Part shown: positions 1 through 40,998 of the stretch, piece by piece | How positions within the stretch are numbered: the first letter of the stretch is position 1 | Layout of the letters: each line of letters begins with the position of its first letter | Source: a bacterium | Lineage (GTDB): Bacteria > Patescibacteriota > Andersenbacteria > UBA10190 > CAIZMI01 | Direction of reading: 5' to 3' | Assembly (NCBI GenBank): GCA_030647555.1 | Contig: JAUSJG010000015.1 | Location: 1-40,998 of the forward strand | Length of the DNA: 40,998 nucleotides | The notes under the pieces: generated by a model | What the model saw: the letters and a program-made list of their open reading frames with translations, nothing else | What the model was told of the DNA's origin: nothing | The model's database searches: none | Made by a program: the position numbers and the translations under genes

Positions 1-2
1 AA

Positions 3-266
3 CAGAGCGGTGCCAATCTAAACACCAACGGCAAAATCACTAAACGTGGCTCGAAACATTTACGTCGTGCTTTAACTTGTGCCGCGGGGATTGCTAAGAT
101 GTATGATCCGGAATTAAAGAAATACTATCAAGACAAGCGCGATCAAGGCAGAAAGTACCGAGAAGTATTGTGCATTCTTGGACGCAAGATGGGCTTTAGA
201 GTCTTCGCTGTTTTACAACGAGGGACGCCTTACGAAAAAAGAGAACTGAAGGAGGAACGGAAATGA
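3..266 (+). CDS. IS110-family transposase, C-terminal fragment (cut by window edge)
   Basis: An open frame enters from the left edge and ends at TGA 264-266 (87 residues). It matches the C-terminal half of IS110-type recombinases (Transposase_20 region): a Ser-Gly near the start, then G-K-I-T-K-R-G-S-K-H-L-R-R-A-L, and a basic helical tail ending in KRELKEERK. The family moves circular DNA intermediates using a DEDD domain plus a C-terminal serine; the DEDD half would lie outside the window. It aligns only loosely with the complete IS110 transposase at 5257-6276, so it belongs to a different element. Whether the gene is intact cannot be judged here. Confidence 0.8.
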   Translation, partial: QSGANLNTNGKITKRGSKHLRRALTCAAGIAKMYDPELKKYYQDKRDQGRKYREVLCILGRKMGFRVFAVLQRGTPYEKRELKEERK

Positions 267-326
267 TGTACCACTTGACGGAAGATTTGAGGTCTTGATT
301 GGATCGTATTGCGTCGCCGACCAATG

Positions 327-357
327 CGGGTCGGACCTTTGCGAAAAGTCCGACCCG
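327..357. repeat. GGTCGGAC hairpin repeat, copy 1
   Basis: Ten-base perfect arms CGGGTCGGAC / GTCCGACCCG (327-336, 348-357) enclose an 11-base loop whose CTTT/AAAA can extend the stem. The preceding GACCAATG is shared with the copy at 3594. It lies after the transposase tail and before a plus-strand promoter. No T-run follows, so it is listed as an interspersed repeat rather than a terminator. Confidence 0.7.
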
Positions 358-387
358 TGGAGTCCAACCAATTTTTGTCAGACTCTA

Positions 388-416
388 TTGACATATTTTT
401 TTAGAACAGCTATAAT
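388..416 (+). promoter_or_regulatory. Consensus sigma70 promoter for the 507-782 gene
   Basis: TTGACA (388-393), a 17-base spacer and TATAAT (411-416): a perfect consensus. Transcription would begin near 423, giving about an 84-base leader before the ATG at 507. This is the main support for the downstream small gene being expressed. Confidence 0.75.
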
Positions 417-506
417 GAATACTCCAAAGCTAATTATAAGGCAATATATCATCGCAATCGTGACATAACGGCCAAAATAATCATAAATGTTAACTATTAC
501 GGACAA

Positions 507-782
507 ATGTATAACACCAATCCCCCAACAAACAACTTAAGCACCGAGTACATGGCGCGCGTCTTTCGCGCCCCTGTTACGTCAATAATCGGCACCCTCG
601 ACCTTCTCCGTGACGGTATCTTTGACAAATTAGATGATAAAAAAAAGGCCGAACTACTCAACAACGCTTATGCCAAAGCAAAAAAACTGAATGAATATAT
701 CAACTACAGCATCTGCAACGACCGACACTGTATGGATAATACTTGCAAGATACACTTTCCAGACCCTGTTAATAATAGCTAA
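507..782 (+). CDS. Orphan DHp-like (HisKA) protein lacking the phosphoacceptor histidine
   Basis: A 91-residue protein. Residues 13-70 resemble the dimerisation/histidine-phosphotransfer helices of histidine kinases: RVFRAPVTSIIGTLDLLRDG corresponds to the family motif HELRTPLTSI.G...LL..G, followed by a second helix ending in KLNEYINYSI. The position of the phosphorylated His is Arg18. There is no ATPase domain, no sensor and no membrane segment; the tail has three Cys and a His. A consensus promoter lies 90 bases upstream. There is no convincing Shine-Dalgarno; an in-frame ATG at 552 is an alternative start. It could be a pseudokinase dimerisation partner or a remnant; function is not established. 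Confidence 0.6.
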   Translation: MYNTNPPTNNLSTEYMARVFRAPVTSIIGTLDLLRDGIFDKLDDKKKAELLNNAYAKAKKLNEYINYSICNDRHCMDNTCKIHFPDPVNNS

Positions 783-819
783 ATATAGAGGACACTCATA
801 ATCAACAGAACTCGAATCT

Positions 820-1013
820 CATAAATTTTCAATTGTCAATTCCCAATTTTCAATGAATTATCCAGCCTTCGCTACCCACTTCGCTAAAGCTACGAGGGTC
901 AGGAAAGCTTCGGCCGGCAGGCAATGACTTAATTATCAATTGACGACGTCGTCTTTTGATAATTTAAGAATTGAACATTAATTGATAATTGGTCATTGAA
1001 AATTGATAATTCC
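820..1013. repeat. AT-rich interspersed element with terminal inverted repeats, copy A
   Basis: About 190 bases whose ends are inverted versions of each other, built from TCAATT/AATTGA and TTTTCAAT/ATTGAAAA words, around a GC-richer core (CCAGCCTTCGCT, GCTTCGGCCGGCAGGCAATG). It lies directly after the stop of the MurA-like gene. A second copy at 37858-38011 shares both ends and the core but lacks about 32 bases. No open frame is visible. It looks like a small non-autonomous palindromic element. Confidence 0.7.
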
Positions 1014-1015
1014 GT

Positions 1016-2326
1016 TTACTCTTCCTCCACCGTTATATCCGCCCCCAATTCAGCGAGTTTTTCGACGACATGATCAAATCCCCTTTCCAACTTTTCCACA
1101 CCCTTAATTCGCGTTGTCCCAGTGGCAACTAGCGCCGTAAGCACGTAGGCAAAAGCGGAATGAATATCCGAAATCATCAAATTACCTCCCACAAGAGCCG
1201 TTGGTCCTTTAATAATTGCGCTGTGTTTCTCGCCCTTATTTTTAAAACGACACTCACTACTACCCAAACATTCCGCAAAAACTTGGACATCCGCCCCCAT
1301 CTTCACCAAATCATCGATGTAGCTAAAGTGTTGCTCATGAACCGTTTCATGCAAGACTGACGCGCCATTACACTGCGTCAACACCACCGAAAACGGTGGT
1401 TGCCAATCGGTCATAAATCCCGGATGGACACCGGTTTCCAGATTAATAGCTTTTAACTCACCTTCATGCGAAAACGCAATCCCCTCGTCAATAACACTAA
1501 AACTACCGCCAATTTTTTTTATGACATTCAGTAATGTCTGATTTTCATCTTGCACCGCTCCGTTAATAAACACACTTCCTTGTGTAGCGATAGCCACGCA
1601 CGCAAATGACGCTACCTCTATTCGATCCGGAATAATGCTATGTTCTGCTCCATTGAGAAATCCCACACCCTCCACCACAAACATTCTTCCCGGTTCGTGA
1701 AAGATTACCGCGCCCATCTTTTGAAGCAAATTAGTTAAATCAATAACTTCGGGTTCCACTGCTACGTTTTTTATCACTGTTTTTCCTTCTGCCAAAACAG
1801 CTGCCAGTAATAAATTTTCCGTCGCTGACACACTAGGATACGGGAGTGTAATTGTTGCCCCTTTCAATTTACCGGCACGAAAATTCAACATATTATCTTT
1901 TTTTTCTACAATGGCTCCCATCGCCTTGTACCCTTCTATGTGATAATCCACCAGTTTTTGCGCACCCTCTTGTGAACTATCAAGTGGTATTTCCGCGTGT
2001 CCGAAACGATGTAAAAGCGGAGCGACCAAAAGCATCGGCAAACGGTTTTTTCCGTGCCACTCAACGGACGCTTTACTATCCCTCACTTCAGGCGTCGTTA
2101 AATGCATAAATTTATTTTCTTTATCCCAAGTAATCTGTGTGCCAATCTTTTCTAGCATTTCCATCGTACTTTGCACCTCTCCTATTTCAGGGACGTTTTT
2201 TAAACGAATTGGGTCAAAAGAAAGAAGCGAAGCAATCATCATTTTCGTGACCGCGTTTCTGGATCCACTGACCTTCACTTGACCGTGTAATTGATTTCCT
2301 CCGTTTATGATGTATGTTTTTGACAT
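1016..2326 (-). CDS. Divergent MurA-like enolpyruvyltransferase paralog
   Basis: A 436-residue protein of the EPSP-synthase/MurA fold, near usual MurA length. MurA transfers enolpyruvate from PEP to UDP-GlcNAc in the first committed step of peptidoglycan synthesis. The start is set at MSKTYIINGG to match the paralog at 3622-5043; the frame runs 19 codons further, but that part lies in a palindromic repeat. Retained: Asn24 and the MTDWQ Asp307. Changed by alignment to E. coli MurA: Lys22 is Arg23, the Cys115 loop is PLDSSQEGAQK (Gln at the Cys position), Arg120 is Lys124, and the Arg positions near 331 and 397 are His333 and His389. A TAAAAT -10 box ends 7 bases before the ATG. It is probably not a standard MurA; an altered substrate or a regulatory role is possible. 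Confidence 0.8.
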   Translation of the reverse strand: MSKTYIINGGNQLHGQVKVSGSRNAVTKMMIASLLSFDPIRLKNVPEIGEVQSTMEMLEKIGTQITWDKENKFMHLTTPEVRDSKASVEWHGKNRLPMLLVAPLLHRFGHAEIPLDSSQEGAQKLVDYHIEGYKAMGAIVEKKDNMLNFRAGKLKGATITLPYPSVSATENLLLAAVLAEGKTVIKNVAVEPEVIDLTNLLQKMGAVIFHEPGRMFVVEGVGFLNGAEHSIIPDRIEVASFACVAIATQGSVFINGAVQDENQTLLNVIKKIGGSFSVIDEGIAFSHEGELKAINLETGVHPGFMTDWQPPFSVVLTQCNGASVLHETVHEQHFSYIDDLVKMGADVQVFAECLGSSECRFKNKGEKHSAIIKGPTALVGGNLMISDIHSAFAYVLTALVATGTTRIKGVEKLERGFDHVVEKLAELGADITVEEE

Positions 2327-2333
2327 TTGTTTT

Positions 2334-2339
2334 ATTTTA
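2334..2339 (-). promoter_or_regulatory. Extended -10 element of the MurA-like gene
   Basis: On the minus strand TGA-TAAAAT reads as an extended -10 box, only 7 bases before the ATG at 2326, so the transcript would be leaderless. No good -35 is seen; the upstream sequence is the palindrome 2358-2411. Confidence 0.45.
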
Positions 2340-2357
2340 TCACAGATTTGCGACACA

Positions 2358-2411
2358 CCTGTACCACATTCCAAGTGGTCCAAGATTGGACCACTTGGAA
2401 TGTGGTACAGG
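2358..2411. repeat. 54-bp perfect palindrome (CCWGTACCAC family), copy 1
   Basis: Two 26-base perfectly complementary arms, beginning CCTGTACCACATTCCAAGTGG, separated by 2 bases. A near-identical copy is at 26501-26554, and a diverged one lies inside the giant gene at 35020-35070. It lies just upstream of the MurA-like start, between that gene and the terminator of the next gene. Confidence 0.9.
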
Positions 2412-2451
2412 TTCGTTTAATTATAATTAATCAAAACATCCCCCGTCGCTC

Positions 2452-2484
2452 TAAATAAAAAATCTCCCGTCCGAAAACGGGAGA
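2452..2484 (-). terminator. Rho-independent terminator of the 2510-3406 gene
   Basis: Minus-strand stem CTCCCGT / ACGGGAG (2464-2470, 2477-2483) with a 6-base loop, followed by ATTTTTTATTT. It lies 26 bases past the stop codon. Confidence 0.8.
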
Positions 2485-2509
2485 GAAAGAACCCTGAATG
2501 AACAAACTC

Positions 2510-3406
2510 TTACGACGGAAGTCGTGCTTTCCGGATCCGATTCACGCAACCAGCCACTTCACGCATGAAGTTTTCAACGGGGAGTTCCGGTGCAGAATGA
2601 CCGAACATCTCGACCGTGTGACCATGCGGCGTAAGCAACACCTGAAACGCCTCATCTTGCGCCATTCCATAGGGCGCACCAGACGACACCAACATCGATC
2701 CTGGAGTCGGTTGCATACGCAACCATTCGGCGATCGTGTCTTCGGTGGTGGGACGCTGTTCTTTGCCCCCAGGTGTAGCCGGCGGCTTCATTGGGGCATC
2801 CACAAATATGATTGGCAACTTCCACATTTCCTCGCCAGTTGAGTCTGCATAACACAGACATGCAGCCTCCCAAAGAAACCGTATCATCTGCAACTCGGTT
2901 TTGGGTTCATTGCTCCGCCAAAGCTTTTTAAGCCCATCACCGTAGACATTCGCCGCATTCGGGTGAACGGCGAAACAGTAGGTCATCAAATTTTCCTTCG
3001 GCCCCTGCAATTCCCGTTTTCCACCAAACACAACAATCTCATTCCAGCGCACACCGCTTTTCCAGGCACCGAAAAGATCAGCAAGTCGCGCCCCGGCTCG
3101 CACCACCAGAGCACCTGGCCATGCCGCACGCAAATACTCTTTCTTTTCAGGTTCAGTGGAAAGCAGAAAACCACAAGCCGCGAGGTGACGCCGAAATTGA
3201 TTCGGCGGACAAGAAACATTAACCTCCGACAATTCCCACCGTTCGAGTGGTTGCCCTGTAATCTTATCTTTCTGAAAAAACCGATCTTGCAGCGCATAGT
3301 CGATGGCGATCAGGTCGCGACCAGGAACTTGAACATCGCGCAAAAAAGCCGCAAAGGCCCAGGTGGGACGATTATCCACACCAAAGAGAAGAGCTGATCG
3401 ACGCAC
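2510..3406 (-). CDS. Conserved-looking hypothetical protein between the two MurA paralogs
   Basis: I do not recognise this protein. The preferred start is GTG 3404-3406, preceded by GGAGGT with a 6-base spacer (298 residues, VRRSALLFGVDNRPTW). The frame runs up to a GTG at 3448 (312 residues), but there the only purine-rich stretch overlaps the start codon. It is soluble, mixed alpha/beta in appearance, rich in Trp and Pro, without a signal peptide or membrane span. Visible features are FGGKRELQGPKE in the middle, IIFVDAPMKPPATPGG, a Thr-rich PTTEDTIAEWLRM and a C-terminal MLVSSGAPYGMAQDEA. The end weakly recalls DUF218-type folds, which I would not rely on. It has its own promoter and terminator, so it is not simply co-transcribed with the murA genes. 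Confidence 0.65.
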   Translation of the reverse strand: MRRSALLFGVDNRPTWAFAAFLRDVQVPGRDLIAIDYALQDRFFQKDKITGQPLERWELSEVNVSCPPNQFRRHLAACGFLLSTEPEKKEYLRAAWPGALVVRAGARLADLFGAWKSGVRWNEIVVFGGKRELQGPKENLMTYCFAVHPNAANVYGDGLKKLWRSNEPKTELQMIRFLWEAACLCYADSTGEEMWKLPIIFVDAPMKPPATPGGKEQRPTTEDTIAEWLRMQPTPGSMLVSSGAPYGMAQDEAFQVLLTPHGHTVEMFGHSAPELPVENFMREVAGCVNRIRKARLPS

Positions 3407-3472
3407 AGAAGTACCTCCAAATAGAGAAAACAAGTTGTAAACGGACACCTCCCAAACTTCAGGGAGTTATAC

Positions 3473-3501
3473 TATATAGCATTTATTATTAAACCTGTCA
3501 A
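3473..3501 (-). promoter_or_regulatory. Sigma70-type promoter of the 2510-3406 gene
   Basis: Minus strand: TTGACA (3496-3501), 17-base spacer, TATATA (3473-3478). Transcription would start near 3466, leaving a leader of about 60 bases to GTG 3406 that contains two GGAGGT stretches. Confidence 0.7.
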
Positions 3502-3519
3502 ATTTCGTTCGCGCGAAAC

Positions 3520-3550
3520 AGGGTCGGACTCCTCGAGGGGGTCCGACCCT
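3520..3550. repeat. GGTCGGAC hairpin repeat, copy 2
   Basis: Arms AGGGTCGGAC / GTCCGACCCT (3520-3529, 3541-3550), extendable by CC/GG to a TCGA-centred loop. It lies downstream of murA and upstream of the promoter at 3473-3501. A third, one-mismatch copy follows at 3594-3623. Confidence 0.7.
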
Positions 3551-3593
3551 AATTGGTCAGCGACTTAATATGGCAATTCAACGACGACCAATG

Positions 3594-3623
3594 AGGGTCG
3601 GACCGCTTATGCAGTCCAACCCT
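3594..3623. repeat. GGTCGGAC hairpin repeat, copy 3, overlapping the murA stop
   Basis: AGGGTCGGAC (3594-3603) faces GTCCAACCCT (3614-3623) with one mismatch. The preceding GACCAATG and the following AGTCCAACC match copy 1 near 318-370. The right arm runs into the stop codon of murA (3622-3624). Confidence 0.6.
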
Positions 3624-5043
3624 ATATTACAAACTCCACCGGTTCCGGTGGTAATGGGATTGCTTCTTTTTCAGAATACCCCACTGAAATTTGCGACGGC
3701 ACTTTTGATTCAGTCACGATTTGTCCAGTTACATCATCTTGCACTTGAATATCCGCGCCCAAGCCACGTAATTTTTCCACCAACGATTCGTAACCGCGTT
3801 CCAGTTGATCAACACCACTAATTACTGACGTTCCCTGCGCCATCAAAGCCGCGATCACATACACAAATCCGGCCCGTAAATCCGGCACAACTAAATCTAC
3901 CGCTTTCAAATTAACCGGTCCGCGCACCGCCACACTGTGCGGACAATTCATCCCCTGAAAACGACAACTGTGCCCACCCAAACAATCGGTAAACAAATTC
4001 ACGTCCGCGCCCATTTTTTTCAAGCCCTCAAAATAGCCAAAGCGTTTTTCGTGGACAGTTTCGTGGACCACCGACATTCCATTGGCTTGCATCAGCAATA
4101 AAGAAAAGGGTGGTTGCCAATCAGTCATAAACCCGGGATGTGTTCCTGTTTCCATTGTTATTCCCTTCATCTGGCCGGTGGAATAAAACCAAATTCCATC
4201 TTTGGTAATTTCAAACGCCCCGCCAATTTTACGCAACATATTCAAGAACGTACGCATCCCGTGCTGGCTAACTCCTTTCACCAAAATACTGCCACCAGTA
4301 GCGATAGCTGCACAAGCAAAGGACGCCGCCTCAATCCGATCCGGCGCCACCCGGTGCTCGGCCCCGTTAAGTTTTGCGACACCTTCAATAACAAAGGTCC
4401 GTTCCGGTTCCAAGAAAATTATCGCTCCCATTTTTTGTAAGAGATCAACTAATTCAATAATTTCCGGTTCGATAGCAGCATTTTTAATCACCGTTTTCCC
4501 TTCCGCTAAAACAGCGGCCAAAAGCAAACTCTCCGTGGTCATGACACTTGGATACGGAAGATCAATTACCGCGCCATGCAATTTAGTCGCCTTGAAAACA
4601 AGTATGTTGCCGATTTCCGTAATCTCCGCGCCCATTGCGCGATAACCGGCCAAATGAAAATTAACAGGCCGTGGACCAATGCGATCGCCACCCTCAATTG
4701 GAATCTCGGCATAACCCATCCGGTGCAAAAGCGGTCCGGCTAACAAAATCGGAATACGATGTTTACCGGAAAAAACCGCCGGCACAACCGCAGTCTGCAA
4801 GCACGGAGAAACCAAATGGACAGAACAATCATTATCGCCGTCCCACATCGCCTGCGCGCCCAAAGAGTTAAGCAGACTCATCGTAAGTTCCACTTCACCA
4901 ATGTGCGGAATATTGGACAGTTTTACCGGTTCAGACGTCAAAAGCGAGGCCACCATCATCTTTGTGACCGTATTTTTTGACCCACCAACAGTAACAGACC
5001 CCTTTAAGGGGTTTCCTCCAGTAACGATGTATTGCTTTGACAT
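3622..5043 (-). CDS. murA: UDP-N-acetylglucosamine 1-carboxyvinyltransferase (MurA), Cys-to-Asp type
   Basis: A 473-residue cytoplasmic enzyme for the first committed step of peptidoglycan synthesis. Expected MurA residues are present: Lys23-Asn24 (GSKNTV), the PEP loop GGDRIGPRPV (118-127) with Arg125, Asp308 in MTDWQ, Arg334 and Arg390 (PDLRAG). The loop residue that is Cys115 in E. coli is Asp120, the substitution known in mycobacterial and chlamydial MurA that gives intrinsic fosfomycin insensitivity. The last ~38 residues (after DIQVQDD) extend beyond usual MurA length and are Pro/Glu-rich. The ATG at 5043 has a perfect TTGACA-17-TATAAT promoter ending 9 bases before it, so the mRNA is probably leaderless. 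It is the likely working MurA of the pair. Confidence 0.92.
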   Translation of the reverse strand: MSKQYIVTGGNPLKGSVTVGGSKNTVTKMMVASLLTSEPVKLSNIPHIGEVELTMSLLNSLGAQAMWDGDNDCSVHLVSPCLQTAVVPAVFSGKHRIPILLAGPLLHRMGYAEIPIEGGDRIGPRPVNFHLAGYRAMGAEITEIGNILVFKATKLHGAVIDLPYPSVMTTESLLLAAVLAEGKTVIKNAAIEPEIIELVDLLQKMGAIIFLEPERTFVIEGVAKLNGAEHRVAPDRIEAASFACAAIATGGSILVKGVSQHGMRTFLNMLRKIGGAFEITKDGIWFYSTGQMKGITMETGTHPGFMTDWQPPFSLLLMQANGMSVVHETVHEKRFGYFEGLKKMGADVNLFTDCLGGHSCRFQGMNCPHSVAVRGPVNLKAVDLVVPDLRAGFVYVIAALMAQGTSVISGVDQLERGYESLVEKLRGLGADIQVQDDVTGQIVTESKVPSQISVGYSEKEAIPLPPEPVEFVI

Positions 5044-5052
5044 AGACGTAGT

Positions 5053-5081
5053 ATTATATACTCAAGTGTGATATTTGTCAA
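5053..5081 (-). promoter_or_regulatory. Perfect sigma70 promoter of murA, predicting a leaderless mRNA
   Basis: Minus strand TTGACA (5076-5081), 17 bases, TATAAT (5053-5058), then 9 bases to the ATG. The usual start point falls 2-3 bases before or at the start codon. Confidence 0.8.
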
Positions 5082-5120
5082 TATCCGATTTTGTAACTAC
5101 TCACCGGTTTGAAAGTTCGT

Positions 5121-5207
5121 CTTTGCGAGCCCTTTCAAGGGCGAAGCAATCTTAGCGCATTTTGTTTCTCGCGGGAGATTGCTTCGGCGTTGAAACGCCT
5201 CGCAATA
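5121..5207. repeat. CTTTGCGAG...GAAGCAATC interspersed inverted repeat, copy 1
   Basis: CTTTGCGAGC, a small hairpin (CCCTTTCAAGGG), CGAAGCAATCT, a ~25-base centre, then the inverted AGATTGCTTCG and GCCTCGCAAT. This interspersed repeat type is widespread in bacterial genomes. The canonical right end is cut at about 5207, where the IS110 element appears to begin. A second copy is at 40775-40858. Confidence 0.75.
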
Positions 5208-5256
5208 CCCGTTAAAGGAACGTGTCAAATAGTTTCTTTTTTTCAAGGTAATAATT

Positions 5257-6276
5257 TTAGTTTGCAGTTGCATAAAAAGTACGTGAAGGATCGAAGGTTG
5301 TTTTTTGCGAAATCACAACATACATGATGCGAACAATTTTTCTGGCAATAATCACCAATGCTTCGACATGGTTTCTGTTTTCTTGCTCCCGCAGATAATC
5401 ATAATATGCGCGAAAATCGTTATTGTTCATTGTCGCTCCCCAGGCCGCGTTATACAGTCTGCGCCGTAAGAAATTATTGCCACGCTTAGTTAACTTGCAC
5501 TGACCTTTCCATGTACCGCTTTCTCGCGATGAAACATCTAATCCGGCATAACCGATCCATGACTTAGCCGAAGGATAATCCGCAGAAAAGAAGTGTGTCG
5601 CCAATGTGGCCGCGAATACAGAGACACCTGGAATGGAAACAAGGTTCTTGATGTTTTCTGATTGTTCTTTGTTTCCTTTGACTTCCCGTACCACTTCGTT
5701 TTCCATTTTATTAATTTTCTTTTCGATGTTTGTTACCGCTTCAAGTAATTGTCTTTCGTTTTCGGTAAGCGGAGACTTTAAGTTATCTTTCGCTTCTGTG
5801 AAGCTGTCGATGATCGCTTGCATGGATTGCAAGGTGTGACTTAATGAGCCAATACAAGCCAATTTCTTGCGCAGAACAAGTTCATCACCGGTCATACAAA
5901 AGGGTTTTGGTAAGTGTTCTTCAAGTAGTGCAACATTAGCTAATACCTTCGCGTCCGCTTTGTCTGTCTTGACCTTCCTGATACAAGATTGGGTATACTT
6001 TTTAGCAAGGAGTGGATTAATCACGCGGACATCCAAATTGTTTTTTGAAAGAATAAGTGCAATCAACCAGTGGTAATGTCCGGTGGACTCCATTACAATC
6101 TTTCCTTGATAACCCACCAATTGTTTTGCTAGTTTCTTGATGCCTGTTTCGGTGTTGCTAAACTTAAGCGCTTTTGAGAATCCTTCCCGGAATTTCAAAC
6201 AGATGCTCATTGAAGCTTTAGCAACATCGATACCGACGGCGAGAATATCCTTTGTTTGTTTTTCTTTGTTACTCAT
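5257..6276 (-). CDS. IS110-family transposase (complete)
   Basis: A 339-residue DEDD recombinase. N-terminal RuvC-like domain: Asp17 in AVGIDVAKAS, Glu63 in VMESTGHYHW, Asp105 and Asp108 in KTDKADAK. A helical linker runs about 130-205. The C-terminal Transposase_20 domain is about 210-330, with IPGVSVFAATL, GYAGLDVSSRESG (candidate catalytic Ser253 before Gly) and KLTKRGNNFLRRRLYNAA. All expected catalytic positions are present and the length is typical, so it may be active. The start ATG is not preceded by a Shine-Dalgarno. The 290-base leader upstream probably encodes its guide RNA. It separates the murA block from the methyltransferase gene. Confidence 0.93.
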   Translation of the reverse strand: MSNKEKQTKDILAVGIDVAKASMSICLKFREGFSKALKFSNTETGIKKLAKQLVGYQGKIVMESTGHYHWLIALILSKNNLDVRVINPLLAKKYTQSCIRKVKTDKADAKVLANVALLEEHLPKPFCMTGDELVLRKKLACIGSLSHTLQSMQAIIDSFTEAKDNLKSPLTENERQLLEAVTNIEKKINKMENEVVREVKGNKEQSENIKNLVSIPGVSVFAATLATHFFSADYPSAKSWIGYAGLDVSSRESGTWKGQCKLTKRGNNFLRRRLYNAAWGATMNNNDFRAYYDYLREQENRNHVEALVIIARKIVRIMYVVISQKTTFDPSRTFYATAN

Positions 6277-6299
6277 ACTTTTGTATGTTTAAGATTAAG

Positions 6300-6484
6300 A
6301 TGCAGAAAAGTATTTTCATTTGTCCCTGTCATATTGGTTAAAGTGGCTAATTGCCATACCCGATAACGGAGATGCAAACGAACATTCTGCTGAAAACAGG
6401 AAGAGAAAATGGCATTGCGCGTGGCTTAAAAGCCATAGACGGCCTCGTTTTCTTCTTCCTGTTTTCAGCATAACAAAAACGACT
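6300..6484 (-). ncRNA. Candidate IS110 bridge RNA
   Basis: Minus-strand transcript inferred in the leader of the IS110 element. A TATAAT box (6490-6495) would start it near 6484. It contains a long hairpin: 17 perfect pairs (TGCTGAAAACAGGAAGA at 6389-6405 with its complement at 6455-6471), then GAAAA/TTTTC after a 2-base bulge. Inside is a second hairpin TGGCTT-AA-AAGCCA (6422-6435). Further on, 6353-6369 (GCCATACCCGATAACGG) matches the right junction at 5202-5218 at 14 of 17 positions, as expected for a guide loop. IS110 leaders are known to encode bridge RNAs of about 180 nt. RNA ends are estimates. Confidence 0.55.
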
Positions 6485-6489
6485 AACGG

Positions 6490-6495
6490 ATTATA
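6490..6495 (-). promoter_or_regulatory. -10 box for the IS110 leader RNA
   Basis: TATAAT on the minus strand, in AAGTATAATCC, about 60 bases inside the left end of the element and 214 bases before the transposase start. No strong -35 is seen. Confidence 0.45.
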
Positions 6496-6568
6496 CTTAC
6501 CCTTTATAAGACGGCGTTTTTCGAATTACTTTCAGGCAAGTGAGGAGTTACCCGATTTTTACCTGTTT

Positions 6569-7087
6569 TTATGACGATTCCACACGATACAGATACACTT
6601 TTCCCACACCTTCGATACTCATTTCCGCCTCTGCTTGCCAACCCGGGAGTGGAAAAGTGTAAGTAATAATTCTGGTTCCGGTTTTTAATGTTTGCCGTAG
6701 CTCACGCATCAGATTTGGTAATGTTTTCGGCATCAAGAACAGAAATAAAACTGTTACTTCCGACATATTAGCGGCAAAACCGTCCCGCAATTTAACAGAA
6801 CCTTTTACTCCATTTCGCAACAGTGTAATTTCAGCCAACAACCAAAGAAACGGTGATAATTCATAACCGATTACTTTAGCCCCTCTCTTAGCGGCCATCA
6901 CCAACACTCGCCCATCACCCGCACCAATATCAACCAAAGTATCCCCCTCTTTTACCTGTGCCAGATCCAATGCCACTTCTACCGCTTTTTTTGGCGTTGG
7001 AACAAAAGGTGCGCCCTTCCACGCGGCGACAGCCGTCATTACGCCCGCTAACAGGATCAAAAAATAGATGAACCAACTGATGGTCAT
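6569..7087 (-). CDS. Membrane-anchored class I SAM-dependent methyltransferase
   Basis: A 172-residue protein from ATG 7087 (MTISWFIYFL). The frame extends 17 codons to an ATG at 7138, but that prefix adds nothing family-like. Residues 4-22 form one membrane segment, followed by GAPFVPTP, a motif typical of a family of anchored small methyltransferases. SAM motif I is LVDIGAGDGRVL (51-62), then the acidic Glu of VIGYELSP. Residues AANMSEVTVLFLFLMPKTLPNL fit the motif IV/V region. The substrate is unknown. The IS110 left end begins within about 20 bases of its stop, so the element may have displaced the original terminator. Confidence 0.75.
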   Translation of the reverse strand: MTISWFIYFLILLAGVMTAVAAWKGAPFVPTPKKAVEVALDLAQVKEGDTLVDIGAGDGRVLVMAAKRGAKVIGYELSPFLWLLAEITLLRNGVKGSVKLRDGFAANMSEVTVLFLFLMPKTLPNLMRELRQTLKTGTRIITYTFPLPGWQAEAEMSIEGVGKVYLYRVESS

Positions 7088-7212
7088 ACAATTGTCATAC
7101 CAAATATACCCCTTCAACACCACAAATAGGCAATTCATGCCTGCCCGCCATAACCTTGGTGACGGCGGGAATTGCCCCTACAACAGACCTCATTTCAATG
7201 AATATAATTCTT

Positions 7213-7716
7213 CTAAAATCCACGAACCTTTACCTTCTTAGTAAGCAGTGCGTCGGCCTTAGGAATCCGAATCGTCAAAATACCATCTTTTAATGACGCA
7301 TCCGACTTTTCTGAAACAATATCAACGGGCAAGATAATCGAACGTGAGAATGAACCCCAATAACACTCGCGATAAAAATAATCTTCTTCCGTTACTTCTT
7401 CATCGTGCCGACGAGTGCCTCTAATTGTTACCATGTCATTGGTAATCGAAACATCCAAGTCATCCGGTTTAACACCCGCAATCGTGGACTTAACAACAAT
7501 AAATTCCGGTGTTTGATAAACATCAACTGTTAACTGACCCTCTTGTTCATCCATCGCCCCCTTCTCTCCGCGGGCACTTGGTGTAATTTTGGTCGGCTGA
7601 TCCTTGTCTTCATCAGAAAGCATTTCCACAACTTTTTCATCATCGTCACTTTCGATGTCCACATCGTGACTTACCGAACCGGTTAGGCGTTGAAATAGTG
7701 ATCGTCGTTCTCCCAT
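7213..7716 (-). CDS. Hsp20/alpha-crystallin family small heat-shock protein
   Basis: A 167-residue chaperone that holds unfolding proteins. Residues 1-55 form a charged, Asp/Glu-rich N-terminal arm; the alpha-crystallin domain spans about 58-165: GQLTVDVYQTPEFIVVKSTIAGVKPDDLDVSI at the start, the dimerisation region GTRRHDEEVTEEDYFYRECYWGSFSRSIILP, and the family signature DGILTIRIPK near the end. The C-terminal tail is short (VKVRGF) and lacks a clear I-x-I. A TATAAT box ends 8 bases before the ATG, predicting a leaderless mRNA. No heat-shock operator (CIRCE) is visible. Confidence 0.9.
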   Translation of the reverse strand: MGERRSLFQRLTGSVSHDVDIESDDDEKVVEMLSDEDKDQPTKITPSARGEKGAMDEQEGQLTVDVYQTPEFIVVKSTIAGVKPDDLDVSITNDMVTIRGTRRHDEEVTEEDYFYRECYWGSFSRSIILPVDIVSEKSDASLKDGILTIRIPKADALLTKKVKVRGF

Positions 7717-7724
7717 ATGGAAAC

Positions 7725-7730
7725 ATTATA
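7725..7730 (-). promoter_or_regulatory. -10 box of the hsp20 gene (leaderless)
   Basis: TATAAT on the minus strand, 8 bases before the ATG at 7716. The -35 region is weak. Confidence 0.5.
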
Positions 7731-7783
7731 GCACAGTGATTATTTAACGAAACCCCCATGTTTTCATAAAAGTTGGATTCCTA

Positions 7784-8866
7784 CTATAGAACCGGCTCTT
7801 TTCTCAAAAGTTCATCAGATTCGTCCGTGGGATCAAAATTATATCTATAAACTTTTGTATTTCCTAATTGTAAACACTGACTGCCTCCTTCGGAATTATC
7901 GCAGGATGAAACACTCAATTCTTCAACCTGATTACCAACGTATTTTTGAGTATCAATTTTCCCGATAATGCTATTCCCTTGAACACAACTCAATTCCCCC
8001 GTAGTCTTTACCACCTTGGTCAACTGAAGATTGTTACCGACAACTTTCCAATACCCAGAATAACCAAGATCCTTGGAGGAACATTGCAAATAGTTGAATT
8101 TTCCGGATGCAAAGAATTGATACAGAGCACCGCCATTCGTCTCTTTTTGCCACTCGCCTACTAGACCCCTTGAAAGAGGTAAAACAATACCCACACGTGA
8201 AGCGGAATCATCTAGTTTTAACGATGATATCACCTTATCTAAAATCGATTGCTTACTCGTAACACCCGCCAGATCATACGAATAAAACAAGGTAATAACT
8301 CGGTTATTACTTGCGGAAATAAATATTTTTGCATATTGGGTTGCCGATGGATCAATCGCGCTATGAAACACATAACTAACACGTATGGCCTCATGTCCGT
8401 TGATATCGATCTTTTCCTCTTTCTGGTCACTTTTTAAGTTTGAGTACATTTCTAAGGCATTATAAAACTCCTCAGATGCTGCATTTTTATAAGCTTTTCT
8501 AAGAATATTTTCTTCTACAATTCCACTGGGGTAATATCCAGAACCGGAAGTGCTGTCGAGACTAGATGCCTTCTGTAGTGTTACCTGAAAATTCAAATTC
8601 GGATCAGAAGGAAAAATAATACTTGAGTAGGTTTCGGGATTCGTTTTAAAAATTGGCTGACCCCAAGAAGCTGGGTAATCAAAACTAATTCCCAGTTCAT
8701 TGTTGCTGTATGAAATCAAAGCGGGTGACGAAACTTTTGTTGTCACATTGATACCAGCCGGAACAACTGTGTTTAATTTTACATATAAATAAATTACTCC
8801 ACCAATTAAGAAAGCAACTATCGCAATCCCAATAACGACGATAATAATTTTATGTACGTATTTCAT
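7784..8866 (-). CDS. Membrane-anchored extracytoplasmic protein of unknown function
   Basis: A 360-residue protein with one N-terminal membrane segment (about 7-30, IIIVVIGIAIVAFLIGGVIYLYV), so mostly outside the cell. Residues 50-205 begin with the motif LGISFDYPASWG, typical of PsbP-like/DUF domains in anchored proteins of Gram-positives and CPR bacteria. The C-terminal part (about 232-330) has GEWQKETNGGALYQFFASGKFNYL...GYWKVVGNNLQL, a lipocalin-like beta pattern with Cys residues that could form disulphides (ELSCVQG, SSCDNSEGGSQC). It has its own promoter (8876-8904). I cannot assign a ligand or reaction. Confidence 0.75.
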   Translation of the reverse strand: MKYVHKIIIVVIGIAIVAFLIGGVIYLYVKLNTVVPAGINVTTKVSSPALISYSNNELGISFDYPASWGQPIFKTNPETYSSIIFPSDPNLNFQVTLQKASSLDSTSGSGYYPSGIVEENILRKAYKNAASEEFYNALEMYSNLKSDQKEEKIDINGHEAIRVSYVFHSAIDPSATQYAKIFISASNNRVITLFYSYDLAGVTSKQSILDKVISSLKLDDSASRVGIVLPLSRGLVGEWQKETNGGALYQFFASGKFNYLQCSSKDLGYSGYWKVVGNNLQLTKVVKTTGELSCVQGNSIIGKIDTQKYVGNQVEELSVSSCDNSEGGSQCLQLGNTKVYRYNFDPTDESDELLRKEPVL

Positions 8867-8875
8867 ATGATTTTA

Positions 8876-8904
8876 ATATTACAACTCGGTTTGTTGGAAT
8901 TCAA
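8876..8904 (-). promoter_or_regulatory. Sigma70-type promoter of the 7784-8866 gene (leaderless)
   Basis: Minus strand TTGAAT (8899-8904), 17-base spacer, TAATAT (8876-8881), then 9 bases to the ATG at 8866. Confidence 0.6.
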
Positions 8905-8939
8905 TAACCTTATTGAACCAAACAAAAAAACAACCAATC

Positions 8940-11717
8940 CTAAATACTTTCGATTAACGTTTTCAGGGCCGCGATTCCTTGCTTCTGTTTTTCAAGTTCG
9001 TTCCGCTTCACAACCAGTAAATCTTTTAGTTCTTTGATAATGTTCGCCGGTGCCTTATCGCCCATCTGAATCAAGCGTTGCTCCAATTTAGTAATTTCTT
9101 CTTGCGCTTTCTTGGTATCAGCCTCCATGGCAATCATCCGTTCTTTGAGCGGCAAAGTTGAAAGTGTTTCAGCGGTCAAAGCAATCTTTGAACAAGCTGA
9201 CGCCGGCAACGACACCCATTTTGTGCCTTCTTCTTTTTCTACAACTTTTGAAAAGTTACTCAATTGCGCGATCGCTGACCACAAAGGTTTTAGCTTCTTT
9301 TCTGTTTGCAGAAGAATTATTGGTTTATTGCCATTTGGAATACCCAACAAATTCCGCAAACTCCTTAATTCGCTTACAATAGCCTGAAAATCTTTAATTT
9401 CCTTTATTTCTTTCTTCTTGGTCTTCACTTGTTTTGGCCAAGCAGTGTTAATCAACATTCCTTTCTTATCACCAAAATCCTTCCATAATTCCTCTGTCAC
9501 AAATGGCATAAATGGATGCAATAATAACAAACATTGTTTGAACACATCTTTGGCGACACTTGCGCTTGTGAGACCAGGAACCTTACTTACTTCAATGTAC
9601 CAGTCGGCAAATTCATCCCAAATGAAGGCGTGCAAGCCCCTGGTCGCGTCACCAAAACGAAATTCATCTAAGGCATTAGATACCTCCGCGGACACTATTT
9701 CAAGGCGCTGTAAAATCCAATTATCAAATACAGTCGGGGCTGTTTTCGATTTCTTCGCGGAACCAATAAACTTACCCATATTCCATAATTTATTGGCAAA
9801 ATTTCTACCAACCCGTACGGCGTTTTCATCAAAACGCAGTGCTTGCTGATCTTGCTGTGTTTGAATCAATAAACCAAAACGCACCGCATCCGCGCCATAC
9901 TGATTAATCAAATCCATCGGATCAATCCCCGTCCCCAAAGACTTACTCATCCGCTGACCTTTTAAATTTAGCACCGTGGGATGAATAATGACATTTTGAA
10001 ATGGAATCTGCTGACTCAAATTTTTCTTGCCATATTGTTTGGCTGGCAGATATTTATGCTTGTCCGTGAACTCCAAACCGGAAAAAATCATCCGAAGCAC
10101 CCACAGCGGAACAATATCTCGAGCCGTCGCCAAAACGGATGTCGGGTAAAAACGCGCAAAATCATCGGTCATTTCCGGCCAACCAAATACCGCAAATGGC
10201 CAAAGCGCCGCTGAAAACCAAGTATCCAAAGTATCAAGGTCTTGGACGAACGCCGTTCCACCACATTCCGGACACTTCTTAGGTTTAATGGGAGAAAACA
10301 CAACGTGCGCATCCGCGCCCCCTGTACCCTGTACCCTGTACCCTGTACCCTTGTCAGCCTGACAATACCAAACAGGCAACCTGTGACCAAACCACAGTTG
10401 ACGAGAAACACACCAGTCTTTTACATTAGCCAGCCAATCCAAAGAAATTTTCTTCCAGCGCTCCGGTTGCATTTTGATCAAACCTTTTTCGATAACTTCT
10501 CTTGCCGGTTGCGCCAATGGTGCCATTTTTACAAACCATTGTTTGGAAACTAGCGGTTGAATTACTGTGTTGCACCTATCACACAAAGAGACATTGTGAC
10601 GAATCTTTTTAGGATCACCTTCCAATAAATTTATTTTTTTTAAGTTATCCAAAACCTTTTCACGCGCCTCGTTAGTTGTTAAGCCGACATATTCCGTTCC
10701 GGCCGCCACCGTCATTTTTCCGTCTTCCCCAATCACATTAATCACCGGCAACTTATGCCGTTCACCGATTTCCCAATCCGTTTGATCATGTGCCGGCGTA
10801 ACTTTTACCGCGCCCGTCCCGAATTCTTTTTCAACTGCATGATCCGCTACGATCGGAATTTCACGATTTGTTAATGGTAATTTAATTTTCTTACCAACCA
10901 ATTTTTGATAACGTTCGTCGCTTGGATAAACCGCCACTGCTGTATCACCAAGCATTGTTTCCGTACGCGTTGTCGCCACAATAATTGAGCCGGAACCATC
11001 AGACAGTGGATATCGAATATTGTAGATCAAACCATCTCGTTCTTCGTGCTTCACTTCTAAATCCGAAATTGAAGAAGCACAACGCGGACACCAGTTTACA
11101 ATTCGATCACCGTGATAAATCAAACCCTTTTTGGCGTAATGAATAAAGGCTTCTTGCACGGCGCGGACATATTCCTTGTCCAATGTAAACCGCTCTCTAG
11201 TCCAATCGCAGGAAGAACCGATTCGCCGTAATTGTCCACTGATGGTTTTTCCATATTGTTCTTTCCATTCCCAAACACGTTCGATAAATTTCTCACGTCC
11301 TAAATCATGACGTGTTAGACCCTCTTTTTTTAATTGTTTCTCAACGACATTCTGGATGGCAATACTTGCATGATCCATTCCCGGAATCCAAACTGTGTCG
11401 TCCCCTTTCATCCGGTGATAACGAATCAAAGCGTCCTGCATCGATGCGTTCAGGGCGTGTCCCATATGCAAAGAACCAGTCACATTCGGCGGTGGAATAA
11501 CAATCGAAAAAGATTTCTTCCCGCGCGGTTTTTTTACAGCCGGTTGAAAAGCCTTCGCGCGTTCCCAAGATTTATAAATTTTCTCCTCGGTTAAAGAAGG
11601 ATCGTAGGGTCGTCCGTTTCCCCTCTTTACCAAAGAGGGCCGCCCATCTGGGCGAGCCTCGCTCTGCGGAGCGGGGCGGGGGGAGATTTTTTCCATGTTT
11701 TCAGTATCAGTTGACAT
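8940..11717 (-). CDS. valS: Valyl-tRNA synthetase
   Basis: A 925-residue class I synthetase charging tRNA-Val. The HIGH-type motif is HMGH (84-87, in PPPNVTGSLHMGHAL); the KMSKS motif lies near residue 590 (GQRMSKSLGTGIDP). The editing (CP1) domain, anticodon-binding region and C-terminal coiled coil (EEITKLEQRL...) are in the expected order. Cys pairs CPRC, CDRC and CPEC are present. Two oddities: residues about 10-36 (ISPRPAPQSEARPDGRPS...) are encoded by a triple-hairpin repeat (11621-11676), and about 455-478 (KGTGYRVQGTGGADAHVV) are encoded by a heptamer tandem repeat (10320-10350) placed just before a CPEC zinc knuckle. Both are in frame. The start codon overlaps the -35 box of the divergent gene at 11790. 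Confidence 0.97.
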   Translation of the reverse strand: MSTDTENMEKISPRPAPQSEARPDGRPSLVKRGNGRPYDPSLTEEKIYKSWERAKAFQPAVKKPRGKKSFSIVIPPPNVTGSLHMGHALNASMQDALIRYHRMKGDDTVWIPGMDHASIAIQNVVEKQLKKEGLTRHDLGREKFIERVWEWKEQYGKTISGQLRRIGSSCDWTRERFTLDKEYVRAVQEAFIHYAKKGLIYHGDRIVNWCPRCASSISDLEVKHEERDGLIYNIRYPLSDGSGSIIVATTRTETMLGDTAVAVYPSDERYQKLVGKKIKLPLTNREIPIVADHAVEKEFGTGAVKVTPAHDQTDWEIGERHKLPVINVIGEDGKMTVAAGTEYVGLTTNEAREKVLDNLKKINLLEGDPKKIRHNVSLCDRCNTVIQPLVSKQWFVKMAPLAQPAREVIEKGLIKMQPERWKKISLDWLANVKDWCVSRQLWFGHRLPVWYCQADKGTGYRVQGTGGADAHVVFSPIKPKKCPECGGTAFVQDLDTLDTWFSAALWPFAVFGWPEMTDDFARFYPTSVLATARDIVPLWVLRMIFSGLEFTDKHKYLPAKQYGKKNLSQQIPFQNVIIHPTVLNLKGQRMSKSLGTGIDPMDLINQYGADAVRFGLLIQTQQDQQALRFDENAVRVGRNFANKLWNMGKFIGSAKKSKTAPTVFDNWILQRLEIVSAEVSNALDEFRFGDATRGLHAFIWDEFADWYIEVSKVPGLTSASVAKDVFKQCLLLLHPFMPFVTEELWKDFGDKKGMLINTAWPKQVKTKKKEIKEIKDFQAIVSELRSLRNLLGIPNGNKPIILLQTEKKLKPLWSAIAQLSNFSKVVEKEEGTKWVSLPASACSKIALTAETLSTLPLKERMIAMEADTKKAQEEITKLEQRLIQMGDKAPANIIKELKDLLVVKRNELEKQKQGIAALKTLIESI
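10320..10350. repeat. CCCTGTA heptamer tandem repeat inside valS
   Basis: Four perfect copies of CCCTGTA plus CCC. Seven is not a multiple of three, so successive units are read in rotating frames, giving GTGYRVQGTG on the coding strand. It lies in frame inside valS. Confidence 0.95.
11621..11676. repeat. Triple-hairpin repeat in the 5' end of valS
   Basis: Three successive hairpins: CCCTCTTT-ACC-AAAGAGGG (11621-11639), CGCCCA-TC-TGGGCG (11641-11654) and CCTCGCTC-TGCG-GAGCGGGG (11657-11676, one T-G pair). The arrangement resembles the triple hairpin inside tsaD (12840-12936). It encodes valS residues about 14-33, ahead of the conserved YDPSLTEEKIY. Confidence 0.8.
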
Positions 11718-11739
11718 AAAGTAAGTACCAGAGTAAGAT
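11711..11739 (+). promoter_or_regulatory. Sigma70-type promoter of the 11790-12113 gene
   Basis: TTGACA (11711-11716), 17 bases, TAAGAT (11734-11739). The start point is expected near 11746. The -35 box contains the complement of the valS start codon (11715-11717), so the two divergent genes share this DNA. Confidence 0.65.
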
Positions 11740-11789
11740 ACCCCGTTACGCTTGTTCGTTCAACCATAGCTCAGGAAAGGGCAATCAAA

Positions 11790-12113
11790 ATGTCAGGAAA
11801 AAACGGGTACTGTGGAGCAACAATTCATCAAATTGGTCACGAAACGTTCTGGGGAGAAGCTGCAAGAATCGCTGCCGAAGTCTTAAATCTCTTTGCGGAC
11901 AGTTCTGGCAAGGTGGTCGTCGCTGTAGAATTCGCACCTCTTTGTACTAACCGAGAATCGGCGCTTGCTGATACCATCGACCTCATGGATGCGATCATTG
12001 TATGGGCACAAGATCTTTCGGGGTCACACGAACTCATTGCGACACAAGAATTAGTGAAGAGAAACAGATCATTCGCCGGAAAAATCACGATCACCAAAGA
12101 ACCGGGGTATTGA
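11790..12113 (+). CDS. Small soluble hypothetical protein
   Basis: A 107-residue protein I do not recognise. Support for a real gene: a sigma70-type promoter (11711-11739), a Shine-Dalgarno-like AGGAAAGG about 9 bases before the ATG, and a terminator starting 15 bases after the stop. It has no signal peptide or membrane span. The sequence shows an amphipathic helix (EAARIAAEVLNLFADSS), a beta-like VVVAVEFAPL and a second helix (ALADTIDLMDAIIVWAQDL). It is one of few plus-strand genes, divergent from valS and convergent with tsaD. A minus-strand frame over the same bases (11837-12139) lacks these signals. Confidence 0.7.
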   Translation: MSGKNGYCGATIHQIGHETFWGEAARIAAEVLNLFADSSGKVVVAVEFAPLCTNRESALADTIDLMDAIIVWAQDLSGSHELIATQELVKRNRSFAGKITITKEPGY

Positions 12114-12127
12114 TTAATCCCCCCCCC

Positions 12128-12150
12128 GCCGCTAACCACGCGGCTTTTTT
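12128..12150 (+). terminator. Rho-independent terminator of the small plus-strand gene
   Basis: GCCGC (12128-12132), 7-base loop, GCGGC (12140-12144), then six T. A second hairpin with 14 perfect pairs and a CGAA loop (12149-12180), rich in A/T on both sides, follows and could stop transcription from tsaD on the other strand. Confidence 0.8.
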
Positions 12151-12206
12151 ATTTTATTTTGCCGAAGCAAAATAAAATAATCCCCCGTAGCCTTGGCGAA
12201 GGGGGA
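12149..12206. repeat. Tandem hairpins between convergent genes
   Basis: First hairpin 12149-12180 (TTATTTTATTTTGC arms, CGAA loop). Second, 12181-12206: TCCCCC ... GGGGGA around GTAGCCTTGGCGAA. The second recurs in altered form at 36490-36515 (CCCCCGTAGC...GCGAAGGGAG), so it is an interspersed repeat as well as a possible terminator for tsaD. Confidence 0.6.
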
Positions 12207-12239
12207 TATTTTCATCATTCATAAATCATTATTCATCAT

Positions 12240-13346
12240 TCACGCACCCGGCATCGCAATGCCAAGCAGAACCGCCACACCGATCATCGCCGCATTATCC
12301 GTACAATATTTAATTGGTGGAACAACTAACGGAGTGTCCCCCAAGGCGACTTTCATTGTCTCACGCAATTTTGTATTAGCAGCCACACCACCGGCAATAA
12401 TTACTTCCTGCGCGCTTTCTTGCTGAACCGCTTTTAAAGTTTTTTGCACTAAAATATCCACAATTGCGTTTTGCGCACTCGCGGCCACGTCCGCTTTTTC
12501 TTGCAGTGATAATTTTTTGTCACGAATTGCGTAATACACTGCCGTTTTTAATCCCGAAAAACTAAAATCCAAATTATCCGTATTTAACATCGGACGTGGA
12601 AAATCAAAAGCTTTTTCGTTTCCCTGCAAGGCCAATTTTGCCAATTCCGGACCCCCCGGATATGGAAGTTCCAACAGGCGCGCAATTTTATCAAACGCCT
12701 CCCCCGCCGCGTCATCTCTCGTTTGACCTAAGAGTTTTAATTCCAATTTTTCGTTCAACCGAAAAAGTTGCGTATGCCCACCAGAAACTACCAAAACAAC
12801 CGCGGGAAATTGATGTGTAACAGACAAAACCCCTCCACGCCTCCCCTTGATAAGGGGAGGAATCGCGTCTCCCTCCCTTTTCCAAGGGAGGGCCGGGGCC
12901 GCCATCAGGCACTCCGAATCTCGAAGATTCGGAGTGGATTCACCATCATCGAGCAACCAACTCGCCGCGATATGCCCCGCAATATGATGAACCGAAACAA
13001 ACGGCTTTCCCCAAGCCACCGCAAGTGCGCGCCCCGCCGTCTCCCCCACCACCAATGCTGGCCGTAGCCCCGGTCGCGTGGTTGTTGCGATAGCATCAAT
13101 TTGTTCTTTAGTTATTCTCGCTTGTTTCACTGCCTCTGAAATTACAGGAACAATCGCCTCAACATGCGCTCGCGCCGCCACTTCCGGCACAACCCCGCCA
13201 GTAATTTTATGAATATCAATTTGCGAAGAAACGATGGACGACAAAACGACGATTGAATTTTGATTTCCGATTGATGATTGATGAAACTCGACAACCGCAG
13301 CCGCCGTTTCGTCGCACGATGTTTCAATTGCTAAGACACGTTGCAT
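12240..13346 (-). CDS. tsaD: tRNA N6-adenosine threonylcarbamoyltransferase TsaD, with two in-frame insertions
   Basis: A 368-residue Kae1/TsaD enzyme that transfers threonylcarbamoyl to A37 of ANN-decoding tRNAs. Visible: IETSCDETAAAVVE (7-20), SSQIDIHKITGGVVPEVAAR, the metal motif HIAGH (121-125), VVSGGHTQL (187-194), GEAFDKIARLL, DFSFSGLKTAV and ATN...LRE near the end. Two stretches are absent from ordinary TsaD: residues 21-33 (FHQSSIGNQNSIV, from GATTGA-type repeats) and about 133-178, between the HxxGH motif and the SGGHT strand, encoded by three successive perfect hairpins. The frame is preserved throughout. A TG-extended -10 box ends 7 bases before the ATG. Confidence 0.95.
   Translation of the reverse strand: MQRVLAIETSCDETAAAVVEFHQSSIGNQNSIVVLSSIVSSQIDIHKITGGVVPEVAARAHVEAIVPVISEAVKQARITKEQIDAIATTTRPGLRPALVVGETAGRALAVAWGKPFVSVHHIAGHIAASWLLDDGESTPNLRDSECLMAAPALPWKREGDAIPPLIKGRRGGVLSVTHQFPAVVLVVSGGHTQLFRLNEKLELKLLGQTRDDAAGEAFDKIARLLELPYPGGPELAKLALQGNEKAFDFPRPMLNTDNLDFSFSGLKTAVYYAIRDKKLSLQEKADVAASAQNAIVDILVQKTLKAVQQESAQEVIIAGGVAANTKLRETMKVALGDTPLVVPPIKYCTDNAAMIGVAVLLGIAMPGA
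12840..12936. repeat. Triple-hairpin palindromic element inside tsaD
   Basis: Three consecutive perfect hairpins: CCTCCCCTT-GAT-AAGGGGAGG (12840-12860), CCCTCCCTT-TTCC-AAGGGAGGG (12871-12892) and CACTCCGAATCT-CGA-AGATTCGGAGTG (12910-12936). Together they encode much of the extra segment (residues ~137-170), including PPLIKGRRGG. Confidence 0.9.
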
Positions 13347-13353
13347 GGAAACC

Positions 13354-13359
13354 AGATTA
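13354..13359 (-). promoter_or_regulatory. Extended -10 element of tsaD (leaderless)
   Basis: Minus strand TGC-TAATCT, with 7 bases to the ATG at 13346. No good -35. Confidence 0.45.
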
Positions 13360-13379
13360 GCACAAAATTACATATTCGC

Positions 13380-13413
13380 ATTAATGTCCGACCTTTATAG
13401 GTCGGACATTAAT
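13380..13413. repeat. GGTCGGAC-type hairpin, copy 4, between tsaD and the response regulator gene
   Basis: Fifteen perfect pairs ATTAATGTCCGACCT / AGGTCGGACATTAAT around a TTAT loop. It shares the GGTCGGAC word with the hairpins at 327, 3520 and 3594. It may also end the signalling operon, but no T-run follows on the minus strand. Confidence 0.75.
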
Positions 13414-13451
13414 CTAACGTTTCGAATATTTATCAAAATTCAAAAATTCAT

Positions 13452-13826
13452 TTATTTCTGCGGAACGAATTTTTCAATTAAATCAAACAACACTTTTCTG
13501 GTAACTTGTTCTTTTCGCAAAACACTATCCGGATTAAATGACTGCGCGGCCTTTAAATCTTGAGTATAAGCTGTCGCCAATAAAATTATTATCGGAATAT
13601 TTTTCGTAATTTTGTCATCACGTAAATCTCTAATTAATTCCACGCCCGTTTTTATTGGCATCAATATGTCCGTCATAATAAGATCGGGTAATTCCGTTTT
13701 TGCCAACGCAAACCCTTCCTCACCATTCACCGCAGTAAGAACGGTACAAGTAGCCTCTAGAAAGCGCTGTAATAGATTGCGAAATTGTTCGTCATCTTCT
13801 ACGATGAGAATTTTTGTTTTTTTCAT
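13452..13826 (-). CDS. Stand-alone response regulator receiver protein
   Basis: A 124-residue receiver domain with no output domain. Acidic pocket Asp11/Asp12 (IVEDDEQ), phosphoacceptor Asp53 (IMTDILMP), Thr85 (ILLATAY) and Lys105 (LRKEQ) are all present, so it should be phosphorylated. Its start overlaps the end of the kinase gene by 4 bases (ATGA), indicating translational coupling and that kinase and regulator act together. Without an output domain it probably works by protein contact or as a phosphorelay intermediate. Confidence 0.93.
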   Translation of the reverse strand: MKKTKILIVEDDEQFRNLLQRFLEATCTVLTAVNGEEGFALAKTELPDLIMTDILMPIKTGVELIRDLRDDKITKNIPIIILLATAYTQDLKAAQSFNPDSVLRKEQVTRKVLFDLIEKFVPQK

Positions 13827-15061
13827 AATGATTTTATTGGAAATGAAACATAAAAAGTTGAGCCTTTTCCTTCACCTGCAGATGTAAACCAAATCTTCCC
13901 ACCGTTGGAGTTAATATATTGTTTTGCAATAAACATCCCCAAACCGGATGAAGCTTCGGGGTGTCGCAACACATTTGATGCGCGATATAATTTTTGAAAA
14001 ATCATCTGCTGTTCGCCTTCGGGAATACCTGCGCCGTCATCTGTTACTTCTAAAACAATATCATTATTTTTGCTCACCAATTTAACCATGACGCGCGACT
14101 TGGCATATTTTATCGCATTATTAACAACATTCGTAACTGCTTCGTGAATCAACAATTGATCAACAAAAATATTATCGTTACCGTTAAATTTATTAAACGT
14201 TAAATCTACCTTATGTTGATTGCGGTATTTTTCCAAATCTTTTATCACTTGATCAACCAACAAATTCGCGGAAACATGTTGTGGTTTTGGATCCAAATCA
14301 CCTTCGTCAATAGCTTTTACATTCAAAAAACTTTCCACAAACATCCTTAGTTTAATTCCCACTTTTTCAATTTCTCCAATTATTTGATTAAATTCTTTTT
14401 TGTTGGCTTGTATATCCACTTCTTTCAGTAATTCAACGTTCCCTCGCAACGTTGCGATTGGCGTACGAAATTGGTGCGCAACAATATTAATCACTTCATT
14501 TTTTACCTGCTCCAGCGCGACTAGTCGCGAATATGCCTCAACATTATTTAAGGAAAGTGCCAAGGAATTAGCATAAGCCAGCGCCAATGCTTTCTCATCA
14601 AAATCAAAAACATGAGGTTTTTCATAATACAAGCTAATTGCCCCCAAAACATTGGCTAACGCCCGTAACGGCACCCCCATTACCGCACGCACCCCCATTT
14701 CCTCCAAGATTTTCTTTGCATTTTTTTTACTATAAAGAGGTGTATCGTTTAAATCTTCCGTCGTCCACGCCACTCCACTGTCAATGGCATACTTCACTTC
14801 CGGAAACTGATCAGCAGGAACAGCATCTTTGCAAAAAACACTCAAGTCGTCACTTAAGTCGTGACTATATTTGAGCGTAACTGTTTTCTCTTTACGATCA
14901 TAGAACCAAAGCGCTAACGCCTTAGCACCAAACAGTGTATGCAGTTTCGTCGAGAATAACGCTAATAATTGTTCTTGTGGCATGTCCACTGCTGTGAGAG
15001 AAGAAAGTTCTCCAAGTGCGATCAATCGATTGGCGAGCGGTATATTGTTATTATTTTCCAT
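13823..15061 (-). CDS. GAF-domain sensor histidine kinase
   Basis: A 412-residue soluble kinase. A GAF sensor domain spans about 27-175 (LLALFSTKLHTLFGAKALALWFYDR ... GVPLRALANVLGAISLYYEKPHVFDFDEKALALAYANSLALSL). The HisKA motif is AHQFRTPIATLRG with phosphorylated His196. The HATPase domain has the N box NNAIKYA (314-320), G1 DDGAGIP (341-347) and G2 SSGLGMFIAK (371-380). No membrane segments, so the signal is cytoplasmic. It lies between two receiver genes (15102-15491 upstream, 13452-13826 overlapping downstream) in one operon. Confidence 0.95.
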   Translation of the reverse strand: MENNNNIPLANRLIALGELSSLTAVDMPQEQLLALFSTKLHTLFGAKALALWFYDRKEKTVTLKYSHDLSDDLSVFCKDAVPADQFPEVKYAIDSGVAWTTEDLNDTPLYSKKNAKKILEEMGVRAVMGVPLRALANVLGAISLYYEKPHVFDFDEKALALAYANSLALSLNNVEAYSRLVALEQVKNEVINIVAHQFRTPIATLRGNVELLKEVDIQANKKEFNQIIGEIEKVGIKLRMFVESFLNVKAIDEGDLDPKPQHVSANLLVDQVIKDLEKYRNQHKVDLTFNKFNGNDNIFVDQLLIHEAVTNVVNNAIKYAKSRVMVKLVSKNNDIVLEVTDDGAGIPEGEQQMIFQKLYRASNVLRHPEASSGLGMFIAKQYINSNGGKIWFTSAGEGKGSTFYVSFPIKSL

Positions 15062-15101
15062 TTTTTTTCATAAACAAATTAAGTTAATTAATCACACCAT
15101 C

Positions 15102-15491
15102 CTACACGACCACTCCCACATTGACATATTTTTTCACCTCTTTCAATAATTCCGCCGGTAATATATCCGTCTTAAATAAAACATTTTTTGCTCCCAATGC
15201 CCTCGCTTCTTTTTCCATTCCATCAAATTGCGCGTTTGAAAGTAAAATCACCGGTCCATTTGGAAGTTCGGGCGATTCAACACTTAACCGACGAAGCACT
15301 CCCATCCCATCCAATTTAGGCATCAACAAATCAAGAAGAATCACTGCGTACCCCCCACCTCTCGCCTTTATCAATGCTTCTTCTCCATCTTGTGCCAAAT
15401 CAACCTCAAAACCCTTACGAGTAAGAATTATATTGTACATATCCCGTAACGCATCATCATCTTCAACCAAGAGAACTTTGCTTTGAGCCAT
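15102..15491 (-). CDS. Stand-alone response regulator receiver protein
   Basis: A 129-residue receiver with Asp11/Asp12 (LVEDDDALRDMY), phosphoacceptor Asp54 (LLDLLMPKLDG), Ser85 (ILLSNA) and Lys107 (LFKTD). It has no output domain. It is first in an operon with the GAF kinase (40-base gap) and a second receiver. It is much closer to the receiver at 26559-26948 than to its operon partner: both share LRDMY/LREMY, GGGY/QGGY, PNGPVI(L/V)LSNA and (R/S)LGAK, so these two are paralogs. Confidence 0.93.
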   Translation of the reverse strand: MAQSKVLLVEDDDALRDMYNIILTRKGFEVDLAQDGEEALIKARGGGYAVILLDLLMPKLDGMGVLRRLSVESPELPNGPVILLSNAQFDGMEKEARALGAKNVLFKTDILPAELLKEVKKYVNVGVVV

Positions 15492-15671
15492 AAATTAACA
15501 AAAAGATTAATGTTTAACCGAATTATGCCATTTTTGTGCACTAATTACATTTTAGCACGATAAACCGCCTTTGTTCCACAAATCTTGCCCCAGAAACTTG
15601 CTTCTTGTTTGAAAATTATCTATTCTGTTATAGTTCTGATTTCCGATATCTGACTTCCGACCTCTTCGCAT

Positions 15672-15727
15672 GGCCCTATCGTCTAACGGCTAGGACACGA
15701 GACTTTCATTCTCGTAATCGGGGTTCG
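15672..15727 (+). pseudogene. Broken tRNA-Glu (5' two thirds) interrupted in the T-loop
   Basis: Bases 15672-15727 are identical to the first 56 bases of the intact tRNA-Glu at 15819, including the TTC anticodon, up to GGGGTTCG of the T arm. A two-hairpin insertion follows (15728-15765), then GATTCCC, after which the sequence diverges and the 3' acceptor strand is missing. It cannot fold as a tRNA. Confidence 0.85.
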
Positions 15728-15765
15728 CCCGCCAACACGGCGGGCGCCCGCTGAAATAGCGGGCG
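15728..15765. repeat. Double-hairpin palindromic insertion in the tRNA-Glu copy
   Basis: CCCGCC-AACAC-GGCGGG (15728-15744) followed by CGCCCGCT-GAAAT-AGCGGGCG (15745-15765). It sits exactly between TTCG and ATTCC of the tRNA T-loop sequence. The G at 15765 may belong to either the repeat or the tRNA. Confidence 0.8.
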
Positions 15766-15818
15766 ATTCCCAAAGATGCACATTGATATTATAAACAGAA
15801 GAAGAAATATCCAACCAT

Positions 15819-15890
15819 GGCCCTATCGTCTAACGGCTAGGACACGAGACTTTCATTCTCGTAATCGGGGTTCGATTCCCCGTGGGGCTA
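15819..15890 (+). tRNA. tRNA-Glu (anticodon TTC)
   Basis: A 72-base cloverleaf: acceptor GGCCCTA / TGGGGCT, D arm with CTAACGGCTAGG, anticodon stem ACGAG/CTCGT around ACTTTCATT (TTC anticodon), T arm CGGGG-TTCGATT-CCCCG, discriminator A. CCA is not encoded. A terminator follows at 15893. Confidence 0.95.
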
Positions 15891-15892
15891 CA

Positions 15893-15935
15893 GATAAATA
15901 AAAACGACTCCTACATGGAGTTGTTTTTGTTTATC
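15893..15935. terminator. Terminator after tRNA-Glu, likely bidirectional
   Basis: Nineteen-base arms (GATAAATAAAAACGACTCC and GGAGTTGTTTTTGTTTATC) pair with two G-T wobbles around a 5-base loop; T-rich on the plus strand and A-rich on the left. Confidence 0.75.
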
Positions 15936-15943
15936 TTTCGTCG

Positions 15944-16080
15944 AACACGGGGAATTGAAGGGTATTCAAAAAATATGAACTGCTTCATATTTTTTGAAAC
16001 CCAGGCTTCGCAGGAGAAAATTTCCTTCGAGCAGCAGCGAGCGGAAATTTTTGGAGGCGAAGGATTCCCCGTGGGGCTAC
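15944..16080. repeat. Complex palindromic stretch ending in a copy of the tRNA-Glu 3' end
   Basis: Outer arms CACGGGGAAT / ATTCCCCGTG enclose a hairpin TTCAAAAAATATGAA / TTCATATTTTTTGAA (about 15963-16001) and a looser one with GAAAATTTCC / GGAAATTTTT. The last 18 bases (16063-16080) repeat exactly the tRNA 3' end at 15874-15891. A minor open frame here has no gene signals. Confidence 0.65.
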
Positions 16081-16114
16081 TCGAGATTTGTTTCGCTTAG
16101 CAAAACTACATAAT

Positions 16115-16163
16115 CACAAAAAAAACGGAAGGTGTTTAGGTAAACGATTACCTACCTTCCGTT
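16115..16163 (-). terminator. Rho-independent terminator of the multi-HTH gene
   Basis: Minus-strand stem: outer arms ACGGAAGGT / ACCTTCCGT (16125-16133, 16154-16162) and inner AGGTAA / TTACCT, then a run of eight T. It begins right at the stop codon. Confidence 0.85.
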
Positions 16164-17458
16164 CAACTTATTTTTTTCGGCCGTGAACAACCATTGCACC
16201 CGACAACCCGCCGAATCTCCTTCATCTCGCTCACCAGATAGAGTGTTATTGGTCGCCCTCGCCAGGTTCTGATTGCATCTTCCCTCACATTAACCATGTT
16301 ACGCTTTCTTAACCAGGACAGTTGCATGTTGCTGATACCGGCACACTTCGCCGCCAACCCCAACGTAAGCAACCCTGCTTCTTCCGAAAACAACCTTGCC
16401 GTAAGAGCGAGAAATACCTCCTTGTGCCAACCCTGCACAGACTGAAGTGTTGTTTCCTTGTCGACACAAACAGCGCGACGTCTAACATTCCGTTCTTTGA
16501 CGCAACTTTCCTTGTCGCAAACTTTTCTTGCAAGAGAACGCCTTCCTACAACAAAACCATCACCGCAAATCTCACAGGTGCATTTTCCCGTCACAAGCGG
16601 ATGACAGCGCAGTTTGGCAAGATTTTCCTCATCGATAACAAATGCACTCAACTCACTAGTGCTTCTCCGTTCAAAAACAACAACACCTGTTCTACAAAGT
16701 CGAGCAACTGTATTTTTTGAAACACCAAGTTCGGATGCGGCCTCGCTGATTGTCCAAACTTTTTTCTCCCTTTCATCCTTTCTTTGAAAAACTGATTCAC
16801 CATGAATACTTTTCACCTCCGAAATAAGCTGTCTCGCTCTCTCGCGAGTCACGTTAAAAGCTTCACCAATTTCTTTCAACGTTGCCGTGCGATTTACCAG
16901 GAGAATAATCGTCCTCACACGATCGCAATTGATATCCCGTACAGTCGACCTACCCGTTGTGCCTACACAAGACTGACGTTCTGTTACCGGTAACGGAAAG
17001 TATTTTTCTATTGTCGCGGTAGTCATACCCAAATCTTTCGCTACATCCGCCTCTGATAAACCCCGCGCCCGCAATACGGCAACTCTTAATTCTCGTTCCT
17101 GTTTTACTTCATCCGGCATAGGGGTTCTGCCGTATGATCTACGGACAATCCGCCCTTCCCTGATTAGTTTCATCGCAATCGCGCCAATTCTGAATCGAGA
17201 TTGTTTGAGTTTTTTGGCAATAGCTTTATTGCTTAAACCAGTCGCCCTCAACTCAACAACCCGCTTCTCCAACCTAGCTTCCCCTCTTTCTTTTTGTTCG
17301 CGAGTTTCAAATGGCTTCTTGTTGCCGGTCGCAATTTTACGAACCGTCTCAACAGAAATATCCATGATAACCGCGATTTCCCCAAATGACTCATTTAGTG
17401 CTTGTGCCACCCGAACCTGCATACGAGCGCTCAACGATTGTCGAGAGTTTTTTATCAT
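16163..17458 (-). CDS. Multi-helix-turn-helix DNA-binding protein with a zinc knuckle
   Basis: A 431-residue basic protein built of several predicted HTH units: about 18-42 (FGEIAVIMDISVETVRKIA), 66-92 (GLSNKAIAKKLKQSRFRIG), 125-152 (GLSEADVAKDLGMTTATIEKY), 190-214 (TLKEIGEAFNVTRERARQLI, very like sigma70 region 4) and 236-256 (ISEAASELGVSKNTVARL). A Cys cluster CTCEICGDGF...CDKESC (about 293-319) probably binds zinc, followed by another HTH-like segment near 365-390. No catalytic domain is seen. The start has GAGGTG 4 bases upstream. Its promoter overlaps a perfect inverted repeat, suggesting self-regulation. It could be a phage- or plasmid-derived regulator; I cannot name a family. Confidence 0.75.
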   Translation of the reverse strand: MIKNSRQSLSARMQVRVAQALNESFGEIAVIMDISVETVRKIATGNKKPFETREQKERGEARLEKRVVELRATGLSNKAIAKKLKQSRFRIGAIAMKLIREGRIVRRSYGRTPMPDEVKQERELRVAVLRARGLSEADVAKDLGMTTATIEKYFPLPVTERQSCVGTTGRSTVRDINCDRVRTIILLVNRTATLKEIGEAFNVTRERARQLISEVKSIHGESVFQRKDEREKKVWTISEAASELGVSKNTVARLCRTGVVVFERRSTSELSAFVIDEENLAKLRCHPLVTGKCTCEICGDGFVVGRRSLARKVCDKESCVKERNVRRRAVCVDKETTLQSVQGWHKEVFLALTARLFSEEAGLLTLGLAAKCAGISNMQLSWLRKRNMVNVREDAIRTWRGRPITLYLVSEMKEIRRVVGCNGCSRPKKIS

Positions 17459-17501
17459 ATTTCACCTCTTATTAAATTGTTACGGAGCATCACTATCAAC
17501 A

Positions 17502-17520
17502 CTAACTGACAATCAGTTAG
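17502..17520. promoter_or_regulatory. Operator-like perfect dyad
   Basis: CTAACTGA-CAA-TCAGTTAG, 8-base perfect arms, lying 9 bases after the -10 box and over the expected transcription start of the multi-HTH gene. Confidence 0.6.
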
Positions 17521-17528
17521 GACACACT

Positions 17529-17557
17529 ATTTAACCAAATGAGCCAATCAAAGTCAA
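17529..17557 (-). promoter_or_regulatory. Promoter of the multi-HTH gene
   Basis: Minus strand TTGACT (17552-17557), 17 bases, TTAAAT (17529-17534). Transcription would start inside the dyad 17502-17520. Confidence 0.55.
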
Positions 17558-17594
17558 CCCAAATTAGGTGATTATAAATCGATTATTTGAACCA

Positions 17595-18329
17595 CTAATT
17601 TTTTAGCGCAATTACCGCCGCAAACCGATTCGCATTTTTATCTCGTCGAAATGAATAATAGTCGGAACTACAGTGGTTACAAATACCTTCAATCTGGATA
17701 TTATCCTCGTTCACGCCGGTGCTCGTTAATTGCTCCTTATTGCTTGCCCAGAGATCAAAATAAATTCTATCATTTCGGTGAATAACGAACTGCGTTAATT
17801 TTGCCACCTCAGCCGCTAAAACAACTTCCTCTCCCACCTCAAAGCAATCAGGACCAATTGACGGACCGATTTCCGCGATAATATCTTTTGGATCGCAATC
17901 GTATTTTACAATCATTTTTTGGATAGTTTTTTCCAGAATATGTTTCATTGTGCCCTTCCAGCCCGCGTGCACCGCGCCGATAACTTTTTTTACCGGATCG
18001 TAAAGTAAAATCGGTACACAATCGGCCACCAAAATCATCAGGGTAATTTCAGGTAAATTGGTCAGCAACGCGTCTGTATCAGGAATGCCGGTATTAAAAT
18101 CTACACTACCCCGCCCAGCATCACTCTCGCGCACGATAAAAATATGATCACTATGTGTTTGTTGGCAAAATACGGCTTTTTCTAAAGCAAGTTTTTTTTC
18201 AGCAAATATCTGCTGACGATTTTTTAAACCCACCAAAATCCCCTGCTCGTCTTTGATAGAAAAACTACCATCCCCAACCTTGGTGATAAATACTCCGGCA
18301 CCATTATGTTCACTTATATTTTCAAGCAA
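17595..18329 (-). CDS. pgeF: Laccase-domain (PgeF/YfiH-type) protein
   Basis: About 244 residues of the multicopper-polyphenol-oxidase-domain family, characterised members of which are purine nucleoside phosphorylases. The metal-site motifs are present: CQQTHSDHI (His), VADCVPILLYD (Cys) and GAVHAGWKGT (His), plus EIGPSIGPDCFEVG and NHCSSDYYSFRRDK near the end. The frame runs to an ATG at 18407, but that prefix overlaps the previous gene and is unlike the family. TTG at 18327-18329 gives MLENISEHNGAGVFITKVGDG, the expected distance from the first conserved strand. This start is uncertain, as no Shine-Dalgarno is visible. Confidence 0.88.
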   Translation of the reverse strand: MLENISEHNGAGVFITKVGDGSFSIKDEQGILVGLKNRQQIFAEKKLALEKAVFCQQTHSDHIFIVRESDAGRGSVDFNTGIPDTDALLTNLPEITLMILVADCVPILLYDPVKKVIGAVHAGWKGTMKHILEKTIQKMIVKYDCDPKDIIAEIGPSIGPDCFEVGEEVVLAAEVAKLTQFVIHRNDRIYFDLWASNKEQLTSTGVNEDNIQIEGICNHCSSDYYSFRRDKNANRFAAVIALKN

Positions 18330-18357
18330 AAGATAACCGATAATAAAACTATTTAAT

Positions 18358-19458
18358 TCACGGTGCCACGCACGTACGCGACATAATATTACCCGTCCCT
18401 TGATCAATAGCGTTTACCACGGTGATTGAATCTGTTGCGTTGACGACTAGATTACCATCAACATCTAGCGGATTTACCTGGTTCTGCCACACTGCTCCCG
18501 TTTTAGTAATTGTCCGTGGAACACCGTCCAAATAGGCTTTTACTAAATTATCATCATCCGCCGTAAGTTTATTATCACCATTCACGTCCAAATATGGTTG
18601 TGGACAGGCTAAATCAAGACCACAAGTTTTTGGCGCGATATCACCGGCCCCATATAAATTGATTGCGTTCACAACAAGAGCTGAATCCATCGCCTCTACG
18701 ATATTGTTATTGTTCACATCTACTGGATTTAATTGGTTCTGCCACACTGCTCCCGTTTTAGTAATTGTCCGTGGAACACCGTCCAAATAGGCTTTTACTA
18801 AATTATCATCATCCGCCGTAAGTTTATTATCACCATTTACGTCAAGATATGACGATGGACATGGAAGATTAGCCCCTAAAACAGGAGGAGTCGGCGTGGC
18901 GGTTGACGTGGCAACTGGGGTGGCGGACGCTACAACTGGTGTAGGCGTAGGCGCACTATTCGTGCTCGAATTCGAACTGCCATAGCCTTTTTCAGGTTTC
19001 TCTCCTCCACCATCGGCAATAATCTCTGCCTTATTCACCAATAACGCCTTTTTGCCGACAACGACCTGTTTGCCATTACTATCTCTTCCGGTAATCTTGA
19101 TATACGCTTTTCCCAACACGTAATTGGCGGGTAACTGAAAATTCATTGTTTTATCCAGGACTTTGTAAGGAATCGGCCTACAAACAGTTATGAGTTTCAC
19201 GAGAGAACAAACCTCAATTTTATACACCGTTACACCTTTTACTGCCGGTAACGGCAAAGTTATCATTTCACCCTGTTTTACCGCCATACGCGGTGAATTT
19301 GCCTGCAAGACCAATGCCCCAAGATAATCGCTGAAAAACACGACAAAAACCAAAACTAGTGCCGCACCGATCCCCGCACCGACGGCATAAAAAACCTTCT
19401 TGATTAAAGTCTTATTTATCGTCGACCCACTGTCATTGGAAATATTATTCATTTTCAT
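18358..19458 (-). CDS. Membrane-anchored surface protein with two dockerin-like repeats
   Basis: A 366-residue protein. One membrane segment (about 16-45) and an Ala/Thr/Pro-rich linker (PTPTPVVASATPVATSTATPTPP) place the C-terminal half outside the cell. The first extracytoplasmic domain (about 50-150) looks beta-rich. Two dockerin type I-like modules follow, each beginning YLDVNGDNKLTADDDN and with a second calcium-loop motif (DVNNNNIVEAMDS, DVDGNLVVNATDS). Between the modules about 115 bases are almost identical (18479-18595 and 18731-18847). Dockerins bind cohesins; no cohesin is recognisable here. The promoter is TTTACA-17-TATAAT (19483-19511). Confidence 0.85.
   Translation of the reverse strand: MKMNNISNDSGSTINKTLIKKVFYAVGAGIGAALVLVFVVFFSDYLGALVLQANSPRMAVKQGEMITLPLPAVKGVTVYKIEVCSLVKLITVCRPIPYKVLDKTMNFQLPANYVLGKAYIKITGRDSNGKQVVVGKKALLVNKAEIIADGGGEKPEKGYGSSNSSTNSAPTPTPVVASATPVATSTATPTPPVLGANLPCPSSYLDVNGDNKLTADDDNLVKAYLDGVPRTITKTGAVWQNQLNPVDVNNNNIVEAMDSALVVNAINLYGAGDIAPKTCGLDLACPQPYLDVNGDNKLTADDDNLVKAYLDGVPRTITKTGAVWQNQVNPLDVDGNLVVNATDSITVVNAIDQGTGNIMSRTCVAP
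18479..18595. repeat. Direct repeat within the dockerin gene (copy 1; copy 2 at 18731-18847)
   Basis: Over 100 bases are near-identical between the two stretches, from the GGTTCTGCCACACTG words to the ACCATT(C/T)ACGTC words. It encodes YLDVNGDNKLTADDDN plus AYLDGVPRTITKTGAVWQNQ in each dockerin unit. The near-identity points to a recent duplication or gene conversion. Confidence 0.9.
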
Positions 19459-19482
19459 TTGTTAATGTTCGATGTTGACACT

Positions 19483-19511
19483 ATTATATTCTTTCTTAAA
19501 TGTGGTGTAAA
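19483..19511 (-). promoter_or_regulatory. Promoter of the dockerin-repeat gene
   Basis: Minus strand TTTACA (19506-19511), 17 bases, TATAAT (19483-19488); the leader is about 17 bases to ATG 19458. Confidence 0.65.
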
Positions 19512-19517
19512 CATGTC

Positions 19518-21041
19518 TCACTTCCGCCGATACAACTTTAACATATTCGACCGAAAACCGGTATTATTTGGCACTACAGCCACCAATTCCCAATCTTGAT
19601 TTAACAAGTTAATTAATTGATCGGCGTTACGAAAGTACGCGTAATCCGTTAGATGCTCCATTAAAAGCCACCTCACTTCCCCGTCTTGTATCGCAGACGA
19701 AACTTTTTCCCAGGGCGGCAAAAACAAATTTTTCTCATCTTCGGCAATAAAATCATACCGATACCACAATGGATGACTGATATTGAATAAGGTTTTATGA
19801 CCGGATAAATAAGGAACGACTGTCGCCGCGGTTAATACCGACTGGTCGCTTGGAATCAGGTTTTTCATCTCCAAGGCCATGGTTTCGGAAGCGTCAGCAG
19901 TAAACATGCCGGTCCAAGGAGCAGTAAAAACCGATACATAGCTCAAAACATTTAACACAACAAAACAAAGAACAACCAACACTTTAACAAGCAAAATATT
20001 TTGTTTCCAGATTTTTGAAATTACCCAGACACCCAAAACAGTGATCGGTACCAAAAAATCCGCAACGTAGTCAGGTAGAAACGTGGGCCAGGTGGCATAA
20101 AGCGCCGTAAGCGCAACAATCCACGAAACCCCCATTAACAGTAGATTACCAAACTTCCAATTTTTGAAATTGGTAAGTTTTAGAATTATCCCCGCAACCG
20201 CCAATAACACGATGACGACATGGGCCGTCGCAATTCGACCAAGAATTTTTATAGTATCAAGTATTGTTATACCCCAAATATTCACACTGGAGTCACCGGC
20301 AATCCGACTACCAATAATATGTGCATAACCACTGCCAAATAATTCGCCTAAACCAGAATAACCGTAAAGTTTCAGTATTAAAATCCCAAGCAGCAGTAAC
20401 ACCAAAACAGATCCAAAGCCGAACAACAAGAAAAATTTACGAATTGATATAATATTTTTCCGCTTCTGTAAAACCAACAACACCAACGGCACAAGCAACA
20501 CCAAATTAATCTTGCGTGAGCCTACAGCCAACGCAAATGATATCCCGCTCAATACAATCCACCAACCAAGTCTCTCCTTCCGAACAGCCCAAATAGCCAA
20601 CGCGATAGTAGTTGCCGCAAAAAAGCCGGCAATCGCTTCGGTATGCCCCAATCCTGTAAGCACGACCGGAGCAGAAAAAGTAAACCAAATAGTCGACGCC
20701 ATAATTAAATTCTTTTCAAGTCCATAGCGAACAATTATTAGCAAAGGAAGTAACGTCGCCAAACCAAATATTAACGATGTCACCCTCGCGGAAAAGAGAG
20801 ACCCGTTAGAAATAAAAGTAAATACAGTAAATAAAAGAATCGCGACCGGCGATTTCGTAACTACATCACCGCCCGGCAATTCCCCGCGCAAAATCGTTTT
20901 TGCGTCATAAAGATATGCCCCCTCATCATTCGTAAACGGCATATGAAACATAAAGTACAAACGCAACGCAAGTCCAATCGCGATCACACTCACTATCAGT
21001 CCAGTTTTTTTCCAATTTAATTCTTTCATTTCAATACTCAT
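19518..21041 (-). CDS. GT39/ArnT-like membrane glycosyltransferase
   Basis: A 507-residue integral membrane protein with about 11-12 hydrophobic segments. The first outside loop has the acidic motif MPFTNDEGAYLYDAKTILRGELPGGDVVTKSP, typical of the PMT/ArnT (GT-C) superfamily, which uses polyprenyl-phosphate sugars to modify lipids or surface proteins. The C-terminal ~110 residues form an external soluble domain (TMALEMKNLIPSDQSVL...DWELVAVVPNNTGFRSNMLKLYRR). It lies between genes for two anchored surface proteins, which are possible acceptors by context only. In-frame ATGs at codons 1 and 5 are both possible starts. Confidence 0.85.
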   Translation of the reverse strand: MSIEMKELNWKKTGLIVSVIAIGLALRLYFMFHMPFTNDEGAYLYDAKTILRGELPGGDVVTKSPVAILLFTVFTFISNGSLFSARVTSLIFGLATLLPLLIIVRYGLEKNLIMASTIWFTFSAPVVLTGLGHTEAIAGFFAATTIALAIWAVRKERLGWWIVLSGISFALAVGSRKINLVLLVPLVLLVLQKRKNIISIRKFFLLFGFGSVLVLLLLGILILKLYGYSGLGELFGSGYAHIIGSRIAGDSSVNIWGITILDTIKILGRIATAHVVIVLLAVAGIILKLTNFKNWKFGNLLLMGVSWIVALTALYATWPTFLPDYVADFLVPITVLGVWVISKIWKQNILLVKVLVVLCFVVLNVLSYVSVFTAPWTGMFTADASETMALEMKNLIPSDQSVLTAATVVPYLSGHKTLFNISHPLWYRYDFIAEDEKNLFLPPWEKVSSAIQDGEVRWLLMEHLTDYAYFRNADQLINLLNQDWELVAVVPNNTGFRSNMLKLYRRK

Positions 21042-21061
21042 TAGTATGCTTTGACTTTACC

Positions 21062-21100
21062 TAAAAACAAAACGACTCCCCGCAACGGGAGCCGTTTTTT
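21062..21100 (-). terminator. Terminator of the beta-propeller-like protein gene
   Basis: Arms AACGACTCCC / GGGAGCCGTT (21071-21080, 21087-21096) with one mismatch, flanked by an A-rich left side (T-rich on the minus strand) and a T-run on the right; it may work in both directions. Confidence 0.75.
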
Positions 21101-21111
21101 TATATATCTTT

Positions 21112-22539
21112 TTAGCGACCCGTGTATGGTAACGGAACATAAGGACCATATGGTAGTGGTGGCGTTGGTGTTGCTGGATTATTAGAACCATAAGGCAACG
21201 GTGGCGTTGGTGGAACATACGGACCATAAGGTAACGGTAGAGTTGACGGCACATAAGGACCGTATGGTACCGGCGGTGTTGGCGGAACAACATAATTGTA
21301 AGACATCGCCAACGAAGTCCACGTGCCCACAGGACTCTCACTGTCCACCGTTGTTGTTGCCCAACTACCCGAGGCATTTGAAGCAAATTCCAATGTTCTC
21401 TTTACCTCATCATAATAACTCACATACAAATTATTTTTATCATCAATCGCTAATGAGTTATATTTCCCAACTTTTCCTTGACCTATTGTCGTTAATGACT
21501 GCCATCTTCCGGAAACCATACTCAAACATTTTAACTGATAATTAACAATACTTGCACCACCGGTAAAACAAACGTATGGGATATTATTAACATCAAGCGC
21601 TAACGACGTATTAAAACCAACAATACCAATACCGGCTGTCGGTCCTGAATCCACCAAAGAGCCCACCCATTTACCGGAAACATTATTAATATATTTCGGT
21701 TTATTTTTACCGTAATAGCTTATATGTACTTTTCCAAGTGCGTCAGTTTTGACAGAAACACCGAAACCGGAATAACTTTCTCTATCCAGAATGCTGGTAA
21801 CCCAAACTCCACTTGAGTTTGTCGCGTATCTTAATGAACCAATTCTACCGCCACTAAGAAATTGGTATCCAACATGCGCTTTGACATTTTTGTCCAAAGC
21901 CAAGGAAATATATCGCCCCGGAACGTCAAGAGTAGAAACTCCTTTATCCACAACACTCATTACCCAACTGCCGGAAGCATTAGTCGCAAATTTAAGATCT
22001 TTATTGGTATTGTCCGCGTAGGCAATATAGACCTTATTATATTCATCCAACGCTATCGATGGATACCAACCGACGTTGCCAACACTATCAACAACAGTCG
22101 TTTCCCACGATCCCGAGACAGAAGCATTCGTAGCGTATTTAAGATTACTATCTGACGCGTCGTAATAAGCAATATGCATTTTGCCATTTTTGTCAACAAC
22201 CAATGACGTATCTTGACCAACTTTTCCTTCAGAATCCACGCTCGCCAATGCCCAGTTTCCGCCGATATTTGAGGCAAATTTCAAATCGAAATTTTTTGCA
22301 TCATAATAAGCAATATTTACCACGGGAACCTTCACGGCGGCGGCACTGGGTCGGGGTACGGGCGTTGATGCTGGTTTAGAACTACTACCCTTGAGTAGCG
22401 TTGAAGTCTTAAGATAACCGCTAAACGCGTACGAAACCATGGCAATACTTATTACAAACAGCAAAACCACGCCACCCACCACCAGTGTCTTTTTTTGCGT
22501 AGTCTGCCCGTCGGTTGCCAACCAGGAAGATATCGACAT
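21112..22539 (-). CDS. Anchored beta-propeller-like repeat protein with Pro-Tyr-rich tail
   Basis: A 475-residue protein with one membrane segment near residues 19-42 and a Ser/Pro linker, so mostly extracellular. Residues ~73-415 contain about seven repeats of roughly 48 residues, each with the pattern ...SLA(L/V)D..(G/N)K.(H/Y)I(A/S)YYD....LK(F/Y)ATN.SG.W...(V/I)VD, as in beta-propeller or sialidase-like blades. The last ~60 residues are PPTPPLPYGPYVP repeats ending in LPYTGR. The end looks like an LPXTG sorting motif but has no following hydrophobic segment. A terminator begins 16 bases after the stop, so the tail is not truncated by a frameshift nearby. The ligand is unknown. Confidence 0.8.
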   Translation of the reverse strand: MSISSWLATDGQTTQKKTLVVGGVVLLFVISIAMVSYAFSGYLKTSTLLKGSSSKPASTPVPRPSAAAVKVPVVNIAYYDAKNFDLKFASNIGGNWALASVDSEGKVGQDTSLVVDKNGKMHIAYYDASDSNLKYATNASVSGSWETTVVDSVGNVGWYPSIALDEYNKVYIAYADNTNKDLKFATNASGSWVMSVVDKGVSTLDVPGRYISLALDKNVKAHVGYQFLSGGRIGSLRYATNSSGVWVTSILDRESYSGFGVSVKTDALGKVHISYYGKNKPKYINNVSGKWVGSLVDSGPTAGIGIVGFNTSLALDVNNIPYVCFTGGASIVNYQLKCLSMVSGRWQSLTTIGQGKVGKYNSLAIDDKNNLYVSYYDEVKRTLEFASNASGSWATTTVDSESPVGTWTSLAMSYNYVVPPTPPVPYGPYVPSTLPLPYGPYVPPTPPLPYGSNNPATPTPPLPYGPYVPLPYTGR

Positions 22540-22594
22540 TTTTTATTTGTTATAAATTATGTTTTTAGTGTAACACAATTTGGAACGACACAAC

Positions 22595-22624
22595 AACAAC
22601 AGGAGGCAAATGCCTCCTGTTGTT
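22595..22624. terminator. Hairpin after the DUF2795-like gene
   Basis: Fourteen perfect pairs AACAACAGGAGGCA / TGCCTCCTGTTGTT around AA. It lies 12 bases past the stop of the minus-strand gene. The T-run is poor on the minus strand, so termination is likely but not certain. Confidence 0.55.
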
Positions 22625-22636
22625 TTGGAACACCTA

Positions 22637-22828
22637 TTACCAACCCAGATTTTCTATTACCTCACTCGCCGATCGATAACGCTTTTCTCTTAGCGTTTCC
22701 GCTAACCACTGGCGATCTTCCGGCTCCAGATCCGCCATATTATCGCACGCGCGCGTCAGGTCAACTTTTTGGGCTGGGTATTTTTGGTGTTCCCTTAGGT
22801 GCGTGAGCACCTCCGACCGATTGTGCAT
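22637..22828 (-). CDS. DUF2795-like small protein
   Basis: A 63-residue protein starting MHNRSEVLTHLREHQKYPAQKVDL and ending RYRSASEVIENLGW. The layout (start helix, YPA-x-K-x-DL, central acidic helix, closing (Y/F)xSxxEV) matches DUF2795, a short helical family of unknown role. ATG 22828 is preferred; the frame runs to an ATG at 22918, but those 30 residues are unlike the family. A GGGGGTG sits about 12 bases upstream of 22828. Function is unknown. Confidence 0.65.
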   Translation of the reverse strand: MHNRSEVLTHLREHQKYPAQKVDLTRACDNMADLEPEDRQWLAETLREKRYRSASEVIENLGW

Positions 22829-22920
22829 GTTTTTGTTAGCACCCCCTTTCGAAAGGTAATACTCCTCCCTAAAAACAGGTTCGTCAAAAAACCGTGTCAA
22901 CAACGAAAAACAATACATTT

Positions 22921-23045
22921 AAATCCCAAATCCCAATGTCCAAATCCCAACAAAACCGTAAAATCTCAAATGACTAAAACGGTAAAATTTGGGTATTAAT
23001 TATTTGGGATTTTGTTGGTCATTGGGGTTTGGGATTTGGGTTTTA
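22921..23045. repeat. AAATCCCAA-type interspersed repeat
   Basis: AAATCCCAAATCCCAATGTCC-type words on the left and the inverted TTGGGGTTTGGGATTTGGG on the right, with ACCGTAAAAT/ACGGTAAAAT in the middle. The same words recur inside the giant gene near 34751-34792. No gene is seen in this 125-base gap. Confidence 0.7.
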
Positions 23046-23061
23046 AATGCCAAATTGACAG

Positions 23062-23655
23062 TTAAGATTGTATCCTTGCAAGATTCTTCTTTTGACGCAG
23101 TAGTACAAACAGAAACCCACATCCCGCCAGAGCAAACACTCCAACCAGCGCGAAAGTAAGCCGAAAACCGATGTATTGCGCCACGAATCCCCCGATAAAC
23201 GCAGAAACCGCCGTGCCGATCCCCACCATTGTGGAATACAGACTCCACTCATAGCTTTCTCTCCCCTTATCGAGATGCGTGCTCCAAATACCAAGCCAGG
23301 CGGAATAAGCCAGCCCGCTCCCCGCTCCGTGCAAAATCTGCGCCAAGTAAATATAGGAAATTGATGAAGAGAAAATATAGATAAAAGGAACCACGGCAAT
23401 AAAAACAGTACCCAAAAGCAACCACCGTCCGCGCGAAACATCCGTCATTTTATCCACGCTTCGCGAAAATGGTAGTTGCACAAGTGACTTAACGAGTAAG
23501 AAAAGCGTGCTGGCAAAAGCGGCGGAAAAAACGGTCCCACCAACCAAACCATCCTTAATATAAATAGCCAAAATAGGATCTATCAATCCAAAACCGGTCA
23601 AAACAAAAATGTCCGAAACCATCAACAGTTGAATTGTGCGATTGATGCGAAACAT
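23062..23655 (-). CDS. Half-size MFS-like membrane protein (six TM segments)
   Basis: A 197-residue protein with about six hydrophobic segments, matching one half of a major facilitator: MFRINRTIQLLMVSDIFVLTGFGLIDPILAIYI, the inter-helix loop SRSVDKMTDVSRGRWLL (the RxxDxxxxRR-type MFS loop, here DKMTDVSRGR) and GAGSGLAYSAWLGIW. Full MFS proteins have 12 segments and ~400 residues. The C-terminus (LLRQKKNLARIQS) looks like a normal cytoplasmic end and no second half follows, so it may function as a dimer. It is last in a tight operon with the DUF2339 and PEGA genes (11- and 12-base gaps). Confidence 0.8.
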   Translation of the reverse strand: MFRINRTIQLLMVSDIFVLTGFGLIDPILAIYIKDGLVGGTVFSAAFASTLFLLVKSLVQLPFSRSVDKMTDVSRGRWLLLGTVFIAVVPFIYIFSSSISYIYLAQILHGAGSGLAYSAWLGIWSTHLDKGRESYEWSLYSTMVGIGTAVSAFIGGFVAQYIGFRLTFALVGVFALAGCGFLFVLLRQKKNLARIQS

Positions 23656-23666
23656 AAAAGATACAG

Positions 23667-25466
23667 CTACTCTTCTAATAGGTGCTGTAATTTGTCTTTG
23701 TTGAGATTGTAGGCAAATCCGATACCCAAAAGAATGGCTCCCAAAATCATGAACGAAAAAATTCGCGCTACAATATCCAGATTTGCTAAATCATTAACAA
23801 ACACCCGCACTACCGTAATTACTAATGCCGCCAAACCCAATACACGAGCATCGCCCCACTTCCCCATAAAGCCACCCAGTACGACGACCAAACCGATTAA
23901 ACCCCACAAGATAGAGGGAATAGCAGCTGAAAATTCTTTTTGCGTCATAATAAAGAGAACAAGCAAACCCGCCCCGAGAATAATCGCCGGCACCCGAAGC
24001 ATATTGGATGTTTTTACAAACGCCGTCCTTGTGCCCCGCGCAAGAATTGCGCCGATTACAAAAAGAAAGGCAATAATTATCCCCGTGATTACATCCGTTG
24101 GAATTACATCAAGCATTCCGTTGCTACCGATATCGTTGATGACGTAGCGAACTACCGCGAAAACGACAGGTAATAACGCATAAACCACCAGTCTTGGTCG
24201 CTTTACCAAAATTGCCCCCCAAATAATAATCCAAGCGATAAGTGCCCACACAAAAGACACAACAGAGCTATTTTCAACAAACAAGAATGGTAAGCCAAAT
24301 AAGCCGGTGACTAACGCAAATAATGCTACAGCCACCATTAACGAACGAGCCTTTTGTTCTCCCCAGAACAGCAAAAATAAACCAGCGTGCAAGCCGCAGA
24401 TTACAAAAAGATAATATCCTGTACCCAAACGCTCAAAGGAAGCGATTAGCGGATTTAGCGCCGCCAGGCCAAAAAATACTGTCGCAAAAGATGAGATTAA
24501 AAGCGTAATAACATTAAAGTTGGGAATTTCACTCTTTTCGTTACCGCGGGAAAAAATGATCCCCGCAACAATCAAAGCCCAAATAATGATTAAACAAATC
24601 AACCCAAGGAAATTCTTCTCAAACAAACCGCCACCCTGCCCGGGCAATAAACCACCGACTTTTATGCTCCAGAAAATATAGGAAAGATAAGCTCCAAGTG
24701 TACCTGGCAAAAGAAGCGCTTCCCAGGGCATAAAACGCGCGATAATCACAACGCCCGCGACGATAATTACCGAGCCGATAATTGAAAACAGCGACAACGG
24801 AGAAAGAATTGTGGTGAGTGTTGCCAATATCAGGGCTAACGCCACAAAAAGACGGGATTTTTCAAACAATGCGAAAACCAAAAGACTTACTACCACAAAA
24901 GCAAGGAGGAAAAGTTCTAAAGCCGGTGAGGTGATAATCTTCGTGGCCGAGAAAAAATACATCGCATACGTTGCGAGATAAACAACACCCCAAGCGCCCG
25001 CCGCGACAATTTGCGCAAACTGTTGATATTTTTTCCAGGTCAAGATGGCAACACCAAACAAAACTCCGCCAACTGCGTAACTAAGAACAACTTTACCGCC
25101 GGGACCAAAGAATTTAAACATATAAGTGACCAAAAACAAGATCCCTAGAAAAAGCAGGACAACTCCAACGACACTAAACCACTTCTGCCCAATCTCAAAT
25201 TCCGCAGACTTATTTTGTGGTTGTTTTTTAACTTGAGAAACACCAGTGGGTTTAATACCATACAAGCTATTTATTTCTTGTTCCGACATATTCCCAGCCA
25301 TAGTCTTTTGTTGTCCGGAAACAATCGGAGCAACTGTTTGTTTGTTTTCACCGCTCCCTTGTTTTACAGCACTCTCCACCACGGAAAGACGCGACTGAAG
25401 ATAATCAACCTTGCCACTCAACTCATCGATCTTCTTTATTAAGTTTTCTTCAAAATTTTCTTGCAT
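23667..25466 (-). CDS. DUF2339 multi-span membrane protein
   Basis: A 599-residue protein. Residues 1-45 form a coiled coil (LIKKIDELSGKVDYLQSRLSVVESAV), followed by a Gln/Ser linker and about 17 hydrophobic segments from residue ~90 on, starting IGQKWFSVVGVVLLFLGILFLVTYMFKFFGPGGKVVLSYAVGG. This organisation and the IGxKWxxxVGxxxLxLGxxFL entry motif are typical of DUF2339. The role of the family is not known. It is the middle gene of an operon with the PEGA protein and the half-MFS protein. Confidence 0.88.
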   Translation of the reverse strand: MQENFEENLIKKIDELSGKVDYLQSRLSVVESAVKQGSGENKQTVAPIVSGQQKTMAGNMSEQEINSLYGIKPTGVSQVKKQPQNKSAEFEIGQKWFSVVGVVLLFLGILFLVTYMFKFFGPGGKVVLSYAVGGVLFGVAILTWKKYQQFAQIVAAGAWGVVYLATYAMYFFSATKIITSPALELFLLAFVVVSLLVFALFEKSRLFVALALILATLTTILSPLSLFSIIGSVIIVAGVVIIARFMPWEALLLPGTLGAYLSYIFWSIKVGGLLPGQGGGLFEKNFLGLICLIIIWALIVAGIIFSRGNEKSEIPNFNVITLLISSFATVFFGLAALNPLIASFERLGTGYYLFVICGLHAGLFLLFWGEQKARSLMVAVALFALVTGLFGLPFLFVENSSVVSFVWALIAWIIIWGAILVKRPRLVVYALLPVVFAVVRYVINDIGSNGMLDVIPTDVITGIIIAFLFVIGAILARGTRTAFVKTSNMLRVPAIILGAGLLVLFIMTQKEFSAAIPSILWGLIGLVVVLGGFMGKWGDARVLGLAALVITVVRVFVNDLANLDIVARIFSFMILGAILLGIGFAYNLNKDKLQHLLEE

Positions 25467-25478
25467 ATGTTTGTTCCC

Positions 25479-26243
25479 TTATCTAAATAATTCACGAAGA
25501 ACTGAACCTACCGCCTTAAAAGGCAAAAGAAAAACATCTTCACCACGAGAGTAATTTGCCCTACCATAGCCAAAACGGATTAAAACATCAGCATTGTTGT
25601 TACGCCAATTTTCCCATTCCGTATTAGTGGAAATAAACGAATGAGAAACACGTACAACACCATCCCGGGCAACTGTGATCGGTTTTTCCACTGCAGTAAA
25701 AAGCGGGTGGGTAAAACGAACAACGTAATTACCCGGAGACAATTTAACATTTTGCGTATGTTGCGCGTCACAGACCAGGGGATATTTAGACCCGACCGGT
25801 GTGCAATCAGGAATGGATATCTTCGCGTCCGGCGGAAAAACGGCCACCTGCACCAAACCGGTGGTGCCGGGGTTGTAATTATAGCTATAGTTATAAGTTT
25901 TTCCTTGATTATCCGGGACGTAAACAAATCCCCCGCTTTTTACGGTCAACGTGACTGGTTTTAGATCAGTACGATCCAAGAAAACCAGCTCATGTGTGCC
26001 AGCCGTTACCGGAACAGCGTTTGGGCCATTCATCTGCAAAACCTTATCGACGGTTATTCTTCCTGAAAGATCAACATAGATCGTCGCATCTGTTACCACT
26101 TTTTTACCAAGTTCCGACTTCATTCCTACGGTTATCAAAATAACCGCCAGCACCACCAGAGACGCAAGCAGGACAAAAACGCCAATGAGCGAAACCAATT
26201 GTTGATTACTGTTTGTTTCTTTCGCTTGTAGATCGTTCATCAT
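25479..26243 (-). CDS. Membrane-anchored PEGA-domain protein
   Basis: A 254-residue protein with one membrane segment (about 17-40) and an extracytoplasmic part with PEGA-like beta repeats: VPVTAGTHELVFLDRTDLKPVTLTVKSGGFVYVP (about 78-111) and a second, VKLSPGNYVVRFTHPLFTAVEKPITVARDGVVRVSHSF (about 165-204). PEGA domains are short beta modules of surface proteins. The C-terminus is aromatic (WENWRNNNADVLIRFGYGRANYSRGEDVFLLPF). It is first in the operon with DUF2339 and the half-MFS protein. Start: two adjacent ATGs at 26243/26240; a TAAGAT -10-like box lies 8 bases upstream. Confidence 0.8.
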   Translation of the reverse strand: MMNDLQAKETNSNQQLVSLIGVFVLLASLVVLAVILITVGMKSELGKKVVTDATIYVDLSGRITVDKVLQMNGPNAVPVTAGTHELVFLDRTDLKPVTLTVKSGGFVYVPDNQGKTYNYSYNYNPGTTGLVQVAVFPPDAKISIPDCTPVGSKYPLVCDAQHTQNVKLSPGNYVVRFTHPLFTAVEKPITVARDGVVRVSHSFISTNTEWENWRNNNADVLIRFGYGRANYSRGEDVFLLPFKAVGSVLRELFR

Positions 26244-26500
26244 GTGTATTTATCTTATCATTCAGTTTCCTTTATAATAACATGAATACTTCTCCAGACA
26301 AGTCAACTGATAATATGCTTAAAATTTATGTGCCGTTAATCATAACAATATTGATCATACCACTAATCCCCCTTCCAGCACCGCGTCCTACGGCCCGATT
26401 GATCGCGAAATAATCCGCATTCTATATTCGGAATATCTAACACCGGGATTAAGTGGAACCGAAATCACACGCTGTCTTTCGGGACAATAATTGCTTAATA

Positions 26501-26554
26501 CCTGTACCACATTCCAAGTGGACCAACCTTGGTCCACTTGGAATGTGGTACAGG
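26501..26554. repeat. 54-bp perfect palindrome (CCWGTACCAC family), copy 2
   Basis: Twenty-six perfect pairs with a CC centre. It differs from copy 1 (2358-2411) in the centre and by one T-A to A-T swap that keeps pairing. It lies 5 bases after the response regulator stop. The neighbouring gap 26244-26500 holds only a doubtful 43-residue plus-strand frame (26282-26413). Confidence 0.9.
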
Positions 26555-26558
26555 TTAA

Positions 26559-26948
26559 TCACCCAATCCTGTCTTGTATCTCCTTGACCAGCTCTTTCGG
26601 TGTCAGTTCCGCTTTCATTAAGAAGCCTTTGGCGCCCAGGGATAACGCTTCTTCCGCCACTTTATTATAGCCGGCATTGGAGAGGACGATAACCGGTCCG
26701 TTCGGTTTTTTAGGTCTGTTGCTCACTTCTTGCATCGCTTTTAAGACGCCGATACCGTCAAGGTTAGGCATCATTAGATCGAGCAGGATAAGGTTGTATC
26801 CGCCTTGACGTAACTTGGCGATACCCTGCACCCCATCGGTGGCTGTTTCTAATGTATACCCTGCTTTTGTGATTATAAGCGTGTACATCTCTCTTAAGGC
26901 TTCGTCATCTTCAACAAGGAGGATGGATTTTATGATTTCAGCAGTCAT
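26559..26948 (-). CDS. Stand-alone response regulator receiver protein
   Basis: A 129-residue receiver with Asp14/Asp15 (LVEDDEALREMY), phosphoacceptor Asp57 (LLDLMMPNLDG), Ser90 (IVLSNAG) and Lys112 (LMKAE). It lacks an output domain. It overlaps by 4 bases the end of the membrane protein gene 26945-27697, which carries a histidine-less DHp segment, so the two are coupled. It is a paralog of the receiver at 15102-15491. Confidence 0.93.
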   Translation of the reverse strand: MTAEIIKSILLVEDDEALREMYTLIITKAGYTLETATDGVQGIAKLRQGGYNLILLDLMMPNLDGIGVLKAMQEVSNRPKKPNGPVIVLSNAGYNKVAEEALSLGAKGFLMKAELTPKELVKEIQDRIG

Positions 26949-27697
26949 TTTGTTTTAGTTCCTTTATCTTTCTTGGCTAAAAAGAGGTTCTTGGTAACAC
27001 CGTGCTCGAATTCACGGATGATGGTGAAGATTTCCTCTACGGTATCGCGCATTTTCTTCAACATTGTCGCGGCTTCTTTGGGAGAGAGATTTTCTTCTTC
27101 CAACTCGGCCAATCCTTGTTTAAGATAAGTGACGGGCTGACGGAGATTGACGCCTACTCTGTTAACGGAGTTTTGAAGGAGATTCTCCAAGGCGGAGTTG
27201 TTTTTGTCATCTCCTGTTTCCAGAACAAGAATATCTTTTTGATCTTGTTGGACTTTAAGGAAGTCACGTCTTAACGCCAGCGAGATGGGAATGACGGAAA
27301 GAAGAGACAGTAAGAGCATAATGTCAAAACTGCCTTCAACATCACCGGAGAAAAGAAAGATAAAGATAAGAGAGAGGGTATAGACGACGGAAACGCGGAA
27401 CGGATAGATGAAAGAAAGGCCGACACCAAGCAGGTACAGCGCGAAGAAGAACGGCGAGTGGAACCAACCGGTGACGGAGACGACGACACAAGTGAACACT
27501 GCCCAAAGCAGGATGGCTAACTGCGGAGTGCGCTTAGGGAGAAACTTTAGCAAAAGAAGCGCGGCACAAAGCAACGCGATGACAAAATACAAAAGACTGT
27601 TTAACGGTTTAACGGAAGAGAGGATGAAGAAGAGAATCGGGAGGAAAAAGTAGCCGACGGTAACAAGATTTAGTTTGTTTTTTATTTGTTGGAACAT
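26945..27697 (-). CDS. Membrane protein with degenerate histidine-kinase dimerisation domain
   Basis: A 250-residue protein. Residues ~12-145 form about six membrane segments. A coiled linker (RRDFLKVQQDQKDILVLE) leads to residues ~168-232, NSVNRVGVNLRQPVTYLKQGLAELEEE...MLKKMRDTVEEIFTIIREFEHG, which match the HisKA pattern H-E-L-R-x-P-x-T, with Val183 at the phosphoacceptor position. There is no ATPase domain. It is translationally coupled to a receiver with an intact Asp. It may bind the receiver or another kinase rather than phosphorylate. Its promoter is TTGTAG-17-TATACT (27732-27760). Confidence 0.75.
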   Translation of the reverse strand: MFQQIKNKLNLVTVGYFFLPILFFILSSVKPLNSLLYFVIALLCAALLLLKFLPKRTPQLAILLWAVFTCVVVSVTGWFHSPFFFALYLLGVGLSFIYPFRVSVVYTLSLIFIFLFSGDVEGSFDIMLLLSLLSVIPISLALRRDFLKVQQDQKDILVLETGDDKNNSALENLLQNSVNRVGVNLRQPVTYLKQGLAELEEENLSPKEAATMLKKMRDTVEEIFTIIREFEHGVTKNLFLAKKDKGTKTK

Positions 27698-27731
27698 GGA
27701 GTGTTAATTTAACTTATTTGTTAATGTGAAC

Positions 27732-27760
27732 AGTATAACGCTAAATCAGAGATACTACAA
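27732..27760 (-). promoter_or_regulatory. Promoter of the membrane DHp / receiver operon
   Basis: Minus strand TTGTAG (27755-27760), 17 bases, TATACT (27732-27737), with about a 30-base leader to ATG 27697. Confidence 0.55.
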
Positions 27761-27865
27761 AAAATATATGTTTTAAGAATTTCTAATTACTAATATCTCA
27801 GCCGTCGCTATCCACTTCGCTGAGGAATTAGACATTGGGAATTTCGGGCACAATAATGTGCCCTT

Positions 27866-30800
27866 CTACTCCCCTTTCGTCACGAAACCATAATAAGCGT
27901 CATACGTTTGTTCCTTTTGTAGATCGGTGACGATAATTTCAAAGTAATATTTTGTATTGGGTTTGAGGTTAGTCAGCTTCGCCGTTTGTTGATTGCGATA
28001 GTCGTTGATAAATATCTCCTGGCCGTACATTAACGATTCGCCGTAATTGACTTTGGCACGAGTAACGTGGGAGGTTGTCCAGTTAAGTACGGCCGTGTTG
28101 TTGGTAATTTCAGAAAGATGAATGTCTCCGATGGAAAGCCCTTGTTCATATTTTCCCTGCAAAGCTTCTAACGAACCAACTGAAGCAAGACGCAATCTTT
28201 CCGTCACCCGTTGTACCGGCTCCACCATAAAGTTCGCCACCCGCGTTCCTCCTCCCGCCAACGCCAAGCGATTCTCTCGGCCTTGACTCATGAGGTTGTG
28301 AAGCCAAGTGCCGGTGTTCTTCGCGATTGTTACCGTTCCCGCCAAAACCTTATAACGGAACGTGGTGTGCGCCCCCGCGAAGAGGGAGATGGTGGTCTGC
28401 TTCGTCGCGTTAAACTGTCGGCCGAAGAAATCGACGGTACCTTCGACCAGACGATTGGTAGATTGCTTAAGCGCGGTCTGGTTGGCCGTGATATCGGCAA
28501 GGATGGCATCTTTCGGCACGTTGATCCCTTGGATCTTCTCCATCATACCAAACACACTCGCTTGAAGGTTGTTTGCCAGTCTTTGGGCGGGATTAACCGC
28601 CAGATTGGTAAAGCGTTCACTTTGTTCGGCAAGGGCTAATCTATTGCTTCTTCCTTCCCACATCATTCTCTCCCACCAGTTCTCCGTGTCCTGCATAAAG
28701 GTCATGGCGATGGTGATAACACGGTAGCGGATAGTGGTGTTGGCATTCATAAAGAAGGCGATCGTTTGATCTTTGGCGAAATTAAACCAGGCAAGAAGCG
28801 TACTCTTAAGTCCTTCCCAGAAAGAAATAATGCCGTTAGTGAACGCGATCAGTTTGTCGATGGGGAAAAATCTACCTAAGAACGCGTCCAGATTTAAGGC
28901 TTGTTTTTCCGCTCTTAACTCCGCCTGTTTTTCCAGGTTGTCCAACCAGAGAGCGGGAGAAGTGCGGGAGGGAGTTTTTCCGGCTTGGTACTGCTTGGTT
29001 ATTTCAGCGGGGGTGAGAGGTTTAACGGCCAGTTCTTCCAGCGGGGCGGGAGTAGGCGAAACAGAAACTACCGGACTGGGAACCGTCGTGACTGTTTCCA
29101 ATAGCACTATTGTAAAGGAGAGAAAGTCGGAATCGCCCGTTGCGTTGTTGTTGTCCGTGGCGCGTACCTTCCAGGTGTGGGGACCTTTGACGAGACCCGC
29201 TTCGGACTTGAGGGTAATGGTGATGGTGTCTTGGTTGGCTGAAGCGGTGTAGTCGGAGTTGTCGACGGTAGAACCGGGGGAGAGATTGTCTATTGTGTAT
29301 GATTTAGTTGTGCCGGCTGTTGTATAGATGAAGAGGGTGTACGACTTGATACCGTCTACGGTCGCAACTCGGCCAAAGGTGAAGGAAGGAGTAAGAGTGG
29401 ATAGTTCACTGTCGGGAGCGGGAGCATAAAGCTTGGGGGAAGCGGGGGCGAGGGCGAGAGTTGCTACCGTGACGGAATTGGAAGAAATAGAGGTGCCCTC
29501 GTTGTTGTATGAAGCCACTTTGCGGGTGTATGACTGGCCCCTGGTGAGACTTGTTTCGGTATAAGAAGTTGTATTGGCTGTGGTAATGGTTTTGATCAGG
29601 TCGTTATTCTCATCAAAGAGTTTGAAGCCTGTTTCCCCGCTGCTGTTATCCGTCCAGCTCCAAGTGATGGCGGTGGAAGAAATGGCGGTACCGGAAAGTA
29701 GCGATGGCGCGTTTAGTTTGGTAAGCGCGGAAACGGTAGAAGAATAAGCGGAGTTGCCGGCGTTGTTGTATGAAACGACTTTACGGTTATAGGTGGTGTT
29801 TTCGGAAAGAGACGTCTCGGTGTATGTAGTTACCCCGGTTGAAACGGTCGCAAGAAGCGTCCCTGTAGAAGAATACAGTTTGAAACCGGATTCGTTACTG
29901 CTGTTATCCGTCCAGTCCCACTTAATGGAAGAAGAAGAAAGAACGGTGGCGGTTAAACCACTGGGTGCAACGGGAACCGTATCCACGGTGGCCAGCGTGG
30001 TATCCGTTAATTGATCGCTATTATTTTGCGGATCGGTGTACTGGGCGGTGATGGTGGCGTTATCCGCGCATTCCAAGATGCCGTTCTCTGTCGTGGGACT
30101 GCCGGATAAGAGATTGACGGTTAACCCGCCGGTGTAGCGGAAGACCATCGTGGCGTTACCGGTTTCGGTTAAGACTAATGATTCTTCGTCCGCGCCACAA
30201 GTGACGGCGACGGCGCCGGTGATCGTGTCGGGTACCGTGCCGTTGAGATTGCCATCTTTGTCCGAGACGGTGATGTATAACTTGTCTACGTCAAGCGAAA
30301 TGGCGCCGGCTTCATCAAAGTTGCTGTCGGTGATAAGAAAATCAGTGGCAGTGGCGTCAAGACGGCCTGTTCCCTCGTTGATGGTACCGAGGTTTAGGAG
30401 ATTTCCAACAAGAGACCAGATGTAGCTGGCGAGAGAAAGGGTTTTAGTGACGGCGATGGATAACAGGTTGGTAATGGAGAGGTTGGAACCGGCGGTGACA
30501 CCACTGTTAACTGTTACCGTGTCCCAAGCGACTTCCCCGGTGTTGATGTTTTGAGTGGTACCATTAAGTGTTAGGGTTCGACCAGTGGTGTTGGCAAAAG
30601 TGCCGTTTGTTCTGACAATATTACCGCCGACCGTTAAATTAAAACCGTTCAGATCCAATATTCCTTCGGTCAAGGTGAGGTTGCCATTAACAGTGAGCAG
30701 ACCTGGCAGTTTGTATGTTCCACCTGTCGCGTTAAGCGTGAGATTATAAAAGAGATTATTGCTCGGATAGTTCCAAGTGGTTTGGATGCCTGTGCCGGTA

Positions 30801-33800
30801 TAAGTGACCGTTCCCGAATCGGTGTCTACGGTAAGGGTTAAGGTTTCCGCATTGGTTAATTGGAGGTTACCGAGGTTACTGAATGTTCCGGTCACGGTAA
30901 GGTTCTTGCCGTTCAAGTTTAATGTTCCTGCGGTGATGGTGAGGTTATTATTGACCACCGTGTCCGCCGGTAAAGTCCAACTGCCTGATACATTGTTAAA
31001 TGTTAGATTATAATATGGGGTAAGATTGGAAAGCGTGTAACTCCCGCCACCGTCATAAAGAATGATGCCGGAATTAATATCAACGTTAGTAATCGTGATT
31101 GTTTCGGATCCAAGGGCTTCAAGGGTGCCGTTGTTATCCAGCGTGGTGATGGAAAGATTGTTACCGCTGGTGTTTACGGTGGAATTAGAGGAAATAGAAA
31201 GGATATAGAAAGGACTACCGCCGGCGTTAACGGTCTGCGTTCCCGCTTTGTTAAATGTGACGGTGCCGGAACGGGCGGTGAAGGTGCCGGAATTGCTCCA
31301 ATTGCCGGCAACATTCAAACCGTAGTTAGACGCAGTTGCGTCCAATGTGCCCGCGGTGATTGTCAGATTGCCGTTTACCGTAAGCGCGGCTGGTAAATTG
31401 AATGTGGCGCCACTGCCGTTGATTGTTAAATTATTATAGGTGTAATTCTTGAGAGTATAAGGACCACTGGTGCCATAGTACAAAAATGTGCCGTGCGTGG
31501 CGTCTTGCGTGAGTCCGGTGATGGTTTCACCTCCCTGCAGAGCGATTGTTCCGTTGTCGTTGGAAAATGTAGCACTGGTGGCTGTAAGATTTTTGTCATT
31601 CAGATCAAGTGTGCCTGCGGAGTTGGTGAGAGTGGTGGTAACCGTCAGATTGTTTCCTGTGAGTTGCAACGTGCCGACTCCGGAGTGGACAAGTTTTGGT
31701 ATTGTTTTACCACCTGTGTCTAAAGTCTGTATGCCTGTTGCTTTGGTAAATTGCATGGTGCCTCCATTAGCGCCAATGAGAAATGTTCCGCCAGATATAG
31801 TAACATTGCCGGCAAAAGTGGTAGTGAACGCCCCGTAGGCAATATAAATAGAGTTTGAGCCACTGTTGGTAAAGGAAACATCACCGTTAAAGGTGTCTCC
31901 CGCATTAGAGCCAAGCAGCAAATACTTGTTATTGCTGCTGTTGGTAAATGAAGCGGTAGAATTGAAAACTGCCCCGCCCGCTCCTGCCGCGCCATAACCC
32001 AATTCACCGTCGCCATTATTGGTAAATGCGGCAGTGCCGTTGAATGTACCCCCACTAATTTGAATGTCCGGAGCAACCACCGTGATGTTATTGGCAAAGC
32101 TGGTGGTTCCACCCACCAAAAACTTGGCTGAGCCTGTAAGAGTCAGTGAAAGGTCGGCGGTATTGCTGTAAGTCAAACCTCGTACAGACAAGAACCCTGC
32201 TGAAAATCCGCTCCCGCCGACAGAAATGGTTTTAGTAGACGCAAGGCTTCCTGTGCCAGTGTAATTTTGTTCGTTAAACCGTCCCAGAAAAACCCCTGAC
32301 TGAGCTCCGCCGGTTCCATTCGTGTTGTTGACAATAATATTTCCGTTGAAGACGTTTCCCGTACTGTTAAGATAAACTATTATACCAGACGTTCCGGTGT
32401 TAGTAAAAGCAATGTCACCGTTATAAATATTCGCACTAGAGTGGGCTATGCTAAAATATCCACTTCCACTGTTAGCAAAAGAAGACGTTGAGTTAAAAGT
32501 GTTTCCACCTACGCCAGCATCGTTTGAAGACCCGGTCTTGGTGAATGTGGCAGTTCCGTTAAAAATGCCACCGTTTAGGAGAATGCCCGGATACGTCGCC
32601 GTGAACGCGCCGGTGAAGGTTGGAGAAGTTGCGCCGTTTTTCGCGATGGTAAGAGTCGTGCCATCCGCAGTGACAACACCGGAGTTGAATGTCCCGCTTG
32701 TGCGAGTGATTGACCCGCCGGTGATGGTAATGTCTCCGGTGACTGAAACAGCACTACCCGCATATGCAAAAGTTCCACTGCTTAAAGTAAAAGTGCCCGA
32801 ATCAGTAATTGCTCCGGCGCCTGCGGAAAACACGCCGTCGGCTTGGGTAAAGCCGTTGGTTCCAACGGTGACGGTGTAGCTTGCTGATTGTGTAATGGTT
32901 CCGGTGTAACCGCTGGCAATGTTGATGCCTTTGACACTGGCGTTTTGGTCTATGGTGGCGTTACCGGTGGCGGAGGAATTGAACACTGCAATGTCGCTGG
33001 CGGTTGGAACCGCTCCGCCTTGCCAGTTGCCGGCTGTGCTCCACAAGTTGTCGCCCGAACCATTGGTCCAGACAAAATTTCCGCCAGTAATAGCTTCCTG
33101 CGAGCCGAGGGTCTGGTAAGTCGCAGGTGAGGACTGGTTATTGTATTCCGTGGCAATCCAGGTGGCGGAGCGGGCAGTGGAGGAGATGCGGACTTCGTCA
33201 AGAGTACCGGTAAAAGAATAGTTACCGCCTGGATTTGTCTGATAGGATGAGATATATCCTGGTATTCCGCTAATAGTCTGATTATTTTGCGAAAACGAAC
33301 CGTCAAGGATGTTATTATTATTGTTATACATACGGATCGTCTTTGCGACTGAATCGACACTGACCGCAATATAATGCCAACCGCCATCCAACCATGTTTG
33401 TGCACTGGATGTGCCAATAACGGAACCTACACTTCCGTCGGACCACTGAAGTTGCAGGGTGTTGGTTCCGCTGTCTATATAGAGCCACTGGAAATTATTA
33501 CCCCCTTGAGCACCGCGTTGCCATAAACCCGGCCAAGCCCCTGGAAAGCTGACAAATTTAAACCATCCTGTATAAGTCATTGACGTATACGACATCCCTG
33601 AAAGCGTGCTCAAATAATCACTCGTCCCATTAAACGTCAGCGCGCCATCAGCTTTGCCTGTGGTGGTCAGTGCGCTTGTATTCTGCTGGGCTGTGCCGGT
33701 ATTGGCATTTGATGTTGATTCAGAAACGGTGGTGTTGGCGGCATTTTCTTTCAAGTGCCACACCCCTTTATAATTCGCGTCCCACACATTCGCCGCATCC

Positions 33801-35191
33801 TGCTGGCTCGCGGCAGAGGTATTGCCATAATATAGGTATAGGGTGGTATTGGTTGAGACAGATAGTGTGGGAATCTTCACCCACACCCAGAGCTCGCCTG
33901 TTGCCGAGGTGTATTTTTCTATTTCATGGGAGAGCTTGGTTGTGCCGTCTGAAGAGGTAATCACGATGTCATTGCCGGTTGATTGAGCATTGGCGGCGAT
34001 ATTGGCGTCAGTGGCAAAATAGATTAAAAGCGGGAAGTTGGTTTGGTCAGAGGTGGAGACAACTGTGCTTGAGACGGTGAGCTGTTTTCTGTAAGACCAA
34101 CCTGTGTACCACCCCGCCGGGTCCACAATGTAGTCAAATTCAACACCACCTCCGACCACCTTCAAGTCAAACTCGTCTGTGGGGGTCTGGAGGTTGGTGA
34201 GAAGGATTTGGTAGGTGTTTTCTTTATCAATGTTTTCAAAAGTTGCAATCTTTTCTCCTTCTTTAACATTGCCGTCTTCGTCTGTATAAACCGGATAGAC
34301 TTCAATCTTTGGTTTTTGATCATTGAAAATTGATAATTGATAATTCCTTGCGAACAAGGTGATGTCCTTAGTGTTATCTAACACTTGCTGAAAAGTGACT
34401 CTCACAGTTTGGTTTTGTTTGATACTTGCCCAGCTTCCGTCTTGACTCTTTACCTTGTCGTAGATGTCACTGATTATTTCTTTGTTCTCGTCTAATTGAA
34501 AAGCTTTACTGATGTAGATGATTTCAAAGACTTGGGTGGAGAGATGCGGGACGGTCCATTCGATGTAATCCAACTTGCCGTTATCATTTCTGTCTTCGGC
34601 TTTGAACGGCATGGCTTGGTTATTGTTGTTCTGCCATTTGATTTGGATTTTGTTTTCTTGCCCCACTTTGTAAATCTCGGGGATTTCCGTGCCGGTGACG
34701 ACGTTTTGGTAGGCGGAGGCGCCGGTCGTCGCGTTTTGGTCATTAGAGTTTAGGGTTTTGTTGGGATTTGGGATTTGGACATTGGGATTTACCGTCTCGT
34801 CCGGTGCGGAAAGTGTCACCAGCTTCCCCGTATCCGTGTCTTCTTCTGTTTTCGTGATATTGGGCTTTCCCTCCGGTGTCGCCGTGGGACTGGGATTAGG
34901 AACGGGGGTAACGGGCGGAGTAACGACGGGCGTTGGATCGGGAGTTGGTAGCGGTGTAGGATTTGGAGTCGGTGTTGGATCAGAAGTGGACATCGGTGTT
35001 GAAGTGGGAGTTGCTTCACCCAGTACCACTCCCGAAGTGGCCAACGTGTCCACTTCGGGAGTGGTACTGGTCTCTTGCGATGAAGCAAAGCCCTCCTCCG
35101 CGGAAAGCTTCGGCGTGGCATAGCTAAACCAACCCATAAATAAAATAACAGTCAGAGTGACAAGAAAGACCGATTTAAAAGTTCTTAACAT
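27866..35191 (-). CDS. Giant secreted surface protein (DUF2341, LamG-like, beta repeats, fibronectin type III)
   Basis: A 2441-residue protein. Signal peptide about 1-31; Pro/Thr linker 60-110; beta domain ~160-355; DUF2341 ~360-470 (GWSYRKQLTVSSTVVSTSDQTNFPLLIYF); LamG/concanavalin-like ~475-690. From ~705 to 1660 there are many repeats of the form GNLTITAGTLDLNGKNLTV, as in autotransporter-type beta-helices. Two fibronectin III domains follow (~1745-1920, each with WDW/WSWTDNSS(N/G)E(S/T)GFKL), an Ig-like domain (~1930-2035), a helical region (~2080-2350) with two related ~75-residue units, and a last fibronectin-like domain (~2357-2441). There is no visible membrane anchor or sorting signal. 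Three stretches are repeat-derived: residues 41-58, 135-153 and 283-291. Probably an adhesin or cell-contact protein. Confidence 0.92.
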   Translation of the reverse strand: MLRTFKSVFLVTLTVILFMGWFSYATPKLSAEEGFASSQETSTTPEVDTLATSGVVLGEATPTSTPMSTSDPTPTPNPTPLPTPDPTPVVTPPVTPVPNPSPTATPEGKPNITKTEEDTDTGKLVTLSAPDETVNPNVQIPNPNKTLNSNDQNATTGASAYQNVVTGTEIPEIYKVGQENKIQIKWQNNNNQAMPFKAEDRNDNGKLDYIEWTVPHLSTQVFEIIYISKAFQLDENKEIISDIYDKVKSQDGSWASIKQNQTVRVTFQQVLDNTKDITLFARNYQLSIFNDQKPKIEVYPVYTDEDGNVKEGEKIATFENIDKENTYQILLTNLQTPTDEFDLKVVGGGVEFDYIVDPAGWYTGWSYRKQLTVSSTVVSTSDQTNFPLLIYFATDANIAANAQSTGNDIVITSSDGTTKLSHEIEKYTSATGELWVWVKIPTLSVSTNTTLYLYYGNTSAASQQDAANVWDANYKGVWHLKENAANTTVSESTSNANTGTAQQNTSALTTTGKADGALTFNGTSDYLSTLSGMSYTSMTYTGWFKFVSFPGAWPGLWQRGAQGGNNFQWLYIDSGTNTLQLQWSDGSVGSVIGTSSAQTWLDGGWHYIAVSVDSVAKTIRMYNNNNNILDGSFSQNNQTISGIPGYISSYQTNPGGNYSFTGTLDEVRISSTARSATWIATEYNNQSSPATYQTLGSQEAITGGNFVWTNGSGDNLWSTAGNWQGGAVPTASDIAVFNSSATGNATIDQNASVKGINIASGYTGTITQSASYTVTVGTNGFTQADGVFSAGAGAITDSGTFTLSSGTFAYAGSAVSVTGDITITGGSITRTSGTFNSGVVTADGTTLTIAKNGATSPTFTGAFTATYPGILLNGGIFNGTATFTKTGSSNDAGVGGNTFNSTSSFANSGSGYFSIAHSSANIYNGDIAFTNTGTSGIIVYLNSTGNVFNGNIIVNNTNGTGGAQSGVFLGRFNEQNYTGTGSLASTKTISVGGSGFSAGFLSVRGLTYSNTADLSLTLTGSAKFLVGGTTSFANNITVVAPDIQISGGTFNGTAAFTNNGDGELGYGAAGAGGAVFNSTASFTNSSNNKYLLLGSNAGDTFNGDVSFTNSGSNSIYIAYGAFTTTFAGNVTISGGTFLIGANGGTMQFTKATGIQTLDTGGKTIPKLVHSGVGTLQLTGNNLTVTTTLTNSAGTLDLNDKNLTATSATFSNDNGTIALQGGETITGLTQDATHGTFLYYGTSGPYTLKNYTYNNLTINGSGATFNLPAALTVNGNLTITAGTLDATASNYGLNVAGNWSNSGTFTARSGTVTFNKAGTQTVNAGGSPFYILSISSNSTVNTSGNNLSITTLDNNGTLEALGSETITITNVDINSGIILYDGGGSYTLSNLTPYYNLTFNNVSGSWTLPADTVVNNNLTITAGTLNLNGKNLTVTGTFSNLGNLQLTNAETLTLTVDTDSGTVTYTGTGIQTTWNYPSNNLFYNLTLNATGGTYKLPGLLTVNGNLTLTEGILDLNGFNLTVGGNIVRTNGTFANTTGRTLTLNGTTQNINTGEVAWDTVTVNSGVTAGSNLSITNLLSIAVTKTLSLASYIWSLVGNLLNLGTINEGTGRLDATATDFLITDSNFDEAGAISLDVDKLYITVSDKDGNLNGTVPDTITGAVAVTCGADEESLVLTETGNATMVFRYTGGLTVNLLSGSPTTENGILECADNATITAQYTDPQNNSDQLTDTTLATVDTVPVAPSGLTATVLSSSSIKWDWTDNSSNESGFKLYSSTGTLLATVSTGVTTYTETSLSENTTYNRKVVSYNNAGNSAYSSTVSALTKLNAPSLLSGTAISSTAITWSWTDNSSGETGFKLFDENNDLIKTITTANTTSYTETSLTRGQSYTRKVASYNNEGTSISSNSVTVATLALAPASPKLYAPAPDSELSTLTPSFTFGRVATVDGIKSYTLFIYTTAGTTKSYTIDNLSPGSTVDNSDYTASANQDTITITLKSEAGLVKGPHTWKVRATDNNNATGDSDFLSFTIVLLETVTTVPSPVVSVSPTPAPLEELAVKPLTPAEITKQYQAGKTPSRTSPALWLDNLEKQAELRAEKQALNLDAFLGRFFPIDKLIAFTNGIISFWEGLKSTLLAWFNFAKDQTIAFFMNANTTIRYRVITIAMTFMQDTENWWERMMWEGRSNRLALAEQSERFTNLAVNPAQRLANNLQASVFGMMEKIQGINVPKDAILADITANQTALKQSTNRLVEGTVDFFGRQFNATKQTTISLFAGAHTTFRYKVLAGTVTIAKNTGTWLHNLMSQGRENRLALAGGGTRVANFMVEPVQRVTERLRLASVGSLEALQGKYEQGLSIGDIHLSEITNNTAVLNWTTSHVTRAKVNYGESLMYGQEIFINDYRNQQTAKLTNLKPNTKYYFEIIVTDLQKEQTYDAYYGFVTKGE
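34321..34346. repeat. AT-rich repeat fragment in frame inside the giant gene
   Basis: ATTGAAAATTGATAATTGAT words identical in type to the ends of the elements at 820 and 37858. On the coding strand it reads NYQLSIFND (residues 283-291). Confidence 0.7.
34745..34792. repeat. AAATCCCAA-type repeat in frame inside the giant gene
   Basis: The coding strand reads NPNVQIPNPNKTLNSNDQN (residues 135-153). The DNA words TTGTTGGGATTTGGGATTTGG match the intergenic repeat at 22921-23045. Confidence 0.75.
35020..35070. repeat. Palindrome (CCWGTACCAC family) in frame inside the giant gene, copy 3
   Basis: Twenty-one perfect pairs (35020-35040 with 35050-35070), arms starting CCAGTACCAC and ending AAGTGG, 9-base loop. 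It encodes residues 41-58, just after the signal peptide. Confidence 0.9.
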
Positions 35192-35425
35192 ACGTATTTG
35201 TATTCCTGATTATTGTAGCACGAAAACCGCTTTGTCATTGAAGCACAACCGAACAATGATCAAGAAAACGTAGAATCGTCGCGCCCACTTCCGATGTGGC
35301 CACTATGTCAAATACCTTAACCTGTGATTACACAAAGGCTTCTTGATATTGTTGTGAAGTTTTGCTAGGGTTAACCTCGTTGGGAGTCGCATAGATTGGA
35401 TCTATACCGGCTCCTTTTTACGCTA

Positions 35426-35453
35426 TTGACATTCTTCGCCATTTTGATATAGT
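35426..35453 (+). promoter_or_regulatory. Orphan plus-strand promoter facing hepT
   Basis: TTGACA (35426-35431), 16 bases, TATAGT (35448-35453). No plus-strand gene follows; a transcript from ~35460 would run antisense into hepT/mntA. The rest of the 35192-35507 gap shows no gene; CCACTTCCGATGTGG at 35286 is a weak relative of the palindrome family. Confidence 0.45.
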
Positions 35454-35507
35454 CGGTACGTTATCCATTTATCCAAGGCTCTCGCGAGTACAAATAGGTG
35501 GATTTCT

Positions 35508-35957
35508 TTAATTTAGGGGCTTTGTATCTTTCAAAAACTTTTCAATATAACTGATGAATTCACCCAAATCGCCTAGATTTTCTTTTATAACCGTCAAGAG
35601 TTCTTTCGGTTCTATTTTCCAATAAAGATGTACCAATCGGTTTCTGTAGCCCGCCATTCCCTTTATTTTCTGGCTAAAATCTTTTGATAAGACGTTATAA
35701 TCACCCAATGACAAAATAACCTGGGTATAGTCCTTTTTCTTTCCGTTTTGAGGAATTCGCGACAAAATATGCGTTCCGATTGTCAAAACCGCTTCAATGG
35801 CAATTCTTAAATGATAAGCCGATAGATTGTAATTGTCGTTATCTTTTAAGAATTCATCTAAATCCATCTTCTGAAACTTTTCCAATTCCAAAACAACGTT
35901 TTTAATATCGCCTATCCGTTCAATTATTTTTTCTTTATTGAAATTTTCTTCCATCAT
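35508..35957 (-). CDS. hepT: HepT-type HEPN toxin
   Basis: A 149-residue all-alpha HEPN (DUF86-like) protein. The catalytic RNase motif R-x4-H-x-Y is complete: RNRLVHLY in GMAGYRNRLVHLYWKIEP. In characterised HepT/MntA pairs the antitoxin adds AMP groups to this Tyr and silences the RNase. The conserved helix NYNLSAYHLRIAIEAVLTIGTHI is also present. The start is 1 base after the mntA stop, so the two are co-translated, with antitoxin first as usual for this family. Two adjacent ATGs are possible starts (35957, 35954). Confidence 0.9.
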   Translation of the reverse strand: MMEENFNKEKIIERIGDIKNVVLELEKFQKMDLDEFLKDNDNYNLSAYHLRIAIEAVLTIGTHILSRIPQNGKKKDYTQVILSLGDYNVLSKDFSQKIKGMAGYRNRLVHLYWKIEPKELLTVIKENLGDLGEFISYIEKFLKDTKPLN

Positions 35958-35958
35958 T

Positions 35959-36369
35959 TTATTTCGCAGAAAACGCTAAGACGCCTTTAAAATACTCATC
36001 TATAAAATATTTATAATCCCTGTAATAATTGGCGATTTTTTCCTCAAAATTCATCGAATTTTCTTTATTTTTTGAATAAATCAACTGACCGTCGTTGATA
36101 ATTTTATACTGAAAATGCAACAAGACCTCGTCAATAAAAACCAAGTCAATTTTTGCTTCGGCAAAACACGACGATAAATCGGAAAAAATGTTCCCATATA
36201 ATTTTCCCCTTTCTTCTTCTTTAGGCAGGCCGTTTTTGAACCTTATTCCAATATCAAGATCACTGTCTTCTCTCGCAAAACCGGAAATTCTTGAGCCAAA
36301 CAGATAAACATCAGCCAAGCTGTATTTTTCTGCCATCTCTTTTAATTTTTCTTCGTTAAATTCAACCAT
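35959..36369 (-). CDS. mntA: MntA-type nucleotidyltransferase antitoxin
   Basis: A 136-residue minimal nucleotidyltransferase. The signature GSRISGFAREDSDLDIGI (GSRxxGxxxxxSDxDI) and the third acidic residue in IDLVFID complete the catalytic triad. The N-terminal helix and the C-terminal YYRDYKYFIDEYFKGVLAF are typical. Its family neutralises HepT by AMPylation. The promoter is TTGGAA-16-TATGAT, ending 6 bases before the ATG. A 20-bp inverted repeat lies about 90 bases upstream. Confidence 0.9.
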   Translation of the reverse strand: MVEFNEEKLKEMAEKYSLADVYLFGSRISGFAREDSDLDIGIRFKNGLPKEEERGKLYGNIFSDLSSCFAEAKIDLVFIDEVLLHFQYKIINDGQLIYSKNKENSMNFEEKIANYYRDYKYFIDEYFKGVLAFSAK

Positions 36370-36375
36370 TTTCCC

Positions 36376-36403
36376 ATCATATCACAAATCAAAAATTTTC
36401 CAA
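36376..36403 (-). promoter_or_regulatory. Promoter of mntA-hepT (leaderless)
   Basis: Minus strand TTGGAA (36398-36403), 16 bases, TATGAT (36376-36381), and 6 bases to the ATG at 36369. Confidence 0.5.
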
Positions 36404-36460
36404 TGGACACAAAAACCCTGCCTGCAACATCCTTGTGTTTAGTATCCTGTTGTCCAAGCA

Positions 36461-36536
36461 ACCGTTCACGGAGCGGAGCAACCTCTTTGTCCCCCGTAGC
36501 ATTGTGCGAAGGGAGATGCTCCGCTCCGTGAACGGT
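36461..36536. repeat. 20-bp inverted repeat enclosing a CCCCCGTAGC unit
   Basis: ACCGTTCACGGAGCGGAGCA (36461-36480) and its perfect complement at 36517-36536. The loop contains CCCCCGTAGC...GCGAAGGGAG, related to the hairpin at 12181-12206. It lies between the glycerate kinase stop and the mntA promoter. Confidence 0.8.
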
Positions 36537-36547
36537 GCAGGATTAAA

Positions 36548-37834
36548 TTATTTTTTTAACACCAAAAACAAATCTGATATGTTGATGTTCATTAGACCCG
36601 TATAAACCTGGCTGCCGGTTTTTTTAGTAAATTCGAAGGAGTTGTTTTCGGCTAAATATTTTTTCGTATCCAGTCGCAATTTCTTTGCTTTTAATACGAC
36701 TTCCGTATCGGTCAACGCTCCAGCGGCAGCAGAATTGTCGTGACCGTCGGACGCAACCGAAAGCAAAACTGTATTAACTGGAATTTTTTCTAAAGCCCCC
36801 ATGGCCACTTCATAGTTTCTACCTCCATGGCCACGTCCTGTTATATGAACCGTCGTCTCTCCGGCAGCAATTAAAGCTTCGCCGCGCTTCACGCTTTTTA
36901 CCAGCATTTCCCCCACTTCACGTGCTTCCCCGGACAGCGCGGTCGATAAGACCCGCGGTTTAAATCCCGCTTTTCGCGCCGCTTCTACCATCGCTCGCAC
37001 CGCCACAACATTGTTTACAACTAAAACATTCTGGACTTTCTTAAACAATCCTGTGTCGTTTGGCGTCTCTACTAAATCACCGGCAACGATTTTGCACGTC
37101 TTCGCCACCCCATACTTTATTAAAATACGTTTTGCGTCTTTCGCTGTCGTAGAGTCTAACACCGTCGGGCCCGACGCAATCATCCCAATATCATCACCGG
37201 GCACATCGGAAAAAATCAGCCCAACAATTGTTGCGGAATGCGCCATTTTCACCAGTTGCCCACCCTGCAATGCCGACAAATGTTTTCTGACAGTATTCAT
37301 TTCCTTAATCGTTGCTCCGGCGCGCATCAGGTTTTTTGTCACACAAACAAAGTTTTCTAGTCGAATACTGTACGGCCAGAAAAGCAGCGCCGAGCCCCCA
37401 CCCGAAACAATCGTAATCACCAGATCTTTCGGACCCGTTTGTTTAAGCAGAGCGACAATTTCCGCCGTCGCTTTTAAATTTCTAGCACTTGGAAAAGGGT
37501 GAGTTCCGGCAATACTTTTGATATGTTGCAGTTTGGCACTGCACACATCGATCACCACGCCCCCCGTGATGCGTTTGCTCAGCATTTTTTCTAAAACTCG
37601 CGCTGTTTCTACCGATGCCTTACCGCATCCGATCACAAAAATTTTCTCGTAATTTTCCAAGTCGTAAACTTTCTTTCCCACCCGCAAATTACCTCCATTC
37701 ACAGCCACATGCCTCCGAATCGCCGTTTCCGTGCTTACCGCCGTCATTCCCGCTTCAAAAATATCCAAGGCAACGCGCCGCAAAGGCGTTGAGATAAGAG
37801 AGTTATAGTTACTAACTATGTGCTTAACAGACAT
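36548..37834 (-). CDS. Glycerate 2-kinase (GckA/TtuD type, DUF4147-MOFRL)
   Basis: A 428-residue enzyme phosphorylating glycerate to 2-phosphoglycerate. N-terminal DUF4147 domain: IFVIGCGKASVETARVLE (65-82), AGTHPFPSARNL, ITIVSGGGSALLFWP and NTVRKHLSALQGGQLVKMA, then FSDVPGDDIGMIASGPTVLD. The C-terminal MOFRL domain has AGETTVHITGRGHGGRNYEVAM and the active-site region VASDGHDNSAAAGALTD. The start is ATG 37834 (MSVKHIV); 13 more in-frame codons exist upstream but run into the promoter. A TATATT -10 box ends 6 bases before this ATG. The product could feed lower glycolysis. Confidence 0.93.
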   Translation of the reverse strand: MSVKHIVSNYNSLISTPLRRVALDIFEAGMTAVSTETAIRRHVAVNGGNLRVGKKVYDLENYEKIFVIGCGKASVETARVLEKMLSKRITGGVVIDVCSAKLQHIKSIAGTHPFPSARNLKATAEIVALLKQTGPKDLVITIVSGGGSALLFWPYSIRLENFVCVTKNLMRAGATIKEMNTVRKHLSALQGGQLVKMAHSATIVGLIFSDVPGDDIGMIASGPTVLDSTTAKDAKRILIKYGVAKTCKIVAGDLVETPNDTGLFKKVQNVLVVNNVVAVRAMVEAARKAGFKPRVLSTALSGEAREVGEMLVKSVKRGEALIAAGETTVHITGRGHGGRNYEVAMGALEKIPVNTVLLSVASDGHDNSAAAGALTDTEVVLKAKKLRLDTKKYLAENNSFEFTKKTGSQVYTGLMNINISDLFLVLKK

Positions 37835-37840
37835 GGTTTT

Positions 37841-37846
37841 AATATA
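37841..37846 (-). promoter_or_regulatory. -10 box of the glycerate kinase gene (leaderless)
   Basis: TATATT on the minus strand, 6 bases before ATG 37834. A TTGAAA 14 bases further upstream comes from the AT-rich element and could serve as a poorly spaced -35. Confidence 0.4.
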
Positions 37847-37857
37847 ACACAGTGGCG

Positions 37858-38011
37858 AATTTTCAATTATCAATTCCCAATTTTCAATTAATTATCCAGC
37901 CTTCGCTAAAGCTTCGGCCGGCAGGCAATGGCTCAATTATCAATTACGGCGTCGTCTTTTGATAATTTAAGACTTGATCATTAATTGATAATTGACCATT
38001 GAAAATTGATC
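37858..38011. repeat. AT-rich interspersed element with terminal inverted repeats, copy B
   Basis: About 154 bases, collinear with copy A (820-1013) apart from an internal deletion of about 32 bases. Like copy A it lies directly after the stop of a minus-strand gene (38013). Its ends are inverted TCAATT/AATTGA words. Confidence 0.75.
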
Positions 38012-38012
38012 A

Positions 38013-39563
38013 TTATACGAGATCTTCCTTCCGTTCTCGAACGAACGAAAACCACTCCTCAATCAGTCCCAACACCACTTTAAACGGCGCCTCGATAAGC
38101 GCGTCCATAATAAACAGAAAAATGTTAATCTGTGTCGCCCGCATTGATATCTCCCGACCAAAGTCTATTACCGGTACCGTTAAGAAATCAAAAACAAACG
38201 AAAAGAAACCTTGCTTCTTGGTAACGACACGAAAATCTCGCATTGCGGAACGTAGGCGTAACCCCAAGAAACTAACTAATGCCAAAAACATAATGAAGTA
38301 AAACCCGCCAAGCAAGGAAAAATTAAGAAAATTAAGCACCCACACAATAACAATCAAAGAAATAATGGCTGTCAAAACGTAAAATGTCGCAAACATGTTT
38401 TTTCGAAAAGACTTCCCTTCGACCGCTGGAATACGCACATCGGGCAAGCTGGCGTCTTTAGCAACAATATTTTGAACAAGCTTAACCATCCGTTCTGTAT
38501 TATCATTCCCCGGTCGCGTTACTGTTCCCGCCATCAAAAAAAGCAGAGTGGATGGAAATAGTAAATTAATCATTAGCGGAAAATATCGTACCCCGCCAAG
38601 AAACAATTCATATGGCACTTCCGTCGCGATAGCCAAAATACTTTTGGTAAGAAAAAGAAAAGCGGCCGCGTGCCAAACCCGTTTCAGCATTTGCTGTTCG
38701 GTCTTTTTAATTCTTCGCAACAACAAATCACGCACGCTCACGGCCAATAAATCGTTATTAGCAAGAATTACCGTGGCATTCGGCTGTCGCAGAACGTCGC
38801 GCAAAATACGATACGGTACAGCCGGTCCGTGGAGCCTGCGCAACACCCTCACCGACATTGGCGAATAAAGCGCCGTTTCTATTTCCTGTTGTAAGTGTCC
38901 AAAATTTTTCACTACCAAATCTAATTCCGAATCATTCAAATCTTTTTTCAGCCACACCGGCTCTGCCGTTCTGTAAAGATGCCAGAAAAGTTCCGCTTCA
39001 TCGGTTTTTGCCAGCACGCGGTGACAAGCAAGAAACAATTGCGTGTTTTTATCTTCAGCGTCGATGGTATCATCTTTCCAAATTGTTTTTTTCTCCAACT
39101 CTTCAAAAAAGAAATAAACCAGCGCGTCATCTCCATCGCGCGGGTAGACAACACGATCCACCTCCACGGCCACCATTGGTAAAAACCATTTTGGCACGTT
39201 TTGGTTATTGTGATTAATAAAACGTACGGCACGTTTAAGAACAATAGAAATATCCACCGCTAAAGTTCGTGATGTTGTCACAGGAATATAATGACCACGG
39301 GCCAAATCTTTCAGTAGCGCTAGCGCGAATTTTTCAGTCTCGGATGACAATTCCCAACGCAAATTAATGAAGCGTCCAATCGCCTTCCGTCTTAAAACAT
39401 CTTCGTCTCCCGGATCCAACAAATTACGAAACCTTTCATACGCGGAATCAACCTGTTGGGTCGCCGAATAAATTTCTATCGCATCATCGTTTCCGGTAGA
39501 CCGCTTTGGCACCTCTCGCGAAACGAAGAATGCGAGCAGATTTTGGATTTCAGAGCGAATCAT
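38013..39563 (-). CDS. Large membrane-associated protein of unknown function
   Basis: A 516-residue protein I do not recognise. Residues 1-285 appear soluble and helical, with many charged and aromatic residues (EIYSATQQVDSAYERFRNLL, ALVYFFFEELEKKTIW). Then come hydrophobic segments near 297-318, 325-350 and a pair at about 400-445 (MFATFYVLTAIISLIVIVWVLNF, LGGFYFIMFLALVSFLGL), and an amphipathic C-terminal region (INIFLFIMDALIEAPFKVVLGLIEEWFSFV). No catalytic motif is seen. It is 32 bases downstream of the dCTP-deaminase-like gene and probably co-transcribed with it. Confidence 0.7.
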   Translation of the reverse strand: MIRSEIQNLLAFFVSREVPKRSTGNDDAIEIYSATQQVDSAYERFRNLLDPGDEDVLRRKAIGRFINLRWELSSETEKFALALLKDLARGHYIPVTTSRTLAVDISIVLKRAVRFINHNNQNVPKWFLPMVAVEVDRVVYPRDGDDALVYFFFEELEKKTIWKDDTIDAEDKNTQLFLACHRVLAKTDEAELFWHLYRTAEPVWLKKDLNDSELDLVVKNFGHLQQEIETALYSPMSVRVLRRLHGPAVPYRILRDVLRQPNATVILANNDLLAVSVRDLLLRRIKKTEQQMLKRVWHAAAFLFLTKSILAIATEVPYELFLGGVRYFPLMINLLFPSTLLFLMAGTVTRPGNDNTERMVKLVQNIVAKDASLPDVRIPAVEGKSFRKNMFATFYVLTAIISLIVIVWVLNFLNFSLLGGFYFIMFLALVSFLGLRLRSAMRDFRVVTKKQGFFSFVFDFLTVPVIDFGREISMRATQINIFLFIMDALIEAPFKVVLGLIEEWFSFVRERKEDLV

Positions 39564-39595
39564 TGGTTTGGAATTTAAAATTTTAAATCAGGGTT

Positions 39596-40675
39596 TTATT
39601 GCAAGCAGGTAGCATCAGGCAACCAAACTTCATAATCACCACCCACAAAATGCCGAAAACCAATTTTACATTTGTCGCACAACAATGGTTTTCCTCGCTC
39701 CGCTTCCTGTTGGGCGCGATATGCCCGACTTTCATTACGCGTCGCTTTTTGCGTCACCCCGTGAATGCAACCGCAATCAACACAAACGTCATAAAGCGGC
39801 CATACTTTTTCGATCGCCGGTGGCGTTTCATATACTCTGACGCGCGTATTACAAGCAATGCACTGACGCGGCACCTCAGTAATCACAGCCGAACCATCCT
39901 TGGCACAAGCCGGATTTTCGCAACGGTAATAAACTTTTTGCACGCAATCTTTGCACATAATTTCCGGATCGCGGAACATGGCAGGACGCATCATTTCGGG
40001 TGTCCATTGGGCGCGCACGCCTTGCGAAACGTTGGCTTGATACTTTCCGTCTTGCCGGTAATCCGTATCGTTCTGTCCCAACTCGCGGCCACGGAAGAAA
40101 ACAAGTTGCGCATAACGTTGCCCCACTTTCAATGGAATATAGTGTGTATCCGAAGAATTATTGAATTCCATCGTCCAACGGTTGTGGTAACCAATATCGC
40201 CCCACCCCGCGCAACGACACACTTCCAAGAAACTGCGCCCGGCCCCGGAACGCGCTTTCATCATTGTTGTAATATCACGTGTTGTGCCACCAATAAATTC
40301 GCGGGTACTGGTAAGTAATTGCTTTTGCGGCGCGATAAAATAGATCCTATCTTCCGGATGAAAACCCTCAAGAGTGTTTTCAATAAAACGATTATGCAAC
40401 CACCAACTGTGACGTGGCGCAAAACAAAGCCGACCCCAAACACGATTAACGTCTTCTTGCGAATTGGGATTAAAAATCCGCCGTTCAATTGTTGGAGAAG
40501 TTTCTTCCCAATACCACGGACCGAGCGTCAAATCCACGCTGGAGGATTTTATATTGTCTTCTTTGCCATCCTCGTAATAAATATCTCCTCGTTTTACCGC
40601 TTCCAGAATATCCGGCCGTGACATCAATGAATATTTTTTGTAGATTTCGTCGTCTGAAATAGTGGAAGAAGTCAT
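39596..40675 (-). CDS. dCTP deaminase-like protein fused to C-terminal zinc ribbons
   Basis: About 359 residues. The N-terminal 225 match the dCTP deaminase/dUTPase trimer fold: SSSVDLTLG (44-52), EFIGGTTRDITTMMKARSGAGRSFLEV (126-152), GWGDIGYHNRWTMEFNNS with candidate catalytic Glu170, and IPLKVGQRYAQLVFF (180-194). Dcd proteins usually end at ~190-200 residues. Here about 130 residues follow with Cys pairs: CKDC (241-244), CENPAC (252-257), CIAC (272-275), CVDCGC (298-303) and CDKC (333-336), most likely two or more zinc ribbons. The start is ATG 40675; the frame continues to ATG 40726 and TTG 40732, which are alternatives. The expected reaction is dCTP to dUTP, or a related nucleotide- or nucleic-acid-binding role. 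Confidence 0.8.
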   Translation of the reverse strand: MTSSTISDDEIYKKYSLMSRPDILEAVKRGDIYYEDGKEDNIKSSSVDLTLGPWYWEETSPTIERRIFNPNSQEDVNRVWGRLCFAPRHSWWLHNRFIENTLEGFHPEDRIYFIAPQKQLLTSTREFIGGTTRDITTMMKARSGAGRSFLEVCRCAGWGDIGYHNRWTMEFNNSSDTHYIPLKVGQRYAQLVFFRGRELGQNDTDYRQDGKYQANVSQGVRAQWTPEMMRPAMFRDPEIMCKDCVQKVYYRCENPACAKDGSAVITEVPRQCIACNTRVRVYETPPAIEKVWPLYDVCVDCGCIHGVTQKATRNESRAYRAQQEAERGKPLLCDKCKIGFRHFVGGDYEVWLPDATCLQ

Positions 40676-40774
40676 AAAGGAAAGGTAATGCAAAATGTTC
40701 GATAAAACAAGGTTGTCATGGGTCATACGCAAAACATGGTTTTAACAAAGCATTAGCACAATTTTAACGTCCAT

Positions 40775-40858
40775 CTTTGCGAGCCATCGCTTTCAAGCGA
40801 GGCGAAGCAATCTCCCGTAAATCAATCGTACAAATACTTGAGATTGCCACGCCTTGCC
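40775..40858. repeat. CTTTGCGAG...GAAGCAATC interspersed inverted repeat, copy 2
   Basis: CTTTGCGAGCC, a hairpin (TCGCTTTCAAGCGA), GGCGAAGCAATCTC and then the inverted GAGATTGCCACGCC; the right half is eroded compared with copy 1 (5121-5207). The stretch 40859-40998 shows no gene. Confidence 0.65.
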
Positions 40859-40998
40859 CCTGTCTTCGGCGGACGGTTTTTTCGTTTTTAAATACTGGCT
40901 GATTTAAGCCGATTTCTTTTATTTCAGATGGTTATTTGGGTACTGTATTGCTAGAATTATTTAGTGTTCATCCGAAAAAATCACAACAAAAACGGCTC

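Follow-up and report, generated by a model that had tools for sequence, protein, structure and literature searches.

The leader upstream of a recombinase gene in the stretch of DNA analysed here (the window, 40,998 nucleotides) very probably encodes a bridge RNA, and the two together make up a complete 1.3-kb insertion sequence of the IS110 group, with the RNA in the left non-coding end, upstream of the gene, and with an activity that would be directed by this RNA (Table 1). An earlier note on the same DNA had read the leader in this way, and the reading held, being off only in the proposed left end and in the extent. The programmable-transposon type itself is already known, though a recent discovery, and the element is a well-supported further example of it; it adds a bridge-RNA element for which all guides, the ends and the empty sites are known, from a lineage for which none turned up in our search of papers on IS110 and the candidate phyla radiation.

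Table 1. Features of the insertion sequence and of its target repeat in the window; guide, handshake and promoter assignments are predictions.
Feature	Position	Strand	Remarks
IS110-group element	5207..6507	-	1301 bp between core dinucleotides (1303 bp with one core); two empty repeat copies, same ends in relatives
Recombinase	5257..6276	-	339 aa, intact frame; DEDD_Tnp_IS110 and Transposase_20 (Pfam)
Bridge RNA	6317..6474	-	~158 nt; target-binding hairpin, then donor-binding hairpin
Left target guide (LTG)	6437..6444	-	GGCCGTC + core base T; left flank CGCCGTC-T
Right target guide (RTG)	6414..6420	-	GCGCAAT; pairs with AT-TGCG(A), right junction
Handshake nucleotides, target loop	6412..6413	-	GC; would pair with GT of left donor, one wobble (scheme of PMC11208158)
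Left donor guide (LDG)	6356..6364	-	ATCGGGT-AT; right end AACGGGT-AT
Right donor guide (RDG)	6331..6343	-	CTTT(AACCA)ATAT; discontiguous pairing with left-end AT-ATAAAG
Handshake nucleotides, donor loop	6329..6330	-	GA; would pair with TC of left target (scheme of PMC11208158)
Left-end core	6508..6509	-	TT (target version); ends shared with relatives
Right-end core	5205..5206	-	AT (donor version)
-10 box, left end	6503..6508	-	TATAAA
-35 box	5223..5228	-	TTGACA; 17 bp from TATAAA after joining of ends
Left part of interrupted REP-like target repeat	6508..6553	.	left target GCCGTC at 6510-6515; 89-91% identity to C7/C30 copies
Right part of interrupted REP-like palindromic repeat	5100..5206	.	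right target TGCGAGG at 5198-5204; 95-96% identity to empty copies

The ends of the element were read from two empty sites. A DNA search of the host genome showed that in contigs C7 (~34.1 kb) and C30 (~11.8 kb) the right and left flanks directly adjoin each other, forming uninterrupted copies of a REP-like palindromic repeat that match the right flank over 100-106 bp (95-96% identical) and the left flank over 46-54 bp (89-91% identical). The empty copies read CCTCGCAAAGAC, and the window equivalent is CCTCGCAA[T...T]AAGAC. Since the flanks are joined in these copies, the element extends from 5207 to 6507, flanked by the cores 6508-6509 and 5205-5206; these boundaries put the leader, as the earlier note had assumed, within the element and upstream of the recombinase gene, as in the IS110 group. 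The motif TACCCG at 6550-6555, which had been taken for the left element end, belongs to the flanking repeat, some 40 bp beyond the element; its counterpart in the empty copies is TTACCCAC or TTACACG. Similarly, the span proposed for the RNA (6300-6552) overruns the element beyond its left-end core, the RNA itself corresponding to 6317-6474 of the minus strand. The right part of the repeat contains an inverted repeat (5123-5152/5176-5205). Two Y1_Tnp genes, of the REP-associated tyrosine transposase type, are present in the window's genome, G000 (L136, C5:33213-33572, 142 bits; L137, C7:120513-120791, 30 bits), and are a possible source of the REP-like target repeats.

In the recombinase, both PF01548 and PF02371 scored above cut-off, and D17, E63, D105, D108 and S253 fall in invariant alignment columns among the relatives. 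The nearest solved structures by sequence profile were those of IS621 (8wt6, E 8.5e-36) and ISCro4 (PDB 9t56, E 4.7e-36), the latter at low identity in a comparison of the proteins. The protein carries the sole IS110 N-terminal domain in the host genome, and the element is present there in a single copy, which we counted against our explanation. Another, different IS110 recombinase is represented by a C-terminal fragment at 27-236 of the plus strand, truncated by the contig start (36% identity over residues 259-329).

Scanning of a genome collection revealed four close relatives, with 38-49% identity over the aligned protein: L030 from an uncultured bin, L031 from a Paceibacterota bin, L032 from a Kaiserbacteria bin, and L033 from Thiomicrospira sp. 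ALE5. In searches of the window's phylum (380 genomes), we found in addition L105 (genome G245) and, through the RNA model, the elements of genome G049. The distinct elements found thus number only seven, which also counts against the explanation. Plasmid records contained no relative at E <= 1e-30, and viral contigs contained only distant IS110s without the leader or the target motifs. No more copies were found in Thiomicrospira's order (63 genomes) or in a 384-genome draw of the class of L031 at E <= 1e-40, a cut-off too strict for copies that are interrupted by a contig edge, as in G049.

The structure of the leader is conserved. A covariance model made from five relatives, with the window excluded, recovered it at 6317-6474 of the minus strand (99.7 bits, E 4.8e-20), in answer to the earlier concern that the leader might not be conserved between copies, and the RNA is present in all of L030, L031, L032, L033 and L105. 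The RNA comprises two stem-loops with internal guide loops, the target loop and then the donor loop; its minus-strand fold has z = -6.8, and the long hairpin with an internal hairpin noticed previously was found again, with arms at 6385-6409 and 6449-6473. Among seven sequences, 18 of 29 pairs changed on both sides, and 87.7% of cells were paired, compared with 42-55% when partners were slid by one to three columns, in an alignment that was fitted to the model and is biased towards it, the window and G049 lying outside that model. Rfam contained no family matching the leader at the gathering cut-off, the more distant IS110 relatives tested (Bacillota, viral contigs) did not match model R1, and a larger covariance model had no other match within the window. 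A weak model match at 36457-36589 of the plus strand (19.4 bits) disappeared with the larger model and is a plain hairpin, long and near-perfect, with arms of type ACCGTTCACGGAGCGGAGCA.

In IS621, the target loop precedes the donor loop, the bottom strand is read by the left guides and the top strand by the right guides, in both cases together with the core, and the right donor guide pairs discontiguously (PMC11208160), while the nucleotides following the right guides take part in handshake pairing (PMC11208158). In the window element, all four guides could be read at the positions that they have in IS621, and the two nucleotides after each right guide would, judging from the sequence, be the handshake nucleotides. 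The comparison of the guide loops with target and donor sequences thus gave an agreement that follows the published IS621 layout. The match between 6353-6369 and 5202-5218 pointed out in the earlier note is real (14 of 17 positions identical, same strand) and corresponds to the left donor guide. It was equalled by 1 of 5000 shuffled leaders against the fixed target, and by 4 of 300 against any 17-mer of the 71-nt junction region; at these rates, the match alone is moderately unlikely to be due to chance and suggestive, but not decisive. The joint ordered score of LTG, RTG and LDG, 19/22, was reached by none of 300 dinucleotide shuffles in the window element. The same test was weaker in relatives, where 39 (L030), 1 (L031) and 19 (L033) of 300 shuffles reached the score. 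When guides and DNA were permuted among five elements, own pairings scored 90.5, the mean of the permutations being 80.3, and 2 of 120 permutations equalled that score, small numbers all of them. For single guides, the permutations as good numbered 9 (LTG), 24 (RTG) and 6 (LDG) of 120, and the match of LTG to the left target without the core base was not significant (16% of permutations). Both the single-guide results and the modest left-guide match of L033 and L105 beyond GTC and the core base were counted against our explanation.

A long, stable hairpin immediately upstream of a transposase gene could also be a cis-regulatory structure of that gene, an attenuator or a translation-control hairpin, with guide matches that arose by chance or from shared repeat sequence. 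We consider this very improbable, because the guide loops track both target and ends across diverged elements, the joint guide score was reached by none of the 300 shuffles, a terminator-like site is absent, and the junction promoter described below would yield the leader as a separate RNA.

The -10 box that had been noticed in the leader is indeed there, as a -10-like TATAAA at 6503-6508 of the minus strand. Joining of the right end, the core AT and the left end gives TTGAC[AGT]-17-TATAAA in all five elements for which both ends are known, and we therefore predict, from the sequence of the joined ends, that a sigma-70 promoter forms across the circle junction. IS621 likewise rebuilds a sigma-70 promoter at its junction (PMC11208160, PMC11208158). 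A 6-bp subterminal inverted repeat, TAAAGG/CCTTTA, is conserved in the window element, L030, L031, L033 and G049. Such repeats are of 2-3 bp in typical IS110 elements and of 7-17 bp in IS1111 elements (PMC11208160), and one of 6 bp exceeds the length usual for the IS110 group, as if the element belonged to the IS1111 group and had its RNA in the downstream end. There is hardly any chance of that: an IS1111 element needs a long downstream end and a subterminal repeat of 7-17 bp, whereas the empty-site boundaries leave 231 non-coding nt upstream of the gene and only 50 nt downstream, which fits the layout of the IS110 group, and the left guide precedes the right guide, which is the IS110 order (PMC11187229).

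In the cycle that we propose, the element would excise as a circle, and its right and left ends, once joined, would form a core-spanning promoter, TTGACA-17-TATAAA. Transcription from this promoter would yield the bridge RNA, which the DEDD/serine recombinase would then bind. The first internal loop (GGCCGTC-T left, GCGCAAT right) would recognise the host REP-like repeat CGCCGTC-TT-TGCGAGG, and the second (ATCGGGT left, CTTT..ATAT right) the element's own ends, AACGGGT-AT-ATAAAG. Recombination would occur at the 2-nt core by top-strand cleavage 3' of the core, so that the left end would carry the TT of the target and the right end the AT of the donor.

Unequal cores, with TT on the left and AT on the right, were found in two elements, those of the window and L031. 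The left-guide core base is T in both of them, and A in the other four of the first six elements, which have AT left ends, as well as in the multicopy relative G049. The core is TT at each of the 19 exact GTCWTTGCGAGG sites of the window's genome; target sites in the L031 genome have mostly TT, and those in the L105 genome almost all AT. In the L032 genome the cores are mixed, mostly TT, yet the guide core base of the L032 element is A. In IS621, cleavage of the top strands takes place on the 3' side of the core, and either A or T is tolerated as the first base of the core (PMC11208158). After an exchange of top strands at this point, the left end would carry the target core and the right end the donor core, as observed, so that the unequal cores may be a record of an exchange of the IS621 type. 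This is only suggestive, since there are two cases and a chance outcome of mismatch repair or replication could look alike. A broader scenario, which we put forward tentatively and regard as rather doubtful, is that the clade, which extends over several small-genome lineages and Thiomicrospira, holds its donor core constant at AT, while the target guides, down to the base that reads the first position of the core, adapt to whichever palindromic repeat is common in the host. It would in this way work with unequal cores, and strand exchange would be favoured by a right target guide complementary to the core of the donor rather than to that of the target.

The same features could be taken as signs of decay, as if the element was a bridge-RNA element indeed, but an inactive remnant with a bridge RNA that no longer works. 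Besides the single copy, there is one mismatch between the right guide GCGCAAT and TGCGA, and the target core TT differs from the AT that the right guides complement. Nevertheless, the open frame is intact with all catalytic residues present, the ends, the junction promoter and the guides are intact as well, and the TT/AT pattern occurs independently in L031; a remnant is thus unlikely. As elements with unequal cores, the window element and L031 are natural candidates for testing the core tolerance of programmable recombinases.

The left ends read GTC-[AT]T-ATAAAGG in every element, one G049 copy excepted, and the right ends, where present, read GGGT, GGGC or AGGC, followed by AT and then by the target. 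In G049, several copies were found, at contig edges, and five right junctions among them read AT-TCC[CT] within a different palindromic repeat (e.g., TCCCGTGAAAACGGGA). The right guide of G049 is CGGGAAT, whereas in the other elements, with AT-TGCG sites, it is CGC[AG]AT; judged by these sequences, the right target guide of G049 is altered to match its different repeat. Moreover, the same G-to-A change relative to the window is seen in its donor end (AACAGGC) and in its left donor guide (TCCAGGA). The clade offers natural experiments: retargeting between two repeat families, and unequal cores as a possible record of strand order.

The element resembles IS621 of E. coli (IS110 group; PMC11208160, PMC11208158) in its recombinase with DEDD and a catalytic serine, in the bridge RNA in the left end with the target loop before the donor loop and the left guide before the right, in the discontiguous right donor pairing, in an NT core with invariant T, in a REP target, and in the junction sigma-70 promoter. 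It differs in being divergent in sequence, in its cores (AT in the donor and TT in the target, compared with CT in IS621), in having a different REP and the 6-bp subterminal inverted repeat, and in its Patescibacteria host. Both the targeting of REP sequences by IS110 elements (PMC1525189) and natural retargeting (PMC11187229) were described previously. The IS110-family elements ISPpu9, ISPpu10 and ISPa11 likewise have a fixed insertion position within REP sequences, but in Pseudomonas hosts and other REP families, and ISPpu9 and ISPpu10 produce 2-bp direct repeats (PMC1525189). The seekRNA of ISEc11 and ISXne4 has altered guides at altered targets, as does G049 relative to the window family, but these are of the IS1111 type, with the RNA downstream (PMC11187229).

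One G049 copy (L140, G049:C42) has the left flank ATAGGC-AT instead of TGTC-AT; this flank resembles the copy's own donor end AACAGGC, and the copy may have inserted into a donor-like site or beside another element. G049 also contains a second IS110-type element (L100 in C67, L101 in C124); in L100, the C-terminal end is followed by AACGGGT-CT-TGTAGG, a sequence which suggests a CT core.

Follow-up and report, generated by a model that had tools for sequence, protein, structure and literature searches.

A mobile palindromic element probably inserted in frame in the single tsaD gene of a CPR-like bacterium

The single tsaD gene of the genome studied here (G000) most probably contains a palindromic mobile element akin to RPEs and intragenic REPs, a REP-dimer-like or RPE-like unit of ~80 bp, a reading that is given a probability of about 0.85. 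A unit with two GC-rich hairpins and complementary AATCCC-type tails would have entered tsaD, its right tail would have acquired a further, nested hairpin either beforehand or later, and the gene would be read straight through the insert. The protein would thereby gain a loop of 38 residues after the HxxGH helix and ahead of the SGGHT strand, presumably tolerated by the enzyme. The sequence of the element is new, and no such element seems to have been described in CPR; a literature search for palindromic elements or RAYTs in CPR returned nothing relevant, which is weak evidence of novelty because most subscription journals lay outside the search.

The gene product matches PF00814 with 291 bits (Pfam) and the equivalog TIGR03723 with 379.9 bits against a cut-off of 296.1 (NCBIfam). 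It is the only TsaD copy in the genome, which has one additional short TsaB-like match. Positions given below without a contig refer to the window, i.e. the whole 40,998-nucleotide stretch of DNA that was analysed (Table 1). A first-pass annotation of the window had reported three perfect hairpins at 12840-12936 inside an open tsaD with intact catalytic motifs; its coordinates proved exact, the 368 aa ORF is uninterrupted, and HxxGH and SGGHT are both present. Spacers of 10 and 17 nt lie between the three hairpins, so that 'back-to-back', as they had been called, is loose wording. Among 100 Markov-simulated windows of the same dinucleotide make-up, none contained a cluster of three such hairpins within 110 bp, and the window as a whole has nine against 0.76 expected from the simulation. 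Furthermore, the segment is predicted to fold as RNA with z = -4.9, and none of the shuffled sequences was as stable. A separate hairpin with 15-bp arms lies at 13380-13413, just upstream of the tsaD start and before the neighbouring response-regulator-like ORF.

Table 1. Positions of tsaD, its insert and the parts of the insert, with the uvrC loci of the two congeners
Feature	Position	Strand	Description
tsaD (tRNA N6-adenosine threonylcarbamoyltransferase)	12240..13346	-	368 aa; ORF list, Pfam, NCBIfam
In-frame insertion	12825..12938	-	114 bp, residues 137-174; edge uncertain by a few bases
Repeated element in tsaD	12828..12898	+	Left tail AACCCCTCCACG, hairpin 1, spacer AATCGCGTCT, hairpin 2, start of right tail CCGGGG
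Hairpin 1	12840-12848/12852-12860		9 bp arms, loop 3; CCTCCCCTT-GAT-AAGGGGAGG; direct reading
Hairpin 2	12871-12879/12884-12892		9 bp arms, loop 4; CCCTCCCTT-TTCC-AAGGGAGGG; direct reading
Hairpin 3	12910-12921/12925-12936		12 bp arms, loop 3; CACTCCGAATCT-CGA-AGATTCGGAGTG
Putative nested piece	12899..12934		Splits the right tail; holds most of hairpin 3 (12910-12936)
Right-tail end TGGATT	12935..12940	+	Terminal letters as in intact copies
uvrC loci (L183/L184)	G000:C13:63921-65957; G001:C31:8781-10796		

Comparison with close relatives delimits the insert. In TsaD of the congener G001 the flanks are 88% and 83% identical and the matching blocks directly abut, skipping residues 137-174, and residues ~137-174 are likewise skipped in G002, which belongs to another genus of the same family. 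Since these two relatives lack exactly this stretch, the tsaD segment is an in-frame insertion, and it measures 38 residues (114 bp) rather than the roughly 45 first estimated. The peptide, the absence of which from close relatives had been proposed as a check, is wholly missing in G001 and G002, and it was also absent from the displayed half of the rows of a 44-sequence TsaD alignment with other phyla. Peptides expected from translation of the insert include EGDAIPPLIK and DSECLMAAPALPWK. Most simply, the insertion dates after the species split from G001. The empty sites, together with the repeat family described below, point to a move of the element into tsaD at the DNA level.

The stretch at 12828-12898 recurs elsewhere in the genome at 78-91% identity. 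BLAST of a 120-bp segment against the genome recovered the two-hairpin part, or one hairpin, at more than 12 further places, and a covariance model scored the tsaD copy (12828-12904) at 78 bits. In aligned copies, the canonical unit of ~80 bp reads AATCCCTCCCCGCC-hairpin-AATCGCGACG-hairpin-GGCGGGGGTGGATT, in which both tails are complementary, and half-elements are found singly as well as in inverted pairs. Intact copies have an uninterrupted right tail, GCGGGGGTGGATT, whereas in tsaD GGGCCGGGG is followed by 36 bp, which hold most of hairpin 3, and only after these by TGGATT. Because alignment with the intact copies reveals this split, hairpin 3 appears to be nested in the right tail and separate from the repeated unit. 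Hairpin 3 was not found elsewhere in the genome when up to 3 mismatches were allowed, so the tsaD copy is not simply one member of a uniform family. Nested hairpins of other kinds occur at comparable places: a uvrC copy carries AACGTCCAGCGGACGTT in its tail, and several intergenic copies have a nested hairpin in a hairpin arm or tail. The initial description of a triple element thus holds for hairpins 1 and 2, which form the repeated unit, but not for the nested and genome-unique hairpin 3.

The proposed search for further copies was productive, as BLAST and the covariance model found the two-hairpin element many times, with ~46 distinct covariance-model copies in this genome at E <= 0.01 (both strands merged). 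The congener G001 has a similar copy number and there are many matches in G004, G005 and G007 of the same order, these counts being approximate because matches were listed per strand; matches below ~25 bits may include unrelated hairpin pairs. No covariance-model match was obtained in G003, G006, G008 or G009, also of this order. Across the phylum the element is present in 37 of 287 genomes (E <= 1e-4) and its spread is patchy. A control search of 499 kb from 80 other genomes (80 loci) gave nothing better than E = 0.075, there was no match in phages, plasmids or viral contigs, and Rfam returned only a chance miRNA match far below threshold.

Within the preferred reading, mobilisation by the genome's own RAYT or IS200-type TnpA, which would make the element a REP proper, is doubtful. 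The genome encodes both a RAYT-like Y1 transposase (L109), albeit below the family model's curated cut-off, and an IS200-type TnpA (L108), and of the four genomes of the order that gave no Y1 match, three (G006, G008 and G009) also lack the element. However, the fourth, G007, has the element and no Y1 match, while G002, G003, G010, G011 and G012 have Y1 genes and few or no element copies, so that across the order the correlation between Y1 gene and element is only loose. The RAYT-like gene (G000:C7; L109:1230-2007) has its own palindromes on both sides in a REPtron-like arrangement, but that palindrome, CCACCTACGAGGTGG, belongs to a different family from the tsaD element. Other RAYT loci have a similar layout (G004, L209) or one long palindrome (G001, L212), with different palindromes each time, and the element flanks the RAYT gene at none of the three loci; in G004 a copy lies ~0.7 kb from the RAYT but inside folC. 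Furthermore, the element lacks the GTAG tag, no transposase could be tied to it and no full-length transposon matching it was found.

Most copies are intergenic. Four of the 46 are genic (one in tsaD, one in cca and two in uvrC), all in frame, against ~40 of 46 expected from the ~88% coding content of the window (P < 1e-24, assuming independent random insertion). The in-frame copy in cca, which encodes the CCA-adding enzyme, has a counterpart at the same place in G001 with the frame kept, and the site is empty in G003, G008 and G009. The uvrC gene holds in-frame copies at G000:C13:65407-65488 and 64306-64386; G001 has both of them, and these sites are empty in G002 and other genera. The former amounts to 150 bp in both congeners with a diverged middle, indicating that the frame has been kept. 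Shared descent is less certain for cca than for uvrC because the G001 cca copy is apparently in the opposite orientation to the gene. A third in-frame insert in uvrC of G000 belongs to another palindromic repeat family, the TCATTGCGAG...GAAGCAATC type. In another genus, folC of G004 (L136:939-2372) has an in-frame copy together with a second short palindrome; the predicted start of this gene overlaps the end of a RAYT gene (2320-2973). The cca gene of G007 (L174) carries three different palindromes in frame within an open frame of 598 residues. A match in a glycosyltransferase frame (L164, 21.9 bits) was rejected as a genic copy, since it has another hairpin and is close to where the open frame begins.

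At the peptide level, tsaD and uvrC use one and the same frame for the first half of the element, giving STPALxWKxEG, and tsaD and cca do so for the second half, giving PPxxKGRRGG. Without its nested piece the tsaD element is open in five of six frames, and the consensus in three of six, so it is permissive rather than universally open. Low dN/dS between the congeners outside the inserts (0.03 for cca, 0.07 for uvrC and ~0.09 for tsaD, the last value also covering time that preceded the insertion) indicates that all three genes are under purifying selection. In an AlphaFold2 model of TsaD, mean pLDDT is 88 over the whole chain and above 90 for most of the core, and falls below 50 at residues 135-161, in the segment joining the HxxGH helix (120-129) to the next strand (181-186). 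The best structural matches of the model are TsaD-TsaB complexes. As had been anticipated when structure modelling was first suggested, the insert is thus predicted to be a low-confidence, disordered loop on a retained TsaD core. An insert of 114 bp, a multiple of three with no stop in frame, argues for straight read-through, and translated TsaD would accordingly include the loop. Most frames of the element being open, and loops being where it lands, would explain its tolerance, and the TsaD loop itself is probably neutral.

Bypassing elements, such as mitochondrial byp elements, are known to be of this type, with GC-rich hairpins inserted into coding sequence. The insert could therefore be present in the DNA and absent from the protein, through translational bypassing of the hairpins or removal at the RNA level, and the strong predicted RNA fold of the tsaD segment would suit such a process. 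This is very unlikely, however, as the copies examined (tsaD, cca in two species, two uvrC sites in two species, and folC) are all stop-free and in frame. The different palindromes in cca of G007 also keep the frame, which bypassed elements need not do.

There is little chance that an assembly chimera or contamination placed a common hairpin repeat in tsaD. Although this is a draft assembly of 31 contigs and repeats provoke misassembly, the gene is otherwise intact and keeps its frame exactly across the insert, completeness is 97% and contamination 0.5%, and comparable in-frame copies are seen in assemblies made independently. An old lineage-specific TsaD loop of 38 residues, with DNA palindromic by chance and no mobile element, would accord with the variable length of the loop that connects the HxxGH helix to the SGGHT strand, where TsaD of L051 has a long, unrelated and non-palindromic insert, but this has next to no probability and is refuted by the intergenic copies, since the same DNA occurs ~46 times in the genome, mostly outside genes, and the congener lacks the insert.

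The window contains several other repeats. A broken second tRNA-Glu at 15669-15772 shares 59 identical nt with the intact tRNA-Glu at 15819-15891; it apparently has a two-hairpin palindrome of ~38 bp in the T loop (GGGGTTCG, CCCGCCAACACGGCGGGCGCCCGCTGAAATAGCGGGC, GATTCCC), and the acceptor end is lost thereafter. Near-identical perfect palindromes of 56 bp (27-bp arms, 2-nt loop) lie at 2357-2412 and 26500-26555 and are not of the tsaD-element family. Direct repeats lie within 18407-18861 and 21134-21284: two 200-bp copies, 82% alike at a spacing of 255, and a 36-42-bp unit present four times.

The assignment of the host as CPR-like, also made in the first-pass annotation, fits the small genomes (0.8-1.4 Mb in the order) and the relatives, which make up a phylum with many genomes of comparably small size, but the TsaD tree does not confirm it. 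In that tree the family forms its own clade, weakly placed beside Planctomycetota and apart from the few named CPR sequences included. It is tentatively proposed that CPR may own a widespread, frame-compatible palindromic family that repeatedly adds loops to the single-copy enzymes encoded by tsaD, cca, uvrC and folC, via a mobilising enzyme yet to be found. If true, this would be a way of gaining new protein segments, separate from that in Rickettsia, in enzymes of tRNA processing, folate metabolism and DNA repair. The present case brings palindromes that invade proteins into a lineage whose genomes are very small and whose essential genes are single copy. Empty and filled sites form datable pairs, with tsaD filled in one species only and uvrC in both congeners, which makes the question of how palindromic DNA becomes protein directly testable. 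Disordered peptides of the PPLxKGxRGG type in such proteins can be derived from repeats and should not be taken for conserved domains.

Among known systems, MITEs resemble the present element in being short non-coding repeats with complementary ends. Its tails, AATCCCTCC...GGTGGATT, are complementary terminal inverted repeats, and when the tsaD copy is folded as RNA an outer stem forms between GGCCCC and GGGGUU. It differs from MITEs in that no matching full-length transposon was found. No target-site duplication was found either, at a tsaD empty site whose flanks are too diverged for one to be called. Intragenic REP dimers (GTAG- or CGTC-tagged) consist of hairpins of 8-9 bp, occur as singletons and inverted dimers and are mostly intergenic (PMC3733652), a pattern of lone and paired halves that the present element shares. 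It lacks the terminal tags of these REP superfamilies: GTAG stands at the hairpin foot of none of the 33 half-elements listed, and the element does not fit the pattern of CGTC-tagged REPs, with a terminal CGTC, a stem starting with AT residues and a CCA-type tail. The stems are CT-rich, and many copies have CGTC/GACG within the inner spacer, though at no constant distance. Some REPs lie inside genes, many of these for DNA repair (uvrA, uvrB, recB) and some for tRNA modification (truB), where dimers encode 20-30 aa, and the phyla listed include none of CPR (PMC3733652). The uvrC, cca and tsaD genes invaded here fit that gene list.

Rickettsia RPEs have been named the best-known case of intragenic palindromes (PMC3733652). 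RPE/WPE are short multicopy palindromes found between genes and in frame in housekeeping genes, at the same sites in orthologues (PMC3767692, PMC3733652). The element described here is set apart from them by its AATCCC tails, its CTCCCTTT/AAAGGGAG stems, its two- or three-hairpin architecture and its host lineage, whose relatives are bacteria with small genomes from a different phylum. The Rickettsia-like kind proposed at the outset is supported by the empty sites and the further copies, but the intragenic REP dimers of other phyla also belong to it. As with RPE/WPE, the element is multicopy (~46), lies between genes as well as in frame in housekeeping genes, and in tsaD, cca and uvrC forms in-frame insertions with insert-free orthologues.
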